Origin: Verrucomicrobiota bacterium
GTDB lineage: Bacteria; Verrucomicrobiota; Verrucomicrobiia; Verrucomicrobiales; Akkermansiaceae
Direction of reading: 5' to 3'
Assembly (NCBI GenBank): GCA_017301995.1
Contig: JAFLEH010000005.1
Span: 111,181 to 175,180, forward strand
Length of the DNA: 64,000 nucleotides
Of this stretch, positions 1-64,000 are shown piece after piece; position 1 is the first letter of the stretch, and each line of letters begins with the position of its first letter. The translations under genes and the position numbers were made by a program. The notes below the pieces were generated by a model. It ran no database searches and was not told the DNA's origin. It saw only the letters and a program-made list of their open reading frames with translations.

Positions 1-78
1 TGCTTTTTCGAGATGATCAAAGGGTCGGGAGAAGTGACCAAAATCCGAGATGCCATCCGGAAAGCGTTTTTCGGATGA
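1..78 (+). CDS. C-terminal end of an unrecognised protein (partial)
   Basis: The first frame is open from the window edge and ends at a TGA at 76-78, giving 25 residues that end in KIRDAIRKAFFG. The start lies outside the window, so no family can be assigned. It is convergent with the metal-efflux operon on the other strand, which would put the operon border here. It could also be a chance open frame. Confidence 0.3.
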   Translation, partial: CFFEMIKGSGEVTKIRDAIRKAFFG

Positions 79-142
79 TGCTTTGGATGTCCGGCAGATT
101 CTGGAAGCAGGTCATGGCAGATGAGTCCCTCCCGATCAAATT

Positions 143-373
143 TCAGGAGGATGGTTCACGGCTTACGGCCTGGTCCGCAGATTGTGGCGGGGCAGCGTGC
201 GCGGCCAGATGGGCATCCTTCTCCCAATCCGCGAATTGATGGCTCAGATCCGCCCATTTCTTTCGCGGAGGCTTCGGTCCCTTGACCCACTCAAGCTGAC
301 GACCGCGCCGAGGGAAATAGGGGCCGGGGAGTTCGAGGATCTCAGAATGGTGCTCATGAAGAAGTAGCGCCAA
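143..373 (-). CDS. small hypothetical protein downstream of the CusA-type gene
   Basis: This is a 76-codon frame that starts with TTG inside the last codons of the pump gene (20-bp overlap) and ends at 143. The protein begins LALLLHEHHSEILELP and is rich in basic, proline and histidine residues; it has no signal peptide or membrane segment. The overlap and same strand suggest translation with the efflux operon. There is no in-frame ATG, and I recognise no family, so it may be a chance frame. Confidence 0.35.
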   Translation of the reverse strand: MALLLHEHHSEILELPGPYFPRRGRQLEWVKGPKPPRKKWADLSHQFADWEKDAHLAAHAAPPQSADQAVSREPSS

Positions 374-3300
374 TCACATCGCTCCCAGCCTCTGCCGGCA
401 ACCCGGCCACCGGCTTCCGCTTAATTTGCCACGACCGCCAGAGGAGATAAATCACCGGGTACACCAGAAGTTCCATGGCGAAACTTGTGACCAGCCCTCC
501 GGCCAGCGGGGCGGCGACGCGCTTCATCAGGTCGGCACCGGTGCCGGTTGACCACATCATGGGCATGAGACCGATGAAGGCTGCGCTCACAGTCATCAGT
601 TTCGGTCGCAGGCGTTTGACGGCACCGTGGACAATCGCTTCGATCAGCTCGGCTTTGTTACGGAGTTGCCCTTTTCGCTTGGCTTCGTCATAGGAGAGGT
701 CCAGGAACATAAGCATGAAGATGCCTGTCTCGGCATCCAACCCCATCAAGGCAATCATGCCGACCCACACGGCAATGGAGATGTTGTAGTCAAGCAGGTA
801 CAGGCACCACACCGCGCCGACGAGCGAGAACGGCACGGCCAGCATTACAAGGAAGGTCTTGAAGGCGCTCTGGGTGTTCATATACAGCAACACCAGGATG
901 AGCACGATGGTTACCGGGATCATGAGCTTCAGCCGCTCACGCACGCGCAGCATGTTTTCGTATTGCCCGCTCCAGATCAGCGAATAGCCAGTCGGCAGTT
1001 TGACCTCGCTGGCGACCATTTTCTTGGCTTCCTCGACATAGCCGCCCACATCGCGGCCAGCGATGTCCACGAACACATAACCGGCCAGCATCCCATTTTC
1101 GTTGCGGATCATCGCAGGGCCGGACGTGAGGGTGATGTCAGCCAGCTCGCTCATGGGCACTTGCGCGCCGTTCATGACCGGCACCAGCACGCGGTGGAGT
1201 TGGTCCAGCTCCGCCCGCAATTCGCGGGGGTAACGCAGGTTGATCGAGTAGCGTTCGCGACCTTCGATGGTGGTTGCGATGTTTTCGCCGCCAATGGCGG
1301 TCATGATCACTCCGTGCAGGTCGTCCACCGTCAGACCGTAGCGGGCGATCTCGTCGCGTTTGGGCACAATGTCCACGAAATACCCCCCAGCCGAGCGTTC
1401 AGCGAAAACGCTGCGGGTGCCGGCCACTTTTCGCAGCTTGCCTTCGATTTGTTCGCCGACGTGCTGGATATGCTGGAGGTCGGCCCCGAGGATTTTAATG
1501 CCGATGGGGGTGCGCACGCCCGTGGAGAGCATGTCAATGCGGCCTTTGATGGGCATGGTCCAGGCGTTGACATTGCCGGGGAGTTGCAGGGCGCGGTCCA
1601 TCTCGGCAATGAGTTCCTCGTAGGAGATGTGTTCCGGCCAGATTTGGCCCAGCACCTTTTTCAGCCAGTCCGGCGCCCGTTGCGAGTACCACCGCTCTTT
1701 GAAACGCCACTCGCGCATCGGCTTCAGCATGACGGTGGTTTCCATCATGGAGAACGGCGCCGGGTCGGTCGAGGTATCGGCTCGGCCCGCCTTGCCGAAA
1801 ACACTGACGACTTCGGGAAAGCCCTTCAGAATGCCGTCTTCCAATTCCATCAGGCGACTCGCCTCCGTCACGGACAACCCCGGCACGGTGGTCGGCATGT
1901 AAAGGATCGTCCCTTCGTACAACGGTGGCATGAACTCTCTGCCAAGTTTCAAGTACACGGGAACCGTGCTCGCCATAATGGCCCCCGCCACGCCGAGGGT
2001 CAGCCAAGGATGGCGCAACACCCAGCGGCAAGGCCGGTCATACAGCCGGAACAAGACGCGGCTGACGGGATGATTCTCCTCGGCGTAGTAACGGCCCACC
2101 AGCACCGTGGTGGCGAATTTCGACAAAAACCGGGGGCGGAACGTAAACGGCTTGTAGCGCGCAAAGAGCATTCGCACCGCCGGGTCGAGGGTCACGGCGA
2201 GCAGTGCGGCAATCGCCATGGCCAGAGTCTTGGTCCACGCCAGTGGAGAGAACAGCCGCCCCTCCTGATCCAGCAGTGTGAACACCGGCAGAAACGACAC
2301 AGCGATCACCGCCAGCGAGAAGAACACGCTAGGCCCGACCTCCATCAGCGCCTCCAACCGCACCTTGTGGAAATCGCCCTTACATCCTTCCTCCTGCCAG
2401 CGCTCGATCTTTTTATAGGCGTTTTCCACCTCCACGATCGCCCCATCCACCAGCACGCCGATGCACAGAATGATGCCGGCAAGGCTCATGATGTTGGAGC
2501 TGATGCCTAGGAAGTACATCGGGATAAAACACAGTACCACCGAGATGGGAATGGTGATGATCGGCACAATCGCGGATGGAATGTGACTGAGGAAGAGTAA
2601 AATCACGAGGCTGACTACGATCATCGTCAGTATCAGTTCGTGTTTGAGGTTCGCTATGGCTTCCTTGATGAGTGACGAGCGGTCATAGGTCGTGACGATC
2701 TCCACGCCTTCCGGCAGCGACGCCTTCATCGTCTCCAGTTTGCCTTTGACCCGCTCGATCACGTTCAGCGCATTCTCGCCGTGGCGCATCACCACAATGC
2801 CACCGACGGTGTCGCCCCATCCGTTGAAGTCCGAGACGCCTCGCCGGATCTGCGGACCCACCGCAATGTGGGCCACGTCCCGCAATAGGACCGGAGTGCC
2901 TTTCTCGTTGGTCTTGACCACCACCCGCTCCAGCGCCTCGGTGGACTTCACGTAGCCTTTGCCGCGCACCATGAACTCCTTGCCGGCCCACTCGATCAAA
3001 CGGCCGCCGACCTCGTTGTTGTTGCGTTTGATCGCCTCTGCCACGTCCATCAGCGAAACCTGATAGCTCTGCATCAGCGCGGGATCGATGCTTACCTGGT
3101 ACTGTTTTTGAAACCCTCCGATGCCGGCCACTTCGGCCACGCCCGGCACACTCTGCAAGGCGTAGCGCAGATACCAGTCTTGATAAGTCCGCAGGGCCGC
3201 CAAGTCATGCTTGCCGGATTTATCCACCAGCGCATACTGGTACACCCAGCCCACGCCCGTCGCATCCGGCCCTAGTTGTGGTGACACCCCCGTCGGGAAG

Positions 3301-3707
3301 GTGCCCTGCAGTTTTGATAGATACTCAATCACCCGCGACCGCGCCCAGTAGATGTCCGTGCCATCCTCGAAAATCACGTACACATAGGAGAAACCGAAAT
3401 CGCTGAAGCCGCGAACCGCCTTCACATTCGGCGCGCCCAGCAAGGCAGTGATGATGGGATAGGTGATCTGGTCCTCGACGATGTCCGGGCTGCGGTCCCA
3501 TTTCGTATAGACGATGACCTGCGTGTCGCTGAGGTCGGGAATGGCGTCCAGCCGGATGTTGCGCATCGAATGCACGGAAAATACCAGTGCCGCCACGAAA
3601 AACACAATGACCAGCAGCCGATTATGGGCCGAGAACGAAACGATCTTGCCCACAAATGTATGGCGATGCGTCTGAGAATCAGGAGAAGAGGAACTGGGTA
3701 AACTCAT
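354..3707 (-). CDS. cusA: CusA-type Cu(I)/Ag(I) RND efflux pump
   Basis: This is the inner-membrane, proton-driven pump of a tripartite heavy-metal efflux complex, exporting monovalent Cu/Ag from periplasm or cytoplasm. The length (1117 aa) and twelve-helix layout fit the HME-RND family. The conserved Asp motif in helix 4 reads GVLVDGAIVEVENAYKK, as in the Cu/Ag branch. The three methionines known to bind metal in E. coli CusA have counterparts in the segments GTILYMPTT, PFSMMETT and RIDMLSTG. I chose the ATG at 3707, because AAGGAAG at 3714-3720 sits just upstream and the frame upstream runs into the adaptor gene. It follows the adaptor gene with a 28-bp gap and is the last clear gene of the operon. 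Confidence 0.93.
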   Translation of the reverse strand: MSLPSSSSPDSQTHRHTFVGKIVSFSAHNRLLVIVFFVAALVFSVHSMRNIRLDAIPDLSDTQVIVYTKWDRSPDIVEDQITYPIITALLGAPNVKAVRGFSDFGFSYVYVIFEDGTDIYWARSRVIEYLSKLQGTFPTGVSPQLGPDATGVGWVYQYALVDKSGKHDLAALRTYQDWYLRYALQSVPGVAEVAGIGGFQKQYQVSIDPALMQSYQVSLMDVAEAIKRNNNEVGGRLIEWAGKEFMVRGKGYVKSTEALERVVVKTNEKGTPVLLRDVAHIAVGPQIRRGVSDFNGWGDTVGGIVVMRHGENALNVIERVKGKLETMKASLPEGVEIVTTYDRSSLIKEAIANLKHELILTMIVVSLVILLFLSHIPSAIVPIITIPISVVLCFIPMYFLGISSNIMSLAGIILCIGVLVDGAIVEVENAYKKIERWQEEGCKGDFHKVRLEALMEVGPSVFFSLAVIAVSFLPVFTLLDQEGRLFSPLAWTKTLAMAIAALLAVTLDPAVRMLFARYKPFTFRPRFLSKFATTVLVGRYYAEENHPVSRVLFRLYDRPCRWVLRHPWLTLGVAGAIMASTVPVYLKLGREFMPPLYEGTILYMPTTVPGLSVTEASRLMELEDGILKGFPEVVSVFGKAGRADTSTDPAPFSMMETTVMLKPMREWRFKERWYSQRAPDWLKKVLGQIWPEHISYEELIAEMDRALQLPGNVNAWTMPIKGRIDMLSTGVRTPIGIKILGADLQHIQHVGEQIEGKLRKVAGTRSVFAERSAGGYFVDIVPKRDEIARYGLTVDDLHGVIMTAIGGENIATTIEGRERYSINLRYPRELRAELDQLHRVLVPVMNGAQVPMSELADITLTSGPAMIRNENGMLAGYVFVDIAGRDVGGYVEEAKKMVASEVKLPTGYSLIWSGQYENMLRVRERLKLMIPVTIVLILVLLYMNTQSAFKTFLVMLAVPFSLVGAVWCLYLLDYNISIAVWVGMIALMGLDAETGIFMLMFLDLSYDEAKRKGQLRNKAELIEAIVHGAVKRLRPKLMTVSAAFIGLMPMMWSTGTGADLMKRVAAPLAGGLVTSFAMELLVYPVIYLLWRSWQIKRKPVAGLPAEAGSDVIGATSS

Positions 3708-3735
3708 TGGCGTCTTCCTTTCGTAGTGGCGTTGT

Positions 3736-5142
3736 TCAATGACCCGCGTGTCCTGGCTGGGCCTCCGCGCCACTACCGCCTCCCTTCATCAGAGATTCCA
3801 CCGCCGCTTTCATCGAAGATTCGCTGTCCACGAGGAAATTGGCCGAAACGACCACCTTGTCGCCTTCGCTCAGCCCCTCCAACACCTCGTAGTAATCGCC
3901 GCTGCGTGCGCCGAGCTTTAATTCGGCGGGGGCGAGATGTCCGTCGCCCACGTCACGGAACGCCACGTTGCGTGTGCCCGTGAATAGCACCGCCGATGTC
4001 GGCACAGCAAGCTTCTCTCCGTGCTCAAGCTTCAATATTGCGGTGGCGTACATCTCGGGCTTGAGCACCAGATCGGGGTTGTGGATTTCCAGACGCGCAT
4101 TGAGCGTACGGGTCATCGGATTGAGCGTGGGCGTGATGAAGCTGACCTGGCCCGTGAAGACCTGGCCGGGCCAGTATGGCAGCGTCACTTCTACCGGCAT
4201 TCCCACTTTCACATGCGGCAAGTCGGATTGATAGATGTCGGCATCGGCCCAAATTTCCGTCAGGTCAGAAATCACCATGAGGGGCTCGCCCGGCATGATC
4301 TTCTGGCCAGCCAACACCATGCGCTCTGTCACCCATCCGCTGGCCGGGGCGTCGAGCGTGAGATACTTCTCAGGCTTGCCGCTCTTTTCCAGTCGGTCGA
4401 TCTGCTCGTCGCTGATGTCCCAAAGTTCAAACCGCCGTCGGGACGCCGCCAGCAGGCTTTCTCCGCCATGGGTTTTGGCCCCGGCGAGCGCGATGAGGTA
4501 TTCGGCCTGTGCCGAAACCAGATCGGGGCTGTAGACGGTCAGTAACGGATCGCCCTTCTTGATCGCCTGGCCGGTCGTGGCCACGAACAACTTGTCCACC
4601 CAGCCCTCGATCTTGGTCGTCACCCGGTGCTGTCTTGTTTCGTTGGCCACGATCCTGGCCGAGGTGCGCACGGACCCGGTCAACGCCCGCTTCTCAACGG
4701 TTCCGAGTTTCAGGCCCATTCGCTGCCGCGTCTCGGCAGTGATGGCCACGGTCGTCAGCCCCGGCACCGGGGCGGCGGACGCTGTCGCTTGCGGTTTCTT
4801 CTCGACCAACTTCATACCGCAAAGGGGGCATTTCCCGGGCTTTTCCTGCACATGTTCCGCCTCCATCGGGCAATAGAAATGACCGACCTTGACTTGGGCG
4901 ATTTTCTCGTCTTCGGCCGGCTCGGCCTCCTTGACGGACGGTTCGTTCTCTTTGATCGGCACCAAGTCCATGCCGCAAATCGGGCAGGAGCCTTTCTTGT
5001 CCTGGACAACGGTCGGATGCATTGGGCAGTGATATTTCTGCCCGTCGGAGTGTCCGTGATCGGCTCGATTGCATCCGGCCAGCCAGGCAGGACCTGCAAG
5101 AATAAGCACATTCATGATAAGTGTAAAGATACCGCTTTTCAT
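3736..5142 (-). CDS. cusB: CusB-type RND periplasmic adaptor with two heavy-metal-binding motifs
   Basis: This membrane-fusion protein links the pump at 354-3707 to the outer-membrane factor at 5160-6581. It is 468 aa. A signal sequence ends in a lipobox-like LAGC, so it is probably a lipoprotein. Two copies of the heavy-metal-binding domain follow: CPMHPTVVQ..CPICGMDL near residue 40 and CPMEAEHVQ..CPLCGMKL near residue 95. The adaptor body then shows the usual barrel, hairpin and lipoyl pieces (for example TTKIEGWVDKLFV and LDAPASGWVTERMVLAGQ). The C-terminus is Gly/His-rich. The double metal motif fits a role in delivering Cu/Ag to the pump. Its start lies 17 bp after the preceding stop. 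Confidence 0.92.
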   Translation of the reverse strand: MKSGIFTLIMNVLILAGPAWLAGCNRADHGHSDGQKYHCPMHPTVVQDKKGSCPICGMDLVPIKENEPSVKEAEPAEDEKIAQVKVGHFYCPMEAEHVQEKPGKCPLCGMKLVEKKPQATASAAPVPGLTTVAITAETRQRMGLKLGTVEKRALTGSVRTSARIVANETRQHRVTTKIEGWVDKLFVATTGQAIKKGDPLLTVYSPDLVSAQAEYLIALAGAKTHGGESLLAASRRRFELWDISDEQIDRLEKSGKPEKYLTLDAPASGWVTERMVLAGQKIMPGEPLMVISDLTEIWADADIYQSDLPHVKVGMPVEVTLPYWPGQVFTGQVSFITPTLNPMTRTLNARLEIHNPDLVLKPEMYATAILKLEHGEKLAVPTSAVLFTGTRNVAFRDVGDGHLAPAELKLGARSGDYYEVLEGLSEGDKVVVSANFLVDSESSMKAAVESLMKGGGSGAEAQPGHAGH

Positions 5143-5159
5143 AGGTGATGTTGGTGTGA

Positions 5160-6581
5160 TCAGTGACGGGACGGCCTGCCTTTGGCGGGTTGAATGGAGT
5201 TCGGAGCGGCAACTTCCGAAGGCTTCAGCATGGGCGTTCCCGATGGCGCGATCCCCACTATCACCAGCGACACCTCGGCCAAAGCAAGTTCGCGGTTCAC
5301 GCCCGCGTCCGTGGCCGCCAGTTCGAACTCAAGGCGCGCCCGAGCGGCTTCCTGCAGGTTGATGAAATCCGTCTTGCCCGCGCTGTAGCCCGAGCGGGCC
5401 ACCTCAAGCGCCTGCCGCGCCTTCGGCAGGAGCGAGTCGGTCAGAAGCTTCTGGTTGCGACTCGCCTCACGGAACATGAACGACTTGTCGGCGAACTCAA
5501 CCGCCAACTGGATTTGTTCCGCCGACAACCGCGCATGGGCGGCACTCTTGCGGGCTTGTGCGGCGGCGATCTCGGCCGCGATTTTGTCCCTCCAGATCGG
5601 CAGGGTAATGCCGAATGTCGGTCTCCAGACCGCCGGAGACATCTTTACGTCAACCTCAAGGCCGCCATTGAAATCAGGCGACTTGCTCTGGTGCGCCAGG
5701 CGGATGTCGGCTTCGGCCATCCGGATCTCGGCCTCCATTTGCTTGAGTCGCGGATTGACGGCCAGCGCCTTGGCGAAAAGTCTCTCGGAGGTTAAGTCCA
5801 GTGGTGTGGATTCAAACCGCTGCGGGAACGGGGGATTCGGCTGGCCGCCGTGCAAGCCGAGGGCGGCCTTGAACTTGGCAAGCAACGGATTGCGCGAATC
5901 CTCCAGGTTGGCGATTTCCACGCGCAGCCGTTCCTGCTCGATTTGGGTGCGCAGAACATCCTGCAGCGTAACCTTGCCCGCCTCCGTTTGTGCGCGGGCG
6001 ATTTGTTCCAGTTCGCCCATCAGTGCCAGTGTTTCACGGTTGATGCGGATTCGCTCGTCGAGGAAGTGCAGTTGGTAATAGGGCCGCTTGAGATCGAAGG
6101 CGGCCTGCAACACCGCAGCGGCGAAGGCGAAGAGCTTCGCCTCGCTTTCGGCCGAGGCCTTGTCAGCGCGGATGCGGAGTTTGCTCGTCCACGGCACGTC
6201 CGTCATAATGCCTGGCATCACCGTGGTGAGGACATCCTGAATGTCCAACTCGAAAGTCAGGCGGGGGTCAGGCAGGGACCGTTCCACCGTGATGCCTTCC
6301 ACCGCGACCGCGTAATCATAATAAGCCGCCTCCACGCGGGGTTGGTTGAGCATCGCAAACCTGAGAAATGCTTGGAGCGGGGAACTTGGGCCGAGCGCCG
6401 GCAGCGTCGCCTTGCGGTCACCCGGACGGTACTTGCCGGACAGCGCCGTGAGCCTGGCCTGCGCCTGCCGTTCGCTGTCGGTGGAAAATCCAGTGCATCC
6501 GGACAGGAGCAGGGCTGCCGCTGTGGGGACGCCCAGCCAATTCACCATCAGTCGGCTAATTTTATGGGGTTCGGTATGCAT
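5160..6581 (-). CDS. cusC: TolC-family outer-membrane factor of the Cus operon
   Basis: A 473-aa outer-membrane efflux protein that would form the exit duct for the CusBA complex. The N-terminus has a signal sequence with lipobox LLSGC around residue 28, and two OEP repeats follow. Typical long alpha-helical stretches are visible, such as QARKSAAHARLSAEQIQLAV and the C-terminal repeat starting near SLLPKARQALEVARSGY. It is the second gene after the small secreted protein at 6703-7002 (121-bp gap), with adaptor and pump downstream on the same strand. I see no Shine-Dalgarno sequence at the ATG; a second in-frame ATG lies 33 bp downstream. Confidence 0.9.
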   Translation of the reverse strand: MHTEPHKISRLMVNWLGVPTAAALLLSGCTGFSTDSERQAQARLTALSGKYRPGDRKATLPALGPSSPLQAFLRFAMLNQPRVEAAYYDYAVAVEGITVERSLPDPRLTFELDIQDVLTTVMPGIMTDVPWTSKLRIRADKASAESEAKLFAFAAAVLQAAFDLKRPYYQLHFLDERIRINRETLALMGELEQIARAQTEAGKVTLQDVLRTQIEQERLRVEIANLEDSRNPLLAKFKAALGLHGGQPNPPFPQRFESTPLDLTSERLFAKALAVNPRLKQMEAEIRMAEADIRLAHQSKSPDFNGGLEVDVKMSPAVWRPTFGITLPIWRDKIAAEIAAAQARKSAAHARLSAEQIQLAVEFADKSFMFREASRNQKLLTDSLLPKARQALEVARSGYSAGKTDFINLQEAARARLEFELAATDAGVNRELALAEVSLVIVGIAPSGTPMLKPSEVAAPNSIQPAKGRPSRH

Positions 6582-6702
6582 CGCGAATAGTGGTAGCGGC
6601 TACGGGTAAGGCGGGCTCGATATTTCTCCATCCAAGCAGATCGGCCCGCCCACTCCCTGAACAGGCGCTCCGGGTTGGCAGAGTGGAACGCTCGACGGTA
6701 AA

Positions 6703-7002
6703 TCACTTGCCCGCAAGTTTCTTAAGAAATTTTGCCGGGTCCTTGTCGAACTTCTTCTTGCATCCCTCGCAGCACAGCTTGATTTCCTGCCCTTGATGGA
6801 CAAAGACGAAGGGTTCTCCCATCGCGCCGAGCTTCTCGTCGGACACGATGCAGGTGGTCAGCTTGTAGGGCTTGACGGTCTCCTTTTGCTCCTTGGTGTC
6901 CCCCCCCTTGGGAGGTTGCTTGTCGCCCTCCGCACGCAGTGGGGCAGAAAGCAGTACCGAGAACGCGGCAACGGATGTGATCAGGATTCGGGTATTCTTC
7001 AT
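6703..7002 (-). CDS. small secreted YHS-like metal-binding protein
   Basis: A 99-aa protein with a clear signal peptide (MKNTRILITSVAAFSVLLSA, cut near RAEG). After a charged linker, the mature part has LTTCIVSDEKLGAMGEPF and IKLCCEGCKKKFDKDPAKF. This paired-cysteine pattern is that of YHS/TRASH-type metal-binding domains. It is the first gene of the operon that continues into cusC, cusB and cusA, so a periplasmic Cu/Ag chaperone or buffer is likely. The ATG at 7002 is chosen because the signal peptide starts there; an upstream start at 7077 would put an unlikely extension before it and would overlap the predicted promoter. Confidence 0.75.
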   Translation of the reverse strand: MKNTRILITSVAAFSVLLSAPLRAEGDKQPPKGGDTKEQKETVKPYKLTTCIVSDEKLGAMGEPFVFVHQGQEIKLCCEGCKKKFDKDPAKFLKKLAGK

Positions 7003-7071
7003 AATGTTGTTCGATTGGTATGAACGTTGGTTGTTGATTCCGAGGGTCTTGTTGCGCCCTCTCACTGAGTG

Positions 7072-7098
7072 GAACACCGTTCCCGCTACAATCCCTCA
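7072..7098 (-). promoter_or_regulatory. predicted ECF promoter A (cus operon)
   Basis: Reading the minus strand, TGAGGG (7098-7093) and GTGTTC (7077-7072) are separated by exactly 15 nt, 70 nt upstream of the ATG at 7002. The same pair and spacing occur at 10930-10956, 8974-9000 and 10479-10505. The flanks of this site and the one at 10.9 kb are also similar, so part of that match may come from duplication. A promoter for the adjacent Cnr-like sigma factor is an inference. Confidence 0.55.
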
Positions 7099-7157
7099 CG
7101 ATTTTTGAAATCTCTTCTCGTTCGGAGCCGCCCACCCGGACGGCATCATCATTGACT

Positions 7158-7183
7158 CCCTCGAAAATTCCTATTTTCGAGGG
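7158..7183. repeat. perfect inverted repeat, 11-bp arms
   Basis: CCCTCGAAAAT and ATTTTCGAGGG pair over 11 bp around a TCCT loop. It lies between the divergent genes at 7002 (minus) and 7308 (plus). No T-run follows, so a regulator-binding site or a leader hairpin is more likely than a terminator. Its right arm contains the upstream half of predicted promoter E. Confidence 0.5.
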
Positions 7184-7204
7184 ATATGGAATCAAGAGGG
7201 GTAT
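7178..7204 (+). promoter_or_regulatory. weaker candidate ECF promoter E
   Basis: CGAGGG, then 15 nt, then GGGTAT: one base off the -10 pattern GTGTwy that is seen at four minus-strand sites. It faces the secreted metal-binding gene at 7308. The mismatch and the single extra copy make this tentative. Confidence 0.3.
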
Positions 7205-7307
7205 CACACGGTACGCCGCACGCCTCATTTGGCAGGGAGCGATTTCCCTGTCTGGACGCCGGACGCTAACCAAGAGCAAACAACACAGTAACTAACAAAC
7301 AAATAAC

Positions 7308-7589
7308 ATGAAATCAATTATCACAAACATCGTGGCCGCCGTATTTGTCGCCGGACTCACAATCCCGGTATTTGCCGCAGTTCCAGGCACTGGATCGGTG
7401 GTGGCCGCCGACCAGGCAAAAGCTCCGCAATATACGTGTCCTATGCACGGGGAGGTGGTGAAAGACGCACCCGGGAAGTGTCCCAAGTGCGGCATGAAGC
7501 TGGTCGAGAAGGCAGCCGCCAAATCCGAGGGGCACGGGGGCTGCGGAGGCGGGGGCTGCGGAGGCGGCGGCGGGCACGGGGGGCATTGA
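7308..7589 (+). CDS. small secreted heavy-metal-binding domain protein
   Basis: A 93-aa protein with a signal peptide (about residues 1-24) and one heavy-metal-binding domain: YTCPMHGEVV..PGKCPKCGMKLVEK. It ends in a tail of glycine, cysteine and histidine (GGCGGGGCGGGGGHGGH). The domain is the same as the two copies in the neighbouring adaptor (3736-5142), so a free periplasmic donor or sponge for Cu/Ag is likely. It is transcribed away from the cus operon. It ends before a strong hairpin at 7614-7649. Confidence 0.8.
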   Translation: MKSIITNIVAAVFVAGLTIPVFAAVPGTGSVVAADQAKAPQYTCPMHGEVVKDAPGKCPKCGMKLVEKAAAKSEGHGGCGGGGCGGGGGHGGH

Positions 7590-7613
7590 CTCCAGACAGG
7601 CATCGGTGCCGAA

Positions 7614-7649
7614 GGTTTACCCCGCAGCGCGAGTGCTGCGGGGTAAACC
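7614..7649. terminator. strong hairpin between convergent genes
   Basis: A perfect 15-bp stem, GGTTTACCCCGCAGC against GCTGCGGGGTAAACC, with a 6-nt loop, 24 bp after the stop of the gene at 7308. There is no T-run on either strand, so it would be a factor-dependent or mRNA-protecting hairpin. The next gene, on the minus strand, ends at 7831; the 180 bp between hold nothing I recognise. Confidence 0.6.
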
Positions 7650-7830
7650 CAACTCCAGCCGCCGACGCGGGGAAGTTGAGTGAGTTGGTTCGTGTGGATC
7701 AGAAGCAGCGCACGTCAGACACCAGCCAGACTGGAAGCAACGGCGACTGCGAACACACGGCGCACGCTAGTCGGGATGGGCTCACATATCGGCTCCGGAG
7801 TGCAGCTAACCTGGGACCCCCGCTGTTTGG

Positions 7831-8751
7831 TCAGAACAACTCGCCACCGGTGCCGAGAGCGCGTAATTCCAGCGGTGACAGGGGCCGCAATTCCCTAACC
7901 GACCCCCACCGCAAGGACTCTCCCGGTAACATTCGCTCCACGCGGTCCGCCATCCTCTCCAAGCGGCGGAAGAGGGTCACGGCCCCAGACTCCCCTTGGG
8001 CCGCAACAAAGCTCGGTCGCCATGTGCCCGATGGCATCCTGTTCCCATGCATCCCGCGGCGTGCGTGCTCCAAGTCGTCCGCGACCTGATGTGCCAGTCC
8101 CCGCAGCAACGCCAGGCGATCAAGGAGCATAATCTCACGCTCGGATGCGTCTCCGATTAGCGCGGGCAGCATCACCGACAACCGCACCATTGACGGGATT
8201 TTTTTGCGTGCTACCGCAAAAACCTGTCTCAAATTCTGCCTTTCCGGCCATTTACCAAATTCATCGGCCCGGCCGCCGATCCAGCCGTGCAATCCGAGAC
8301 AATCCTCTATCAGTCCTCTCGCCCTACGCAGACGATCCGGGTGGGGACCGTCTTGCATGGCGCTCCACAACAGGGTGCTTCCACGGTTGAGAAACGCCAG
8401 AGCTGCGAGCGTGGCGATCTTCTCGCCGTGCCGGATGTGCAGACACGGCGTGTCTTGCCGCAATCTGGAGCCGTTAAAAACTGGAAGGTCGTCAAGTATT
8501 TGCAATGCAGTACGCAGATAGGCCACTCCACAAGCCAGCCCTATTCCCACCTTCGCCCCCAAACCCACTTCCAATCCAATACGGAATGTGACGACACCGA
8601 GATCGGATGAAACTGGCCGCGCCAAGGTGTCGGCGATTGCCGCTGCAAGCCGATGATCCACTCTCGTGAGCGAACCCATCGCCGCCCTGAAGGCTGCGGC
8701 AACAGCTTCCCTCGGGAAACGAGGGTCGAATGGGGACATTTCCGCGAACAT
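7831..8751 (-). CDS. polyprenyl synthetase-like protein with degenerate Asp motifs
   Basis: A 306-aa, all-helical protein resembling trans-isoprenyl diphosphate synthases. ALQILDDLPVFNGSRLRQDT matches the first Asp-rich region, but the usual DDxxxxD/DDxxD is weakened by Asn (DDLPVFN). CLHIRHGEKIATLAALAFL matches the region after it. A second site reads HQVADDLEHARRG, lacking the last Asp of DDxxD. It may be a catalytically altered synthase or a non-enzymatic paralogue. It lies 21 bp after a small lipoprotein gene, and the pair sits behind predicted promoter C, so it may respond to metal stress. I see no Shine-Dalgarno sequence directly before the ATG. Confidence 0.65.
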   Translation of the reverse strand: MFAEMSPFDPRFPREAVAAAFRAAMGSLTRVDHRLAAAIADTLARPVSSDLGVVTFRIGLEVGLGAKVGIGLACGVAYLRTALQILDDLPVFNGSRLRQDTPCLHIRHGEKIATLAALAFLNRGSTLLWSAMQDGPHPDRLRRARGLIEDCLGLHGWIGGRADEFGKWPERQNLRQVFAVARKKIPSMVRLSVMLPALIGDASEREIMLLDRLALLRGLAHQVADDLEHARRGMHGNRMPSGTWRPSFVAAQGESGAVTLFRRLERMADRVERMLPGESLRWGSVRELRPLSPLELRALGTGGELF

Positions 8752-8772
8752 GCGGGATGTGGATGGAATGTA

Positions 8773-8919
8773 TCAGTGGCATCCTCCTTGATGCTCGGAA
8801 AATCTGCTCGACGGGTAGCTATCGGCTCCGCAACTGGCGAGGACCAATGTCCCGGCAAGGGCGAGAATCATGATGCCGAATTTCAGAGCGGCCTTGCTGG
8901 GTGTGGTAATTAGTTTCAT
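8773..8919 (-). CDS. small lipoprotein (48 aa)
   Basis: The frame from the ATG at 8919 encodes a signal sequence (AALKFGIMILALAGTLVLAS) with lipobox LASC at about residue 32. A short tail with Ser/His/Cys residues follows. It resembles entericidin-type small lipoproteins only in size and lipobox. Predicted promoter C starts 55 nt upstream, and the prenyl-synthase-like gene follows after 21 bp. Confidence 0.5.
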   Translation of the reverse strand: MKLITTPSKAALKFGIMILALAGTLVLASCGADSYPSSRFSEHQGGCH

Positions 8920-8973
8920 TGGGTGTGTTGTGGATGGTGACGGAGGAGCAAACTGGATGCCTCTCCTAGTGAG

Positions 8974-9000
8974 ATACACCGACCGGTTGCTAAACCCTCA
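8974..9000 (-). promoter_or_regulatory. predicted ECF promoter C
   Basis: On the minus strand TGAGGG (9000-8995) and GTGTAT (8979-8974) are 15 nt apart, 55 nt before the lipoprotein ATG. Flanking sequence differs from sites A and B apart from the motif, so shared ancestry is a weaker explanation here. Confidence 0.5.
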
Positions 9001-9090
9001 GACAATTTCTCACGTGCGAGCATTCGACCTTCAATTTGAATCTTGTAGCGGGTTTCCGGAGAAAAGCGCAATGTCGGGATTCAGAGCATC

Positions 9091-9660
9091 TCATTCCGTC
9101 ATGAAGGCTGCAAGTCGCGTGCGTAGTATCTGGCGAGCACGATAGATCTTCATCTCAACCGCCTTGCGGGTACAGCCCAGGATTGCGGCGATTTCCGCTT
9201 GGTCCTTGCCTTCATAGACGCTGAGAACGAGAGGTTGTCGGAGGTCTTCGGGCAGCGCGAGCACAGCCGATCTGACAGCGGCCTCGGTTTCGCTAGTTTC
9301 GGCCTCCCTGTCCGGGACGGCATGTTCGCCCCCGACTGCATCGGATAGAAACTCATCATCCATCGACACTTCAGGATGCCGGTGCCTCCAACGGGTATGA
9401 TTCTTGGCCTGGTTCGAAGCAATTTGGAACAGAAAGGAACCAAATGTTCCGCTGGCCCGGAACCGGGCGCGGGACAGGTAAAGCCTGACGAATGTTTCCT
9501 GTGCCAAGTCGCAAGCTGTCGCATGGCTTCCCGTTAGCCTCGTCAGAAAGGAAATCAGCTTCGCAGACCACCGGCCCATCAGTTCGTCAAGCGCCAGGTC
9601 CTGCCCTGCCGCTAGCCGTGCCATACATGCGTCATCTGGGTCATTTGATGGATCGGGCAT
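9091..9660 (-). CDS. ECF sigma factor, CnrH-like position
   Basis: A 189-aa sigma-70 family protein of ECF type. Region 2 is at about residues 25-90 (ACDLAQETFVRLYLSRARF). Region 4 is at about 125-180, with the HTH DQAEIAAILGCTRKAVEMKIY and an ending RARQILRTRLAAFM. There is no region 1.1 or 3. It is the third gene of an operon: anti-sigma-like protein, periplasmic sensor-like protein, then this gene (18-bp gap). That is the gene order of cnrYXH in Cupriavidus. It probably directs RNA polymerase to the yGAGrG-N15-GTGTwy promoters nearby. Confidence 0.88.
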   Translation of the reverse strand: MPDPSNDPDDACMARLAAGQDLALDELMGRWSAKLISFLTRLTGSHATACDLAQETFVRLYLSRARFRASGTFGSFLFQIASNQAKNHTRWRHRHPEVSMDDEFLSDAVGGEHAVPDREAETSETEAAVRSAVLALPEDLRQPLVLSVYEGKDQAEIAAILGCTRKAVEMKIYRARQILRTRLAAFMTE

Positions 9661-9678
9661 CGGAGCGAGAAGTCGAAT

Positions 9679-10182
9679 TCAGTGTGCCATCGCCCCGTGA
9701 ATGTCAGGATGTGCGGTAGGGCAAACCGTCGGGATCGCCGATTGGAGGAATTTTTTGCCCGCTTCAGGCGGCATTGCCGCTGCTGTTTTGTAGAGGTGCT
9801 CCATCAACTCAAGCCGACAATCAGCACGCGCCTTTTCCTCCTCCCGGATCGCGGCGGCGAGATCGTCGTTCATCCCGGTCGCTTGCTTCGCCAACCGAGC
9901 CACCTTTGCGCCGGCCAATTCGATCCGGCGGCAATTCTCATCACAACGGGGAATGTAGGAAATGTGCAGTTGTTCAACCTTTTGCATTTCGGTGTCGCTC
10001 AAGCCAAATTCAGTCTTCATCCAGGCAACCTCTTCCGCCGGACCGGGTCGTCCGGCAGTGGCGTAGCTCATTGGATGGGCGGCACCCCCTTCGTGGCTCC
10101 TTATCGTTCGGGTTACACAGAAGGCACCGACGCCCGACAAGATTGCAACGGCGAGCAGTATCCACATACTGGTTGCTTTCAT
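9679..10182 (-). CDS. periplasmic metal sensor-like protein (CnrX/Spy type)
   Basis: A 167-aa protein with one N-terminal membrane anchor (WILLAVAILSGVGAFCVT) and a helical periplasmic domain. The domain begins with FGLSDTEMQKVEQLHISY and carries CDENCRR. Helical LxxxE/Mxx patterns and this size are typical of the heavy-metal-resistance (CnrX, ZraP, Spy) superfamily, in which the periplasmic part binds metal. The ATG at 10182 overlaps the upstream stop by 4 bp. By analogy with CnrX, it would release the anti-sigma factor when metal binds. His and Met residues in the body could be ligands, but I cannot assign them. Confidence 0.75.
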   Translation of the reverse strand: MKATSMWILLAVAILSGVGAFCVTRTIRSHEGGAAHPMSYATAGRPGPAEEVAWMKTEFGLSDTEMQKVEQLHISYIPRCDENCRRIELAGAKVARLAKQATGMNDDLAAAIREEEKARADCRLELMEHLYKTAAAMPPEAGKKFLQSAIPTVCPTAHPDIHGAMAH

Positions 10183-10457
10183 CGCGATTGGGCCAACGGA
10201 TTGATTCTTGCAAAATAGGCGTCGCGGCCATTGGCGTCGGGCTTGAACTCCACCAGATGAGCGAGGAAGACCCCGACAATTGCCATCGCTACGGCTGCCA
10301 TAAGTGGTGCCCGCCAACCCGGAGAGACCTTGGATGCTGCCAATTCCCCTTCCACAGCGGGAATGCGAGCCCACACACCGGCCCGAAAACTTTCAGGCAC
10401 TTTTGGGGTGGGATTCCAGGCTTTCAATAAGGTGTTGAGCGGATCGTTTGATTTCAC
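10179..10457 (-). CDS. single-pass anti-sigma factor-like protein (CnrY position)
   Basis: A 92-aa protein. The cytoplasmic N-terminus (about 46 aa) contains LLKAWNPTPKVPESFRAGVW, one membrane helix follows (APLMAAVAMAIVGVFLAHLV), and the periplasmic tail is short. The layout fits CnrY-type or zinc-less anti-sigma factors. The start is GTG at 10457, with GGAAAG seven bases upstream. It overlaps the sensor-like gene by 4 bp and is the first gene of the operon. Predicted promoter D lies 22 nt upstream, implying autoregulation. Confidence 0.7.
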   Translation of the reverse strand: MKSNDPLNTLLKAWNPTPKVPESFRAGVWARIPAVEGELAASKVSPGWRAPLMAAVAMAIVGVFLAHLVEFKPDANGRDAYFARINPLAQSR

Positions 10458-10478
10458 GGTGATCTTTCCTTATTTAGA

Positions 10479-10505
10479 ATACACCAGTTTAGCGACTTTC
10501 TCTCA
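10479..10505 (-). promoter_or_regulatory. predicted ECF promoter D (sigma operon, autoregulatory)
   Basis: On the minus strand TGAGAG (10505-10500) and GTGTAT (10484-10479) are 15 nt apart, just upstream of the GTG start at 10457. It begins directly after the terminator of the preceding gene. It differs from sites A-C outside the two hexamers. Confidence 0.5.
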
Positions 10506-10546
10506 GAAAATTGCACCGCCCAGATGGCACACCCTCTGGACGGTGC
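10506..10546 (-). terminator. Rho-independent terminator after the Cys-rich protein gene
   Basis: On the minus strand, GCACCGTCCAGA pairs with TCTGGGCGGTGC (12 bp, one G-T wobble) around a 10-nt loop, followed by AATTTTC. It starts 17 bp after the stop at 10564 and separates that gene from promoter D. Confidence 0.75.
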
Positions 10547-10563
10547 TTTAGCAGACAGCCCTT

Positions 10564-10872
10564 TCATGCGCGGGAACCCTTGCGGCAAATGGAACGCTGG
10601 TTGTTGACCGTCACCGGGCAGTTCCCTTTGCAGTCGATCACCCTCTTGTAGACGGGGATTTGGCTGTGGTTTCCCATGTAACCGGTCATGACCGATTTTG
10701 TCGTGCAGCAATCCACCCCTTTGCAGGGAGCCGATACGCAGCAACCTTGGGTTGGCTGGGACCTCGATTTACGGGATGGCTTCGGACCGTAATCGGGGGC
10801 GGCAAAGGCGATGGAAGCGAGGGCTATTGCGGCCAATATGGTCGCTGTCGTTTGGGCGATTTTCATTTTCAT
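10564..10872 (-). CDS. small secreted Cys-rich protein
   Basis: A 102-aa protein with a signal peptide (KIAQTTATILAAIALASIAF, cut near AAPDYG). The mature part is basic and Cys-rich: QGCCVSAPCKGVDCCTTK and later DCKGNCPVTVNNQRSIC. I know no family for it. The paired cysteines, export signal and promoter B upstream suggest a periplasmic metal-binding role in the ECF regulon. A terminator follows directly. Confidence 0.65.
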   Translation of the reverse strand: MKMKIAQTTATILAAIALASIAFAAPDYGPKPSRKSRSQPTQGCCVSAPCKGVDCCTTKSVMTGYMGNHSQIPVYKRVIDCKGNCPVTVNNQRSICRKGSRA

Positions 10873-10929
10873 GGTTGTTGGTTGTTGGTTGTTGAGTTCG
10901 AGGACCTTGAATCACCCTCTCACGGCGTA

Positions 10930-10956
10930 GAACACCGGTCCCGCTACAAGCCCTCG
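10930..10956 (-). promoter_or_regulatory. predicted ECF promoter B
   Basis: On the minus strand CGAGGG (10956-10951) and GTGTTC (10935-10930) are 15 nt apart, 58 nt upstream of the ATG at 10872. About 40 bp around it match the region of promoter A closely. Confidence 0.5.
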
Positions 10957-11066
10957 CTTTTTTTTCTTTCCGGCACCAACACTGAATCGCAGCCCTGATT
11001 AGCCATCCTGAGGTGCGGAAAGTTTTCGAACGGAGAATCGAGCCCAGGAGGATATTGCAGAAATTT

Positions 11067-11241
11067 GACCTTGATCGGCAGCGCGGATGTGACAGATAGG
11101 GGAGGATTCCACACGGATTCCACACAAAACGCCGGGTCAAGTCGCGATAACTTGCGTCACCCCGGAATAGCCACAGAAGCAAGAATGCCCATGAAGACGC
11201 AGAATGACGCAATGACTACGGAGACGCCACCCGCTCCGCCA
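11067..11241. repeat. 175-bp repeat, copy 1 (inverted partner at 29821-29995)
   Basis: From GACCTTGATCGGC to CCGCTCCGCCA, the sequence matches the reverse complement of 29821-29995 over its full length with about a dozen differences. Both copies carry open frames on the matching strand that I take to be non-coding. The copies face each other around the 18.6-kb metal region. A shorter third relative is at 29533-29572. Confidence 0.85.
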
Positions 11242-11245
11242 GTTT

Positions 11246-11290
11246 CCTGCGAATCAGCAGGTTGGGGTTCGAGTCCCTTCGGGCGTGCCT
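11246..11290 (+). other. tRNA 3'-end-like fragment
   Basis: CCTGC-N6-GCAGG resembles the variable arm of a class II tRNA. It is followed by GGGGTTCGAGTCCC, a good T-arm, and then TTCGGGC, which would pair with a GCCCGAA acceptor half. No 5' half or CCA is present. It begins right after the 175-bp repeat, so it could be a leftover of integration into a tRNA gene. It could also be a chance resemblance. Confidence 0.3.
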
Positions 11291-11312
11291 CGGTTAAAAC
11301 TCTGCGGATTAA

Positions 11313-11645
11313 TGGTCTGAAGGGATCGACTGGGATCCGCTCACCAGAGGCAGCCGCCTGCCACTCGTCACCCAGCTGAGGAGATTTCTCGTCCTGGAAT
11401 CCCGGCGCGAACCCAACCTCGCCACCCGCTGCATGGGGCTCGGCCTGCGCAAACTCCCCGATCACTTCGAGGAAAAATACGGATACCGTCCCCTCCTCGC
11501 CGAGAGCTTCAGCGATCCGAAGCTTCACGAAGGCACCATCTACAAAGCCGGCAACTGGACGCCTTTGGGCTTCAGCAAAGGCTTCAAACGCCATAAAATC
11601 GAATTCTATGTCGATGAGGAAAGCCCGAAAAAATACTGGGTCTAG
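11313..11645 (+). pseudogene. C-terminal fragment of a DUF4338/DruA-like protein
   Basis: The frame opens after a TAA at 11310-11312 and encodes WDPLTRGSRLPLVTQLRRFL, then KLPDHFEEKYGYRPLLAESF and KAGNWTPLGFSKGFKRH, up to a stop at 11645. This order of motifs is that of the DUF4338 family (Druantia DruA and relatives carried on mobile elements). The family is usually several hundred residues long; only about 110 are left, without the N-terminal part. It lies inside the left copy of the 175-bp repeat and next to other gene debris. Confidence 0.7.
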
Positions 11646-11782
11646 CCGAGCTGAAGTTGTTTCGCTGTCGTGCCGCTTCTGTAGGTTGGCCCGTGACTCT
11701 GCCGCCGGCCCCGAAATGCCGCAATTAGCTTGCGGATCAGGGCCGGAGGCGGCTAGGCTCCGGCCATCTTCACCTTCAATTC

Positions 11783-11935
11783 ATGCCCACACTCAACTGG
11801 ATCGGCAAGGATGCCGTCGTCAAACATCACCAGGAGGTGCCGTTCCACCTGCTCAAGGACGTGCCGGACCTCGCTTGCGGTGATCCCGGCAGCGGGAATC
11901 TCATCGTCCAGGGCGACAACCTTGTGGCGCTTTAG
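11783..11935 (+). pseudogene. 5' fragment of a type III restriction-modification methyltransferase (mod) gene
   Basis: The frame from ATG at 11783 reads MPTLNWIGKDAVVKHH, then DPGSGNLIVQGDNLVAL, and stops at TAG. These residues are the typical start of type III Mod / site-specific DNA-methyltransferases, just before the DPPY region. After the TAG the same frame still reads AILLYH, as in the family (normally K-A-L-L-P-Y-Y). So the gene has both a premature stop and a truncation near 11950. The first 29 bp recur at 45090-45118. Confidence 0.75.
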
Positions 11936-11947
11936 GCGATACTTCTC

Positions 11948-12013
11948 TATCACCAAAGTGCAGGGGCAGGCAATGACCAGCAGCACCAGCGCCCGGTAGC
12001 GGTTGAAGGGCTC
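11948..12013 (-). pseudogene. internal fragment of a P1B-type ATPase
   Basis: On the minus strand the frame reads EPFNRYRALVLLVIACPC followed by TLVI. This matches the CPC membrane segment of metal-transporting ATPases, compare YRALALLVIACPCALVI in the intact ATPase at 20885-22828. It has no start or phosphorylation site and joins directly to the mod fragment. A Thr replaces the Ala after CPC. It is debris from an old rearrangement. Confidence 0.75.
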
Positions 12014-12043
12014 GTGCTTTGTTAGTTAGAGATTTAGTTAGGC

Positions 12044-15000
12044 TCACAGGTCATCACTGAATTCGGGTTGTTGTTTTGGGCGGCCCATCAGGTAAACCAC
12101 GGGCAGCACGAGCAGGGTCAGCACGGTGGAGGTGATCACGCCGCCGATGACGACGGTGGCGAGCGGCTTCTGCACTTCGGAGCCGACACCGGTGGAGAGG
12201 GCCATGGGCAGGAAGCCGATGGCGTCGGTGATGGCGGTGGCCAGGACCGGGCGGAGACGGCGGCTGGCAGCGTCGCGCACCGCTCGGATGGGATCAGTGG
12301 CGTCGCGGAGGTTGGAGCGGATTGCCTCGATGAGGATCTGGCCGTTGAGCACGGCGATGCCAAAGAGGGCGATGAAGCCGATGGCAGCGCTGACGCTGAA
12401 AGGAATGTCGCGCAGCCACAGGGAAAACACACCGCCTACCAAGGCGAACGGAATGCCGAGATAGATCAGGGTGACATCGCGGAAGTTGCGCAGGCTGAGA
12501 TAGAGCAGGACGAAGACCAGCACCATGGTCACGGGCACCACGACCAGCAACCGGTTGTGGGCGCGTTCGAGGTTCTCAAACTGCCCACCCCACTCGATGA
12601 CATAGCCATCGGGCAGGGCGATTTTTTCGGCGATGCGTCGCTTGGCTTCATCGACAAAGGAGACCACATCGCGGCCGTCGACATTGGTTTGCACCCGGAT
12701 GAGACGGCGGCTCCACTCGCGGTTGATGGTTGCAGAGCCGGGAGTTTCGGTCACATCGGCGACATCGGAGAGGGAAATGCGCAAACCCGAATCGGTGGGG
12801 ATGACGAGGTTGCGGACGGCTTCGATTTCAGTGCGGAATTTTTCCGGCAGGACCACGGCGAGTGGAAACTGGCGCTGGCCTTCGTAGATTTCGCCGACGC
12901 GCAGCACACCGATGGCCTCGATGTAGGGGAGGATTTCGGCGGCGGACACGCCGAGGCGAGCCATTTTATCGGGACGCAGCTCGATCCGCAGGCCGGGCTG
13001 ACCAGTGATTTGGTCGGCGGACACGTCGGAGGCTCCATCGATATCGACGAGCACGCGCTGGATGTCATCGCTGATTCGCGTGAGGGTCGCGAAGTCGTCG
13101 CCGAAGATCAGGATCCCGACGTCGGAACGGACACCCGATTCCATTTCGTTGAGCCGCATCTCGATCGGTTGTGTGAAGAGGATGTTGACGCCCGGCAGGG
13201 TGGAGACGGTTTCCTGCATGGCGGCGACCAGCTCGTCTTGGGTGGTGGCGCGGGTCCACTCCTCGCGAGGGGTCAGGGAGATGAAAATGTCAGTCAGCTC
13301 GGTGCCCATTGGGTCGGTGGCGATTTCGGCGGAGCCGATGCGGCTCCAGACATGTCGGATCTCGGCGGGGAATTTCTCCTTGAGGAGGCGCTCAACCCGG
13401 CTGTTATAGTCGGCGGAGGTTTCGAGCGAGGTCCCGGCGAGCCGGATCGTGTTGGCGACGATGGCGCCCTCACCGAGACGCGGAATGAATTCGCCGCCGA
13501 GACGGGTGCCGAGGAATGCGGTGACGACGAGCATGGCGAGCACCACGGTAAGCGCGACCCAGCGGAGTTTCATCACGCCGCCGAGAATTTTTGAGTAACC
13601 ACTCGTCAGGGCGCGAGCGAACCAGCCTTCCTCGGCCTTGAATTTCCGGGGCAGGAACAGATGCCCGAGGACCGGCGAGATCACCAGCGCGATGACGATC
13701 GCGCCGAGCAGGGCGAGGATGAAGGTCATCGCCATGGGCCGGAACATTTTCCCCTCCGTGCCTTCGAGGGTGAGGATGGGCAGGAAGACGACGGTGATGA
13801 TACCCATGCCGAAGAGAATGGGACGGGCCACCTCGCGGCTTGACGCGATGATGCAATCGAAGCGCTCAGCCAGAGTGAGCTGGCGGCCAGCCGCGCGAGT
13901 GCGCTCGGCAAGTCCGCGCAGATTGGCCTCGGTCATGACGACCGAGCCATCGACGATGAGGCCGAAATCGATCGCGCCAAGACTGAGCAGGCTCGCTGTG
14001 ATGGCAAAGTAGTTCATGCCAAGCAGCGCAAAGAGCATGGCCAGCGGAATGCAGATAGCGACCAGCAGGCCGGCGCGGACGTTGCCCAGCAGCACGAGGA
14101 GGATGAGGGTTACCATCACGGCGCCGCCGATGAGGTTATGGGAGACGGTGTCCAGCACCGAGGCGGTGAGTTCCGTGCGGTCATAAACCACTTCGAGATG
14201 GACGCCATCGGGAAGCGAAGGGCGAATCTCATCCAGGCGCTCCTTGAGGGCGCTGGTGACTTCCTGCGCGTTCTCGCCCATGAGCATGAAGGCAAGCCCG
14301 AGGACGACCTCGCCTTGGCCGTTGGCGGTGACCGCGCCGCGGCGGATTTCGTGGCCGATGCGCACCTCCGCGATGTCCGCGACACGGATGGGTGATCCTT
14401 CGCTTGAGGCCACCTCGATATGCTCGATTTCCTTGATCGAAGTCACCCGTCCGATGCCATGGATGAGCAGGTCGCGGCCGCTGATGGTGACTTTGCCGCC
14501 ACCGACGTTGCGGTTGTTGTCGCGCAGCGCCCGCATGACGTCTTCGAGGGAAAGGTCGAACTTCAAGAGCGAGTCGGGATCGACCACGACGTGATATTGT
14601 TTTTCGTAGCCGCCCCAGGAGTTGACCTCGGCGACGCCGGAGACTTTCCGTAGCTCGGGTTTGACAATCCAGTCGTGGATGGTGCGCAACTCTTCGAGCG
14701 TTCGGCTGCCGTCTTTGCTGCTCAGAACATAGTGAAAAATCTCGCCGAGGCCAGTGGAGATGGGGCCCATTTCCGGCACGCCAACATCCTCCGGCAGCTC
14801 GACCGAAAGCAGCCGCTCGGAGACATATTGCCGGGCGGTTTCGATGCTGGTGCCGTCTTTGAAAGTGGCGACCACTTGGGAGAGGCCGAACTTCGAGACC
14901 GAGCGCACGCTTGTGAGTCCTGGCAGGCCGGAAATTTCGAGCTCCACGGCGAGGGTGATCTGTTGCTCGATTTCCTCCGCGTTGAGAGAGGGCGCCACGG

Positions 15001-15151
15001 TATTGATCTGGACCTGGATCGGGGTGGTGTCCGGAAATGCATCTACCGGCACCCGCGACCCCGCCCAGATGCCGGTGCCGATCAACAGCGCGGTGAACAG
15101 CACGACCAGCAGGCGGTTGGTGAGGCAGAAACGAAAGAGATGGGCAAACAT
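12044..15151 (-). CDS. czcA: CzcA/CnrA-type divalent-cation RND pump
   Basis: A 1035-aa HME-RND pump, predicted to export Zn, Co, Cd or Ni. The helix 4 motif is LGAIDFGLIVDGSVVMTE, the DFG..VDG pattern of the divalent-cation branch, unlike the CusA-type pump at 354-3707. The N-terminus has VPVDAFPDTTPIQVQINTVA and a periplasmic start typical of CzcA. The ATG at 15151 begins MFAHLFRFCLTNRLLVV, directly before the first membrane helix; an upstream start at 15217 would overlap the adaptor gene. It is the last gene of the CBA operon, 62 bp after the adaptor stop. Confidence 0.92.
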   Translation of the reverse strand: MFAHLFRFCLTNRLLVVLFTALLIGTGIWAGSRVPVDAFPDTTPIQVQINTVAPSLNAEEIEQQITLAVELEISGLPGLTSVRSVSKFGLSQVVATFKDGTSIETARQYVSERLLSVELPEDVGVPEMGPISTGLGEIFHYVLSSKDGSRTLEELRTIHDWIVKPELRKVSGVAEVNSWGGYEKQYHVVVDPDSLLKFDLSLEDVMRALRDNNRNVGGGKVTISGRDLLIHGIGRVTSIKEIEHIEVASSEGSPIRVADIAEVRIGHEIRRGAVTANGQGEVVLGLAFMLMGENAQEVTSALKERLDEIRPSLPDGVHLEVVYDRTELTASVLDTVSHNLIGGAVMVTLILLVLLGNVRAGLLVAICIPLAMLFALLGMNYFAITASLLSLGAIDFGLIVDGSVVMTEANLRGLAERTRAAGRQLTLAERFDCIIASSREVARPILFGMGIITVVFLPILTLEGTEGKMFRPMAMTFILALLGAIVIALVISPVLGHLFLPRKFKAEEGWFARALTSGYSKILGGVMKLRWVALTVVLAMLVVTAFLGTRLGGEFIPRLGEGAIVANTIRLAGTSLETSADYNSRVERLLKEKFPAEIRHVWSRIGSAEIATDPMGTELTDIFISLTPREEWTRATTQDELVAAMQETVSTLPGVNILFTQPIEMRLNEMESGVRSDVGILIFGDDFATLTRISDDIQRVLVDIDGASDVSADQITGQPGLRIELRPDKMARLGVSAAEILPYIEAIGVLRVGEIYEGQRQFPLAVVLPEKFRTEIEAVRNLVIPTDSGLRISLSDVADVTETPGSATINREWSRRLIRVQTNVDGRDVVSFVDEAKRRIAEKIALPDGYVIEWGGQFENLERAHNRLLVVVPVTMVLVFVLLYLSLRNFRDVTLIYLGIPFALVGGVFSLWLRDIPFSVSAAIGFIALFGIAVLNGQILIEAIRSNLRDATDPIRAVRDAASRRLRPVLATAITDAIGFLPMALSTGVGSEVQKPLATVVIGGVITSTVLTLLVLPVVYLMGRPKQQPEFSDDL

Positions 15152-15213
15152 GGGTGCTGGAAATAGGATTGATGTAAAAATAGGCCGAGCGGCAGTGGCG
15201 GTGGGCGCGGAAC

Positions 15214-16788
15214 TCAATCATCGACGCATCCCGCGCCGAGCAGCGACTTGAGGAATTCAGAGCGCAGGATATAACTGCCGCCGGTGACCACCTGATCGTC
15301 GGTGTTGAGTCCCCGGCGAATCGCGGTGAGTCCATCGGAGGCACGTCCGCCGAATTCCACCCGTGTCGCGGCGAAGAGAGCTGGTTCCTTGCGGACGAAC
15401 ACGAACGGGACGCCGTCGATCTCTTGGATCGAGCTGGTCGGCACCGTCAGTGAGGGCGAATCCGCAGTGAGCATGATGCTGGCCTCGCCGTAGAGTCCTT
15501 TGCGCAGCGCGGGGGGGGGATCGGTCACCAAGGCGCGGGCGCGGATGCGACGGGTCTTTTCGTCGATGGCGCTGGAAATCCAGATCAGTTCCGCGTCGAT
15601 GACGGTTCCGGGCAGGTCGGCGAAGCTAGCGCGCACCGGCATGCCTACTTTCAGCGGGGCGGCGGCGCGGGCGGGAATGGAGAGTTCGAGCCACATTGAG
15701 GAGAGATCGGCGAGCTTGAAGATCACGTCGCCGGGCGCGACGCGTTCGCCGGGCGCGACTTCACGCTCGACGATGGTGCCGGCGAAGGGTGCCTTGAGAG
15801 TCAGCATGACGGTGGGAAGGCCTTGCTCTGCAAGCACGGTGATTTCCTGCTCGGAAAGGTCGAGGTTGAGGAGGCGTTGGTGGGCGGCGGCGAAGTCCAC
15901 CTCGGCGACTTCGGCGGCGGCCTCGGCGGTTTCGAGATCAGAGGCGGCTGAGATTTGTTTGGCGGCGAGCTGGCGTTCGCGCCCGACCCGCAGGCGGGCG
16001 AGTTTGCGCTCCGCAGCGGCGGAGAGAAATCGGCTCTTGGCTTCGGCGAACTGGGGCGAATGAACCTGGCCGAGGATTTCCCCGGCGGCGACCCTCTGGC
16101 CGGGCACCGCCGAGATCTCATGGACAATGCCCTCGACCAGGGGCGTGATTTTCGCGACCCTGTTCTGGTTGTAATCAACCGTGGCGTAAGCCTCGATGGC
16201 GGCGCTGGTGGTCGAGGCCGTGGGCCGGGAAACCTCGACGCCCACTTTCGCCATGGCCTCGGCGGAGGCGACGCGGATTGTGAGGCTCTGGCCGGGGGCA
16301 AGTCCCGCCGCGAGTTCGGGCTGGCAGACGGCGCATTCGGCTTCCGGTACGCCATGCTCCTTGCACATCAGCACCTCGGCGGGCTTGGTGTTTGACGAGG
16401 TTTTCGCGACGGAGGCCCCGGTCTTCTTCAGGTCGGGATGACACAGATAGCATTCGTCTTCGTAAACGCCGTGTTCGGTGCAATAGGGGCGACCTTTCTC
16501 CTTTAGCTCGGGATGGCAATCGAAGCAGCGGTTCTCGTAGCGGTGGTGTTCCTTGCACCAGAGGCGACCGGCTTCGCGCTTCGAGGTGTCGCAGATGAAG
16601 CAGCCTTCGCCGGTGGGGCAGGCCGAGATCTCGTGAACCTCGATACCGCCGCCCTCTGCGGCGGCGGGAGTTGATTTCGCCTCAGGGGTGCTGGCGGAGG
16701 GGCTTCCCTTATCCTCGCCGCAGCCGACGAGAAAGGCCGCGAGCAGGCCGAGGATGAACGTGTAGATGAGTTGCTTTGGTGTTTTCAT
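15214..16788 (-). CDS. czcB: CzcB/CnrB-type RND adaptor with an N-terminal CxEH zinc-ribbon-like repeat region
   Basis: A 524-aa adaptor, longer than usual because of an N-terminal insert. After a signal sequence with lipobox LVGC, residues about 55-175 carry three repeats: WCKEHHRYENRCFDCHPEL, YCTEHGVYEDECYLCHPDL and MCKEHGVPEAECAVCQPEL. They are preceded by a partial repeat with CFICDTSKREAG. Each repeat has three Cys plus His and Glu, so it probably binds a divalent metal. The rest is a normal adaptor (HSPQFAEAKSRFLSAAAERK hairpin; barrel domain with VGMPVRASFADLPGTVI). It lies between the czcC- and czcA-type genes. Confidence 0.9.
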   Translation of the reverse strand: MKTPKQLIYTFILGLLAAFLVGCGEDKGSPSASTPEAKSTPAAAEGGGIEVHEISACPTGEGCFICDTSKREAGRLWCKEHHRYENRCFDCHPELKEKGRPYCTEHGVYEDECYLCHPDLKKTGASVAKTSSNTKPAEVLMCKEHGVPEAECAVCQPELAAGLAPGQSLTIRVASAEAMAKVGVEVSRPTASTTSAAIEAYATVDYNQNRVAKITPLVEGIVHEISAVPGQRVAAGEILGQVHSPQFAEAKSRFLSAAAERKLARLRVGRERQLAAKQISAASDLETAEAAAEVAEVDFAAAHQRLLNLDLSEQEITVLAEQGLPTVMLTLKAPFAGTIVEREVAPGERVAPGDVIFKLADLSSMWLELSIPARAAAPLKVGMPVRASFADLPGTVIDAELIWISSAIDEKTRRIRARALVTDPPPALRKGLYGEASIMLTADSPSLTVPTSSIQEIDGVPFVFVRKEPALFAATRVEFGGRASDGLTAIRRGLNTDDQVVTGGSYILRSEFLKSLLGAGCVDD

Positions 16789-16831
16789 GTCTTTAGTGGT
16801 TGATGGTTCGATGGTCGGTGGATTTCGTCAC

Positions 16832-18136
16832 TTACGGACGGGTGAGAATTTCCAGGGTGCGGTGTGAGCGGAGGAGATCGGCGTGGGCGCGAGTGCGCCC
16901 GCGTTCGATGTTGAAGAGCGTTTCGCGGGCATCGAGCACCTCCAGCAGGGAGGCTTTTCCGGCGGTGTAGGCCTCGTTAGTGTCAGCCAGCGCTTTGCGC
17001 GCGGCGTCGAGCGTGCGCGTGTCGAATTCAGCAACCCGGGCGCGTGCCGCGCGGAGTTCGGCGTCGAGCTGTTCGAGGCGAGCACGCAGATCGCTTTCGG
17101 TTGTCCGCGATTCTTCGCGCGCACGCTTCACGCGTTCGGCAGCGGCTTGGATGTTGCCTTGATTGCGGTTAAAGATCGGCAGCGGTATGCTCAGCCCGGC
17201 CACGGCGGCGGTCTCGTCGGCATCGCGCATTTGTCGGGCTCCCACGCCGAATTCCACATCGGAAATGCGAAGGGCTTTTTCGAGTTCGTATGTGGCTTCG
17301 GCGAGGGCGATGCGAAGGCTGGCGGCACGCACAGACGGGTGGCGCGCAATGACCGCGTCACCGCTAGCCGGTGACTTGCCGCCTGGCGCAATCAGCTCTC
17401 CATGAGCGCTTATGTCGGATGATCCGCCGCCCCAGGTGAGGCTCAGATCCGACGCTGCCTTTTCCTCGGCGCTGCGTGCCTCGGACAGTTGCTCGCGGGC
17501 TGCGGAAACCGCGAGCATGGCGCGGTTGACATCGATGCGGTTGCCTTTTCCGACTTCGAGAAGCGTGTTGAGGGTGCTCAGGCTTTCCTCGGCGCGGGCG
17601 AGGTTGCGCTCGCCAAATTCGCGGATGGAGCGGGTTTCAAGCAGGGTGGTGAACGCGCGGTCTGCGGCGATGGCGACTTCGCGTTTGGTGGCCGCGACCT
17701 CTGCGAGTGCGGCCTCGGCTTTGAACGAGGCGACGCGGGCGCGCTTCGGTCGTTTGCCGGCGGTTTCGATTTTCTGGGTGAGCCCCGAAGTGATCTCAGC
17801 GCCATCGAATCCACGCGTGGCACCGTTGCCGCCGAAGTTTTCGATCTCCAGCGCGATCTCCGGATTGGGCGGTAGACCCGCTTGGACGATCTCGGCTTGT
17901 AGGGCGCGGAGTTCGGCCAGTTCGGAGCGCAGGGAAGGGCTGCGGGCAAGGGCATGGCGGACGGCTTCTTCGCGCGTCACCGGCCCTCGCGGTGATGGCG
18001 AAGCGGACAAGGAAGCGAGGGGTTCTTCCTGTCCAAGGGCGGCGGATCCATATCCAGACGAGGCGGACGGCCCGTCTCCGGCACAGGAAACGAGGACGAC
18101 TGGCAGAATGAGAACTGTTAGATAATGGGAATGCAT
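16832..18136 (-). CDS. czcC: CzcC/CnrC-type outer-membrane factor
   Basis: A 434-aa TolC-family protein with a signal peptide and lipobox LVSC near residue 18. The first OEP repeat begins at REEAVRHALARSPSLRSELA, and the second ends near ALADTNEAYTAGKASLLEV. IPLPIFNRNQGNIQAAAERV matches the family between the repeats. It precedes the adaptor gene by 43 bp and follows the small Cys-rich protein gene by 149 bp. It provides the outer-membrane channel for this Czc-type system. Confidence 0.9.
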   Translation of the reverse strand: MHSHYLTVLILPVVLVSCAGDGPSASSGYGSAALGQEEPLASLSASPSPRGPVTREEAVRHALARSPSLRSELAELRALQAEIVQAGLPPNPEIALEIENFGGNGATRGFDGAEITSGLTQKIETAGKRPKRARVASFKAEAALAEVAATKREVAIAADRAFTTLLETRSIREFGERNLARAEESLSTLNTLLEVGKGNRIDVNRAMLAVSAAREQLSEARSAEEKAASDLSLTWGGGSSDISAHGELIAPGGKSPASGDAVIARHPSVRAASLRIALAEATYELEKALRISDVEFGVGARQMRDADETAAVAGLSIPLPIFNRNQGNIQAAAERVKRAREESRTTESDLRARLEQLDAELRAARARVAEFDTRTLDAARKALADTNEAYTAGKASLLEVLDARETLFNIERGRTRAHADLLRSHRTLEILTRP

Positions 18137-18285
18137 GGGAGTGCGGGTGTGAAATCAAGAGCTTGCCCAAAACGGGCGGGAAGACCGTCGCTCGACGGCC
18201 ACCAGACGGGGGTGGTTCGGATGCCCTCACGGGTGCGCAAGGGCGCACGGAACGAAGGACAGCGGAACCAGTAAGGCAGCCGCTC

Positions 18286-18681
18286 TTAAACCAGCATGAC
18301 CACGCCGGTCAGCATCGCACGCCTCAAGCCGGGCGCGGGATCGAGTCCGTCCATCGCGAGGCCGAACGCTCGCGTGAGCGCGGTGGCAGACAAGTCGGTT
18401 CCCGTGTTGAGCCACGACATGTCATCGTTGGAGACCGGGAAAATTGTCGGTTCTGAAACCTGAACCGACTGGGCGGGCAGCATCTCGGGTGCGACTTCAT
18501 GCTCCTCGCAATCGTCCTCACCACAGGGGCACGGGCAGGAATCGTGACCGTCATCCTCCGCCAGGGCGGATACCAACGGAGCACAGATGAATGAATTGCC
18601 TCCGGCATCGTAGCACACGCTGTAGCTCCTGCCGCAGAGCAGCAGGAGCGCGAGCAGGATACGTTGGAAGAAAACGCTCAA
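18286..18681 (-). CDS. small exported Cys/Asp-rich protein heading the czc-type operon
   Basis: A 131-aa protein starting at TTG (18681), with a hydrophobic N-terminus (RILLALLLLCGRS). It has a cluster DSCPCPCGEDDCEEHE near residue 47, a likely metal-binding site. The C-terminus is hydrophobic (LRRAMLTGVVMLV). It occupies the position of the small CzcI-like genes that precede czcCBA, but I see no sequence match to them. Upstream is TTGACA at about 18712-18717 on the minus strand, a possible -35 element without a good -10. Confidence 0.55.
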   Translation of the reverse strand: MSVFFQRILLALLLLCGRSYSVCYDAGGNSFICAPLVSALAEDDGHDSCPCPCGEDDCEEHEVAPEMLPAQSVQVSEPTIFPVSNDDMSWLNTGTDLSATALTRAFGLAMDGLDPAPGLRRAMLTGVVMLV

Positions 18682-18812
18682 AGCGGGGGTAGTGTCGTAT
18701 CAAGTCTGTAGATGTCAAGCTCCGTTTTTTCTCCGTTTTTCTTCCAAGGAAACCTGAAGAGCTACAGAAAGATTTTCTTTTTACATGACAGCGTTCATGC
18801 AAACGCAGGTTC

Positions 18813-19232
18813 CTACCTGCCGCACGGGTTCCATTTTTCGTGGTGCTTGATGAAATCCAGCGCGGATTCTGGACTCATTGCCCGGGATAGTTCCCACTTG
18901 TGGTCTTCAACCTGCTGGAGCGACCTTTTAGGCTCAATGAATGAAAACCCCGAACCATGAAAGTCAAACTCGATTTCACGCAGACGTTGAACCTCGGATT
19001 CGGAAAGATGAAACCGAAACTTCCAGTGAGAAAGTCGCTCGCTGACAATTCTTCGTTCCATCATCACAGATTGAGAGGCCGGTATCGCAAAAAAGAAGAG
19101 CAGCACGGCGGCGAACGCTCCGAACACCTTCACGCGGTCCTTCACCGTCCATGGCTCGGGAACCGGCGTGTTCTTCCGCCTTCGTCGGGCAACTCCCCCG
19201 GAGGATTTCATGCGCTGATGCCTTCTACTCAT
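18813..19232 (-). CDS. single-pass membrane protein with a short periplasmic helical domain
   Basis: A 139-aa protein with a very basic cytoplasmic start (RRHQRMKSSGGVARRRRK) and one membrane helix (VFGAFAAVLLFFFAIPA). A helical outer part contains FHLSESEVQRLREIEFDFHG and HHEKWNPCGR. The LSxxExxxL pattern is reminiscent of the CnrX/Spy group, so a membrane-anchored metal sensor is possible but unproven. Its ATG overlaps the stop of the 46-codon frame at 19225-19365 by 8 bp. Confidence 0.55.
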   Translation of the reverse strand: MSRRHQRMKSSGGVARRRRKNTPVPEPWTVKDRVKVFGAFAAVLLFFFAIPASQSVMMERRIVSERLSHWKFRFHLSESEVQRLREIEFDFHGSGFSFIEPKRSLQQVEDHKWELSRAMSPESALDFIKHHEKWNPCGR

Positions 19233-19365
19233 CTTTGCTCGGGTAGGCCAGCAGGCGCAGGGCGTTCAGGAGGACGAAGAACTTCGCAAAGCTCATGTGG
19301 GTCGGGCTCGCGCGGCTGCCGCCGTTGACGGTGACGCTAAGGCTGGGGTGATTGTCCCGTGGCAT
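19225..19365 (-). pseudogene. 46-codon frame ending like the C-terminus of a P1B ATPase
   Basis: The frame starts at ATG 19365, 3 bp after the TolC-type gene, and ends with HMSFAKFFVLLNALRLLAYP. This resembles the last membrane helix of Cu/Zn ATPases (compare TLLIVANALRLLGRP at the end of the ATPase at 20885). The first 23 residues match nothing I know. It is either a tail fragment left by a deletion or a small membrane peptide still translated with the next gene. Confidence 0.45.
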
Positions 19366-19368
19366 GGT

Positions 19369-20718
19369 TCACGGATTTGAAAGCGGCAATTGCAACGCGG
19401 CTTCGAGCTGGCCGAGGGCTTCCTGCGCTTCGATGCGGGCTTGCAATAGGGATAGCCTGGCGGCGCTGGCTTCGATGCGGCGGCGCAGCAGGTCCGGTTG
19501 GCCGAGTTCTCCGGCGGCGACCATGGCCTCGGTCTTTTCGCTGGCACGGCTGCCGTCCATTGCGAGTCGGTCGGCGGTGGCAACCTTCGTTTGTGCGGCA
19601 CGATACGCGGCGAGGGCCACTTCAATCTCGCCGAAGACGGCTGCCTGCTTCGCCTGGAATCTCGCGGCGGAAGCCGTTCGTTTCGCCTCCGCCTGCAGGA
19701 TCTGGCCGCGGTTCTGGTTCAGGATCGGAAGTTCCAGACTGAGGCCAATCGACCACTTGTTTTCGTCCTGATCGAACTCATAACCGGGACTGAGGCGCAC
19801 ATCGGGATATTGTTTCGCCACTTCCAACCGCAACGCGTGATCGGCGGCCTTGTAGTCTGCCAGAGCGGCCAGCAAATCACTGCGATGAAGCAGCGCCGTC
19901 CGCCGTGCAGCAGTCCCGGGAACGGCCGGCAAGGAGCCGAACACCGAGAAATCCAGCGTGACCGCGCTCAAGGCGGCAACCGGCACGCCAACCGCCGACG
20001 CGAGCCGGGCCAGGCTCGTTGCCGCCTGCTTCTCGGCGTCGTGCAGCACGAGTTCGGCGCGATTCAGAGACAGCCGAAGCTGAGTCACCTCGAACGCGGG
20101 AGCCTCACCCATCTTCACCAGCGCGTCGAGGTTGGCCACGGCGTCCTGATGCAGGGCGATTTCCTCCTTCAGCAAGACCGCCATTTCATTCCCGCCATAG
20201 CGCTTCAACATCGCATCGCGCACGGTGGTCCGCGCCTCCCAAGCCGCTGCGGCGACTTTCAGTTGCGCGGCTTCCGCCTCGGCCCGCGCTTGATCGAGCC
20301 GGATCAGGCGTTTGCCCGCCGTTTCAATCGGCACATCGAACGAGGGCGTAATAATCCATGGGGAAATCCCCTTGGAACTGGTATTGTAGCCAGGGGAGAA
20401 GGATAGCACCGGATTCGGGCGCTGGCCGGCGGTGGTGATTCCCGCCACCGCCGCGTCCGCTTCCGCGCGTGCCACGGCGACATCCCCGTGGAAGAAGGCG
20501 GCGACCAGCGCGAGCTTGTCCACCGACCACGAATCGCCCGCGCGCTGGGTGGTTAGAAAACCGCGCAGGCCGGAATTGTCCAATGATCGTTCGGCAAAGG
20601 AGGCGCTGGTGGCCACCCCGGAAAGCGGCCGCGGATTGTATTGCACGCAGGCGACAGTCAAGAGGGCGATGGCAAGCGCCGGAATGGCGGCGAGGATTTG
20701 GGTGGCGTTCATTTTCAT
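19369..20718 (-). CDS. TolC-family outer-membrane factor (stand-alone)
   Basis: A 449-aa outer-membrane efflux protein with a signal sequence and lipobox TVAC near residue 24. The repeats are clear: DVAVARAEADAAVAGITTAG in the first and SIGLSLELPILNQNRGQILQ before the second. No adaptor or pump is directly adjacent; it follows the ATPase by 166 bp. It may serve the second RND pair at 24410-28688, whose own outer-membrane factor is truncated. This is an inference from context. Confidence 0.85.
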   Translation of the reverse strand: MKMNATQILAAIPALAIALLTVACVQYNPRPLSGVATSASFAERSLDNSGLRGFLTTQRAGDSWSVDKLALVAAFFHGDVAVARAEADAAVAGITTAGQRPNPVLSFSPGYNTSSKGISPWIITPSFDVPIETAGKRLIRLDQARAEAEAAQLKVAAAAWEARTTVRDAMLKRYGGNEMAVLLKEEIALHQDAVANLDALVKMGEAPAFEVTQLRLSLNRAELVLHDAEKQAATSLARLASAVGVPVAALSAVTLDFSVFGSLPAVPGTAARRTALLHRSDLLAALADYKAADHALRLEVAKQYPDVRLSPGYEFDQDENKWSIGLSLELPILNQNRGQILQAEAKRTASAARFQAKQAAVFGEIEVALAAYRAAQTKVATADRLAMDGSRASEKTEAMVAAGELGQPDLLRRRIEASAARLSLLQARIEAQEALGQLEAALQLPLSNP

Positions 20719-20884
20719 GGTTCTTTATTGGTCAAAGGCTTGGCGGTGGCGGGTTTGGGCAGGTTAATGCCGATGCGCCGCTGGTGATGGAGTGGTGAAG
20801 GTTGCGCGGGAAATGCCGGCAGGCAGAGTGCGTTGGTCGATGATTTTCAAGTTGAGATTGACAACACGCCGATTCGGAAATTTG

Positions 20885-22828
20885 TCAATTTCCGGGTCGC
20901 CCTAGCAGGCGCAGGGCGTTGGCGACGATGAGCAGGGTGGCACCGGTGTCGGCGAGGATGGCGAGCCAGAGCGAGGCGTGGCCGCTGAAGGTGAGCACCA
21001 GGAAGACCGCCTTCACGAGCAGGGCGAAGCCGATGTTGAAACGGATCATCCGCAAGGTGCGGCGACCGAGGCGGATGGCGTCGGCAAGCTTGCCGAGGTC
21101 GTCCTTCATCAAGGCGACGTCGGCGGTTTCGATGGCGGTGTCGCTGCCAATCGCGCCCATGGCGATGCCGACGGAGGCCACGGCCAGGGCGGGAGCGTCG
21201 TTGACGCCGTCGCCGATCATGCCAACCGCGCGATGGCGTTCGATCATTTCCTTGAGGTGGCGCACCTTGTCCTCGGGCATGAGGTCGCCGATGGCCTCGT
21301 CCAGGCCGGCCTCACGGGCGATGGCATCGACGGTGCGCTGGTTGTCGCCGCTGAGCATGACGATGCGAATGAGACCGGCGCGATGGAGGTCGTCGAGTGC
21401 TTCGCGGGCGTTTTCCCGCAGGGCATCGCCGATGGCGAGGACGCCGAGCACCTCGCCCTTCGTGCCGTCGCCGGGATACCGGCCAAGCACGGCCAGCGAG
21501 AGGCCGCGCTGCTCGATCTCCGCCAGCTTGGCCTCGATGGTTTCGCCGCAGAGACCGGAGCCGTGGACGAGTTTGTGGTTACCGATGAAATGGCGCCGAC
21601 CAGAAACATTGGCCTCGGCGCCTTGCCCGGCGAGGGATTGATATTCGGTGGCCTCGGGGAGGCTAAGCCCGCGCTCCTCGGCGTGGGTGACCACGGCGCG
21701 GGCGATGGGGTGCTCGGAGTGGGCATCAATGGCGGCGGCGAGGGCGAGGATGGCGTCAGGATCGGTCTCGCCAAAGGGAATGATTTCGACCACCCGCGGG
21801 CGGCCTTCGGTGATGGTGCCGGTCTTGTCCACGGCCAGGGCTTCGAGTTTGCCGAGGGCTTCGAGGTAGGCACCGCCCTTGACAAGCACGCCCCGGCGGG
21901 CGAGCGCGGTGAGGCCGGAGACGATGGAAACCGGGGTGGCGATGACCAGCGCACAAGGGCAGGCGATCACCAGCAAGGCGAGCGCGCGGTAGATCCAATC
22001 TTCCCATCCTCCGCCGAGGAACAGCGGCGGCAGCACAGCGGAGAAGAGGGCGACGCCAAAAACCACCGGGGTGTAAACCGCCGCGAAACGATCAACGAAG
22101 CGCTGCATCGGGGCGCGGCTTCCTTCGGCCTCGCCGACCAGCTTGATGATGCGGGCCAGGGTGGAGTCCGAGGCGGGCTTGCGCACCGCAACCTCCAGCG
22201 AGCCTTCGCCATTGACGGTGCCCGCGAACACCGGATCGCCCGTTGCCTTTTCCACTGGGACGGATTCTCCGGTGATGGGTGCCTGATTGACCGCCGAGCG
22301 TCCGGAGAGCACCTCGCCGTCGAGCGGGATGCGCTGGCCGCTGCGGATGAGAATGGTCTCGCCCACGGTGATCTCGGCGGCGGGCACCTCGGTCGTCGAG
22401 CCGTCGGCCGCCCGGCGCAGCGCGGTTTCCGGGGCGAGCGACATGAGCGAGCGGATGGCATTGCGGGCGCGCTCGCCGCTGAGCGTTTCCAGCCATTCGG
22501 AGAGGGCGAAGAGAAAGACGACCGCCGCCGCCTCGGCCTGCTCGCCGATGAGCCATGCGCCGACGACCGCCACGGTCATCAGCACATTCATGTCGAGCTT
22601 GCCTTTCAGCAGGGCCTTCCAAGCCGCCGGGAAAACGAGCAAGCCACCGGCGAGGGTCGCCAGCGCGAAACAGGCCGCCTGCCACAGCACCGGCGTGTCC
22701 ACCCACTTCAGCAGCAAGCCGAGGCCGGTGAGGAGTCCGGCTGCGGCGATCAGGGTCTTGCGGGGGAGTCCGCTGGATGAGTGGTCGTGTTCGCAGCCGC
22801 AGTGAGTTGATTTCTCTAATATTTTCAT
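20885..22828 (-). CDS. P1B-type Zn/Cd/Co-exporting ATPase (ZntA/CadA-like)
   Basis: A 647-aa cation ATPase that exports soft divalent metals across the inner membrane using ATP. The N-terminus has only CGCEHDH as a metal motif; the usual HMA domain is absent. Visible motifs in order: TGES (actuator), LLVIACPCALVIATPV (helix 6), DKTGTITEG (phosphorylated Asp), a nucleotide-binding His in SEHPIA, and GDGVNDAPAL. LVKAVFLVL and ADTGA in the last helices match the Lys and Asp of the Zn/Cd/Pb class. The P-II-like gene is 47 bp upstream; the lone TolC-type gene is downstream. Confidence 0.9.
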   Translation of the reverse strand: MKILEKSTHCGCEHDHSSSGLPRKTLIAAAGLLTGLGLLLKWVDTPVLWQAACFALATLAGGLLVFPAAWKALLKGKLDMNVLMTVAVVGAWLIGEQAEAAAVVFLFALSEWLETLSGERARNAIRSLMSLAPETALRRAADGSTTEVPAAEITVGETILIRSGQRIPLDGEVLSGRSAVNQAPITGESVPVEKATGDPVFAGTVNGEGSLEVAVRKPASDSTLARIIKLVGEAEGSRAPMQRFVDRFAAVYTPVVFGVALFSAVLPPLFLGGGWEDWIYRALALLVIACPCALVIATPVSIVSGLTALARRGVLVKGGAYLEALGKLEALAVDKTGTITEGRPRVVEIIPFGETDPDAILALAAAIDAHSEHPIARAVVTHAEERGLSLPEATEYQSLAGQGAEANVSGRRHFIGNHKLVHGSGLCGETIEAKLAEIEQRGLSLAVLGRYPGDGTKGEVLGVLAIGDALRENAREALDDLHRAGLIRIVMLSGDNQRTVDAIAREAGLDEAIGDLMPEDKVRHLKEMIERHRAVGMIGDGVNDAPALAVASVGIAMGAIGSDTAIETADVALMKDDLGKLADAIRLGRRTLRMIRFNIGFALLVKAVFLVLTFSGHASLWLAILADTGATLLIVANALRLLGRPGN

Positions 22829-22875
22829 GGCTTCGATTGATTCTGCTCCCGGCGGCGTGGTTTGCGCTCGGACAG

Positions 22876-23199
22876 TCAGGAAAGAACCTCCGGGCCTTCG
22901 CTGCCATTTCGCACGCGCACGACCCGTTCGACATCGGAGACGAACACCAACCCGTCGCCGTGATAACTGGTTCTGGCACTTTTTGCGATGATCCTGATGA
23001 TCTCGTCGGCCCGTTCATCCGGCACGACGATCTCAAGTTTCACCCGTTCCAGAAACTGGGCCGGAGGCTCGGGTTGCTCGGTGTGACCCAGGCCGCGCAC
23101 ATCGCTTAGCGTCAATCCGGGCGGGTCATCGAGAGTCTTCATGGCATCAATGACGTGTTCGACCATGTGCTTTCTGAGATATGCCTTGATTTCTTTCAT
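22876..23199 (-). CDS. P-II-like signalling protein
   Basis: A 107-aa protein starting MKEIKAYLRKHMVEHVIDAM, then LTLSDVRGLGH, RVKLEIVVPDERADEII and GDGLVFVSDVERVVRVRNGS. The ferredoxin-like order and the SDVRGxG start of the T-loop fit the P-II (GlnB/GlnK) superfamily. The T-loop tyrosine used for uridylylation is not seen. P-II-like proteins next to metal exporters are known from several efflux loci and are thought to sense a small ligand or metal. It precedes the ATPase gene by 47 bp, probably in one operon. Confidence 0.8.
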   Translation of the reverse strand: MKEIKAYLRKHMVEHVIDAMKTLDDPPGLTLSDVRGLGHTEQPEPPAQFLERVKLEIVVPDERADEIIRIIAKSARTSYHGDGLVFVSDVERVVRVRNGSEGPEVLS

Positions 23200-23242
23200 G
23201 ATGTTTGCTGTTCGGATTCGTGTTGGGTGAGTGGATGGGTGG

Positions 23243-23779
23243 TCAATTCTTGCGGGGACTCAGCTCCTTCTCGATGCTCGGGTTGCTGTATTTGGCGGCG
23301 ATCCGGGTGCTGCCTGAAACCACCTCGACCGCGTACCCGTAATACTCCTGGCCCGAAGCAGGGACTTCTTTGGTTGAGGTTCGGGATCTTTTGCCACGGC
23401 CGCTGCGGGTGGAGACATTGTGTTCGCGGGTCCCGGTGACTGTGACCTCCGGGGAGGAGACCTCGACGCTGCCCCTGGCGGGCACGACGACCTTGCTTTC
23501 GCCCTGTTTGAGTATGATGAGTCCGTGGTCCTTCATGTTGTGGCCGAAGATCCACCATTTCACCTGCACATCCGGCACTGCGTCTTTGCCGAAGTTCGAG
23601 AGCGTGGTGGTCAGGATTCGGCTCTGGGTTTTGGTCTTGGACGACGAGCCCTTGATGTCCTTGAAGTCCGCTTTGTTGCTGATCTTCACATCAACACCTA
23701 CATGGGGAGCGGCTCCATCCGCAGCAAGTGGAAGTCCGAAGGCAAGCGTTAGAATGGTAAGAGGGATCAATAGGTTCAT
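23243..23779 (-). CDS. secreted protein of unknown function
   Basis: A 178-aa protein with a signal peptide (PLTILTLAFGLPLAADG). The mature part is beta-rich and basic (SSSKTKTQSRILTTTLSNFG; VKWWIFGHNMKDHG; STRSGRGKRSRTSTKEV) and ends KELSPRKN. I do not recognise the family. It is the first gene after a strong hairpin at 23809-23842 and lies 43 bp before the P-II-like gene, so it may head the ATPase operon. Confidence 0.6.
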   Translation of the reverse strand: MNLLIPLTILTLAFGLPLAADGAAPHVGVDVKISNKADFKDIKGSSSKTKTQSRILTTTLSNFGKDAVPDVQVKWWIFGHNMKDHGLIILKQGESKVVVPARGSVEVSSPEVTVTGTREHNVSTRSGRGKRSRTSTKEVPASGQEYYGYAVEVVSGSTRIAAKYSNPSIEKELSPRKN

Positions 23780-23808
23780 CGAATTGCAATTTGGTGGTTG
23801 AAGGGATG

Positions 23809-23842
23809 GCCCCCTTCCCGCGATGCACCGCGGGAAGGGGGC
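23809..23842 (-). terminator. strong hairpin between two transcription units
   Basis: GCCCCCTTCCCGCG pairs perfectly with CGCGGGAAGGGGGC (14 bp, 6-nt loop). It begins 21 bp after the stop of the gene at 23864. The minus strand has no T-run, so termination may need a factor. It separates the second RND operon from the P-II/ATPase group. Confidence 0.65.
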
Positions 23843-23863
23843 GCAGTTTTCGTCAACAGTGAA

Positions 23864-24358
23864 TCAATGGTTGTGACCCTCGTGCCCCTTCTCGTTCTCG
23901 CCGTGAGACTCACAAGTGCAGGCGTATTCGGCGAGCTTGCAACCAGGGCAGTTTGCCAGGTTGAGAGCCACCCGCTTGGTGACGGACTTTGCATCCGGCG
24001 CAGTCTTGATTTGCAGAATGAGCGGGATGGATTCACCGGCGGGAAGGGCTTGTTCGGACACCAGCGCACCATCCGCCTTGACGAAGGTGAACTTGGTGGG
24101 TTTGGCCCGATCCCCGCCAGTGGCGGTGGCGGACTGGTCCTTGAGGGCGGCAGGCTTGTTGTCGTCGCCAAGGAAGGTGATCTTGAGTTTCCGTTCCGGG
24201 GTGACCAGCAGTTCGCAGTGGGGTTCCACGGCGGTGATGACGAGTCCTCCGTTAGGGCCAGCCACTTTTTTGGCATGGTCATGGCCGTCGGCGGCGATTG
24301 CAGTTGGGATCAAAGCCAGGGTGGCTCCGGCAAGCAGGCTGTTTAGCAGTTGTTTCAT
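23864..24358 (-). CDS. secreted His/Cys-containing metal-associated protein
   Basis: A 164-aa protein with a signal peptide (LNSLLAGATLALIPTAIA) followed by ADGHDHAKKVAGPNGGLVI. The body is beta-rich (LVTPERKLKITFLGDDNK). The C-terminus carries NCPGCKLAEYACTCESHG and ends GHEGHNH. The GPNGG..EPH motif occurs in small periplasmic proteins near RND metal pumps. It is the last gene of the second RND operon, 51 bp after the pump. A periplasmic metal chaperone is likely. Confidence 0.65.
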   Translation of the reverse strand: MKQLLNSLLAGATLALIPTAIAADGHDHAKKVAGPNGGLVITAVEPHCELLVTPERKLKITFLGDDNKPAALKDQSATATGGDRAKPTKFTFVKADGALVSEQALPAGESIPLILQIKTAPDAKSVTKRVALNLANCPGCKLAEYACTCESHGENEKGHEGHNH

Positions 24359-24409
24359 GTTATGTTCTCTTTCGTTTGTTTGTTTGTTGTGTTGTTTGTT
24401 TGGTTCCAA

Positions 24410-27400
24410 TCAGAGATTTGCGGGGCTGTCGAGAGTCTGGAGCGCGGCGCGGCGGCCGAACAACCTGAACAGGGCGGGAGTGATGGCGAAGCCGACCAGG
24501 GTGGAAGTGACCAACCCGCCGACGATACAGACCGCCACCGGGTGGAGGATTTCCTTGCCCGGTTCGCCAGCGGCGAGCATGAGCGGCACCAAAGCGATGC
24601 CCGCAGCCAGCGCGGTCATGCTGACTGGAACAAGGCGTTCGAGGGTGCCTCGCTCGATCATGGCGCGGGTGAAACCCTCGCCCTCGTGGCGGATGAGATG
24701 CAGGTAGTGGGAGAGCATCATAATGCCGTTGCGGGCAGCCACGCCACCGACCGCGATAAAGCCGACAAGGGTGGCGATGGAGATATTGCCGATCAGCAAC
24801 CAGGTGAGCACCAAGCTGCCCATCAATGCCAGCGGCAGGTTCACCAGCACTTGTAGCGCGAGCGACATGCTCTTGAAAAAACGCCACAGGAGTATGGTGA
24901 TCACACCCACGACTCCTGCGAAAAGCAGCCCAATCCGCCTGGCTGCCGCCTGCTCAGCTTGGAAGTCTCCTTCGTAGCTGATGAACACACCCGTCGGCAA
25001 CGTGATCTTCTCGGTCACCTGCCGCTGCAGTTTGGCAACCAGTTCACCCGCATCGGAGCGCGTGGGCTTGATCGAAACAATGAATCGCCGCTGGGTGTTC
25101 TCGCGGGAAATGGCGTTGGGACCTTGCGCTTCGCGAATGTCCGCTACCAATCCAAGTGGAATCCGCTGGCCACCCAGCGTTTCAATCGGCAGTTCCTTGA
25201 AGCGCGCCGGGTTCTCGCGCCACGCTTCGGGTAGCCGGATGGCGAGATCGATGGTGCGCTGGCCGTCCCGGAGTTGGGCAATTGTCTCGCCACCCAACAG
25301 ACTGGAGAGGGCATCATTGATAGCTCCCGGGGTCACTCCATGGGCCAGCGCCCGCTCACGATTCACCTCGATACGGAGTTGCGGAATGGGGGCTTGCTGA
25401 TCGAGTTTGGCGTCTTCGAGCCCCGGAATCTGCCGGGCAAGCTCCTGAATCCGGGTCCCAATTTCACGGGCTTTCTCAAGGTCGGGACCAAAGATCTTGA
25501 TGGCAACGGGTGCGGATACCCCGCTGAGCATGTGGCTGATGCGGTGCGATAGTGGTCCCGCTGCCGCGCTGAATGAACCGGGAACCTGCCGGACGCGGGC
25601 GCGGATGTCAGCGAGGATCTCCTCACGGCTGCGACCATTTGAGGATTCTTTGAAATCCACATCGAATTCCGCGTTGGAGATGGGCACAACATGGTCACTA
25701 CGCTCGGCGCGGCCGATTCGTCTTCCAATGTGGTTGACTTCCGGCACCTGCCGCAGTTTGGTTTCGATGGCGGCGGCCAATTGTTCCATCTCACCCATGG
25801 CGGTGCCGGGTGCCGCTCCAGTGGTAATGATGACGGTTTCCTCGTGGAACGCCGGCAGGAAGTCCCTGCCCATCAGCGGATAGAGCGAGCACGCGGCGAT
25901 CAACATGCAGGCTACTCCACCCAGCACGAGCAAGGGATGGTCGAGGCTCAGCCGGAGCAGGGTGTTTTTCAGCAGCCATTTCAACATGCGAACCAAGCGT
26001 CCCTCGGTGTGGTTTTTCGCCGCCGGGTTGGCCGCGTTTGCTTTGGCCGGATCCCGCAGGACCAGGGAACAAAGCACCGGAATAACCGTGAGCGAAACCA
26101 AGAACGATGCGACCATGCTGATGATGGTGGCAATTGCGATGGGTCCGAACAGCCTGCCCTCCACTCCAGCCAGGCCCAACAGCGGAAGGAAAACGAGGAT
26201 AATCAGGACGGTCGCATAGAAAATCGAATTGCGCACCTCACCGGATGCCTCGGCGATGACCTGAAGCTTGGTTTTTGGATTCGGCCGGAGTGCGTTTTCG
26301 CGCAAGCGCCGGTGGACATTCTCGACATCCACGATGGCATCATCCACCACCATGCCGATAGCAACGGCCAACCCTCCGAGGGTCATGCTGTTGACGCTGA
26401 GTCCGAACCATTTGAAAGTGATCAGGGTGATCGCGAAGCTCAGCGGCATGGCCATCAGCGTGACAAAGGTGGTGCGGAAATTCAATAGGAAGAGGAACAG
26501 CACAATGGTGACCATGATCGCTCCGTCACGGATCGCCTCCGACAGGTTGCTGATGCCATGGTCGATGAAATCCCGTTGCCGGAACAGCACGGTGGCCTGG
26601 ACTCCGGATGGCAGGGTCGGATTCAGTTCGGCGATGGCCGCCTCGATTTTTTCGGTTAGGGCGATCGTATCGAATCCGGGAGCCTTGGTGACGCTCATGA
26701 TCACTCCCGGCGTGCCGTCGATGGCGGCATTGCCACGCACCGGTTCAACATCCCAGGCCACGGTGGCGACATCGCCGATGGCCACCGGCCTGTCCTTGGT
26801 GGTTTTGATGACGGTTCGGGCGAGTTCCTCCAGATCGGTGGTCATGGCAAGGTTGCGGACCATGATTTCCTGTGCCCCTGAGCCGATGAAACCGCCGGTG
26901 GTGTTGCTGGCGGCCTGAGAGGCTGCGGTTTTGAGTTCTTCCAAAGTGACGTTGTGCGCCTGCATCCGCCACGGGTCAGGTTGGATCTGGGCCTGCTTGA
27001 CTCCGCCGCCCATATTGAGCACCTCGGCGATGCCGGAAATGGATTGCAGGCGACGGCGGACGGTCCAATCGGCAATCGAGCGAACCTCCATCGGCGGGGT
27101 TTTGCCATCGCTGCTGCGGATGCCGATCAGTAAGATTTCTCCCATCAGTGAAGCGACCGGGGTCAGGTAGGGCTGGGTGCCCGGTGGCAGCGATTCACGG
27201 GCGACTTGCAAGCGCTCCTGCACGAACTGCCGTGCCCGGAAAATATCCGTGCCCCAATCAAACTCGGCGAACACCAGGGAAAGCGCGATGTCGGAGGTGG
27301 AGCGCAGTCGGTTCAGGCCGGCGATGCCCATGAGCGAGCTTTCGATCGGCTGCGTGATTTGCGCCTCGACCTCTTCGGGTGACAGGCCCGGTGCCTCGAT

Positions 27401-27550
27401 TAGGATGGTGACGGTAGGTTTGGTTAGATCGGGCAGCACTTCCACAGGCAAGCCGCTCCCGGTCCGGAAACCGGCGAGCAACAGGAAGATGGCTGCACAG
27501 ACAATGAGCGCGCGATTGGCCAGAGACCAACGGATCAGAGAGTTGAGCAT
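24410..27550 (-). CDS. second heavy-metal RND pump (divergent HME branch)
   Basis: A 1046-aa HME-RND pump with all expected helices. The helix 4 motif is VAIGMVVDDAIVDVENVH, with two adjacent Asp, unlike the CzcA-type (DFG..VDG) and CusA-type pumps in this window. The N-terminus reads LPVEVLPDLTKPTVTILIEA. The substrate cannot be set from these residues. The pump gene starts 4 bp after its adaptor, and the next gene is a secreted metal-associated protein. No intact outer-membrane factor is in the operon. Confidence 0.88.
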   Translation of the reverse strand: MLNSLIRWSLANRALIVCAAIFLLLAGFRTGSGLPVEVLPDLTKPTVTILIEAPGLSPEEVEAQITQPIESSLMGIAGLNRLRSTSDIALSLVFAEFDWGTDIFRARQFVQERLQVARESLPPGTQPYLTPVASLMGEILLIGIRSSDGKTPPMEVRSIADWTVRRRLQSISGIAEVLNMGGGVKQAQIQPDPWRMQAHNVTLEELKTAASQAASNTTGGFIGSGAQEIMVRNLAMTTDLEELARTVIKTTKDRPVAIGDVATVAWDVEPVRGNAAIDGTPGVIMSVTKAPGFDTIALTEKIEAAIAELNPTLPSGVQATVLFRQRDFIDHGISNLSEAIRDGAIMVTIVLFLFLLNFRTTFVTLMAMPLSFAITLITFKWFGLSVNSMTLGGLAVAIGMVVDDAIVDVENVHRRLRENALRPNPKTKLQVIAEASGEVRNSIFYATVLIILVFLPLLGLAGVEGRLFGPIAIATIISMVASFLVSLTVIPVLCSLVLRDPAKANAANPAAKNHTEGRLVRMLKWLLKNTLLRLSLDHPLLVLGGVACMLIAACSLYPLMGRDFLPAFHEETVIITTGAAPGTAMGEMEQLAAAIETKLRQVPEVNHIGRRIGRAERSDHVVPISNAEFDVDFKESSNGRSREEILADIRARVRQVPGSFSAAAGPLSHRISHMLSGVSAPVAIKIFGPDLEKAREIGTRIQELARQIPGLEDAKLDQQAPIPQLRIEVNRERALAHGVTPGAINDALSSLLGGETIAQLRDGQRTIDLAIRLPEAWRENPARFKELPIETLGGQRIPLGLVADIREAQGPNAISRENTQRRFIVSIKPTRSDAGELVAKLQRQVTEKITLPTGVFISYEGDFQAEQAAARRIGLLFAGVVGVITILLWRFFKSMSLALQVLVNLPLALMGSLVLTWLLIGNISIATLVGFIAVGGVAARNGIMMLSHYLHLIRHEGEGFTRAMIERGTLERLVPVSMTALAAGIALVPLMLAAGEPGKEILHPVAVCIVGGLVTSTLVGFAITPALFRLFGRRAALQTLDSPANL

Positions 27551-27554
27551 GGAG

Positions 27555-28688
27555 TCAGGAAGGTTCGGTGGTGGTGGATTCCGGGCGGCGCTTGATGAAG
27601 GACATCACGACGAGCAGCAGGGCCAAAACGGCGGTGGTCGCCATGAAAACGCGTTCGCGCCAGGGAGGAGCGCCGGAAGAATGCCCCTCATCCGAGTGCT
27701 TTTCCGCCTTCTGGGCAGCCTCCTGTGCGGCACTTGGTTCGGAGCCGTCCTCGTTATGCTTGTGCCCGTGCGCAGCCTCCAGGGCCTCCCGGGCGGAAAC
27801 CGCCCCACCACCGGCGAAACCCAGCGGATATGAACCTGTCGTAACGACTTCTTCGCCGGGGAATATCCCATTGAGGATTTCCACGCGGTCGCCGCTGATT
27901 TGGCCCGCACGCACGGGAGTGCGATGGAACAAATTGGGGCTATTGAAATCGGTGACAAAGACATGCCGGTTTGCCGGACCACCTTGTAGAGCTGCGCGTG
28001 GGACGCTCAACACTCCCGCACGACTGCTCAGCACGATATTGAACTCGACCCGCATTCCGGGGCGCAGCCGCAACTCTGGATTGTCCACCCGGAAGACTGC
28101 GTCGATGGTGCCCCCGGTGGGGTCCGCAGTGGTGCCAAAACGCAACATTTCCCCCTTGATCGTCTCGGACCCGAGCGCAGGCACGATGAGATGTGCGTGG
28201 GAACCTGCCTTGAGCTGGCCCGCATGATGCTGCGGCACCCGTGCGATGGCCCACACTTCGCCCAGATCCGAGATGTCCAGCAGTTCCTTGTCGGGTTCCA
28301 CCGGTTCGCCAAGACGAACGTGCGACTGAACGACAAGGCCGCCCATGGGTGCCTTGAGTTGGACTGACGGCGGCGGATAACCGGGCTGACGGCTCTCCAC
28401 GGTAAGGAGCGGCTGGCCTGCGGTGACAGTGTCGCCTTCCTGGACCGTGATCGCAGTAATCCGGCCGGGAATGCGGCTGCTCAAAACCGAATGGCGGTTA
28501 GGAATCTCGACGATCTCGCCCAAAGCGAACGCGGTCTCCTCGAAATCTGACTCGGTAGCCTCCTCGGTTTCGATGCCGAGGGTTTTTATAGCGGCATCGT
28601 CAAGCCGGATGATGGTGGTGGAAGCTGAAGGCTCTTCGGCGCGAACGGCGGCGAGTAGAACGGATAGGATGATGGTTTGAAGTTTCAT
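27555..28688 (-). CDS. RND adaptor with a C-terminal membrane anchor
   Basis: A 377-aa adaptor of the metal-pump family. A short signal sequence is followed by barrel and lipoyl pieces (SSRIPGRITAITVQEGDTV; LKAPMGGLVVQSHVRLGEPV) and no long coiled hairpin. After the body comes a His-rich stretch (AAHGHKHNEDGSE and KHSDEGHSSG). Unusually, a C-terminal membrane helix follows (VFMATTAVLALLLVVMSF). The His linker could bind metal, and the helix would tie both ends to the inner membrane. It pairs with the pump at 24410-27550. Confidence 0.85.
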   Translation of the reverse strand: MKLQTIILSVLLAAVRAEEPSASTTIIRLDDAAIKTLGIETEEATESDFEETAFALGEIVEIPNRHSVLSSRIPGRITAITVQEGDTVTAGQPLLTVESRQPGYPPPSVQLKAPMGGLVVQSHVRLGEPVEPDKELLDISDLGEVWAIARVPQHHAGQLKAGSHAHLIVPALGSETIKGEMLRFGTTADPTGGTIDAVFRVDNPELRLRPGMRVEFNIVLSSRAGVLSVPRAALQGGPANRHVFVTDFNSPNLFHRTPVRAGQISGDRVEILNGIFPGEEVVTTGSYPLGFAGGGAVSAREALEAAHGHKHNEDGSEPSAAQEAAQKAEKHSDEGHSSGAPPWRERVFMATTAVLALLLVVMSFIKRRPESTTTEPS

Positions 28689-28696
28689 GTGAGGAA

Positions 28697-28987
28697 TCAG
28701 GGTTTGCCGATGGCGGCTTGGTGACGGGCGGATGCGAGATGGAATTCCCGGAGTGCGTCGATGCGGGTGTGTTCGATGGGTAATTGGAGTTCCGGATTGG
28801 CAAGCCGTCCGGCTTGCCGAACCCGGCCCAAGGCTGCCTGGATGCTGACACGCGCGGCGGCAAGATCCGGATTCTGTCGGTGGATCCGATTTGCCAGCAG
28901 GTCGAGTGTCAGAACCAGCGAAGATTCGGCCCGAATGCCATGGGCGAGGAGAGAGGTGAAAATGAGAAGATATTTGGAAATCGACAT
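28697..28987 (-). pseudogene. truncated TolC-family outer-membrane factor
   Basis: A 96-aa frame with a signal peptide (ISKYLLIFTSLLAHGIRA). The start of the first OEP repeat follows (LANRIHRQNPDLAAARVSIQ; GRVRQAGRLANPELQL). It then jumps to a segment like the end of the second repeat (ALREFHLASARHQAAIGKP). About 300 residues normally present are missing, so it cannot form a channel. It sits where a complete czcC-type gene would stand, 8 bp before the adaptor gene. The frame is still open, so it may be translated. Confidence 0.7.
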
Positions 28988-29114
28988 AGATAGGGTGGTG
29001 ACTATTTGAGGTGAATGCAATTCGAGAGCACGAATCGCGGGAGGCTGCTCCAAACCGTTGGAGCCAGCATGATGAACCCGTGCCAACTGGGCACGAGGGT
29101 GCGTCAACGGACGC

Positions 29115-29465
29115 TCAAATAATCGGTGGAATGTCCTTTTCCAAATACGGACCCTCCGGGACCTCGTCCTCTTCGTGGCGCAGCCGCAAGTCGGACGAGC
29201 GAAGCAGATTCATCCCGATCAAGTCGAACTCCGCCGCAACGAAGGGGGTGGAATGACCGCAGATGCCGTGATGATTGTGATGGTCTGCCGGGCATTGCCC
29301 GTCATGGTCCGGATCACCCGGGGGACACTCATTGTGCTCCACATGGCATTTTCCAGCAGCATGAACTTTCGCCGCAATTTCACAAGGATCCTGTGCAAAG
29401 CTCCGCGCATACAGCCCTAGGAGTAGGCTGAACACGAGGAACCATTTGACAAGGGCGTGACGCAT
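29115..29465 (-). CDS. small exported Cys/His-rich protein heading the second RND operon
   Basis: A 116-aa protein with an N-terminal signal (VKWFLVFSLLLGLYARSFAQ). A metal-ligand-rich segment follows (GKCHVEHNECPPGDPDHDG and QCPADHHNHHGICGHS). It parallels the Cys/Asp-rich protein at 18286-18681, which heads the first CBA operon, though the sequences are not clearly related. A periplasmic metal buffer or sensor is likely. TTGACA lies upstream on the minus strand near 29503, without a clear -10. Confidence 0.6.
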   Translation of the reverse strand: MRHALVKWFLVFSLLLGLYARSFAQDPCEIAAKVHAAGKCHVEHNECPPGDPDHDGQCPADHHNHHGICGHSTPFVAAEFDLIGMNLLRSSDLRLRHEEDEVPEGPYLEKDIPPII

Positions 29466-29532
29466 TAGTGGCGCGGCTTCTTTCGACCCTAGAACTGCGG
29501 TTGTCAACCAGAAACCTTAAAAAAGTGAAAAT

Positions 29533-29572
29533 GACCTTGATCCGATTCGGCGATGTGGCAGATGTGTGACGG
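29533..29572. repeat. partial third copy of the 175-bp repeat
   Basis: GACCTTGATC, a GGCG..GATGTG core and CAGAT recur in the order seen at the left end of copy 1 (11067 onward), in the same orientation. Only about 40 bp can be aligned, with several differences. Confidence 0.35.
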
Positions 29573-29820
29573 ATGGATGGATTCCTGAGAACCGCCCCGA
29601 TGAACCCGCCGGGATCGGTCTCCGAGTCCGGGCCGGGCGGTGGATCGTCGGGGTGCAACTCCGGCCCAATTCCACGACAGAATGACACCCCGATTTCTGA
29701 CGGATTTCTGACAAATCACCGTTCAACCACGCAAAACCATGCATCAGCAACAGAATCCAGAGACGCACGAAAGCCCGCAGATACGCAGAAAGACGCAGGA
29801 ACGGTCACAAGATGACCAGT
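29573..29820. other. non-coding stretch with short GACGCAG-type repeats
   Basis: I see no gene with support here. Near 29758-29805 are ACGCACG, ACGCAGA and GACGCAG units. This is the same type of short unit as the GACGCAGAATGACGCA inside both 175-bp repeats. Such units are often scattered between genes in bacteria with many mobile elements. Confidence 0.4.
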
Positions 29821-29995
29821 TGGCGGAGCGGGTGGCGGCTCCGTAGTCATTGCGTCATTCTGCGTCTTCATGGGCATTCTTGCTGCTGTGGCTTTTCCGG
29901 GGTGACGCAAGTTATCGCGACTTGCCCCTGCGTTTTGTGTGGAATCCGTGTGGAATCCTCCCTTATCTGTCACATCCCCGCCGCCGATCAAGGTC
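29821..29995. repeat. 175-bp repeat, copy 2 (inverted relative to 11067-11241)
   Basis: The reverse complement matches copy 1 from end to end. Together they form long inverted repeats around the second metal region. The 250 bp to the right (29996-30244) hold nothing I recognise. Confidence 0.85.
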
Positions 29996-30244
29996 GTTTT
30001 TCAGGGGCTGCTCTAAAAGTAGGTCTTGGATTGCCGGGAGGAAGCGTAGTCAGTGTGAAAGAGCGGCGCGCCGAATTTCGGAGGGTCGAGCCGAAAAAGG
30101 GAGCGTTCAAAGTCGAGAAGCTGTTCCGATTTCATTTTTCTTCGTAGGTTGGCACGGCCATCGCTATTGGTTTGGCGCGAGGGTTCATTTCCCTGCCGGC
30201 TTGAGAGTTCCATACCGATCCATAGGCTGCAACTCGCTCACACC

Positions 30245-30625
30245 TCAGTGGTATCCAACGTCGGCTTCGATAAATTTCAGATCCTGAAATGCCGTAAATT
30301 CGTGAAGTTTAGCATCCCACTTATCAAACCTCACAATAATAACCACCGAGCCTGAATGCTCCCTTTGGCTGACTAATTTCACAAAGTTTGCCTTCATCAT
30401 GACTCCACCGCCAATGTCTTTCTTGGCGGGTCCACCGGCCAATGAGAGGCACTGCCTGATTGTAGCGTTTGGATCAATATTGTAGTGTCCAGGAGTGACA
30501 ACCCAGCCTCCCACTGGAATATTGCGACCTTGAACCTCATTCTTTGCACGCTGTTCATTTCTACAAGTCGGAAGAATCGAAGCAGACAGTGACCAGATCA
30601 CACAAAGCGCCATTCGAGAATTCAT
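30245..30625 (-). CDS. exported SLBB-like small protein, possible immunity protein
   Basis: A 126-aa protein. The start at 30625 overlaps the preceding stop by 4 bp (ATGA). It has a short signal sequence ([19 protein letters not shown]), possibly lipoprotein-like. [18 protein letters not shown] and [15 protein letters not shown] have the V-G-x-V-x-x-P-G...LAGG order of SLBB beta-grasp domains in polysaccharide-export proteins. It directly follows an Rhs C-terminal domain, where immunity genes usually lie, and it has the same lower G+C. Immunity function is an inference from position. Confidence 0.5.
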
Positions 30626-32817
30626 TTGCATTCGACATCAATGGACTTTCCGCATACCCAACGCGGACTATTTTGGGCTTCCTGAAGTTGGCTATCTGCA
30701 ACCTCACGGGCAATCTTTTGATATTCCTCGGGCGTCGATCCATTTGGGAAACGCAACTTCATTAGAACCCATATTTTCTCATTAACTTTCACTGGATCCG
30801 AAAGGGCAGTGGCGTGACTAGTAACCGTGTCATCTCCGCACTCAACACGTATTGAAATCCGCCTGCAACAACAGGGCTTCTTACGTAACTCCCCACATGC
30901 GGATCCAGCACTTTGACGCACAAAATCAAGAACTTTCATGTCGTCGTCGAAAGATACCACAGTTGTTTCCCATTCTTCGTCGGTCTGCGGTGGCCTGATT
31001 CCTAATTTATTATATTTATCCCGGATCTTCTGACGGATTTCCTCCTCGACTATAGGTGTGTTTGGAAGCTCTTCGAATAGATCCGAGTTTCTTAGGAAGT
31101 CCAGAAGGCCCGGAATAATATTATGTTTCGGAATCAAAGTGTTGTTATACTTTGAAAAGCAAGAAAATACTCCGAATTTGTTGCACTTACCCCCAAATCC
31201 GCTGGCCTTTTGTTTTACAATCCACGCTGCGGCTTGGTCCCCGTGACCCAAGAAAAAATTCCAATAGCATGTTCCGTTGTCACTGGATGAGGCAGTTAGT
31301 CCGATGCCGTCCACGTGAGTAACTGCTAAGCCAAGATTATCGCTTTTGTAAGAGCTTCCATTTCCCACGAATCCGTACAGATTCACCCCGCCCCTTTCCC
31401 CAATCGGATCCCTTGAGATCCACCGTCCGAGGCCGGGGTGGTAGTAGCGATACCCGTAGTAAGCCACATGCGCTCCTGGAGACGACTTATCGTCTTGTTG
31501 CAAGGCGTTGGATGCCAATGGGTTAGGTGGATTCCATGGGGACGGCGGCGGGGGGCGCTTCGGAGGGGCGGGCGGACCTGCTTCCGGGGGATTATCTTCG
31601 CCACCGGGTGGTTCGGGGACCATCCGTGGGGCGGGAATCGGATTGGCAAGCGACGTTGGCATGTCTGATGCGACGGGTAGCACCCCAGCCTCGGGTCCGC
31701 AAGCGAAATCGTCCGGGACTTCGGAATCCAGCGTGGGTTCGGGGTCCTCCGGGGCAGGATCCAGCACCACCGCTTCCCTGAACCCGTGCTCGTGGTCATT
31801 TGGCAAAAGCCCGTGCGGGTGCGTGCGCGCGTGTACGCCCGCTAGCGCGACTATATTGACATGGGTGTAGATCTGGGTCGTTTCGAGCCGCGCGTGACCC
31901 AGCATTTCCTGCACGTAGCGGATGTCCGCGCCGCCCAGATGCATGTCCGTGGCGCACGAATGGCGGAAAAGATGGCACGCGCCGGGTTTGGTGATGCCGA
32001 CCCTTTTCATCTGTCCGGCGACCCAATTCCCGAGATAGGCCGGTGTGATGCGGGTGCCATATCCGCTAAGGAACAGGGCGGTTTCATTCGGCTGGTGGTC
32101 GAAAAGCGGCCTGGCTTCGGCGAGATAGCGGTCGAGCCAGAAGGCGGCTCGGCCGCCCACGGGCAACAAGCGGCTCTTGTCACCCTTGCCATGGCGGATC
32201 AGTAGCGTCCGGGAGTCCGGATCGTAGTCACCGGGGTCGAGTTCGGTCATTTCGGTGCGCCGGATGCCGGTGGCGTAGAACAGTTCGAGAATGGCGCGGT
32301 CGCGCAGTCCCATGGGGTCGGCGGGGTTGGGCAGAGAGAACAAGCGGTCAATTTCTTCCGGGCTGAGGGCTTTGGGCAGGCGGCGCGCTTGTTTGCGGGG
32401 GAGGTCCAGATCGGCGGCGGGATTCGCCGGGATGGTGCCGGTGCGACAGAGCCAGGCGAAAAGGCGGCGGACGCAGCCAAGCCGTCCGAGTTGGGTATTT
32501 ACCCCCAGCGGTTCTTTGGTGCGTGGAGACCGATAGTGGTGGAGGTGGATCTGGAACTCCTCGACTGTGGCGCGGGTGAAGGCTGCCGCCGAGGTCAGCC
32601 CCTGGCCATCTGACCATTCCAGAAACCCTCTCAGCGCCCAGTGGTGGGCTTCGACGGACCCCTTGGAATAAGCGCGGGCGCTCAAATTTTCGAGAAATGC
32701 CGCAACTCCGGCGGCGAGGCTCTCGGGGCGTGGCGGGGTGGAGACGGCGGGCGGCAGCCCGCCCTTCCGGCGACCGCGCATGCCCGTGATGTTGATGATT
32801 CCTGGTTTGCCTGGCAT
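30622..32817 (-). CDS. tyrosine recombinase fused to an Rhs core and variable C-terminal domain
   Basis: A single 731-aa frame. Residues about 30-340 form a tyrosine recombinase of the mobile-element XerC/D type. Catalytic positions are visible in ATGIRRTEM (Arg), GKGDKSR (Lys), [10 protein letters not shown] (His..Arg), [10 protein letters not shown] (His) and IYTHV (Tyr). A Pro-rich linker follows to about residue 450. Then comes an Rhs core, [13 protein letters not shown] and [10 protein letters not shown], nearly identical in DNA to 43870-43950. The last 240 residues are low in G+C, Cys-rich and unknown (toxin-like position). I start at ATG 32817; an upstream start would overlap the next gene. 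It may be a chimera from recombination rather than a working fusion. Confidence 0.75.
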
Positions 32818-32905
32818 GGTGGGACAATATTCTCGGATTCCAGAAGTGTCACGGAAATGATCGAGATCAGCCGGTTGCGGACAACTCGGGGAATCAGCCA
32901 TCATC

Positions 32906-35900
32906 TCAGGTCTGGCTGACTGGCGCAACTTCATTCCATCGGCGCACCGGGCGGAGCAGGTGGCTGCACAAGCCGAACCATGGTTCCGGGAAGACATGGG
33001 CGGTGACGTTGTCTGCCAACCCCTCGGTCATCATTGCATATAGGGTGGCCTGATCATTGAAGACATAGCCCTCAGACTGATAGCGCAAGGCGTGTGTCAG
33101 ATAGTGCGCGCACCATTTATCCATGGCCTCCGTCTCGCCATAGAAGAAGCCTCCGGCGTGACAATATTCGCCATCCCCGCCGTTGTTGGATTGAATCTCG
33201 CGAAGTGATCTCGGCAAGCAGGGGCGAACCTTCGAGTAATGGACTCCCGGTCCCAATTCCGGCCTGTTGAGAAGCTGATAGCAACAATCCTCCCGCAGGC
33301 CAAGCACGTCGAAGATCTTGCCGCAGTCCATCCAGCAGCAATGGGTGGTGTCAATCCAACCGCTGGTGAGCGCATGGCGGATCAGTTCATACTTGGCATG
33401 TTGCACGCAAGAATATTCGGCTATTGTGGTGTTCGGGTGCGCGGTAGGAAAGGAGGCGTTGCGGATTAACTCCTCCACGCGTGTGATTTGACTGAATGCC
33501 CGGAGGCTGTGCCGGCCAACCAACTCCACTCGGGTCGGATGCCGTGTGCCGCTGCGGATTCGCCGCATCAGTTGCGAGTCGTCCTCCGATCCAGCGAAGA
33601 ATACGAGCGGGTTTTCCATCCTTGCGAAATTGACCAGCCACTTGCGATAGGTGGCTCCGGTGCGGATTCCTTCGGCCCCCTTTTGAAACGCTCCGATATC
33701 GAAGAATGCGGAAACGATGGTCGGAATGCGCTCCCTCCGTTTCACAATCCGCAATTCGGCAGCCGGATTGCCCGGCACATTTCTGACCCAAGGCGGTGAT
33801 CCGGCGACCCGCGAGACGAGGCTGGTGGTTCTAGCCTTGTTCACGAGGGTGAGTTCGATGCAGTTGGTCAACACGTGCCCCCGCCTGGTGCCGGACGGCT
33901 CGCAATTGTTAGGGCAGGCGTGAAGGAGTGCGAAATTGTTAGCGATGGCGGCCAGAACCCTGGCGGATTGCGCCGGATCGGCCGGGCGGAGCATGTCATG
34001 GATCTCCAGCACCAGGGTGTGAATTCCGTCGAACCTGAGGTGTTCCAAACCGCAATTCCACTCGCCGCCCTCGCAGTCAATCTTGAGCAGTGCCGTGTCA
34101 GAGGCGGAGATCCTGCCCTCCAGCAGTTCGGGGAGCGGCTTGCACGCCCCTCCATATCCGACGCCCGTGCGACGAAACGTGGAATTTGGGAGCACATCGG
34201 GCAGGACCGCCACCGTGTGATCAAACAGCTCGAATACCGCCTCCGGATGCGACCTGGCGTAGTCGGTCTCGAAACCGATGTCATCCCCGACCCCAATGGT
34301 GAAAATCTTGTTGAAATCAATGCCGGCCGGCACATGATAGCCGCCGTCGGAGTCGGGTCCGTAACGGACGAGTTCGGCGGCCAGTTCGTTTTCAACCAGA
34401 TGCGCAAGCAAGTCAATGGGGTTGGTTCTGTCAATCTCAGGGGGAACCATGTCGTGCAACACCTCCGGGTTGCCCCGCACGGTGCCATGCTGTCCGACCG
34501 AGCGCAGGTAGTGCAGATCGACTCCGTTGCCAGCCGTTCCCACCAGTTCTCCTCCGGGCGTGAGCCTCACCCGGTGCTCGCCAAACCGGATCGTGCCGTC
34601 AAGCCCGACGGTCCAACGCGCCCCGTAACAAACCCGTCCATCCTCGAAAAAGGTCTTCTTGCAGGAGTAAACGCCGTTGTTGTACTGGTCCCATGTTCCG
34701 GCCAGCAGCTTGGCGATTTGCCTGTCTGGAAGGCCAACCTCGGATTCGGAAGTAGTCAGCGGTCGGTAGAACAGCGTGTCGTAATAGTCCGAGCCTTTCA
34801 GGTAGTTCGTGCCCTTCCTGACGACCGCGAACCCAAGCGACCTGAGTCGCTGTTCGATTGCAGCGTTGAAGTGACCTAATGAACTGTCAATGAAATCGTG
34901 GAACTCCACGCTGATTTGGCGGAATCTGCCCAAATCCTCGGCACGGGCGTTGAGCAGCAATTCATATTCGGAACCCTCGATGTCAACCTTGAGAATGTCT
35001 ATCTCTCCCGCGTGGTCCATCAGACCGAGGATGTCCTGAAGCGAGATGGTCTCCACCTTGTGGCGCTGCGGACTTCTGAAATTGTTGAACACCAGCGACC
35101 CGTTGTAAGGAGAATCCGTGTCTTCCGTGAACGGGACTTGGATCCCGCTTCGACCGGCCACCGCCTTGTTGAGCAGCAACCGGTTCGGGCCCGGCCGCAT
35201 CCGTTCGAAATTCGAAACTGCGGCCTCGACCAAAACCGCCGCCCCAATGGGGAACAAGCGGCTGAGTTCATCCGTGAATTCGCCAGTGCAGGCCCCAAGG
35301 TCCACTACGCTCAGGGGACCGTTCCGGAGTAATTCCGCGTTGAGGGTGTGCTCCTTGACCGACACCGTGTCGGCCAATCCGTCGGAACAGGGTTTCCAGT
35401 GGGGCAGCGAACACCCGAGAGCAGGCTGATAGCCTCCTCCGGGAACCGGCCAGGTTCTTGGATAGACAGTGGCGCAATCGGCCAGCCACGCCCCCCACCA
35501 GCCGAAGGTGCTGTTAGCAATCACCATGCCGCGCATGGACTTCATTTCCCGCAGTGTGTCCCGTTCTCCCCCGGAATAGACTCTGGCGGGGAGGATTTTA
35601 CCAAGCTCAGCGATGAGATGGTCCGCGCACCAGGCCGGATCGTCGGAGAACACCACAATCTCCCGGTAATCACCCGGATGGTTGGCCATAATCTGGAGCA
35701 CCCCGGTTGCATAATAGGAGACAGGCAGATTCATGAAGTGACCGGATCTCAGATAGTCGCCGCGCCGCACATGCACGCCGATCGCATCCTGCTTGGCGAC
35801 CGGTCCAAGGATGGCCTGGAGATGCGTCCTGATCCCCTCAAAATGACCGTAGGATTGAAACATCCCACGCAACTCCACCCCAGCCATCAGGGGATTGTTG

Positions 35901-37000
35901 AGGCACCTGTCTGCCGCATCATCGTCCACTTCGCCCAATAGAGCGGCCGGTCCCATCGGCTCATGATGCGCCAATTCCTCCGGCACACCCTGCATTCCGG
36001 CAAGAAGACGGAGGTTGCCCCGCAGCAAGCAGCCGAATTTCAGTTGCAAGTGGAGTCCGTAGGCATATTGAAAGAGCTGGTTGCCCGTGCGGCCAACGGC
36101 GTGGACGAATATGGTCTTGTCCGCCAGTCTGGAACCGGTGGGATGCGCCGTTGCGGGAACCGGGCTAATCTTGTAATAGATCCCACCTGACGGAAAGAAC
36201 GTCTCCGTCCCCCAGTCGAACCAGTCGAAATGCAAACCGCCGCCCGCGACTTCAGTCCATCGCCCGCGGCATGGCGTCGAGCACCGGGCAAGATGACCTG
36301 ACGGATACAACCTGATCCGGTCGTGCCAGCACGGATGGACTGCTTCGATCTCGTCGGGCCGCTCATGCAGTATGGCATGCGCCGCCCGAAGGTGCTCTGG
36401 CTGGCACCAATGGGAGGTGACAATGCCGTTCTCCGGCAGGGGACCGCGCGAACGGTCCCAGCAAAGATTGGTAGTCCCCACGGCACGGGCACCGTGGCTG
36501 ATGGCAGCCTCACCCACAATCACGTCTTCCGCGCCGGTATCAGGCAAACCATGAGAATCAGCAAGTATTCGCACCATGCGCCTGGATAGCAGGTATCCGG
36601 CACCGCCGCTTGGTGATCCCCGGCTCTCTATCATTTCGTTGCCGATCAACTCATGGTCTCCGTCAATCAGCGTGTGGAGCCGGTCTAGCGCGACATAGGT
36701 GTCATCGTCACATTTGAATAACCATTCGAAGTCGCTCAGTGCCAGGGCGGCGGCAAAGAAAGCGCGGACTTTCATCGGCAGGTGATCGTAATCATCTGCT
36801 GCGGCCACAGCCATCACGTCCGGCTCGTCTGCAAGGGGGGCTCCGCCGCCAACAAAGAACCGGCACTCGATTCCTGGCACTGGGCTGGAAAGCCACGTTT
36901 CCCTGACCGCATCGCGCTTCACGCGGTTGGCACGGCAGCTACAAATGCCCACCAGAATGAGCGGAGTGCCCGTTGCAGAATCATCGCGCATTGTTGGCAT
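32906..37000 (-). CDS. multi-domain glycan enzyme: GT31-like, GT11, two FkbM-like, HtrL/YibB-like
   Basis: A 1364-aa protein with five parts. Residues about 10-250 are beta-1,3-galactosyltransferase-like ([21 protein letters not shown] with the metal-binding DDD near 97-100). About 290-530 are alpha-1,2-fucosyltransferase ([24 protein letters not shown] near 408; [12 protein letters not shown] near 494). About 555-745 are an FkbM-type methyltransferase ([22 protein letters not shown]). About 860-1090 are a second, weaker FkbM-like domain ([11 protein letters not shown] near 970). About 1090-1364 are HtrL/YibB-like ([12 protein letters not shown]). AAGGAC lies upstream of the ATG. It probably builds and methylates a surface glycan, together with the glycosyltransferase upstream. 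Confidence 0.8.
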
Positions 37001-37030
37001 GGGTTGTCCTTTATGGTGGGGATTCAGTGC

Positions 37031-38077
37031 CTATTCCGGCATTTTCGCAATTTCTTCCAACACCTCATGCCAGCTCGCAACGGACGATTCCAAGCCTCCC
37101 AGTTCGAGCCCGCGGAGCCGGGCGGCCTCGGCCATGTCGGCGCGCAGGTTGGGCTCGTAGGCCATCCGGCTGGCATGATAGATGAAGTCGCGCGTGTGTC
37201 GGCACAGCCAGCCGGTCTTGCCGTGCTCGACCATGCGCTGCCACCCGCCACGGTCATCCACGACCAGCACACTGCCGCTGGCCATCGCCTCGAAACCGAT
37301 CCGCGGCCAGTTCTCGGTGGTGTCGCTGGGCTGTAGCACGATCTCGCAGTGCCGGTAAAATTCCTGCTGGGAAACCTCGTTGTGGTCGCGGGCGGTCCGA
37401 ATCCAGGAAAACGGTTTGCCGATTTTGCCCTCGCTGCGCCGGTCGAAGCCGAGAAACAACCCGCGCTTCCATTTGGGAGCTACGAAATACTCGTAGATAT
37501 GCAGCGTGTCGCGGGCGAACTTGTCCGCATCCTGCCGCGAAATCCTCCCGCAACCGAAGAACTCGGACTCGCGCGATGCGATGAACGGAAACCGGCCGAC
37601 GTCGAAATGCGGGGCGAAAGTTAGATAGCGGATCTCCGGATCGGGGTTGAGCGCCGAGAGTTCCGCCATGTGCCTGATCCTGACATCCTCGTTTTGATAG
37701 AGAAACATGCCGATGAGTCCTCTGGACATCGCCTCACGCTCCTTCTCAAACAGCCACGTCATGCAGTTGATGAACACCGTGCGGCGCGTGCGCTCGCGGA
37801 TGAGCGGCAGCGCGGCAAGAAATTCGGCGTTGCAGAATCCAAGCACCGGATCGCCGGGGCTGACCGCGCTCCAGTCGCCGGACTCGTGGATGGTGACGCC
37901 AAGACCGCACATTTCCTGATAGAGCGGCTCGCCGCGCCAGCCGCCGTTGGTCGGAACCAGATGCACATCAAGGCCCATGTGTCTCCACGCGAGGATCTGG
38001 TGATGCAGTTCGGTGCCCGCCCCGCCGTAAAGGCCGGGGAAGCCGTTGACAAACAATCGTGGAATCGGAAGCGCCAT
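37031..38077 (-). CDS. glycosyltransferase, family 4-like
   Basis: A 348-aa protein with a GT-B appearance. The N-terminal part begins RLFVNGFPGLYGGAGTELHH, a glycine-rich acceptor-side loop. The C-terminal part has EIVLQPSDTTENWPRIGFEA, the E-x7-E-type donor-binding motif, then MASGSVLVVDDRGGWQRMV. No signal peptide or membrane helix is seen. It is 30 bp upstream of the multi-domain glycan enzyme on the same strand, so both probably work on one polysaccharide or glycoprotein. The 265 bp up to the divergent Rhs gene hold the promoters and a direct repeat GTGAAAAGAGC. Confidence 0.8.
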   Translation of the reverse strand: MALPIPRLFVNGFPGLYGGAGTELHHQILAWRHMGLDVHLVPTNGGWRGEPLYQEMCGLGVTIHESGDWSAVSPGDPVLGFCNAEFLAALPLIRERTRRTVFINCMTWLFEKEREAMSRGLIGMFLYQNEDVRIRHMAELSALNPDPEIRYLTFAPHFDVGRFPFIASRESEFFGCGRISRQDADKFARDTLHIYEYFVAPKWKRGLFLGFDRRSEGKIGKPFSWIRTARDHNEVSQQEFYRHCEIVLQPSDTTENWPRIGFEAMASGSVLVVDDRGGWQRMVEHGKTGWLCRHTRDFIYHASRMAYEPNLRADMAEAARLRGLELGGLESSVASWHEVLEEIAKMPE

Positions 38078-38342
38078 GGCAAGTTGGACAGGGTCCGCCC
38101 GCCCATGCCGGGATCGGGCTTGCGGAACAGATCTACCTGAAATCGAACCGCAGGCAAGTGAAAAGAGCTACAGTGAAAAGAGCGGCGGCTGAAAATGTCC
38201 ATCCGAAGACAGGCCTCCTGAATGTTGGCTTGGTCGGGGGCGGCATGATCCGACCAATTCAGCGACTGCAAATATTTTTCAGAAAATTCCTTGACAAATC
38301 CGTCGGTCGGGCCAGCTTGGCATCGACTTACCCTTTGGCCTT

Positions 38343-41300
38343 ATGAGTTCCTCCGATTCTCCCTCGTCCGATTCCGCGAGTTCCTCGGACTCCGCTTCGT
38401 CTTCCGGCAGCTACAGTTCATCGTCGTCGGATTCTTCCGGTTCCTCCTCCTCGGGTTCGTCGTCATCCTCCTCGTCGTGGCCGGTGTTTGATTATCTGGG
38501 CGCCTATCAATGCGAGTGTGGCGAGGAGTGCTACGGCGGAGTGACAGTCACCGAGCCGCTGGAACTTCCGTCCGGCGGGACGCAGGGAGGGTTCGATCCC
38601 TCGCTGGGCCTGCCGCTGGTTTCGGGCATCGGCCTGCCTCCGCAGGCGGGGGCGCGGCTGCCGCTGGACACCGGACTGGTTTATGATCCGACGGGCGGCG
38701 CGGCGGGTGCCGGTTTTGGAGGTTCCTGGTTGTGCGGAGGGTTGGCGGGGCTGGTGGGTCCAAGCGGATCCAGCCCTGCGTCCGCGCCAGTTTACTACCG
38801 AGGTCCAAACCGTGCGGTGGCATTCGATTTCAACGCGGCGGGCGGAACCTACACGACCCGCTATTTCAGCCTGCTGACGCTCGCATGGTCCGGCGGTGGA
38901 TCATCGTCTGACAGTTCATCGTCTGGCAGCTCATCGTCTGGCAGCTCATCGTCTGGCAGCTCATCGTCTGACAGTTCATCGTCTGACAGTTCATCGTCTG
39001 ACAGTTCATCGTCTGACAGTTCATCGTCTGACAGTTCATCGTCTGACAGTTCATCGTCTGACAGTTCATCGTCTGACAGTTCATCGTCTGGCAGCTCATC
39101 GTCCGAAAGTTCATCGTCTGGCAACTCCTCGTCTGGCAGTTCATCGTCCTCATGCGGGGCTGCCGGCTACCGTCTGCTGGAACCCTGTGGGCGGGTAGTC
39201 TGCTTCAGCACGGACGGAGTGGTCCGCTCGGTGGCCGGAAGTTGCAGCAATGTGATGAACTTTTCGTATGGCGGCGACGGCAAGCTCCAGCGGATCGACG
39301 TGGACCTGTCCGGCGGCTCGAACAGCTATGTTTACACCTGGAGCGGCGGCAGGATCACGGAGGTGGTGTACAGCGTGGGAACCCGGCCGGTGCGCAGGCT
39401 GGTGTACGGATATTCGATCTCGGGCGGCAACCTGGAGACGATCATGGAGTTTGAGAACACCGCAGCGACCGGCGGTCCCGAGTGGAGTTCGCAGCCGATT
39501 TCTGCAATCCGGTATTCCTACCATGCCGACGGACGGCTTCGGCATGTGGTCGGACCGGAACAATGGCGGCAGATGAAGGCCAACAACCCGACCACTACCC
39601 CCGACCCGGCCACCGCCCCGGCCAACGATCTCAACGAATATGCCTCGGCCGAATACGAATACACATCCGGGCGGGTTTCCAGGATGTATAAGAACGGCCG
39701 TTCCGTCGTCTATGAAATGTCCTATGAAACCAATTCGCCGGGCACCACATCCCTCAACGCGTGGACACGCCGCACCCGTGTCAGTGTCACGGGCGTAGCT
39801 GTTCGGGATTACTATTACAACCGGATAGGGCAGTTGATGCTGGCCCGGGTGGAGGATCCAGCCGAGATGCCCGCCAAGGTCTGGAACCGCCTTTATCAGC
39901 AGTTTCAGGAAGGCAGCGGTCGGCTGGTGCGCTCCGCCGGGGCTGCTGCCATCGCCACGGTGAACGAATCGACGGCTGGCTTGGTTACGCTCAGATCCGG
40001 CGCGGGAATGATCACCGACTACGGCTATGACGGCACGGGGCGGCGGGCTTCGACAATCATCCGGAAGGGGACCGGCGGGGCGGATGTGCCTCAGAGCGCC
40101 ACCACCTACGAGGCGCGGCCCACTTCGCTCGGCACGATCTATCTGCCAGCCAGCCGGACGATCTATCGCAACGGCACAGGGACCAGCACCGACGCGATCA
40201 CAACCTCCTTCGTTTACAGCGGCTGGTTCGCCGACAGTTTCCAATACCGCTATCGCACCACCAAACTGCCGGCCGTTCCCGTTGAGGAAAACGGCAGCGG
40301 CGTTTCCAACAACACGGTGGACGAGTTCAACTCGCGCGGGTTCCGCGTCGCCACCACAGATGAGGGTGGCACCGTAACGGAATTCACCTATGACGAGGCC
40401 AAGGGCGGCATGACCAGCATGAAGCAGGACGCGGGTCATATGAACCTTGTGACCGACTACGTCATCGACGACCTTGGCCGCGAGGTGCTGACCCTCGGTC
40501 CGACACATGAGATAGACATCAGCGGCACGCCGACTGACATCCGCACGGCGGTTTGGACCTATTACAAGGACGCGCAGGCGGAGCGGAGGACTTTCAGCGG
40601 CTACCGCAGTGCCGCAGGCGACCGAATCGTCGGACCGGTGACCATCACCCGCGCCTGTGTCGCCCCTCCCTCCGGCTATTCCGGCTGGGGGCAGTCAGAG
40701 ACCATTGACGCAGTTTACTCCCCAACCGAATCCGAGCCCCCCATCCCATCTCCCGACAAAACCTTTGACCAAAGTACTTGGCTGCGCTGGCAGCTCGCGC
40801 TCACCGACAAATCTTCCCTGGTCAAGGAGCGGCGGACCTATTTCCACATTCCGGACACCGGCTACGGAACACAAGACGTGGACTACGCGCGGACTCTCAT
40901 CAGCTATGACGCTTTGGGAAGGGCCGACCAAACCACGGACCCCGACGACACCATCGACAGAACCACCTTCAATGCCATCGGCTGGCCGCTTGTTCAGGAG
41001 GTTGGGATTGTCGGAGCCAATGCGATGACGACCGTCAGGATCAATGACTTTGACGACAGCGGCAACCTTACCCGGGCCTCCCTTCCCGTTGACGGCAGCA
41101 CCTCCAACAACCGCGTCACCGATTTCGAATACGACTGGCGCAACCGTCTGGAAAAACGAACCACAAAGGTCGAGAAGGACGATGGCTTCCCAACTTCCAG
41201 CAGCTCGTCTTCGTCATCCGGTGACGGCTTGTGGACGCTCATCACCGTCAACACCTATGACAACCTCAATCAGGTCGTCGAGGTGTCCGATTACCACACG

Positions 41301-44300
41301 AGCTACACCATCTCCAGTCCCGTAACAAACCGGACCGGCTATCGTACCTCATCGTATGACCCTCTGGGCAGAACCTGGAAATCCGCGGTTTATGCGGTGG
41401 CTTCCAATGGCGTTGCCAGCAACCCGCAGGTTTCCAAAACCTGGTACACCGCTACCGGCCGGGTAGCCCGCAGCGCGCCTTCCGGCAGCAAACTCTTCAC
41501 CGCCACCGCCTACGACGCCGTGGGGCGGGCCGTGAAAACCTTCGCCGCCTACGAACCCGTCTCGTCCTCGTCAAGTTCCAGCAGCAGTTCCAGCAGCGGT
41601 TCTCCGGACTACAACCCTGCGGATGTGTCCGACGCCGTCGTAATGGAGCAGCGGAAGATGGAATGGGACCGGGCGGGAAACTCCATCGCAACGATCACCC
41701 GCCAGCGACTCGACACCCTGCCAGACACCACGTTGGGCTGCCTGACCGCCGAAATGGCCCGCACCACCTATGTGGCAAGCTATCCGGACGCTTTGGGGCG
41801 CGTTTTCGCCACCGCCGACTACGGGACCAGCGACTGCGCCACCTGCGTCAACGGCAGCGGCGGATGGACCCGCCTGCGAACGGTTCCGCCACGTTCGGAT
41901 ACCGTGTTGGTCAACTCGACCGTCTTCGACACCGCCGGCAACCCCGTCACGCAAACAGCGCCCGACGCGATCATCACCAACAGCGCCTTCGACGCGGCCG
42001 ACCGCAGGACCACTCTGATGGAAGACTGGTCGGCGCCCGACAGCGCAACCCGCACGACTCGCTACGAATACACCCCCGCCGGTGCGCTGGCGAAGCTACT
42101 GAGCGATAACCCAGCCACCGGCACGCAGACCACCGAGTGGATTTACGGTGTGACCATCGGCCAGGGATCAGCACTCAACAGCAACCGGCTTCTGCGAGAG
42201 AAGATCTATCCCGGTGGTGGCGGCGACCGCGTTACCTACACCTACAACTGCCAGGGTCAGCCGATCACGATGACCGACCAGAACGGCACCGTCCACGCCT
42301 ACTCATATGACAAGCTCGGAGCCCCGCTTGCCGACACGGTGACCACCTTCGGTTCCGGCGTGGCCACGACGGTAGGCAGGTTGGAAACCGGCTATAACGA
42401 ACGGCGGCTGAGGGTGCGCGCCACCTCGGCCAACGCATCCGGCACCGTCGTTCTCAACGAGGTCGCCTGGGGCTACAACGATTTCAACCAGCCGACCACC
42501 GAGTGGCAGGAACACGGCGCTCATGCCGCCACTGGCAGTCCGAAGGTCCAATACACTTACGCTTCCGGCGGCGATAACACGATCCGGCCCACCGGCATCA
42601 CCTATCCGGACGGCGCGACCATGATCGCCACCGATTACACCTCAGCCCAGGCCTCGGCGCTGAGTCGGCCCGACCGGATCAGCCAATCCGGTTCCGCCAT
42701 CGCATCGTGGAAGTATCTCGGGCTCGGCACGGTGGTGGACAGGGGAATCCACCATGCCTCCGCCACCATTGCCGAGCAGACCCTTGGCACGGCTGCCGCA
42801 GGCTATCCCGGCATTGACCGCTTCGGGCGTCTGGTGGAAACCCTCTGGCACCACAGCGGCACCGACCAGGTCCACACCCAATACGGGCGCAACCGTTCCG
42901 GCGGCATCGTCTGGCAGCGCAACACGCTCGCCCATGCCCTCACCCCTGCCGTAGCCACCGAGGACAGCTATTATTGGTACGACGGACTGCGGCAGGTTAC
43001 CAGGCACGACCGCGGGGATCTCACCGGCAACCCTTACAACGGAGTGGTCGCCACCACGCGCCAACAGAAGGAGACATTCTACTTCGACCAAACCGGCAAC
43101 TGGAGCAACACGACCTCGGAAAGCCCTTGGCTCGATCAGAACCGGACCCACAATGTCGCCAATCAAATCATCTCGTTCAACGCCCCCACCGGCGTAATCC
43201 AGCCACAGTTCGACGAGGCTGGAAACATGACCGTGATGCCCCGGCCCGGTGCCTGGGATTCCGGCCTCGCCTGCACATGGGACGCGTGGAACCGGCTTGT
43301 CAGCGTGCGCTCCAGCACCGGTTCTTCCAGTTCATCGGATTCAAGCTCATCGGAATCCTCGTCGTCTGGTTCCAGTTCGTCAGAGTCATCTTCCTCGGAA
43401 TCGTCGTCTTCCGGTTCGGCCTCCTCCGGCTCGTCATCGGAATCGTCATCAAGTTCCGGTTCCTCCTGTGTGGATGCGACCTATCAATACGACGCGCTGA
43501 CCCGGCGGATCGTTACCGAGACCGCCGCCGAGACCCGCCACTTCTATTTCAACAGCCAATGGCGGGCCATTGAGGAACGCGTGTCCGGCGCGGTCAAGGC
43601 GCAATACGTCTGGAATCCTGCCGACCGCTGGGACCTCATCCGCCGCAAGCGCTCCTCCACCGGCACCCCCGACGAGATCCGCTTCGTGCTGCGGGATTAT
43701 CTCGATCCCGCCGCCATCATCAACGAATCCGGCACCGTCACCGAACGCTATCGCTACGACGCCTTCGGACCGGTCACGGTTCTCGCACCCGACTTCAGCG
43801 TCCGCGCCAACAGCGGGTGCGGCTGGAACTTCCTCTATCATGCGGAGTTCATCGACGCCCTAACCGGACTTTATAACTACGGGTATCGCTATTACCACCC
43901 CGGTCTCGGACGGTGGACGTCGCGGGATCCGATTGGGGAGAGAGGCGGACTCAACCTTTTCGCGTTCGTCGGAAATGATGGCGTAAACTCAGTTGACCTT
44001 CTTGGCGAATGGGGACTTCCTGCTCCGAGTCGGTATATCCCTCACCCGGACCCCTCCAGACGCTACTATAGAAACAAAGATGGTGTGATAATTAAGAGAC
44101 ATGTGCGTGAGATCAATCCCTGGTTTGGTGAGAGATACATAGATCATGACGATGTATGGGAGCGTCCGGCTGGGAGTTTGGATCCGGTGATCATCAATGA
44201 CGAAGGAAAGCCGGTTGATTCCCCGAGGAGCATTGAAGTGGGGCAGGCTCTGATCAATCAATTTGATGGAATGACACAAGAAGCAGGGATTCAAGTCACG

Positions 44301-44636
44301 GTTGCGGCGTGGGCGGCAATGGCGGCTGCAATATACATCCCAGTTGCGGCCAGTGAGGCGGAGGTGCTTTTGGTAGCAAACAATTTCTTGAAACGATTAT
44401 TGCGGGAAGCTAAATGTATCAGGTGCAGAAAGCCCGAAATACACAAGCCACATCACGCATTCATTATTCCAACAATTACTAAAAGTCCTCCATTTTTTCG
44501 GGTGCGAAGGTGCTGGATGAGCCATGTCCAGCTTAACTGCTGGATTCAGGGGAAGAAGGGGAGCCAGTTTGAGATTCAACTTCCTTTTGGTCCATGCTAC
44601 AAGAACGCGAATGCCGAAGGAGGGCTGACCCATTGA
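38343..44636 (+). CDS. Rhs repeat protein with serine-rich islands and a variable C-terminal domain
   Basis: A 2097-aa Rhs/YD-repeat protein: many YD-type repeats (YDGTGRRAS, YDALGRADQ, YRYDAFGPV) that form a shell around a C-terminal toxin. The core reads [20 protein letters not shown] near residue 1842, and the last 230 residues are the variable tip. The tip includes a hydrophobic segment (AAWAAMAAAIYIPVA) and CIRCRKPEIHKPHH, and its DNA is lower in G+C. Serine-rich islands interrupt the shell at residues 1-47, about 186-270, 954-962, 1074-1088 and 1656-1710. No signal peptide is seen; the N-terminus is itself a Ser-rich island. A candidate immunity gene overlaps the end. Confidence 0.85.
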   Translation: MSSSDSPSSDSASSSDSASSSGSYSSSSSDSSGSSSSGSSSSSSSWPVFDYLGAYQCECGEECYGGVTVTEPLELPSGGTQGGFDPSLGLPLVSGIGLPPQAGARLPLDTGLVYDPTGGAAGAGFGGSWLCGGLAGLVGPSGSSPASAPVYYRGPNRAVAFDFNAAGGTYTTRYFSLLTLAWSGGGSSSDSSSSGSSSSGSSSSGSSSSDSSSSDSSSSDSSSSDSSSSDSSSSDSSSSDSSSSDSSSSGSSSSESSSSGNSSSGSSSSSCGAAGYRLLEPCGRVVCFSTDGVVRSVAGSCSNVMNFSYGGDGKLQRIDVDLSGGSNSYVYTWSGGRITEVVYSVGTRPVRRLVYGYSISGGNLETIMEFENTAATGGPEWSSQPISAIRYSYHADGRLRHVVGPEQWRQMKANNPTTTPDPATAPANDLNEYASAEYEYTSGRVSRMYKNGRSVVYEMSYETNSPGTTSLNAWTRRTRVSVTGVAVRDYYYNRIGQLMLARVEDPAEMPAKVWNRLYQQFQEGSGRLVRSAGAAAIATVNESTAGLVTLRSGAGMITDYGYDGTGRRASTIIRKGTGGADVPQSATTYEARPTSLGTIYLPASRTIYRNGTGTSTDAITTSFVYSGWFADSFQYRYRTTKLPAVPVEENGSGVSNNTVDEFNSRGFRVATTDEGGTVTEFTYDEAKGGMTSMKQDAGHMNLVTDYVIDDLGREVLTLGPTHEIDISGTPTDIRTAVWTYYKDAQAERRTFSGYRSAAGDRIVGPVTITRACVAPPSGYSGWGQSETIDAVYSPTESEPPIPSPDKTFDQSTWLRWQLALTDKSSLVKERRTYFHIPDTGYGTQDVDYARTLISYDALGRADQTTDPDDTIDRTTFNAIGWPLVQEVGIVGANAMTTVRINDFDDSGNLTRASLPVDGSTSNNRVTDFEYDWRNRLEKRTTKVEKDDGFPTSSSSSSSSGDGLWTLITVNTYDNLNQVVEVSDYHTSYTISSPVTNRTGYRTSSYDPLGRTWKSAVYAVASNGVASNPQVSKTWYTATGRVARSAPSGSKLFTATAYDAVGRAVKTFAAYEPVSSSSSSSSSSSSGSPDYNPADVSDAVVMEQRKMEWDRAGNSIATITRQRLDTLPDTTLGCLTAEMARTTYVASYPDALGRVFATADYGTSDCATCVNGSGGWTRLRTVPPRSDTVLVNSTVFDTAGNPVTQTAPDAIITNSAFDAADRRTTLMEDWSAPDSATRTTRYEYTPAGALAKLLSDNPATGTQTTEWIYGVTIGQGSALNSNRLLREKIYPGGGGDRVTYTYNCQGQPITMTDQNGTVHAYSYDKLGAPLADTVTTFGSGVATTVGRLETGYNERRLRVRATSANASGTVVLNEVAWGYNDFNQPTTEWQEHGAHAATGSPKVQYTYASGGDNTIRPTGITYPDGATMIATDYTSAQASALSRPDRISQSGSAIASWKYLGLGTVVDRGIHHASATIAEQTLGTAAAGYPGIDRFGRLVETLWHHSGTDQVHTQYGRNRSGGIVWQRNTLAHALTPAVATEDSYYWYDGLRQVTRHDRGDLTGNPYNGVVATTRQQKETFYFDQTGNWSNTTSESPWLDQNRTHNVANQIISFNAPTGVIQPQFDEAGNMTVMPRPGAWDSGLACTWDAWNRLVSVRSSTGSSSSSDSSSSESSSSGSSSSESSSSESSSSGSASSGSSSESSSSSGSSCVDATYQYDALTRRIVTETAAETRHFYFNSQWRAIEERVSGAVKAQYVWNPADRWDLIRRKRSSTGTPDEIRFVLRDYLDPAAIINESGTVTERYRYDAFGPVTVLAPDFSVRANSGCGWNFLYHAEFIDALTGLYNYGYRYYHPGLGRWTSRDPIGERGGLNLFAFVGNDGVNSVDLLGEWGLPAPSRYIPHPDPSRRYYRNKDGVIIKRHVREINPWFGERYIDHDDVWERPAGSLDPVIINDEGKPVDSPRSIEVGQALINQFDGMTQEAGIQVTVAAWAAMAAAIYIPVAASEAEVLLVANNFLKRLLREAKCIRCRKPEIHKPHHAFIIPTITKSPPFFRVRRCWMSHVQLNCWIQGKKGSQFEIQLPFGPCYKNANAEGGLTH
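38901..39150 (+). repeat. 15-bp tandem repeat coding for (D/G/E)SSSS
   Basis: About 16 units of the type TCATCGTCTGACAGT, some with GGCAGC or GAAAGT in place of GACAGT. All are in frame with the Rhs gene. Nine neighbouring units are identical or nearly so, which suggests recent expansion; unit number could vary between strains. The opposite strand is open too, but only because of the repeat. Confidence 0.9.
44618..44623 (+). promoter_or_regulatory. ribosome binding site of the candidate immunity gene
   Basis: AGGAGG, 9 nt before the TTG at 44633. It lies inside the end of the Rhs gene and decides the start of the next gene. Most genes in this window have no such site. Confidence 0.7.
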
Positions 44637-44887
44637 AGCGTTCTTTCTTAAAGAAGTATGCGGCAAAGATCGTTCGTCTGCTCGACAGACCTGAACGGCG
44701 CGACTTGGTGCTTTCCGCTACTGGTAACGGTTTGTGCTTTGTCCGAAGGGTTTCCGGTTGCGATATTCATGTCGAGGTGAGTGTTCTTGATCGTGGTGAG
44801 CACCCAACTTGCGGCATTTCCGTTTCATCCCCGTCTAACATTTATTCATGTTTTGTTCCAGTTGCGATGTCGTTTCCATTGAAATAA
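44633..44887 (+). CDS. small protein overlapping the Rhs gene, candidate immunity protein
   Basis: An 84-aa protein starting at TTG, which overlaps the Rhs stop (TTGA) and is preceded by AGGAGG. It begins LKRSFLKKYAAKIVRLLDRP and contains SATGNGLCFVRRVSGCDIHV. There is no signal peptide, so it would act in the cytoplasm. I recognise no family. The position directly after an Rhs tip, the translational coupling and the lower G+C are typical of immunity genes. An ATG at 44594 in the same frame is less likely because it lies inside the tip. Confidence 0.6.
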   Translation: MKRSFLKKYAAKIVRLLDRPERRDLVLSATGNGLCFVRRVSGCDIHVEVSVLDRGEHPTCGISVSSPSNIYSCFVPVAMSFPLK

Positions 44888-45089
44888 GGCCGAGCGCTGT
44901 CCAACAGTAGTTGTCATACCCACCCCAACTGGGAATATAGGTCCACTCGGCTTCTCGGCTCAGTGGCCCAGCACCAACCTCAACCGCCGGAAAGCCGCCT
45001 CACGCATAGCCGGAATCCGCGCCTTGGATACCTCCCAACAACGTGCCGTTGCGCTTCCGTTTCAACGATCATGCGACATGCTCGGAGCT

Positions 45090-45118
45090 TCCTTGCCGAT
45101 CCAGTTGAGTGTGGGCAT
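45090..45118 (-). pseudogene. 5' end of a type III mod gene (29 bp)
   Basis: On the minus strand, ATG at 45118 reads MPTLNWIGKEA, then diverges and stops after PSMSHDR. The 29 bp are identical to 11783-11811, the start of the mod fragment there. There is no similarity upstream of the ATG. The rest of the interval 44888-45160 holds nothing I recognise. Confidence 0.55.
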
Positions 45119-45160
45119 GTGGTGGGTAAGTCTGCTGGTGATTGTTGTTCCCGGCGCGGG

Positions 45161-46261
45161 TCAGAACTTGTGGATGGAATAGCCCGCCATGTCCTCGGGA
45201 TCAATGGCGGATGTCTGCCGGTCGGGGCTGAAATCCTCCGGTTCGTCATCGGCCTCCCATTGCGCAACCTGTTTGCGGGCGGTGGCACCGTCCACGCGGA
45301 ACTCGATTCCCCATCCGTCGCTAAACTTCCTGAACGGATTGTCGCGGATGGGGATCAGTTCCTGGAGAAACTTCCTGGCGACCGAAACCTGCTGTCTCGC
45401 GGTGACATCGCTGCGGCGCTGAGTGATCCGCCTGCCGTTGGCCAGATGGCCCAGCAGTTTGAGAGTCTCGTTTTGCCGACCGGCCATGATCGGTTTGAGC
45501 TTGAGCGCCGCCCACGGCTGGAAACTGTGCTCTCCCCGAATCTGGAATCTCAGGCCGTCGCGCTCGATGGTGAGGGTGAGTTGCTTCCACTGCCAGTCCT
45601 CCTTGGGCGTGAAGATGGGGGCGCGGGTGGGTTTTCCCGATAGGCGACCGGACCGCTTGGGCGGAGCGGTGGAGAGCCTATCCAGCCCGCCTGCGGTGGC
45701 AAGCACTCTGACATGAACGTCCAGATCCGCCGCCATTCTGCCGACCTCATGAGTGAAGCCGGCGGAGGTTGGCAGCAGGACGATGCCGGTCTTGGCTCCG
45801 ACAATGCCCGACTGCAAGGCGGATTGGCGGTCCCGTGAGTCCGGGATGAACAGATGCACGGAGCGGGGATCGTCCTTTTCCGAAGTGTAGCAGCCGATCT
45901 CGTGAAAGCCGAACGCGGATTTGCGCGGTGATGTCTCCGGGGTGAAACCCAACTTTTGCCCGACGAACTGGGCTATCGTCCGCAGGTTGGGCACCAATCG
46001 CACGCAATGGTCGCGCTTGACCGCCAAGGGTGGGCGGTGCGACGGAATCGCACGGCTAAAGCCGAGGAAATCCCCGGTGTGCGTTTCCTCCAGATCGAGG
46101 ACTTCGCCGGGAAACTCCGGGTCCAGCATGGAAGCCACGGTGTCACAAGCCCGCAACAGCGGTTGCCAAGCCTCGAAGCCATCGCCGAGCGCATCCTGCC
46201 ATGAGACCCGCGGAGCACCGGGGACGCCGAGAAGGTCAATTGTTTGCCAGAACCTGAGCAT
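45161..46261 (-). CDS. unrecognised protein, fourth gene of the XRE/ImmA operon
   Basis: A 366-aa soluble protein without signal or membrane segments. Possible landmarks are DFLGFSRAIPSHRPP, GIVGAKTGIVLLPTSAGFTH, HVRVLATAGGLDRLST and a basic middle part (PPKRSGRLSGKPTRAP). The C-terminal part has ARKFLQELIPIRDNPFRKF and is acidic at the end. I do not recognise the family. Its start overlaps the end of the 384-aa gene by 26 bp, so the two are co-translated. The neighbours suggest a role in element control or defence. Confidence 0.7.
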   Translation of the reverse strand: MLRFWQTIDLLGVPGAPRVSWQDALGDGFEAWQPLLRACDTVASMLDPEFPGEVLDLEETHTGDFLGFSRAIPSHRPPLAVKRDHCVRLVPNLRTIAQFVGQKLGFTPETSPRKSAFGFHEIGCYTSEKDDPRSVHLFIPDSRDRQSALQSGIVGAKTGIVLLPTSAGFTHEVGRMAADLDVHVRVLATAGGLDRLSTAPPKRSGRLSGKPTRAPIFTPKEDWQWKQLTLTIERDGLRFQIRGEHSFQPWAALKLKPIMAGRQNETLKLLGHLANGRRITQRRSDVTARQQVSVARKFLQELIPIRDNPFRKFSDGWGIEFRVDGATARKQVAQWEADDEPEDFSPDRQTSAIDPEDMAGYSIHKF

Positions 46262-47390
46262 GGGCGGGAAAATGATTGAAGGGGCAGGAATCCAGCCAGA
46301 GTTTGGCGACCGGATGGTGGATGTCGCCCCGGATCACGTCATCGTCGGGGGAAATCAGCAGCGAGGGGCTTCTCCTGTCGCCATGCAGATGGAGCGCGAA
46401 CCGTGCGCGAACCAGCGCGAAAGGCCGGAGATAGTTCGATCCGTGTTCCTCGATCTCGTCGAAGACATCGTCGCAGCGGAGGGTGATCACGCGGGAGGTG
46501 CCCTTCCGCCGCAACTGGAGTTCGCGGAGTCGCGAGCCTGCAACCATGTCGAGGTCGGGACAGAGCAGGCTTTCGCGGCCATGACGGAGGGGATCGAGGG
46601 TGAACCGCTGCGACGGCTTGAGTTGCCCGACCCCGCCGAACAAATGCGCGGACAGAACCTGCCGGTAGGTTTCCTTCACTTCGTCGCTGCGGCCGGACAG
46701 CAGCACCTCACCCGTGTTGTAAACGAAGGCGACATCGTGCTTGAGCGGTCGCAGCGCCTTGGTGTCGCGCCGGTTGTCATCGTCGAGGATTTCGAACCGT
46801 TTGACGTGGTCGCCATGGCGGATGAGTAGCGCATGGCCGTCGGTTTCGGGAAACGACATGACCTCGCACACGGGGATGTCGAACAAATCGGCACAGCCGA
46901 ATTCAAGGTCTTTCGCCATCGCCTGGCAGACGGCGCGGTCCGGCACCACCGGGCGCAGACCCGTTGCGGGGCGGTAGCATTTCATGGTGCGGCCGCGGTC
47001 GATGCTGAATTTGGTGTAAATGCGCTCGATGGCGCGGGGATCGAGCAGCCAGACTTTCAGCGCGATGTCACCGGCCGAGTCGCCGTGCTCGCGGACCTTG
47101 CGGACCAGATCACCGGCCACCATGCGCAGTTCATCAAGGCCCGCCGACGAAGTGAGCGTGTCGAGCATGTCCACGGCATCGAGAAATCCGCCGGGGCAGG
47201 TGCTCGGCGGGGCGACGACAAGTGCCGACAACAGGTCGAGTTGCTGTTGGTTGAGGTCCGCGCCGGATGAATTGAAGCCACGCCCCTTGAAAAAGGTGTC
47301 GAACTTGCACAACAGTTTGAGCAGCGTCTGGGGTTTGATTTTCCGGAGGAATTCGGGATTGCCGAAGCGTTTGATTTTGGGTTTGGTCAT
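46236..47390 (-). CDS. unrecognised protein, third gene of the XRE/ImmA operon
   Basis: A 384-aa soluble protein. It starts basic (TKPKIKRFGNPEFLRKIKP) and contains STCPGGFLDAVDMLDTLTSS, HALLIRHGDHVKRFEILDDD and RLRELQLRRKGTSRVITLRC. No nuclease, ATPase or membrane motif is obvious to me. It lies 18 bp after the ImmA/IrrE gene and overlaps the next gene by 26 bp. A strong link to the 366-aa protein is likely. It could be the effector or sensor of a small immunity module. Confidence 0.7.
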   Translation of the reverse strand: MTKPKIKRFGNPEFLRKIKPQTLLKLLCKFDTFFKGRGFNSSGADLNQQQLDLLSALVVAPPSTCPGGFLDAVDMLDTLTSSAGLDELRMVAGDLVRKVREHGDSAGDIALKVWLLDPRAIERIYTKFSIDRGRTMKCYRPATGLRPVVPDRAVCQAMAKDLEFGCADLFDIPVCEVMSFPETDGHALLIRHGDHVKRFEILDDDNRRDTKALRPLKHDVAFVYNTGEVLLSGRSDEVKETYRQVLSAHLFGGVGQLKPSQRFTLDPLRHGRESLLCPDLDMVAGSRLRELQLRRKGTSRVITLRCDDVFDEIEEHGSNYLRPFALVRARFALHLHGDRRSPSLLISPDDDVIRGDIHHPVAKLWLDSCPFNHFPAHAQVLANN

Positions 47391-47408
47391 GATTGCGGGG
47401 GAGATAAG

Positions 47409-48119
47409 TTAGAAAAGCGAGGGTTGATGGGCCTGTTCAACCCACCATTTGCCGAGACGGATCGAGACCATCCGGCGGCTGACGTTGAAGACGGCCGCAA
47501 TTTCGCGCTCGGCCTCGCGGACGCGGGAATCAAACGAACCGGCACCGGCCAGAACCATCGGCAGCCGCGCACGGGCCGCTTGGATGATGAGGTGTTTTGG
47601 CAGCAACAGCGCCGCCATGGCGGAATTGGCCTGATATTCCCACCACTCGAAATGGGGAACGCGTTCAATGTCCGCCTCCGCACGACAGACGAATCCTTCA
47701 CCGGTCACGCTGTTGAACGCCGCCGCATTCCCGAACAAATGCCCCTCCGCTTCGAGACTGAGTTTTTCCACAAAGAGACCAGCATGGAACAACCCGTGGC
47801 CGGCTTCATGGGCCAGGGTTGACCGCACCCTGACTTTGCTAACCGGGTCGTCCTGCTCGGCGAGTTGCCGGTTGACGATGATGCGCCGCAGACCCTGCCG
47901 GGTGAATTTCGCGCAGCCCATGATGTGGTCGGGCATCGCCTCGTATTCCTCCTCGATGCTGAAATGCAGGTAGATGAAACGCTCGATCCTAACCGGACCG
48001 GGTGTTTCGGGCAACAGGTCAACCGAAGCCAGCGCCTCGCTGCAAATGCGTTCCAGATTGGCTTCTGGGATGAAAAGACGCCGGTAAAACGGACCGGCCG
48101 CGTTGGGTCCGGCGCTCAT
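47409..48119 (-). CDS. ImmA/IrrE-type metallopeptidase
   Basis: A 236-aa zinc peptidase of the COG2856/DUF955 family. The active site motif STLAHEAGHGLFHAG (HExxH) is near residue 105, and EWWEYQANSAMAALLLP supplies the third ligand region. The C-terminus has a HTH-like piece (IAAVFNVSRRMVSIRLGKW). Members of this family cleave a partner XRE repressor (ImmA/ImmR of ICEBs1, IrrE/DdrO). The gene overlaps the XRE gene by 4 bp, which fits this pairing. Confidence 0.88.
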   Translation of the reverse strand: MSAGPNAAGPFYRRLFIPEANLERICSEALASVDLLPETPGPVRIERFIYLHFSIEEEYEAMPDHIMGCAKFTRQGLRRIIVNRQLAEQDDPVSKVRVRSTLAHEAGHGLFHAGLFVEKLSLEAEGHLFGNAAAFNSVTGEGFVCRAEADIERVPHFEWWEYQANSAMAALLLPKHLIIQAARARLPMVLAGAGSFDSRVREAEREIAAVFNVSRRMVSIRLGKWWVEQAHQPSLF

Positions 48120-48472
48120 GGGTTTTTCGGCAGTTTTTTTGAGATGTCGAGAATCTTGGACGGGGGAATGTTCTTGTCGCGCACCGCATCGACGAATTTG
48201 CGGAACGCCAGACTGTATTCGGTGTCCTGTTCGATAAGCGCTTCCATTTGCTTGGCGGGCGGCCGGGTCGAGTAGCGCAGCAATTCGTCGAGTTCCACCC
48301 CCAGCGCCACCGCCATTTTTTCGACCAGCGCCTCCGAGGGTTGGCGGTTTCCTTGCTCCACGTCGCGGATGTGAGGGGCCGTGGCACCGACTTTTTCGCC
48401 CATCTCGCGCAACGACATGCCCGCCTTCAGGCGGAGTTCCCCAAGTATTTGTCCAAGCGTTTCGTCAGGCAT
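48116..48472 (-). CDS. XRE-family repressor
   Basis: A 118-aa protein with an N-terminal HTH (about residues 8-65): LGQILGELRLKAGMSLREMG, then TAPHIRDVEQGNRQPSEALV. The C-terminal tail of about 45 residues (EYSLAFRKFVDAVRDKNIPP) could be the cleavage and dimer region. I start at ATG 48472; the open frame further upstream runs through the palindrome at 48559-48586. It heads the minus-strand operon and probably represses itself and the divergent replication operon. Confidence 0.85.
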   Translation of the reverse strand: MPDETLGQILGELRLKAGMSLREMGEKVGATAPHIRDVEQGNRQPSEALVEKMAVALGVELDELLRYSTRPPAKQMEALIEQDTEYSLAFRKFVDAVRDKNIPPSKILDISKKLPKNP

Positions 48473-48558
48473 GTATGCAGGATTGCTTACTAGCCTGCCA
48501 ACGTCAACCGATTTTTCCAAAAACTTCCCACACTTTTTCAAAAACCAAGTCCGCACAC

Positions 48559-48586
48559 CCAATGTGTGAGACATCTCACACATTGG
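48559..48586. promoter_or_regulatory. perfect palindrome, predicted operator 1
   Basis: CCAATGTGTGAGA and TCTCACACATTGG flank a CA centre: 13-bp perfect arms. It is 87 bp upstream of the XRE gene start and 131 bp before the divergent gene. The core TGTGAG..CTCACA recurs at 48684-48697. A binding site of the XRE repressor is the simplest reading. Confidence 0.7.
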
Positions 48587-48683
48587 CACGCGGATTCCCT
48601 TCATGAGGCAGATCATTCAGAATCAATGGATTCCGCGCTTTTCAGGCCCGTTTTGAATTTTATCGGAAGAATTTCGAGGATTT

Positions 48684-48697
48684 TGTGAGGACTCACA
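48684..48697. promoter_or_regulatory. predicted operator 2
   Basis: TGTGAG-GA-CTCACA, the core of operator 1 with a 2-nt centre (4 nt in operator 1). It lies 20 bp before the ATG at 48717, where it would block transcription or translation of the plus-strand operon. Confidence 0.5.
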
Positions 48698-48716
48698 CAA
48701 GGGCAGAGCGAGGACC

Positions 48717-49043
48717 ATGCACAACACATCCGCCACACCCCAAGTTCCGACAGACCTTCTCACGGAAACCGAACTCGCCATCCGCCTGAAAACCACCGTC
48801 GCCTCGGTGCGCTGGATGCGCCGGACCGGCCGACTCTCCTTCATCAAGATCGCCGGGAATCGCAAGGTGCGGTTCGCCTGGCCCCAGGTTCTCGCAGACC
48901 TGCGTGCCACTGAGGTCCGCGCATCCGTCCACGACGACGAGCGCGCCCGCCAGTTGGCCGACCTCGCCAACCACAACGACGGCGATGCGGCCGCGTGCGC
49001 CGCCGCCGACCTGAGCCGCGAGTTCCCCGGCTCCCCCATGTGA
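48717..49043 (+). CDS. excisionase-like HTH protein
   Basis: A 108-aa protein with a MerR/excisionase-type winged HTH: LTETELAIRLKTTVASVRWM, then RRTGRLSFIKIAGNRKVRFA. The C-terminal third is acidic and alanine-rich. It is the first gene of the plus-strand operon, divergent from the XRE repressor. Such proteins act as excision factors or as regulators of mobile elements. No integrase lies directly beside it; the nearest recombinase is at 30622-32817. Confidence 0.7.
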   Translation: MHNTSATPQVPTDLLTETELAIRLKTTVASVRWMRRTGRLSFIKIAGNRKVRFAWPQVLADLRATEVRASVHDDERARQLADLANHNDGDAAACAAADLSREFPGSPM

Positions 49044-49143
49044 CCCCTCTCCCGTGTTCCGGCCCGAGGCAGGCCGCACGGGACACGGGGACAACCACAC
49101 CGCGGCCTCCACCCTATCAACAGACCAACCAACCGAATCCACC

Positions 49144-49854
49144 ATGAAACTATCAGGAAGCAACAAGCCCGAATACCAACCCCATCCCGAATTCGACGGC
49201 CAGGCGATCTGCGTCGATGTCACCCCGCCGCGCAGGACGAAGAGCGAATTTGGCGACCGCGAGACGTTCCGGATCGTCTTCGAGACCACCGAGTTGCGCG
49301 AGGACGGCAGGCCGTTCCTGCTGCACAGCCGCAACTTCACGCCGAGCCTGCACGAGAAGTCCGCGTTCCGCGCCTTTCTCAAACAATGGTTCGGACGCGA
49401 CTTGACGGCACAGGAGCACACCGAGTTCGACACCGAATCCCTGGTTGGCCGGCCCGCCCGCGTGTCGGTGGTCCACAACGAATGGGACGGCAAGGTGTTT
49501 GCGAACATCGGCCTGATCCGGCCCGACCGCTCGAAGGACCCGCTCAAGCCGAGCGGCAAATACATCCGCGTCCAGGACCGCGAGTCGAAGGACGGACAGT
49601 TCCGCGCCGCTTCCGGCGGTGACGGGGACGGTTCCGACTGGCGGCGCGCCAAGGTCCACGTCGGCAAGCACGCAGGGCTGGACCTCGGCGACCTCGACCA
49701 AGGGGCGGTTGAGGCGCTGATCAACCGCTGGCTGCCCGATGCCATGGCCAACCCGAAGCCGCTCAAGGCCGACCGCGACCTGATCGCGGCGCTGCGCGGG
49801 GCGGCCGAGGTGCTGGGCATCGGACTTGAGGAGGACGACAACATCCCGTTCTAA
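49144..49854 (+). CDS. SSB-like phage/plasmid single-strand DNA-binding protein
   Basis: A 236-aa protein. The N-terminal half is beta-rich (GQAICVDVTPPRRTKSEFG; ETFRIVFETTELREDGRPF) and could be an OB fold. The C-terminus is acidic and ends EEDDNIPF, very like the D-D-D-I-P-F tip by which bacterial SSB binds its partners. It stands just before a nuclease, a helicase and the polymerase, as expected for an ssDNA-binding protein. I infer the function from tail and context; the fold is not certain. Confidence 0.6.
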   Translation: MKLSGSNKPEYQPHPEFDGQAICVDVTPPRRTKSEFGDRETFRIVFETTELREDGRPFLLHSRNFTPSLHEKSAFRAFLKQWFGRDLTAQEHTEFDTESLVGRPARVSVVHNEWDGKVFANIGLIRPDRSKDPLKPSGKYIRVQDRESKDGQFRAASGGDGDGSDWRRAKVHVGKHAGLDLGDLDQGAVEALINRWLPDAMANPKPLKADRDLIAALRGAAEVLGIGLEEDDNIPF

Positions 49855-49857
49855 CCG

Positions 49858-50739
49858 ATGCTCCTCGTCCGGCCAGACTCAGGATCGCACTGGTACCTTC
49901 CCAGCGGCACCGCCATGCACGAAGTGGCGCGTGCCGACGGGAAGGGCACCCGGCCGACCACCCTGCGGGACGCCCGCAGGCTCGGACTCTATCCGAGCGT
50001 CACCAATGTTCTATCGGTGCTCGCCCGGCCGGGGCTCGACGCGTGGCGGCAGGAGCAGGAAATCCTGGCGGTTCTGAGTTTTCCGCGCCGCAATGGCGAG
50101 CGGCCGGACGACTTCGCCCGCCGCGTGGCCGCCGAAATGAACCGGCGGGAGCGCGACGCGGCCGACCTCGGCAGCGCGATCCACCGCGCCATCGAGCTAT
50201 ACGCCCGGTCCGGCGCGGTCCCCGCCCATCCGGACGTGGCACGGTTGTTCGAGCCCGCCCGGGAATGGTTCGACGCCGAGGTCGGGGATGTTCACGCGGT
50301 CGAGGCCGCCGTCGCCCACGCCGGATGGGGGTTCGCCGGACGCGTCGATCTGATCGCCACGCTGCGATCCACCGGACGACCGACGGTCATCGACTTCAAG
50401 ACACAGAAAACCCGGACAAGCAGGGCCGGCCGGTTCACCCCTATCTTCCACGACATCTGGCCGCTGCAGTTGGAGGCATACCGCCAGGCGCTCGCCTCCC
50501 GCGAGCCCGCCTATTCCTGCGCCGAGACGGCGAGCGTGGTGATCGGCTCCACCGAGCCGGTGCCCGTCATTGAGCACGTCTGGGACCCTTTGGACGCGCC
50601 GTCCCGCTTCCGGGCGTTCCTGGCCGCCCGCCAGTTGTGGGTGTTCACCCGCGGCTACTGCCCCGTGGCCGACGCCCCCTTGCCCGCCGCAGCGACGGGC
50701 CGCCGGCCCAACCCGCTCCCGTCAACCGACGGTTTCTAA
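49858..50739 (+). CDS. RecB/Cas4-like PD-(D/E)XK nuclease
   Basis: A 293-aa protein. The nuclease core runs from about residue 105: ADLGSAIHRAIELYARSG (helix with a conserved His), then FAGRVDLIATL (first Asp), PTVIDFKTQKT (D-x-K) and WPLQLEAYRQAL (QxxxY). This order is that of phage exonucleases and RecB-type nucleases. It would process DNA ends for recombination or replication together with the SSB-like protein (3-bp gap) and the helicase. I see no Fe-S cysteines. Confidence 0.8.
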   Translation: MLLVRPDSGSHWYLPSGTAMHEVARADGKGTRPTTLRDARRLGLYPSVTNVLSVLARPGLDAWRQEQEILAVLSFPRRNGERPDDFARRVAAEMNRRERDAADLGSAIHRAIELYARSGAVPAHPDVARLFEPAREWFDAEVGDVHAVEAAVAHAGWGFAGRVDLIATLRSTGRPTVIDFKTQKTRTSRAGRFTPIFHDIWPLQLEAYRQALASREPAYSCAETASVVIGSTEPVPVIEHVWDPLDAPSRFRAFLAARQLWVFTRGYCPVADAPLPAAATGRRPNPLPSTDGF

Positions 50740-50751
50740 CAACAATTTCCG

Positions 50752-51993
50752 ATGACAAATCCGCTTTCCCCCGAACAACGCTTCGCCGCCCTCGCCCGGT
50801 CCGGCAGGAACACGTTCCTGACCGGTCCCGCGGGCACCGGCAAGAGCTTCAACATCGACAAATTCACCGCCGGTCGGCAAGATGTCGATGTCACGGCCTC
50901 GACCGGCGTTGCCGCCCTGAACGTCGGGGGCATGACAATCCACCGCTGGAGCGGCATGCTTCTCGGCCCCAAGGCCGGCGAGGACTTTCGCGACTACTTC
51001 GACACCCTGGCGCGGGACAACCGGCCGGGTGTCCGCCGGGCTTTCAACCGCGTGCGCGGCGCCAAGTGTCTGGTGATCGACGAAATCTCGATGCTCCCCG
51101 GCAGGCTGCTCGACTACCTGGACTTCCACTGCCGGGCAATTCGGCGCGACAACCGCCCGTTCGGCGGCATCCAGATCATTTCGACCGGCGACTTTTTGCA
51201 ACTGCCGCCCGTTAGAACCGACATCCGTACCGACTACGACTGGGCGTTCGCATCGCGGGCATGGGCCGGGGCCGGCTTCCACACCATCGAACTGACGACC
51301 ATCCGCCGACAGGACGATCCGGGATTCGCCGCCGCGCTCTCGGCATTCCGGGTCGGGCGCATCGACCATGGGGTCGCGGCGATGCTCCGTCCCCGCGTTG
51401 CCCTGTTCCCCGAGCGGGATCTGACGCGGCTCCTGACGCACAACACCCAGGTGGATCGGTGGAACGACTACTGCCTGGGCGAGCTTCCCGGTGAGGAATG
51501 GGTTGGCGAGGCCGAGACGTCCGGCTCTCCGCACCATGTTTCGTTCCTCGAAAACAACCTGCTCACGCCCCGCCGGCTCAGGCTCAAGGCCGGTGCCCGC
51601 GTGATCTTCACGGTCAACCGGCCCGACGACGGATACGTCAACGGCCAGACCGGTGCCGTGGTGGCAACCGGTCGCGATGGCATCATGGTCGAGTCCAACG
51701 GCGGAATCGTCACCGTTGAACCCTACACCTGGAACTACGACCCGCACGACGACGCCAGCGCCAACTTCACCCAGTTTCCGCTGCGGCTGGCCTATGCCAT
51801 GACCATCCACAAGGCGCAGGGCCTGACGCTCGACTCCGCCTTCGTTGACATCCGCGCCGCCCGCGAGCCCGGGCAGGCATACGTCGCCCTTTCCCGCGTC
51901 CGCACGCTCGACGGGCTCCACCTCAAGGATTGGCCCAAGGGCGTGTTCGTCTCCCAGCGGGCCATCGACTTCCACAATTCCACCCACCCATGA
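50752..51993 (+). CDS. Pif1/RecD-like SF1B helicase
   Basis: A 413-aa DNA helicase (5'-3' by family). Walker A is FLTGPAGTGKSFNI near residue 25, then motif Ia TASTGVAALNVGGMTIH, Walker B CLVIDEISMLP and motif III ISTGDFLQLPPV. The C-terminal motifs are YAMTIHKAQGLTLDSAFVD (V) and AYVALSRVRTLDGLHL (VI). All core motifs are intact. The length is close to the minimal Pif1 core of mobile elements. It overlaps the next gene by 4 bp. Confidence 0.9.
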   Translation: MTNPLSPEQRFAALARSGRNTFLTGPAGTGKSFNIDKFTAGRQDVDVTASTGVAALNVGGMTIHRWSGMLLGPKAGEDFRDYFDTLARDNRPGVRRAFNRVRGAKCLVIDEISMLPGRLLDYLDFHCRAIRRDNRPFGGIQIISTGDFLQLPPVRTDIRTDYDWAFASRAWAGAGFHTIELTTIRRQDDPGFAAALSAFRVGRIDHGVAAMLRPRVALFPERDLTRLLTHNTQVDRWNDYCLGELPGEEWVGEAETSGSPHHVSFLENNLLTPRRLRLKAGARVIFTVNRPDDGYVNGQTGAVVATGRDGIMVESNGGIVTVEPYTWNYDPHDDASANFTQFPLRLAYAMTIHKAQGLTLDSAFVDIRAAREPGQAYVALSRVRTLDGLHLKDWPKGVFVSQRAIDFHNSTHP

Positions 51994-52460
51994 ACCACCC
52001 GCCACTTCCACCTGTCCCGTCGCCACCCTCCACCAAGGCATCCAAACTGCGACTGGTGCGGGCACTTCGCAACGGACTGACCGCAGCCGGCATTCGAACC
52101 CGCACCCGGAGTTCCACGATCCACTTCGGTTCCAACCCTGTGATGGGGGTCCGGGTGAACAGCTTTCAACCCGAACTTGGATTGTGGCGCATCACCTGCG
52201 GCATCCTGTTGCCGGAGAGTCGCTCCGCAATCATCAACCCTTTCGAATTCACCCTGCATCAGGATGAATTCGGACCAGAGACAGGTGCCAGCGTGGCGCG
52301 GCTGCTCGCAGAACCCGGATGGGCCTGGCCGATCTTCGCGGATGATCCATCCTATCCGAAATACGCATGGTCGGTCATTGCGACCCGCACCCTGAAGGCT
52401 GACCAGGATCGGCGCGGCCGGATCATACTCGACGCGATTCTGGGGAGGTGCGCCGAATGA
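51990..52460 (+). CDS. unrecognised small protein of the replication operon
   Basis: A 156-aa protein, start ATG overlapping the helicase stop by 4 bp. The first 15 residues are proline-rich (NHPPLPPVPSPPS). The rest contains LRLVRALRNGLTAAGIRTRT and a repeated Trp pattern (LGLWRITCGI; PGWAWPIFADDP). I do not recognise it. It is translationally linked to the polymerase gene by another 4-bp overlap, so a replication role is likely. Confidence 0.7.
   Translation: MNHPPLPPVPSPPSTKASKLRLVRALRNGLTAAGIRTRTRSSTIHFGSNPVMGVRVNSFQPELGLWRITCGILLPESRSAIINPFEFTLHQDEFGPETGASVARLLAEPGWAWPIFADDPSYPKYAWSVIATRTLKADQDRRGRIILDAILGRCAE
52443..52448 (+). promoter_or_regulatory. ribosome binding site that sets the polymerase start
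   Basis: GGGAGG ends 8 nt before the ATG at 52457, inside the previous gene. A GTG at 52448, in the same frame, lies on the site itself, so ATG 52457 is the better start. Confidence 0.65.
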
Positions 52461-55400
52461 ATGACGATGCCCCAGACTGGGTCGCGATCCGCGCCCATTA
52501 CGAATCCACCGGGGAATCGCTCCGGCAGGTGGCGGTGCGGTTCGGGGTGAGCGAGCGCAGCATCTTCCGCCGGTCGTCGGGAGAAGGTTGGCAGCGTGGC
52601 AGCACCGCACCCGAAAATGGCAGCAAGGTTGGCAGCGGTGGTAGCGAAAATGGCAGCACCGCACCTGAAATTGGCAGCAAAGTTGGCAGCACCGCACCTG
52701 AAATTGGCAGCAAGGTTGGCAGCGGTGGCACCAAAGTTGGCAGCACCGCACCCGGAAATGGCAGCAAGGTTGGCAGCAGTGGCAGCAAAGTTGGCAGCAC
52801 CGCATCCGAAAATGGCACCGGAAATGGCACCGCTGCCAAAAATGGCACCACCGGAATGGCACCGCTGCCAGAACATGGCAGCAGTGTTGGCAGCAGTGGC
52901 AGCAAGGTTGGCAGCGGTCCGGTTGCCACCATTCCCGCCGACATCAACAACCTCGACCGCCTCGCGGCCGCACGCTTTTATGCCGACACGCTCGGCTGGG
53001 CCGTGCATCCGCTCAATGGGCCGGACAAGGGCGATGAAAAGGCACGCGGCAAGAAACCGGTTCTGCGCGGGTGGCCGCAGCACCGCGTCGCGGACATCTC
53101 GCCCGAGTTCATCCAGTCCCACTTCGGCAGCGGCAGCGGCCACAACCTCGGCTGCGTCGTGCGCCCGCCGTTCGTCCACATCGACCTCGACTCGAAGCGC
53201 GACCGCGGCAGGTCGGTGGAGGAATGGATGGCCGGCATGCCGGAACTGGCGAATGTGCCCCGCGAGCGCACGGGCGGCGGCGTCCACCTTGTCTTCATCT
53301 GCCGGGACTTGCCTGCCGAAATCCTCGCCGCGAAAAAAGCGCCGGCCGTCGCAATCAACGACGCGGTGAGCGCCGAACTCTACAAGGACGGGCTCAACAT
53401 CGTGCTCTCGCCCTCGGTTCATCCGAACGGCCACCGCTACACCTGGGAGGTGACCGGCCCGATCCCCGAGGTTCGTTGGGCCGACATCGCCCGCTGGTTC
53501 GGGTTCGGTGTCGGGGAGCCGAATCGCCGGGGACGCCCGCCGAAGGAAAAGCCGTGGTGGTCGAAGTGGCGCGAGGACCTGCGGACCCTCGATCTGGTCA
53601 AGGTGATGGGCGAACTCGGCCGCCTGGGCGAATGCGTCGATCCCGACGAATCGAAATGGTCGGTCGCCTGCCCGTGGGAGCACGAGCATTCCGGCGACAT
53701 GCAGGGTGCGGGCACCGACACGGTGATCTTCAACAAGCCGGAAACCATGCCGGGGTTCCGCTGCCTCCACTCGCACTGCGAGGCGCGGGGCATTCGCGAG
53801 CTGGTCGAGTGGGCCGAGGAACGTCAGCCGGGCATCATCGCCGCCCACTGCGCCGACTTGCGGGTCTGGGAGCCCGGCCGCAAGAACAGCGAGGGTCGGC
53901 CGAAAATCGTGCTCCCCGGTACCGGCAGGGCGCACGGGGTTTTCGGGCAGGAGATCGGCACCGCGACCGCACCCCACCTCGACCTGTTCCGGTTCGGCAA
54001 CAGCATTGTCGAGATCGCGGTCGTGTCCGTGGCCACCCCCGATGGCGCCATCCCCGGCCACATGCTCAACCCGCTGACCCCGACCGGCCTGATCACCGCC
54101 ATCGAGCGGTCGGTCGAAACCGGCGTGCTGGAGAAGGACGAGGCCGGCGACCGGATCTTTCTGCCCAAAAGCATGAGCGACCACGACGCCCGCGTGATCT
54201 CGGTGAGCCAACATTTCACCGGCTGCCTTCCCGGCATTTCCCGGGTGCTCGATGTTCCCACGCCGATGCTCGACCGCGACGGCAGGCTGATCTATCCGGA
54301 GAGCGGCTACGACGAACGCTTCGGCACCTGGCTCAACCTCAGGGCGCCGAAGCTGCGCCTCATGGACTTGGACGAGGCTCTGGACCTGCTTGCCGGGGAA
54401 CTTCTGACCACTCCCGACCGGGGCGGCTTCTGGTGGCACGACGACCAGGCCCGCACCCACGCGCTCGCCCGCCTCATCACCCCGTTCTGCCGCGGCCTCA
54501 TGGGGTGGCGGCGCGCCCCGCTCTGGATCTACGACGGCAACCGCGAGGGCTGCGGCAAGGACACCTGCGCCGATGTCACCCATGTTCTCTATACCGGGCG
54601 GTCGATCATTTGCGCCCCGCTCTCCAAGGATTGCGACGAGGAAATGCGCAAACGCATCACCTCAGCGCTGATGGCCGGCAGCCGGTTCTTCCACCTGGCC
54701 AACATGAAGGGGCATGTCCGCTATGCCTCGCTCGAAGCCGCCACCGACAATTCGGGCGTCTGGGAGGACCGCCGGCTCGGCGTGAGCGAAACCCTGCGCC
54801 TGCCCAACGAAACCGAGTTCAGTTTTTCCGCCAACAACGCGACATGGGAACCGGACATCGAGCGCCGCTGCCGCCGGATCCGCCTACGGTTCACACCCGA
54901 GGACATCAACGGGCACCGCTACCGCCACTCGGACATCCGCGGCTGGATCATGCGCAACCGGGCCGACCTGCTCTCGGCCGTCAACGCGATGGTGGTCGCA
55001 TGGGTGCGCGCCGGGATGCCGGCCGGCCCCTCGCCGTTCACCTCGTTTCCCGAATGGGGCCGCGTCGTAGGCGGCATCTTCCACGTCTGCGGGTTGGGTG
55101 ACCCGTGCCTGAAGCACGAGGACAGCAATTCGTCCGGCGACCAGAACACCCGCGCCATGCGCCGGTTTTTCGCCCTGGCCTTCGAGCGGTTCGGCGACCA
55201 GGAAATCATCAAGTCACGGTTTCAGGAATTCATCCAGCAGGACGCCGATGTCCACGACCTGTTCGACTGGATCGACTTCACCCAGCGGCGCGGCCTGATT
55301 TCGTTCGGCAAGCTTCTCGTCAGGTTCGACGGGCGCGAGTTGGGCGGCATCACATTCCGCCTCAGGCAGACGTCACGCAACCGGGCCGACTATCTTTTCT

Positions 55401-57325
55401 TCCGTCACGGCGAGGAATCGGCTCCCGAGTTCCCGCAGGACGGCGTTCCGGCTTCCGAAAAGCGGGGATGTGGGGACATTGGGGGATGTTTTTCTCTCGC
55501 ATGCATAGAGACCGGAAAATCAGGTGGGAGTGAAAACACACAACATGATTTTACACGCCCGTATGGGGGAGGTGGGAAAACATCACCCAACGTCCCCACA
55601 TCCCCGCTTCCGATTGTCCACACCTCCCGCAAGGGGCTGGAGGCGGTCGCGGCCGATCTCGCGGGCGCGATCCGTATCGCCCTGGACATCGAGACCTACG
55701 GCCCGCGCAAGGGCGACGGGCTGAACCCGTGGCGCGGCGACATCCGGCTCCTCACGCTGTCGCGCCACGGCGGCACGATCCACACCATCGACCTGCGGGC
55801 GACCGGCAACGACCTTGGACCGCTCAAGCCGCTGCTGGAATCCGCCGAGATCATCGCCCACAACGCGAAGTTCGACCTGTTGTGGCTCCGGGTGAAGTGC
55901 GCCCTGAACGTCCGCAAAATCCGTTGTACGCTCACCGCCGCCCGTCTGCTGGCGGCTGGCACCAAACCCGGCAACAACCTCGACCAGTGCCTTGAGCGGT
56001 ATCTCGGGATCGGACCCGCCGCCGACCACAGCCGCTCGGACTGGGGCTCGATGCTGCTCACCGACGACCAGCTCGCCTACGCCGCCCGCGACGTGGCCCA
56101 CCTCCACGACCTGTTGGGCGTTCTTGAGCACGAGATTGAAATGACCGGTCTCGACATGGCGTGGGATCTGGAAAGCCGCCTGCAGCCGTGCGTGATCGAC
56201 ATGGAGGCGGCCGGCATTCATGTGTCCCGCGGGCGGCTTGACGAGGTGGCGTCCGAGGCTCGGCGGCAGGAGTCGGAGGCCACCGCCCAAATCCGGCAGG
56301 CCCTCGGCAACCCGGCGATCAATCCGGCAAGCCCGGCCCAACTTCTCACGGCGCTGCGTGCCGCGGGTCTCGAACTGGCATCAACCAAGGAGGACGCGCT
56401 CAAGGCCGCGGACGACGGCAGGCTGGTGCCTCTCGTCCTCAACCACCGCGAGGCGAGCAAGCGTGCCCAACAGGCGGAAGCCCTCCTCGACCACATCGAA
56501 AGCGACGGCCGCATCCATGCCCGGTTCGAACCCACCGGCACCGCGACCGGTCGTTTCTCATCCAAGGATCCGAACCTGCAGAACATCGGGCGCGGCGAGT
56601 TGCGCGAGGCGTTCACCGCTCCCGCAGGCCGCAAGCTGGTCATTGCCGACTACTCGCAGATCGAGTTGCGGGCGGCGGCGGCGATTGCGGGTGAGCACCG
56701 GATGATCGACGCCTACAAGGCGGGTGCCGACCTCCACCGGCTCACCGCGGCAACCGTGTTGGACAAGCCGGAGGCGGAAGTCACCAAAGGCGACCGGCAA
56801 CTCTCGAAGGCGGTGAACTTCGGTTTGCTCTACGGCCAGTCGGCTCCGGGACTTGTCCGCTACGCCGCCGCCTCCTACGGCGTCACCCTGGCCGACGACC
56901 AGGCCCAGTCGATCCGCGCCGCGTTCTTCCGGACCTACACCCGCCTGCGCCAGTGGCACGGTGAAAGCCACAACCGCGCAGAGGCCGGTGTCACCGAGGT
57001 GCGCACCCGCACCGGCCGGCGGCGGCTGATTCCCGGAGATGCCAGCGAATGGGAGAGGTTCACCGCGCTGGTCAACACGCCCGTCCAGGGCGGCACCGCC
57101 GATGGCATGAAGCAGGCGATCGCCATTCTTGCCGACAGGCTGCCCGAGGGAGCCGCCATCGTCTCCACCGTCCACGACGAGCTGGTGGTCGAGTGTCCGG
57201 AGGAATCCGCCGAACCATGCCGACAGCTTGTCATCGGCGCGATGGTCCATGCCATGTCCGCCCTCTTCCCCGAGGTGCCGGTCGAAGTCGAAGCCAACAT
57301 CTGCACCACCTGGGCCGAGAAATGA
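52457..57325 (+). CDS. replisome-like fusion: HTH, primase-polymerase, SF3-type helicase, 3'-5' exonuclease, family A DNA polymerase
   Basis: A 1622-aa protein. HTH at about 7-40 (RQVAVRFGVSERSIFRRS). Repetitive Gly/Ser linker about 45-155. Primase-polymerase about 160-340, with catalytic HIDLD at 241-245 and GGGVHLVF later. Cys/His cluster: CPWEHEH from 405 and CLHSHC at 436-441. D5/SF3-like ATPase with Walker A GNREGCGKDT at 694-703 (Lys701). A low-complexity joint near 1010-1060. DEDD exonuclease: DIET (Asp1077, Glu1079), HNAKFD (Asp1140), YAARD (Asp1212). Family A polymerase: ADYSQIEL (Asp1398), KAVNFGLLYG (Lys1451, Tyr1459), VHDELVVE (Asp1574). Every catalytic motif is present. It could prime, unwind, copy and proofread DNA alone. 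ATGA overlaps link it to both neighbours. Confidence 0.9.
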   Translation: MNDDAPDWVAIRAHYESTGESLRQVAVRFGVSERSIFRRSSGEGWQRGSTAPENGSKVGSGGSENGSTAPEIGSKVGSTAPEIGSKVGSGGTKVGSTAPGNGSKVGSSGSKVGSTASENGTGNGTAAKNGTTGMAPLPEHGSSVGSSGSKVGSGPVATIPADINNLDRLAAARFYADTLGWAVHPLNGPDKGDEKARGKKPVLRGWPQHRVADISPEFIQSHFGSGSGHNLGCVVRPPFVHIDLDSKRDRGRSVEEWMAGMPELANVPRERTGGGVHLVFICRDLPAEILAAKKAPAVAINDAVSAELYKDGLNIVLSPSVHPNGHRYTWEVTGPIPEVRWADIARWFGFGVGEPNRRGRPPKEKPWWSKWREDLRTLDLVKVMGELGRLGECVDPDESKWSVACPWEHEHSGDMQGAGTDTVIFNKPETMPGFRCLHSHCEARGIRELVEWAEERQPGIIAAHCADLRVWEPGRKNSEGRPKIVLPGTGRAHGVFGQEIGTATAPHLDLFRFGNSIVEIAVVSVATPDGAIPGHMLNPLTPTGLITAIERSVETGVLEKDEAGDRIFLPKSMSDHDARVISVSQHFTGCLPGISRVLDVPTPMLDRDGRLIYPESGYDERFGTWLNLRAPKLRLMDLDEALDLLAGELLTTPDRGGFWWHDDQARTHALARLITPFCRGLMGWRRAPLWIYDGNREGCGKDTCADVTHVLYTGRSIICAPLSKDCDEEMRKRITSALMAGSRFFHLANMKGHVRYASLEAATDNSGVWEDRRLGVSETLRLPNETEFSFSANNATWEPDIERRCRRIRLRFTPEDINGHRYRHSDIRGWIMRNRADLLSAVNAMVVAWVRAGMPAGPSPFTSFPEWGRVVGGIFHVCGLGDPCLKHEDSNSSGDQNTRAMRRFFALAFERFGDQEIIKSRFQEFIQQDADVHDLFDWIDFTQRRGLISFGKLLVRFDGRELGGITFRLRQTSRNRADYLFFRHGEESAPEFPQDGVPASEKRGCGDIGGCFSLACIETGKSGGSENTQHDFTRPYGGGGKTSPNVPTSPLPIVHTSRKGLEAVAADLAGAIRIALDIETYGPRKGDGLNPWRGDIRLLTLSRHGGTIHTIDLRATGNDLGPLKPLLESAEIIAHNAKFDLLWLRVKCALNVRKIRCTLTAARLLAAGTKPGNNLDQCLERYLGIGPAADHSRSDWGSMLLTDDQLAYAARDVAHLHDLLGVLEHEIEMTGLDMAWDLESRLQPCVIDMEAAGIHVSRGRLDEVASEARRQESEATAQIRQALGNPAINPASPAQLLTALRAAGLELASTKEDALKAADDGRLVPLVLNHREASKRAQQAEALLDHIESDGRIHARFEPTGTATGRFSSKDPNLQNIGRGELREAFTAPAGRKLVIADYSQIELRAAAAIAGEHRMIDAYKAGADLHRLTAATVLDKPEAEVTKGDRQLSKAVNFGLLYGQSAPGLVRYAAASYGVTLADDQAQSIRAAFFRTYTRLRQWHGESHNRAEAGVTEVRTRTGRRRLIPGDASEWERFTALVNTPVQGGTADGMKQAIAILADRLPEGAAIVSTVHDELVVECPEESAEPCRQLVIGAMVHAMSALFPEVPVEVEANICTTWAEK
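52593..52918 (+). repeat. GGCAGC-based repeat array inside the polymerase gene
   Basis: About 20 GGCAGC/GGCACC hexamers in 325 bp, arranged as imperfect units such as AAAGTTGGCAGCACCGCA and CCTGAAATTGGCAGCAA. One unit of 33 bp occurs twice in a row. It codes for the linker with GSKVGS/GSTAPE between the HTH and primase domains. Open frames run through it in other frames as well, as repeats do. It could be only a flexible linker, or an iteron-type origin inside the replication gene. Confidence 0.8.
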
Positions 57326-57873
57326 AACGCGACGACTACGCATCACGGCAGTCGGCGCGGGACGCCGAATACGAACGCGATTACGGGGCGTGGGTGAAAT
57401 CCATGACCGCCGAAGAGCGTCGCAAGGCTGAAAAGCTCGGTGTGCTCAAACCCTGCGTGCAGCGTCACGGCAGCGGCGCGCCCGATCACGACATCGCCGA
57501 CTCTCCCACCGCCAGCCACACGCCCGACATCGCCGCGCTGGTCGATCACGAGCCGGACGAGGCGGCTCCGGCCAACGACATGGGGACCGCGACCCGGATT
57601 CTCCGGCACCTGGTCGCCGACATCGTCGCCGAGGACAACACGCGACTCACCATCGAGTGCCTGGCCATCGCCCTGGGGCTGCGGGTCTATGCGGGCGACA
57701 GCATGACCGAGATCGCCAACCGCCACGGCATCACGCGGGCCGCCGTCTCCAAGCGCTGTGTTGACATCACCAACCGGCTGAATCTCCAACCGTCCCGCGC
57801 CATGCGCAGCAAGCGGGCGCGGCAAACCTACCGCAAGGCGCAACTCAAACGACACCGCTCCAACAATTCATGA
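57322..57873 (+). CDS. HTH regulator, sigma-like C-terminal domain
   Basis: A 183-aa protein, ATG overlapping the polymerase stop by 4 bp. The N-terminal part is charged and coiled (YASRQSARDAEYERDYGAWV). The C-terminal part has GLRVYAGDSMTEIANRHGIT followed by RAAVSKRCVDITNRLNL, a HTH like sigma region 4 or a resolvase tail, and a basic end. It probably regulates the element or binds its origin. It overlaps the next gene by 4 bp. Confidence 0.65.
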   Translation: MKRDDYASRQSARDAEYERDYGAWVKSMTAEERRKAEKLGVLKPCVQRHGSGAPDHDIADSPTASHTPDIAALVDHEPDEAAPANDMGTATRILRHLVADIVAEDNTRLTIECLAIALGLRVYAGDSMTEIANRHGITRAAVSKRCVDITNRLNLQPSRAMRSKRARQTYRKAQLKRHRSNNS

Positions 57874-58484
57874 ACACGCTTCCGATCCTCGCCATCAAGA
57901 GCAGGAAATTCACCATCACCAGGACCGGCCTCGACATCCGGGGCGAACTCACCTTCGAGGAATGGCAGGCGCTCGGCAACGAACTGGCCCCCGTCGCGAA
58001 GTCCATCGGCTTCATCGTCGGCGACTGGATCAACTACGGCGAGACACGCTATGGCGAGAAGTATCACGAGGCGCTGCGGGCGACCGGCCTGTCATACGCA
58101 ACGCTGGCGGACTATTCGTATGTGGCACGCCGGATCGACTTTTCGTTTCGAAACGAAAACCTCGATTTCACCCACCACAAGGTGGTGGCCAAATGCAAGG
58201 ATCCGCAGGCCCAGCGGACATGGCTGGAAACAGCCGAGAAGGAAAACCTCAGCGTCGCCCGCCTGCGCAAGTCGATGAACTTCGGCAGGCTCGCCACCGA
58301 GCAGGAGATGGAGCAGGACCCTGCGGACCGCGGTGTCGTCACCCATCTCGCGCTCATCAACCGGCTGATCCGCTGGTGGAAGCAGACCACCGCCGATGAT
58401 CCGGTGGACAAGTGGGACCCGGAGCAGCGGGCGAACGTCAAGCAGGACTTCAAGCTGATCCTCGACATCTACGAGGCGCTCTAA
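57870..58484 (+). CDS. phage/plasmid-type protein of unknown function
   Basis: A 204-aa protein. LTFEEWQALGNELAPVAKSI, then FIVGDWINYGETRYGEKYHE, TGLSYATLADYSYVARRIDF and ENLSVARLRKSM. This series of motifs recurs in proteins of unknown function from phages and plasmids, where the middle is HTH-like. A DNA-binding or partition-related role is possible but not shown. It ends 8 bp before the tRNA-like sequence. Confidence 0.65.
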   Translation: MNTLPILAIKSRKFTITRTGLDIRGELTFEEWQALGNELAPVAKSIGFIVGDWINYGETRYGEKYHEALRATGLSYATLADYSYVARRIDFSFRNENLDFTHHKVVAKCKDPQAQRTWLETAEKENLSVARLRKSMNFGRLATEQEMEQDPADRGVVTHLALINRLIRWWKQTTADDPVDKWDPEQRANVKQDFKLILDIYEAL

Positions 58485-58492
58485 CCATCAAA

Positions 58493-58563
58493 CGCGGGGA
58501 GGAATGTTCCAAGCGAGTCTCATACCCTCGCCTCTGCGGGTTCAAGTCCCGCCCCCGCAACCA
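58493..58563 (+). tRNA. tRNA-like sequence with CAU anticodon and C1/A72 mismatch
   Basis: The 5' CGCGGGG pairs with CCCCGCA except for C1 against A72, the hallmark of initiator tRNA. Discriminator A and encoded CCA follow. The T-arm GCGGGTTCAAGTCCCGC is perfect. The anticodon loop is CTCATAC (CAU) on a stem with one mismatch. The D-arm is reduced (GGAATGTTCC), without the usual GG loop and without U8, so the total is 71 nt instead of about 77. It may be a diverged tRNA-fMet, a tRNA-like decoy, or an attachment site derived from tRNA-fMet. Confidence 0.55.
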
Positions 58564-58583
58564 ACTCTCAATCCAGCAAACCG

Positions 58584-58955
58584 ATGAGACAGATAGATCC
58601 AACATCATTCGCATATCGCGAGGCTGAAAGACATCACCATAAGTGTCAGATGGCGAATGCATACCGCAGACGCCAAGAGCGGGAGATCGAGGAATGGAAG
58701 CAGCAACAACATACGGTCATGGAGATCGTCGGGGACGAACCGACCGGACTGATCGTTGAGATGCCCGGCGCTGACATCATCAGGAGGAACTCGGAAATGT
58801 TGGTCATCTTCCTCGCGGAGATGGGCAACTGGAACAGCTACGGCCCCGATCCCAAGCCGCGACTTCGCAAGTTCATCACCCCGCGCGAGTTTCGCACCCG
58901 GAAGTTCAACGGGCGCAAGACCACCCCGGCAACCACTCGCGATCACCTCAAATGA
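58584..58955 (+). CDS. hypothetical protein
   Basis: A 123-aa protein directly after the tRNA-like sequence (20-bp gap). The first half is His/Arg/Gln-rich and helical (REAERHHHKCQMANAYRRRQ), the end basic (RTRKFNGRKTTPATTRDHLK). No family is recognised. It overlaps the next gene by 4 bp. Confidence 0.55.
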   Translation: MRQIDPTSFAYREAERHHHKCQMANAYRRRQEREIEEWKQQQHTVMEIVGDEPTGLIVEMPGADIIRRNSEMLVIFLAEMGNWNSYGPDPKPRLRKFITPREFRTRKFNGRKTTPATTRDHLK

Positions 58956-59176
58956 GCAACCCCGTATCACGGCTGGCACGGCTCCTCAAGGAAAGCGGCA
59001 GGTTCTCGGTCCATCTCCCAGGCCAGACCAGCATCGACATCACGCCCGACATCGTCGCCCTCGTGGATGAGGCGGCGGCTGACTCTAACCGCCACAATGT
59101 GTTAGGCCATGGAAGGAATCTATTGGAGACCAACGACTTAGGCCGGGACGTCGCCACCCGTGTCCATTTTGTATGA
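58952..59176 (+). CDS. small hypothetical protein
   Basis: A 74-aa protein linked by ATGA overlaps to both neighbours. It contains SRLARLLKESGRFSVHLPGQ and DITPDIVALVDEAAADSN. No signal, membrane segment or known motif is seen. The 4-bp overlaps are the main support. Confidence 0.5.
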   Translation: MSNPVSRLARLLKESGRFSVHLPGQTSIDITPDIVALVDEAAADSNRHNVLGHGRNLLETNDLGRDVATRVHFV

Positions 59177-59367
59177 AATGTGCCATTTGCACTTCCCACA
59201 TAACGGAGGGTCAGACGGCCCCGCCAGACACGCAGAAAACCCTGATGGATCAATGGTTTGCGGAGATTCCTGGCTCCGGATCACAGCCCGAAAATGTGGG
59301 AAGAGGGGGTCGTACTTCCCATCGCTGCACCGCCTGTGAAGTGGGAAATTTCCCATTGGCGGGTTGA
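59173..59367 (+). CDS. small two-CxxC protein
   Basis: A 64-aa protein starting MKCAICTSHIT and carrying HRCTACEVGNFP near the end. The two CxxC pairs could bind one zinc. The start overlaps the previous stop by 4 bp. No family is recognised. Confidence 0.45.
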   Translation: MKCAICTSHITEGQTAPPDTQKTLMDQWFAEIPGSGSQPENVGRGGRTSHRCTACEVGNFPLAG

Positions 59368-59747
59368 CTTGGCGGCCCGGTCAAATGGCAGGCTCCAACC
59401 TCGAATCACAGTTTCTCTTCCTCTGGCGGGTTGCCGGAGGCCCACCCCTGGAGCGGGAAGTCCGCTTCCATCCCACCCGCAAGTGGCGGGCGGATTTCGG
59501 CCACCTCGAAAGCCGGACCCTGATTGAGATCGAGGGCGGTATCTTCATGCGGGCCGGTGGCCGGCACACCAGGGGCGGCGGTTACGCCAGCGATGCCGAG
59601 AAATACCTGGAAGCCGCGCTTGCTGGCTGGACGGTCCTGCGATTGACCGAACGCCAGTTGGAGATCGGCCTGATCGAGCGGATTGTCGCCTGGCTCAGTA
59701 CTCCTCAGGCAGGAGAGCGGTCGTTAGAGAGCGGTCAGCCTCGGTGA
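59364..59747 (+). CDS. Vsr/DUF559-like endonuclease of phage type
   Basis: A 127-aa protein from TTG 59364 (TTGA overlap with the previous stop); ATG 59385 is an alternative start. It contains ESQFLFLWRVAGGPP, KWRADFGHLESRTLIEIEGG and GGRHTRGGGYASDAEKYLEA, then GWTVLRLTERQLE. The Asp of RADF, the Glu of EIEGG and the GRHTRG loop fit the small phage endonucleases with a Vsr-like PD-(D/E)XK fold. It could act in recombination or DNA processing. Its 3' end overlaps a minus-strand gene by 53 bp. Confidence 0.7.
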   Translation: MTWRPGQMAGSNLESQFLFLWRVAGGPPLEREVRFHPTRKWRADFGHLESRTLIEIEGGIFMRAGGRHTRGGGYASDAEKYLEAALAGWTVLRLTERQLEIGLIERIVAWLSTPQAGERSLESGQPR

Positions 59748-59973
59748 TGATGTAGAGGCGACGGCCGCCGCCGAGCTTGTAGTGGCTGAGAATCCGCAAC
59801 CCGTGGATCAGCGCCTCCTCGTTCGCCCTCTTGTCCTCGTCGCAAAGGTCGCCCCAGTCGCCGCAGTGGTGGCGGCGCATGTAGGCGGCCAGGTCGATCC
59901 CGAGTGCGATGGCGCCGGGAGTGGCGACCGTCCGTCCGACCGGGAACCGCGGCTGCATCAGGTGGTATGGCAT
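59695..59973 (-). CDS. plasmid-type conserved small protein
   Basis: A 92-aa protein: RTVATPGAIALGIDLAAYMR, then RHHCGDWGDLCDEDKRANEE and LYIITEADRSLTTALLPEEY. These stretches are typical of a protein found on many plasmids and integrative elements, function unknown (sometimes labelled as a restriction subunit without support). It is the last gene of the amidoligase operon; I start at ATG 59973, where the conserved part begins. Confidence 0.75.
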   Translation of the reverse strand: MPYHLMQPRFPVGRTVATPGAIALGIDLAAYMRRHHCGDWGDLCDEDKRANEEALIHGLRILSHYKLGGGRRLYIITEADRSLTTALLPEEY

Positions 59974-59978
59974 GGCGG

Positions 59979-60218
59979 TCAGGGGTTGGGTTGCGGGGTG
60001 ACGAGTCCGGAGGCAATCAGGTCTTCGACCAGCGCGGCGGGCGGCCACGGGCGGTGCGGTTTCCCGTTCTGCATCTTGCTGGCGCGGGCGGTGGCCCGGC
60101 AGTAGGACTTGAGATCCTTCTCCGGGTTGAAGCTGTCGGCCCGCAGTTGGGTCATCAGGTCGGTCGGGTCGGTGGCGGTGAAGGCCGCCCCGTCGATGGT
60201 GTGGTATTTGGTGTTCAT
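59979..60218 (-). CDS. small hypothetical protein
   Basis: A 79-aa protein between the amidoligase gene (25-bp gap) and the plasmid-type gene (5-bp gap). It begins NTKYHTIDGAAFTATDPTDL and contains KDLKSYCRATARASKMQNGK. No family is recognised. Confidence 0.6.
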   Translation of the reverse strand: MNTKYHTIDGAAFTATDPTDLMTQLRADSFNPEKDLKSYCRATARASKMQNGKPHRPWPPAALVEDLIASGLVTPQPNP

Positions 60219-60243
60219 GGTGGTGTTGTAGGGAAAGTGTGGA

Positions 60244-61050
60244 TCAGGCGGCGAGCTTCTTTGCCCGTGCCGTGTAGAATTTCACGAGGCCGGTGGCGTT
60301 GACCGCCTGGCAGAACCATTTCATGCGGGACATCCCGAGGCCGGTGTCCTGCGGGCGGTTCCTAACGGTGGCGGCGGCTTCGGCGGCGTCGAACATGCGG
60401 GCCATCAGGCGCACCCAGTTGGTGATCTTCTCGGGATCGGTGGTGCCCGCGTGGTGCCGGACTTCAAGCGTGCGGTGGCGGAAGAAGCTGTGGATGTTGA
60501 GCTTGCGGTAGCGGCAGGGATAGAGGTCCCGGATCTGGTCCATGTCCTTGCAGGCGTCGATGGCCTCGAACATCGCCATGCAGGCGTCGCGGTGGCCGGC
60601 GGCGTCGCGGCATTGGTCCTTGAGGTTGGACTGGCAGTAGGTGTTGGCGTTGCCCCGGCGGGACTGCGGCTGGAAGGTGTCGAGGACATCCTCGAATTTG
60701 AGCCAGAGCTTGAAGAGGTTCTTGACGGCCTTGAGCTTCATCGCGCTGGCGTCGAAATGGACGTGGAATCCGCAGGTTCTATCGACCCTGGCTCCGGCGG
60801 CTTCCAGTGCGGCGGCGGCGATGCGGACTTCCTCAAGACCTGCCTCACCTTCGAGGACCGGACTGACCAGTTCGTAACCGCAGGAGCCGTCGGTGACGAT
60901 CTTCCACTGCGGCGTGGTCTGGTGGGTGTAGCCCATGTATTCGACCCGGATCCCGGCGGCCCTGAGACTCATGAGGGCGGCATCGACAGTGATGGTGGAG
61001 AGGAATTCTATCTCGACTCCGAAGCGGCGGTCCATGGTTGGCGTTGTCAT
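60244..61050 (-). CDS. amidoligase-family enzyme (glutamine-synthetase-like fold)
   Basis: A 268-aa protein of the Amidoligase_2 type. Key segments: RRFGVEIEFLST (metal-binding Glu pair), SCGYELVSPVLEG, CGFHVHFDAS (His-x-His), and HSFFRHRTLEVRHHAGTTDP (C-terminal Arg/His motif). The family is predicted to join carboxyl and amino groups using ATP and is common in phages and mobile elements, where it may modify proteins or cell-wall peptides. I start at ATG 61050, 7 nt after leader motif L1. Two small genes follow. Confidence 0.75.
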   Translation of the reverse strand: MTTPTMDRRFGVEIEFLSTITVDAALMSLRAAGIRVEYMGYTHQTTPQWKIVTDGSCGYELVSPVLEGEAGLEEVRIAAAALEAAGARVDRTCGFHVHFDASAMKLKAVKNLFKLWLKFEDVLDTFQPQSRRGNANTYCQSNLKDQCRDAAGHRDACMAMFEAIDACKDMDQIRDLYPCRYRKLNIHSFFRHRTLEVRHHAGTTDPEKITNWVRLMARMFDAAEAAATVRNRPQDTGLGMSRMKWFCQAVNATGLVKFYTARAKKLAA

Positions 61051-61057
61051 GTGTAAT

Positions 61058-61088
61058 ATCTGCCATGGTGCCACCTACTGTCCATGTC
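61058..61088 (-). promoter_or_regulatory. leader motif L1
   Basis: GACATGGACA-N11-CATGGCAGAT on the minus strand, ending 7 nt before the amidoligase ATG. The same two blocks at the same distance precede the ATGs at 61267 and 61708. The interval to L2 (61089-61227) holds the divergent promoters; a TTGACA is at about 61193. Confidence 0.6.
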
Positions 61089-61227
61089 TTTCTTCATCAA
61101 TATATGTCTTTTTTTCGGAGGCATGAATGATGGCGGATTGGCACGAATCCTGTGCCGCAGGACGCGTGCCAGGTGTTCCTAACATGCCATATTTGACAGA
61201 TAAAAAACACGACGGAAATCGAAGAAT

Positions 61228-61258
61228 GACATGGACACAACTGATCGACATGGCAGAT
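61228..61258 (+). promoter_or_regulatory. leader motif L2
   Basis: GACATGGACA-N11-CATGGCAGAT, 8 nt before ATG 61267. No Shine-Dalgarno sequence is present, so this block may act in translation or be an operator. Confidence 0.6.
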
Positions 61259-61266
61259 CGGTAACG

Positions 61267-61641
61267 ATGAAAGCAATATTACTAACCGAACTGGAATCCG
61301 CCACGCTGGCGGCCATCACCCGCCTCCGTGACACCGCCGAGGTGAGCCTGTCCGACGCCCGCACCGCCCTGGCCTGCGACGCCCCGTCCGCCGACGCAAA
61401 GTCCCTGGCCCGCCGCCTCAACACCCTTGCCGAACTCGAAGGCCGCCTGTCCGTGTTCCGGACCGTGATCCACCTCAACGCCAATGACCGGGCCGGTGAA
61501 ATCCAAGCCTGGCTGATGGATCAGGCGATGCGGGGTGCCGACGACAACTGGAGCGGCCGGACCAACGACGTGTCACGCGCCCGCCATGACGGCGTGCTCC
61601 GAGCCATCCGCGAGACGGACCGCGAGATCAACGGAATCTAA
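61267..61641 (+). CDS. hypothetical helical protein
   Basis: A 124-aa protein, mainly helical: LTELESATLAAITRLRDTAE, SLARRLNTLAELEGRLSVF, DGVLRAIRETDREINGI. No family is recognised. I start at ATG 61267, directly after leader motif L2; an in-frame ATG at 61231 lies inside the motif. It is divergent from the amidoligase operon. Confidence 0.6.
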   Translation: MKAILLTELESATLAAITRLRDTAEVSLSDARTALACDAPSADAKSLARRLNTLAELEGRLSVFRTVIHLNANDRAGEIQAWLMDQAMRGADDNWSGRTNDVSRARHDGVLRAIRETDREINGI

Positions 61642-61668
61642 CCCGATATGCAAAAAATGACGAAAAAA

Positions 61669-61699
61669 GACATGGACATGATCGACCAATATGACAGAT
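61669..61699 (+). promoter_or_regulatory. leader motif L3
   Basis: GACATGGACA-N11-TATGACAGAT, 8 nt before ATG 61708, and the same TAACGATG junction as L2. Two bases differ from L1 and L2 in the second block. Confidence 0.55.
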
Positions 61700-61707
61700 C
61701 ACTAACG

Positions 61708-61926
61708 ATGATAGCAACAGCGACTAACAGTGATGGTTCCCCATTCAGAACCGGCATGTTGGTCATGATCCGTCCCGAGTGGGATGGTGACGACAATCTC
61801 CACATTATCGCCGAATGGAACGGCGACCGTGGATTCATCCGGCCTGTCGAATGGCCGCACGGAGGGATCATTCCAACCGAACTGGTCACCGCCGAAATGA
61901 TACAACACGCAACCACCAACCACTGA
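61708..61926 (+). CDS. small hypothetical protein
   Basis: A 72-aa protein: TGMLVMIRPEWDGDDNLHII, then GDRGFIRPVEWPHGGIIPTE. It looks like a small beta barrel of the kind that occurs in phage and plasmid accessory genes. The start is chosen by analogy with the L2 gene; upstream in-frame ATGs at 61648 and 61657 would include the leader motif. Confidence 0.55.
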   Translation: MIATATNSDGSPFRTGMLVMIRPEWDGDDNLHIIAEWNGDRGFIRPVEWPHGGIIPTELVTAEMIQHATTNH

Positions 61927-61932
61927 AACACC

Positions 61933-62232
61933 ATGAACAAAAACGACATTGCCGAAATCAAACGATACAGAAACCTGACTCTCGAATCAGGACGCGGAGA
62001 AACCTACAGCAACGGCCGCCCGACGCTCTACGGCCACTCGACCTACGGTCGTGGATCGGTGCTCGCCGGGCGTCCCCGCCGCGAATGGCTCGAAGACTGG
62101 GACGACATCGAAACGGCCCGCGCCGAACTCAAGGCCGCGGGAATTCGCTATCGTGACCTCTGCGACGCCGGTGGCTCCACCCACATCCCGGTGGATGTCA
62201 TCACCACGGGCTTGCCCGACGGGGAAATCTAA
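61933..62232 (+). CDS. hypothetical protein
   Basis: A 99-aa protein that contains DIAEIKRYRNLTLESGRGET, GRPRREWLEDWDDIETARAE and GGSTHIPVDVITTGL. No family is recognised. It lies 6 bp after the previous gene and 19 bp before the DUF2786 gene, in the same direction. Confidence 0.6.
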   Translation: MNKNDIAEIKRYRNLTLESGRGETYSNGRPTLYGHSTYGRGSVLAGRPRREWLEDWDDIETARAELKAAGIRYRDLCDAGGSTHIPVDVITTGLPDGEI

Positions 62233-62251
62233 CGACGGACCACGACTTCCC

Positions 62252-62953
62252 ATGAAACCACAATCCGACTTTCTGGACAAAATCCGCAAGCTCCTGCGAC
62301 TGGCAGACCGCTCCCGCGGCTCCACCGAGAACGAGGCGAAGGTGGCGCTGGCCAAGGCTCAGGAACTGATGACCCGCCACAACATCGACTCGGTCTTGTT
62401 CCGCATGGAACATGGCGAATCGTCCACCGCGTCCTTCACCGTGAACAAGGGCAAGGTCGATCTGCCCAAGACGCTCAACCCCGCCGACATGCTGATCCTC
62501 TCGTTGCTGCAAGCCCACTTCAACGTGCGGATCATTCTAATGCCCGGTGGCAGGGGCACCCCGGTGGACATCATCGGTGCCCCCGAGGATGTGGACTTCG
62601 CCATCTATGCGTTCAACTTCCTCCGCGAGACATTCTTCCGCTGTTGGAACGAGTTCAAGCGGACGCGGACCAACCCCGACAGGGCGTCCTACTACCGGGG
62701 CCTGCGCGACGGCATCAACTCCGAACTCAAGGCGGCGAAGCAACGGGCCGAGCAGTCCTACGCTGGCAACCAGCGCGACGCCTACGCGCTGGCGGTCGTG
62801 GACCAGAAGGCGGCCATCACCCGATACGTCGATGACCACTACGGCAAACTCCGCACCCGCGCCGCCCGGGCCCGCCGGGTGGACTCATCGAGCTACTTCG
62901 CCGGTGAGACCAAGGGCCGCACCATCCAGATCAACCGCCCGCTCGCCGGGTGA
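62252..62953 (+). CDS. DUF2786-domain protein
   Basis: A 233-aa protein. The N-terminus has the DUF2786 pattern: DKIRKLLRLADRSRGSTENE, then AKVALAKAQELMTRHNIDS. A middle part follows (VDIIGAPEDVDFAIYAFNFL) and a basic C-terminus (RTRAARARRVDSSSYFAG). The domain is common in phages and plasmids; its function is unknown, with nucleic-acid binding likely. I start at ATG 62252, where the domain begins. Confidence 0.75.
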   Translation: MKPQSDFLDKIRKLLRLADRSRGSTENEAKVALAKAQELMTRHNIDSVLFRMEHGESSTASFTVNKGKVDLPKTLNPADMLILSLLQAHFNVRIILMPGGRGTPVDIIGAPEDVDFAIYAFNFLRETFFRCWNEFKRTRTNPDRASYYRGLRDGINSELKAAKQRAEQSYAGNQRDAYALAVVDQKAAITRYVDDHYGKLRTRAARARRVDSSSYFAGETKGRTIQINRPLAG

Positions 62954-62986
62954 AACAACTCTCCCCTAACCAGACAAGACAACACC

Positions 62987-63199
62987 ATGAACACACCAAC
63001 CAACATCCCGCTGCCCGTCGCCATGCGACAGGGCGTCGCCAAACTCGAACGCAACGGCTTCCGGGTCGTGCGCGTCGCGCCCAACGGACCGGACCCGTCG
63101 TCCGGGTTCACCGCCTTCATGAGCAAACGCACCCGCACCGGCCTGCTGCTGGCGCAGGTCGGAATGGATTCCAACGGCAACATCACCACCAACCGCTAA
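62987..63199 (+). CDS. small hypothetical protein
   Basis: A 70-aa protein: PLPVAMRQGVAKLERNGFRV, then GFTAFMSKRTRTGLLLAQVG. No family is recognised. Position and codon use fit its neighbours. Confidence 0.55.
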   Translation: MNTPTNIPLPVAMRQGVAKLERNGFRVVRVAPNGPDPSSGFTAFMSKRTRTGLLLAQVGMDSNGNITTNR

Positions 63200-63217
63200 C
63201 CCCAACCTAACACCACA

Positions 63218-63769
63218 ATGAACAAACTATACTGGATCGTCTGCGACGACAAGGACAACAACGTATTCGAAGGCCGCTACCAGGGGCGCACCCGCGGCGA
63301 GGCGCTCAAGTTCCTCAAGCAGTCCGTCGGGCGCAAGAGCCTCAACGGACTGGTCTTCACCATCACCGAAATCCCGGTGCCGCTGATCCGCGAGATTGTC
63401 GCGGAGATCCTCGCCAGCGGCGGCGTGCCGGCCACCCCCGCACCCAACATCGTGCCGCTCAGGCAGCCCGATCCCGCGCCGCTCGCCGGACGCTTTGATG
63501 CGTTCGCCGACACGTCGGAGACCACGGTGACACCCGCAGAAGCCGAACCGGCACCCGCCCCCAACCCCGCCTCAGCGCCAGCGAAGAAATCCAAGCCCAA
63601 GCCGGATGCCGGACCCAAGGTTGGCAATCCCGGCCACGGCGATGACCTTTGGGCGAAAATCCGGGCCTACTGGAACGAATGCCGCAGCATCAAGCAGACC
63701 GCCGAGAAGTTCGGGCTCTCGCCCAACTCGGTCAAGACCCGGGCCCGCCGCGAGGGCTGGAACAAATAA
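63218..63769 (+). CDS. protein with a C-terminal HTH like that of the fused polymerase
   Basis: A 183-aa protein. The N-terminal 95 residues are alpha/beta (LYWIVCDDKDNNVFEGRYQG). A Pro/Ala-rich linker follows (EPAPAPNPASAPAKKSKPKP). The last 45 residues form a HTH: AKIRAYWNECRSIKQTAEKF, then GLSPNSVKTRARREGWNK. The same order (IRxxY..S..Q.A..FG.S..S...R...EGW) makes up the N-terminus of the polymerase at 52457. The two may recognise the same DNA site. Confidence 0.7.
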   Translation: MNKLYWIVCDDKDNNVFEGRYQGRTRGEALKFLKQSVGRKSLNGLVFTITEIPVPLIREIVAEILASGGVPATPAPNIVPLRQPDPAPLAGRFDAFADTSETTVTPAEAEPAPAPNPASAPAKKSKPKPDAGPKVGNPGHGDDLWAKIRAYWNECRSIKQTAEKFGLSPNSVKTRARREGWNK

Positions 63770-63780
63770 CCGCCGCCACC

Positions 63781-64000
63781 ATGAGCCAACCCGAGTGGAC
63801 ACCCAAACCCGGCGATGGTGCCACCATCTGCCACCACAGCGACCGGACCGCCTGCACGGTGGTCCGGGTCAGCCCCTCCGGCATCACCATCTGGATTCAG
63901 CGCGACATCGCCACGCTGGACGACTGGAAGCCGGAGATCATCCCCGGCGGATTCGCCGGCCATTGCGTGGACAATGCCGACCAGCGTTACACCTACCAGC
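63781..64000 (+). CDS. hypothetical protein (partial, runs off the window)
   Basis: ATG 63781, 11 bp after the previous stop, opens a frame that continues past the window end (73 codons visible). It starts MSQPEWTPKPGDGATICHHS and has VVRVSPSGITIWIQRDIATL, which looks like a small beta-rich accessory protein. No family is recognised. Confidence 0.55.
   Translation, partial: MSQPEWTPKPGDGATICHHSDRTACTVVRVSPSGITIWIQRDIATLDDWKPEIIPGGFAGHCVDNADQRYTYQ

Follow-up and report, generated by a model that had tools for sequence, protein, structure and literature searches.

A prophage replicase of Verrucomicrobiota with a candidate replication origin in its coding linker

Several proteins are known in which the enzymes of DNA replication are joined in one chain. 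GP55 of lactococcal phage 1706 was shown biochemically to possess helicase, AEP-type primase, 3'-5' exonuclease and polymerase activities (PMC12205980). The TOSV/OS3173 polyprotein of 1606 aa combines a helicase/primase-like N-terminus with an exonuclease and a family A polymerase (PMC7689252), and in the TV-Pol proteins a D5 helicase is linked to a family A relative (PMC2579912). Origins, in turn, can lie next to or inside the gene of the initiator. In pRN1, a stem-loop of ~100 bp located 3' of the AEP-SF3-winged-helix gene is necessary for replication and, together with the replication operon, sufficient, and phage BIP-1 has a stem-loop similar to that of pRN1 (PMC4234260). The C-terminus of SaPI Rep recognises iterons downstream of rep (PMC7581432), and the iterons of the lambda ori are located mid-gene in O (PMC3985674).

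Here we analysed a replicase gene encoded in a 64,000-nucleotide stretch of DNA (the window) from a Verrucomicrobiota bacterium. Translation of the replicase ORF (52457-57325, plus strand) gave 1622 aa uninterrupted by stops, and an alternative GTG start 9 nt upstream of 52457 is likewise open. The gene and its enzymatic and structural domains are as follows:

52457-57325, plus strand: whole replicase gene, with HTH, AEP primase, zinc module, D5/SF3 helicase, winged helix, DEDD exonuclease and family A polymerase
52934-53506, plus strand: AEP primase-polymerase domain, aa 160-350 (PF09250; pRN1 ORF904 and NrS-1 folds; HIDLD, SPSVH)
53660-53785, plus strand: putative zinc module CPW...H...FRCLHSHC, about aa 402-443 (conserved Cys/His; weak structural match)
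53888-55021, plus strand: D5-like SF3 helicase, aa 478-855, with atypical Walker A/B (PHROG 10537; fold matches)
55124-55411, plus strand: predicted winged helix, aa 890-985, candidate origin-binding domain (helix-helix-helix-wing in the model)
55622-56161, plus strand: DEDD 3'-5' exonuclease domain, aa 1056-1235 (PF01612; DIET, HNAKFD, YAARD)
56204-57322, plus strand: family A DNA polymerase domain, aa 1250-1622 (PF00476; NCBIfam exo/pol family)

Pfam matches above the curated cut-offs were obtained for Prim-Pol (PF09250, aa 172-338, E 2e-14, 54.7 bits vs a cut-off of 22.8), DNA_pol_A_exo1 (PF01612, aa 1056-1227, E 9e-19) and DNA_pol_A (PF00476, aa 1260-1621, E 7e-76). In the fold search the predicted primase matched pRN1 ORF904 (1ro0, Z 14.9) and NrS-1 (Z 10.4), and its AlphaFold model (aa 160-470), for which, as for the other AlphaFold model, own-family sequences served as input alignments, had a mean pLDDT of 89. 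The catalytic acidic pair and His motif of AEP enzymes are present as HIDLD (aa 241) and SPSVH, their residues being invariant in 14 members of the family; the Cys/His residues of the zinc module are kept in 14 members as well, and the module showed a weak structural match to the T4 primase region. In motif order, GNREGCGKDT of the helicase (aa 694) is followed by DIET (aa 1077), HNAKFD (aa 1135) and YAARD (aa 1208) of the exonuclease and by ADYSQIEL (aa 1397), KAVNFGLLYG (aa 1451) and VHDELVVE (aa 1572) of the polymerase, which by by-eye assignment has Phe at the 762-equivalent position.

For the helicase region, Pfam returned no match in the window protein and none consistent across 14 members, and its sequence profile found no match among solved structures (PDB); the fold search did match, yielding SaPI5 Rep (Z 14.0), NrS-1 CTR (Z 12.1) and poxvirus D5/E5 (about Z 12). 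PHROG 10537 was matched over aa 665-960 (E 6e-33). The AlphaFold model of aa 478-985 (mean pLDDT 89 for the primase, 84 here) places a winged helix in the ~95 residues directly before the linker to the exonuclease. The domain identities proposed in a preliminary description of this DNA are thus borne out, by Pfam for the primase, exonuclease and polymerase and by the D5/SF3 fold for the helicase; that description held that its reading would fail if the primase or SF3 domain lacked support, and both folds were matched in structure searches. Its statement that the active-site motifs are complete holds in that all named motifs are present, but not for the ATPase, whose motifs are incomplete (GKD; LAN at Walker B). 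In all clearly related fusion members read, Walker A is GKD, with Asp after GK in place of GK[ST], and the Walker B position reads HLAN or HFAN. Because the Walker motifs are atypical, ATPase activity of the D5/SF3-type domain is uncertain, and the altered residues provide a second testable oddity of this protein.

The same domain order (AEP, zinc module, D5/SF3, winged helix, DEDD, PolA) was found in about twenty Verrucomicrobiota phages and prophages. The search for homologues of the same architecture, which had been proposed as a check, returned full-length colinear relatives (44-79% identity) in IMG/VR contigs, in other Verrucomicrobiota genomes and MAGs, and at a second site in the same genome; one homologue (L044) is labelled Planctomycetota, which we suspect to be mis-binning. 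Primase to polymerase lie in a single frame in nearly all loci with enough sequence; the replicase is split in L055 and L057, and several other loci end at contig edges. No INPHARED record covers 80% of the replicase protein. Purifying selection acts on the enzyme domains (dN/dS about 0.02-0.35); this, together with the colinear full-length homologues in independent contigs, leads us to reject chance or an artefact of one genome. The claim of a single polypeptide therefore stands, with an intact 1622-aa ORF and the same fusion in about twenty relatives. An artefactual fusion was ruled out, as about twenty independent contigs carry it, and the stop or frameshift that might have betrayed one at the joint was found in none of these relatives.

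The replicase gene sits within a tailed prophage. Upstream of it are genes for a repressor, an excisionase-like protein and two further enzymes:

49858-50739, plus strand: PD-(D/E)XK exonuclease (PHROG 298, E 7e-31; PF12705)
50752-51993, plus strand: PIF1/Dda-like helicase (PHROG 325, E 1e-62; PF05970)

Downstream, past the window end, follow terminase, portal, protease and major head protein. The suggestion that the gene belongs to a mobile element is accordingly supported by the tailed-prophage genes on its flanks, and the description of the protein as a self-contained machine was overstated, given the PIF1/Dda-like helicase and PD-(D/E)XK exonuclease encoded just upstream. The host genome has a separate ordinary polA (L006).

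Two DNA repeat arrays, neither of which figures in the preliminary description, are located within the replicase gene. One forms an inverted repeat in the linker between helicase and exonuclease:

55460-55492, plus strand: left arm of the candidate origin, with units GGGGATGT at 55464, GGGGACAT at 55472 and GGGGATGT at 55482
55493-55576, no strand assigned: loop between the arms, candidate unwinding region (84 bp, GC 0.51 vs 0.64 for the locus)
55577-55609, minus strand: right arm of the candidate origin, inverted copy of the left arm

The arms are 33 bp each and complementary at 31/33 positions, which makes this the longest inverted repeat in the searched prophage region (arms <=400 bp apart); it coincides with the stretch near residues 1010-1060 where any assembly fault had been expected. 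In most members an arm consists of three 8-bp units at spacings of 8 and 10 bp, and the arm motif varies by lineage (GGGGACAT, AGGGACTT, GGGGATGT, TGGGACAT, GTGAGG, GGGAAT and others). A linker repeat of some kind was present in 24/24 members, exceeding all 200 codon permutations in 22/24, counts that, related sequences having been used, are not strict probabilities; in the two most divergent members (L059 and L060) the repeats were too weak to beat the permutations. A mere protein-level pattern was ruled out by this codon permutation. In several members, L010, L058, L047 and L050 among them, equally high scores were reached by some windows placed at random in the locus, at least partly because such control windows could overlap the linker repeat itself. 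The loop has a GC content of 0.26-0.51 across members (most relatives 0.26-0.48) vs 0.53-0.66 for the loci.

Comparison of members revealed that the two arms change together: complementarity was 88% within a member vs 61% across members (0/20,000 permutations, 20 members), and the units inside one arm co-vary as well (p 5e-5), both values being permutation results on related sequences and hence not strict probabilities. In most informative pairs the linker showed lower synonymous and higher non-synonymous change than its flanks (for L002/L049, a linker dS of 0.26 vs 0.55-1.20 elsewhere), although the reduced synonymous rate at the joint was absent in some pairs and these joint and linker comparisons, chosen after the repeats had been seen, are exploratory. 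Fewer synonymous together with more non-synonymous changes are expected where constraint acts on the DNA rather than the protein. The linker DNA thus carries inverted iteron arms and a usually AT-rich loop, with constraint acting on the DNA itself. Lying inverted where two domains join, in a linker whose protein sequence is free to vary, the arms could in principle be the ends of a small palindromic insert that fused two genes and is now functionless, which we regard as highly improbable: the arms change together over large divergence under DNA-level constraint, and each lineage has a different arm sequence, not one repeat across genomes.

Divergence of the arms followed that of the winged helix (Mantel test, rho 0.67, p 0.0002; partial rho 0.62 when controlled for either the ATPase or the exonuclease, the latter lying beyond the arms) more closely than that of the primase (rho 0.21) or ATPase (rho 0.36), in tests that are exploratory as the winged helix was chosen after the repeats had been seen. 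Since the winged helix adjoins the arms on the DNA, local recombination could yield part of this correlation. A long mRNA hairpin, acting as a brake on ribosomes or marking a cleavage site between the helicase and polymerase parts, would account for the good arm pairing (single-strand DNA fold z -9.3), and arm-to-arm covariation by itself fits a stem. A stem, however, needs neither three co-varying repeated units per arm nor a correlation with a DNA-binding domain, Rfam gave no match at the replicase locus, and standalone helicase genes have comparable repeats downstream, so that a role in RNA appears unlikely.

In these standalone helicase relatives the repeats lie just 3' of the helicase gene. 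They comprise nine copies of TACCCGCA, distributed over the two strands, in vir525 (a virus record whose host is a methanogen), ATCCCCCC iterons in L095, AGGTTCCC iterons in L032 and an inverted TTGGTAG repeat in L033. In L034, a RepA-like element next door, TTTGAACC repeats are visible 3' of the helicase gene, and its best inverted repeat does not exceed shuffles. A viral-contig scan queried with a standalone helicase found no relatives, and the matches of another viral-contig scan were mainly limited to the TOPRIM part. The occurrence of such elements 3' of helicase genes that have no fused polymerase also bears on whether the linker might hold an internal promoter or translation start giving a separate exonuclease-polymerase in addition. 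That arrangement would suit an AT-rich stretch flanked by repeated candidate protein-binding sites, the in-frame Met codons of some linkers and the standalone exonuclease-polymerase of L003; we nevertheless judge it quite unlikely, as those elements occur without a fused polymerase and no sigma-70-like promoter or terminator was found by consensus in 55300-55800.

The best explanation, and in our view a probable one, is a prophage replicase whose coding linker holds the replication origin, the initiator gene having been fused through that origin. We infer that the linker inverted repeat is the origin from its position and from the 3' repeats of the standalone helicase relatives, which stand where the pRN1 and SaPI origins lie; an iteron/stem-loop element is found directly 3' of the primase-helicase module here as in pRN1 and SaPIs. 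In this model the iterons of the linker arms would be recognised by the winged helix; the helicase would form its ring on these inverted arms and melt the loop, where the AEP domain would synthesise a primer for the tethered exonuclease-polymerase to extend, possibly with assistance from the neighbouring PIF1/Dda-like helicase. Historically, an initiator gene followed directly by its origin, the arrangement of pRN1 and the SaPIs, was probably joined to an exonuclease-polymerase gene by an in-frame fusion that ran through the origin.

The second array lies near the N-terminus, next to a further DNA-binding domain:

52475-52597, plus strand: N-terminal HTH, aa 7-47, TerS-like (PHROG 1206 at aa 4-48, E 1.4e-6)
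52589-52915, no strand assigned: iteron array TGGCAGC (18 on plus, 2 on minus), encoding the low-complexity linker GSKVGSTAPE

HTH_23 was matched at aa 9-38 below the Pfam cut-off. TGGCAGC occurs 20 times in 477 bp (41.9 per kb vs 0.30 elsewhere), vs a codon-permuted maximum of 4. The HTH is restricted to some family members (homologues in L045, L050, L051, L053, L054, L057 and L059), and seven or eight members possess the HTH/array module with several motifs, often on both strands; copies on both strands ruled out a mere protein-level pattern for most arrays. The three members sharing the recognition helix VP(F/L)DT(I/V)KKR (L045, L057 and L059) all have TGGCACC (3/3), L059 doing so though it is distant in the helicase domain. 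With few pairs available, this HTH/iteron pairing is a lead. The HTH and its array probably constitute a second DNA-binding module that members can lack, with a role in regulation or in enhancing the origin. Whether one gene forms nearly the whole replicon, with all enzymes, a linker origin and an HTH-read array, each array co-evolving with the adjoining DNA-binding domain, seems to us evenly balanced.

If the origin lies in the linker, one gene would unite the genome-copying machine with the start site of copying, and the family would show how protein fusion can bring an origin inside a coding sequence. It would then offer a compact test system for initiation and coupled priming, proofreading and extension, and, for studies of DNA recognition, a naturally occurring set of matched winged-helix/iteron and HTH/iteron pairs.

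The view that no described protein joins all of these domains has to be revised, since PREX, the TOSV polyprotein and GP55 are published and Pas55 of phiAsp2 is deposited. In searches of an open literature library, absence from which is weak evidence, we found neither a described chain of AEP, SF3, exonuclease and PolA nor a replicase whose origin lies in a linker between domains. The Pas55 protein (AAT36803, 1415 aa) of the Actinoplanes phage phiAsp2 contains a helicase of the same family as that of the window replicase (E 1e-42), likewise joined to a family A polymerase. Its N-terminus, however, is TOPRIM-like/DUF3854 in place of the AEP, its Walker motifs are GKN...DE (FDE) vs GKD...LAN/FAN in the fusion family, and no inverted repeat was found at its helicase/polymerase joint.

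PREX has a TOPRIM primase and an SF4-type helicase. This Plasmodium protein resembles the window replicase in having primase, helicase, exonuclease and family A polymerase in one polypeptide, and differs in being a nuclear gene product that is cleaved after import (PMC9631997, PMC7341739). A PREX-like cut of the window replicase into primase-helicase and polymerase after translation, which is compatible with an origin in the linker, would agree with the variable linker and its low protein-level constraint; we consider it doubtful, because GP55 acts as one chain and its helicase is impaired by deletion of the polymerase domain (PMC12205980). Like the window replicase, GP55 is one phage protein with all four activities, but its polymerase belongs to family B vs family A, its domain order is different, and the accessible part of its description reports no embedded origin such as the candidate here (PMC12205980). 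The TOSV ORF, compared by its description only, is similarly adjoined by a Cas4/RecB-like nuclease and another helicase, whereas its N-terminus is described as DUF927, for which the window replicase gave no match at E 1 (PMC7689252).

With respect to the proposed origin in the linker, pRN1 ORF904 and BIP-1 share AEP, SF3 and winged helix and a stem-loop just 3' of the gene, but their origin is outside the gene, with no clear iterons, and no exonuclease-polymerase is fused (PMC4234260). In SaPIs the origin is non-coding and there is no polymerase fusion (PMC7581432). Among structures, SaPI5 Rep is the best match of the window helicase (Z 14). We know of no relation between the lambda O and window replicase proteins. 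Lambda O is an initiator only, unlike the window replicase, and with iterons inside the initiator gene it provides a precedent for a coding origin (PMC3985674).

Besides the replicase, the following features of the window and of other loci were noted. The joint of the replicase denotes the DNA coding for the linker between its helicase/winged helix and its exonuclease-polymerase.

L003:7485-9644, standalone exonuclease-polymerase, related to the replicase family
G000:C45:93000-111180, second phage-like element (L034), directly left of the window
Window 38343-44636, serine-rich ORF of 2097 aa, starting MSSSDSPSSDSASSSDS
L035:16408-18201, ORF with a homing/HNH endonuclease-like match at its C-terminus, located among structural genes
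Window 45161-46261 and 46236-47390 (-), overlapping gene pair
Window 50752-51993, PIF1/Dda-like helicase of 413 aa, compared with L001:4481-6739
Window 63200-63769, gene with a C-terminal HTH similar to the N-terminal HTH of the replicase

The standalone exonuclease-polymerase of L003 lies downstream of an unrelated RepA-like primase-helicase and is separated from it by a palindrome, an arrangement because of which the joint between primase-helicase and exonuclease-polymerase looks like a module-swap point. A RepA-like primase-helicase (phrog_2597) is encoded in L034, and TTTGAACC repeats were located 3′ of its gene.

Searches of Pfam and PHROG returned no match for either gene of the overlapping pair. 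On the basis of start sequence and size alone, look-alike pairs of ~360–400 aa adjoin the replication genes of two other loci (L027 and L031), and the 384-aa member seems to have a homologue in L034.

Homologues of the HTH gene are present in L001 and L028; in the window and L001, no repeat array was found next to this gene or its L001 homologue. The PIF1/Dda-like helicase comprises 413 aa, whereas the ORF at the equivalent place in L001 comprises 752 aa.
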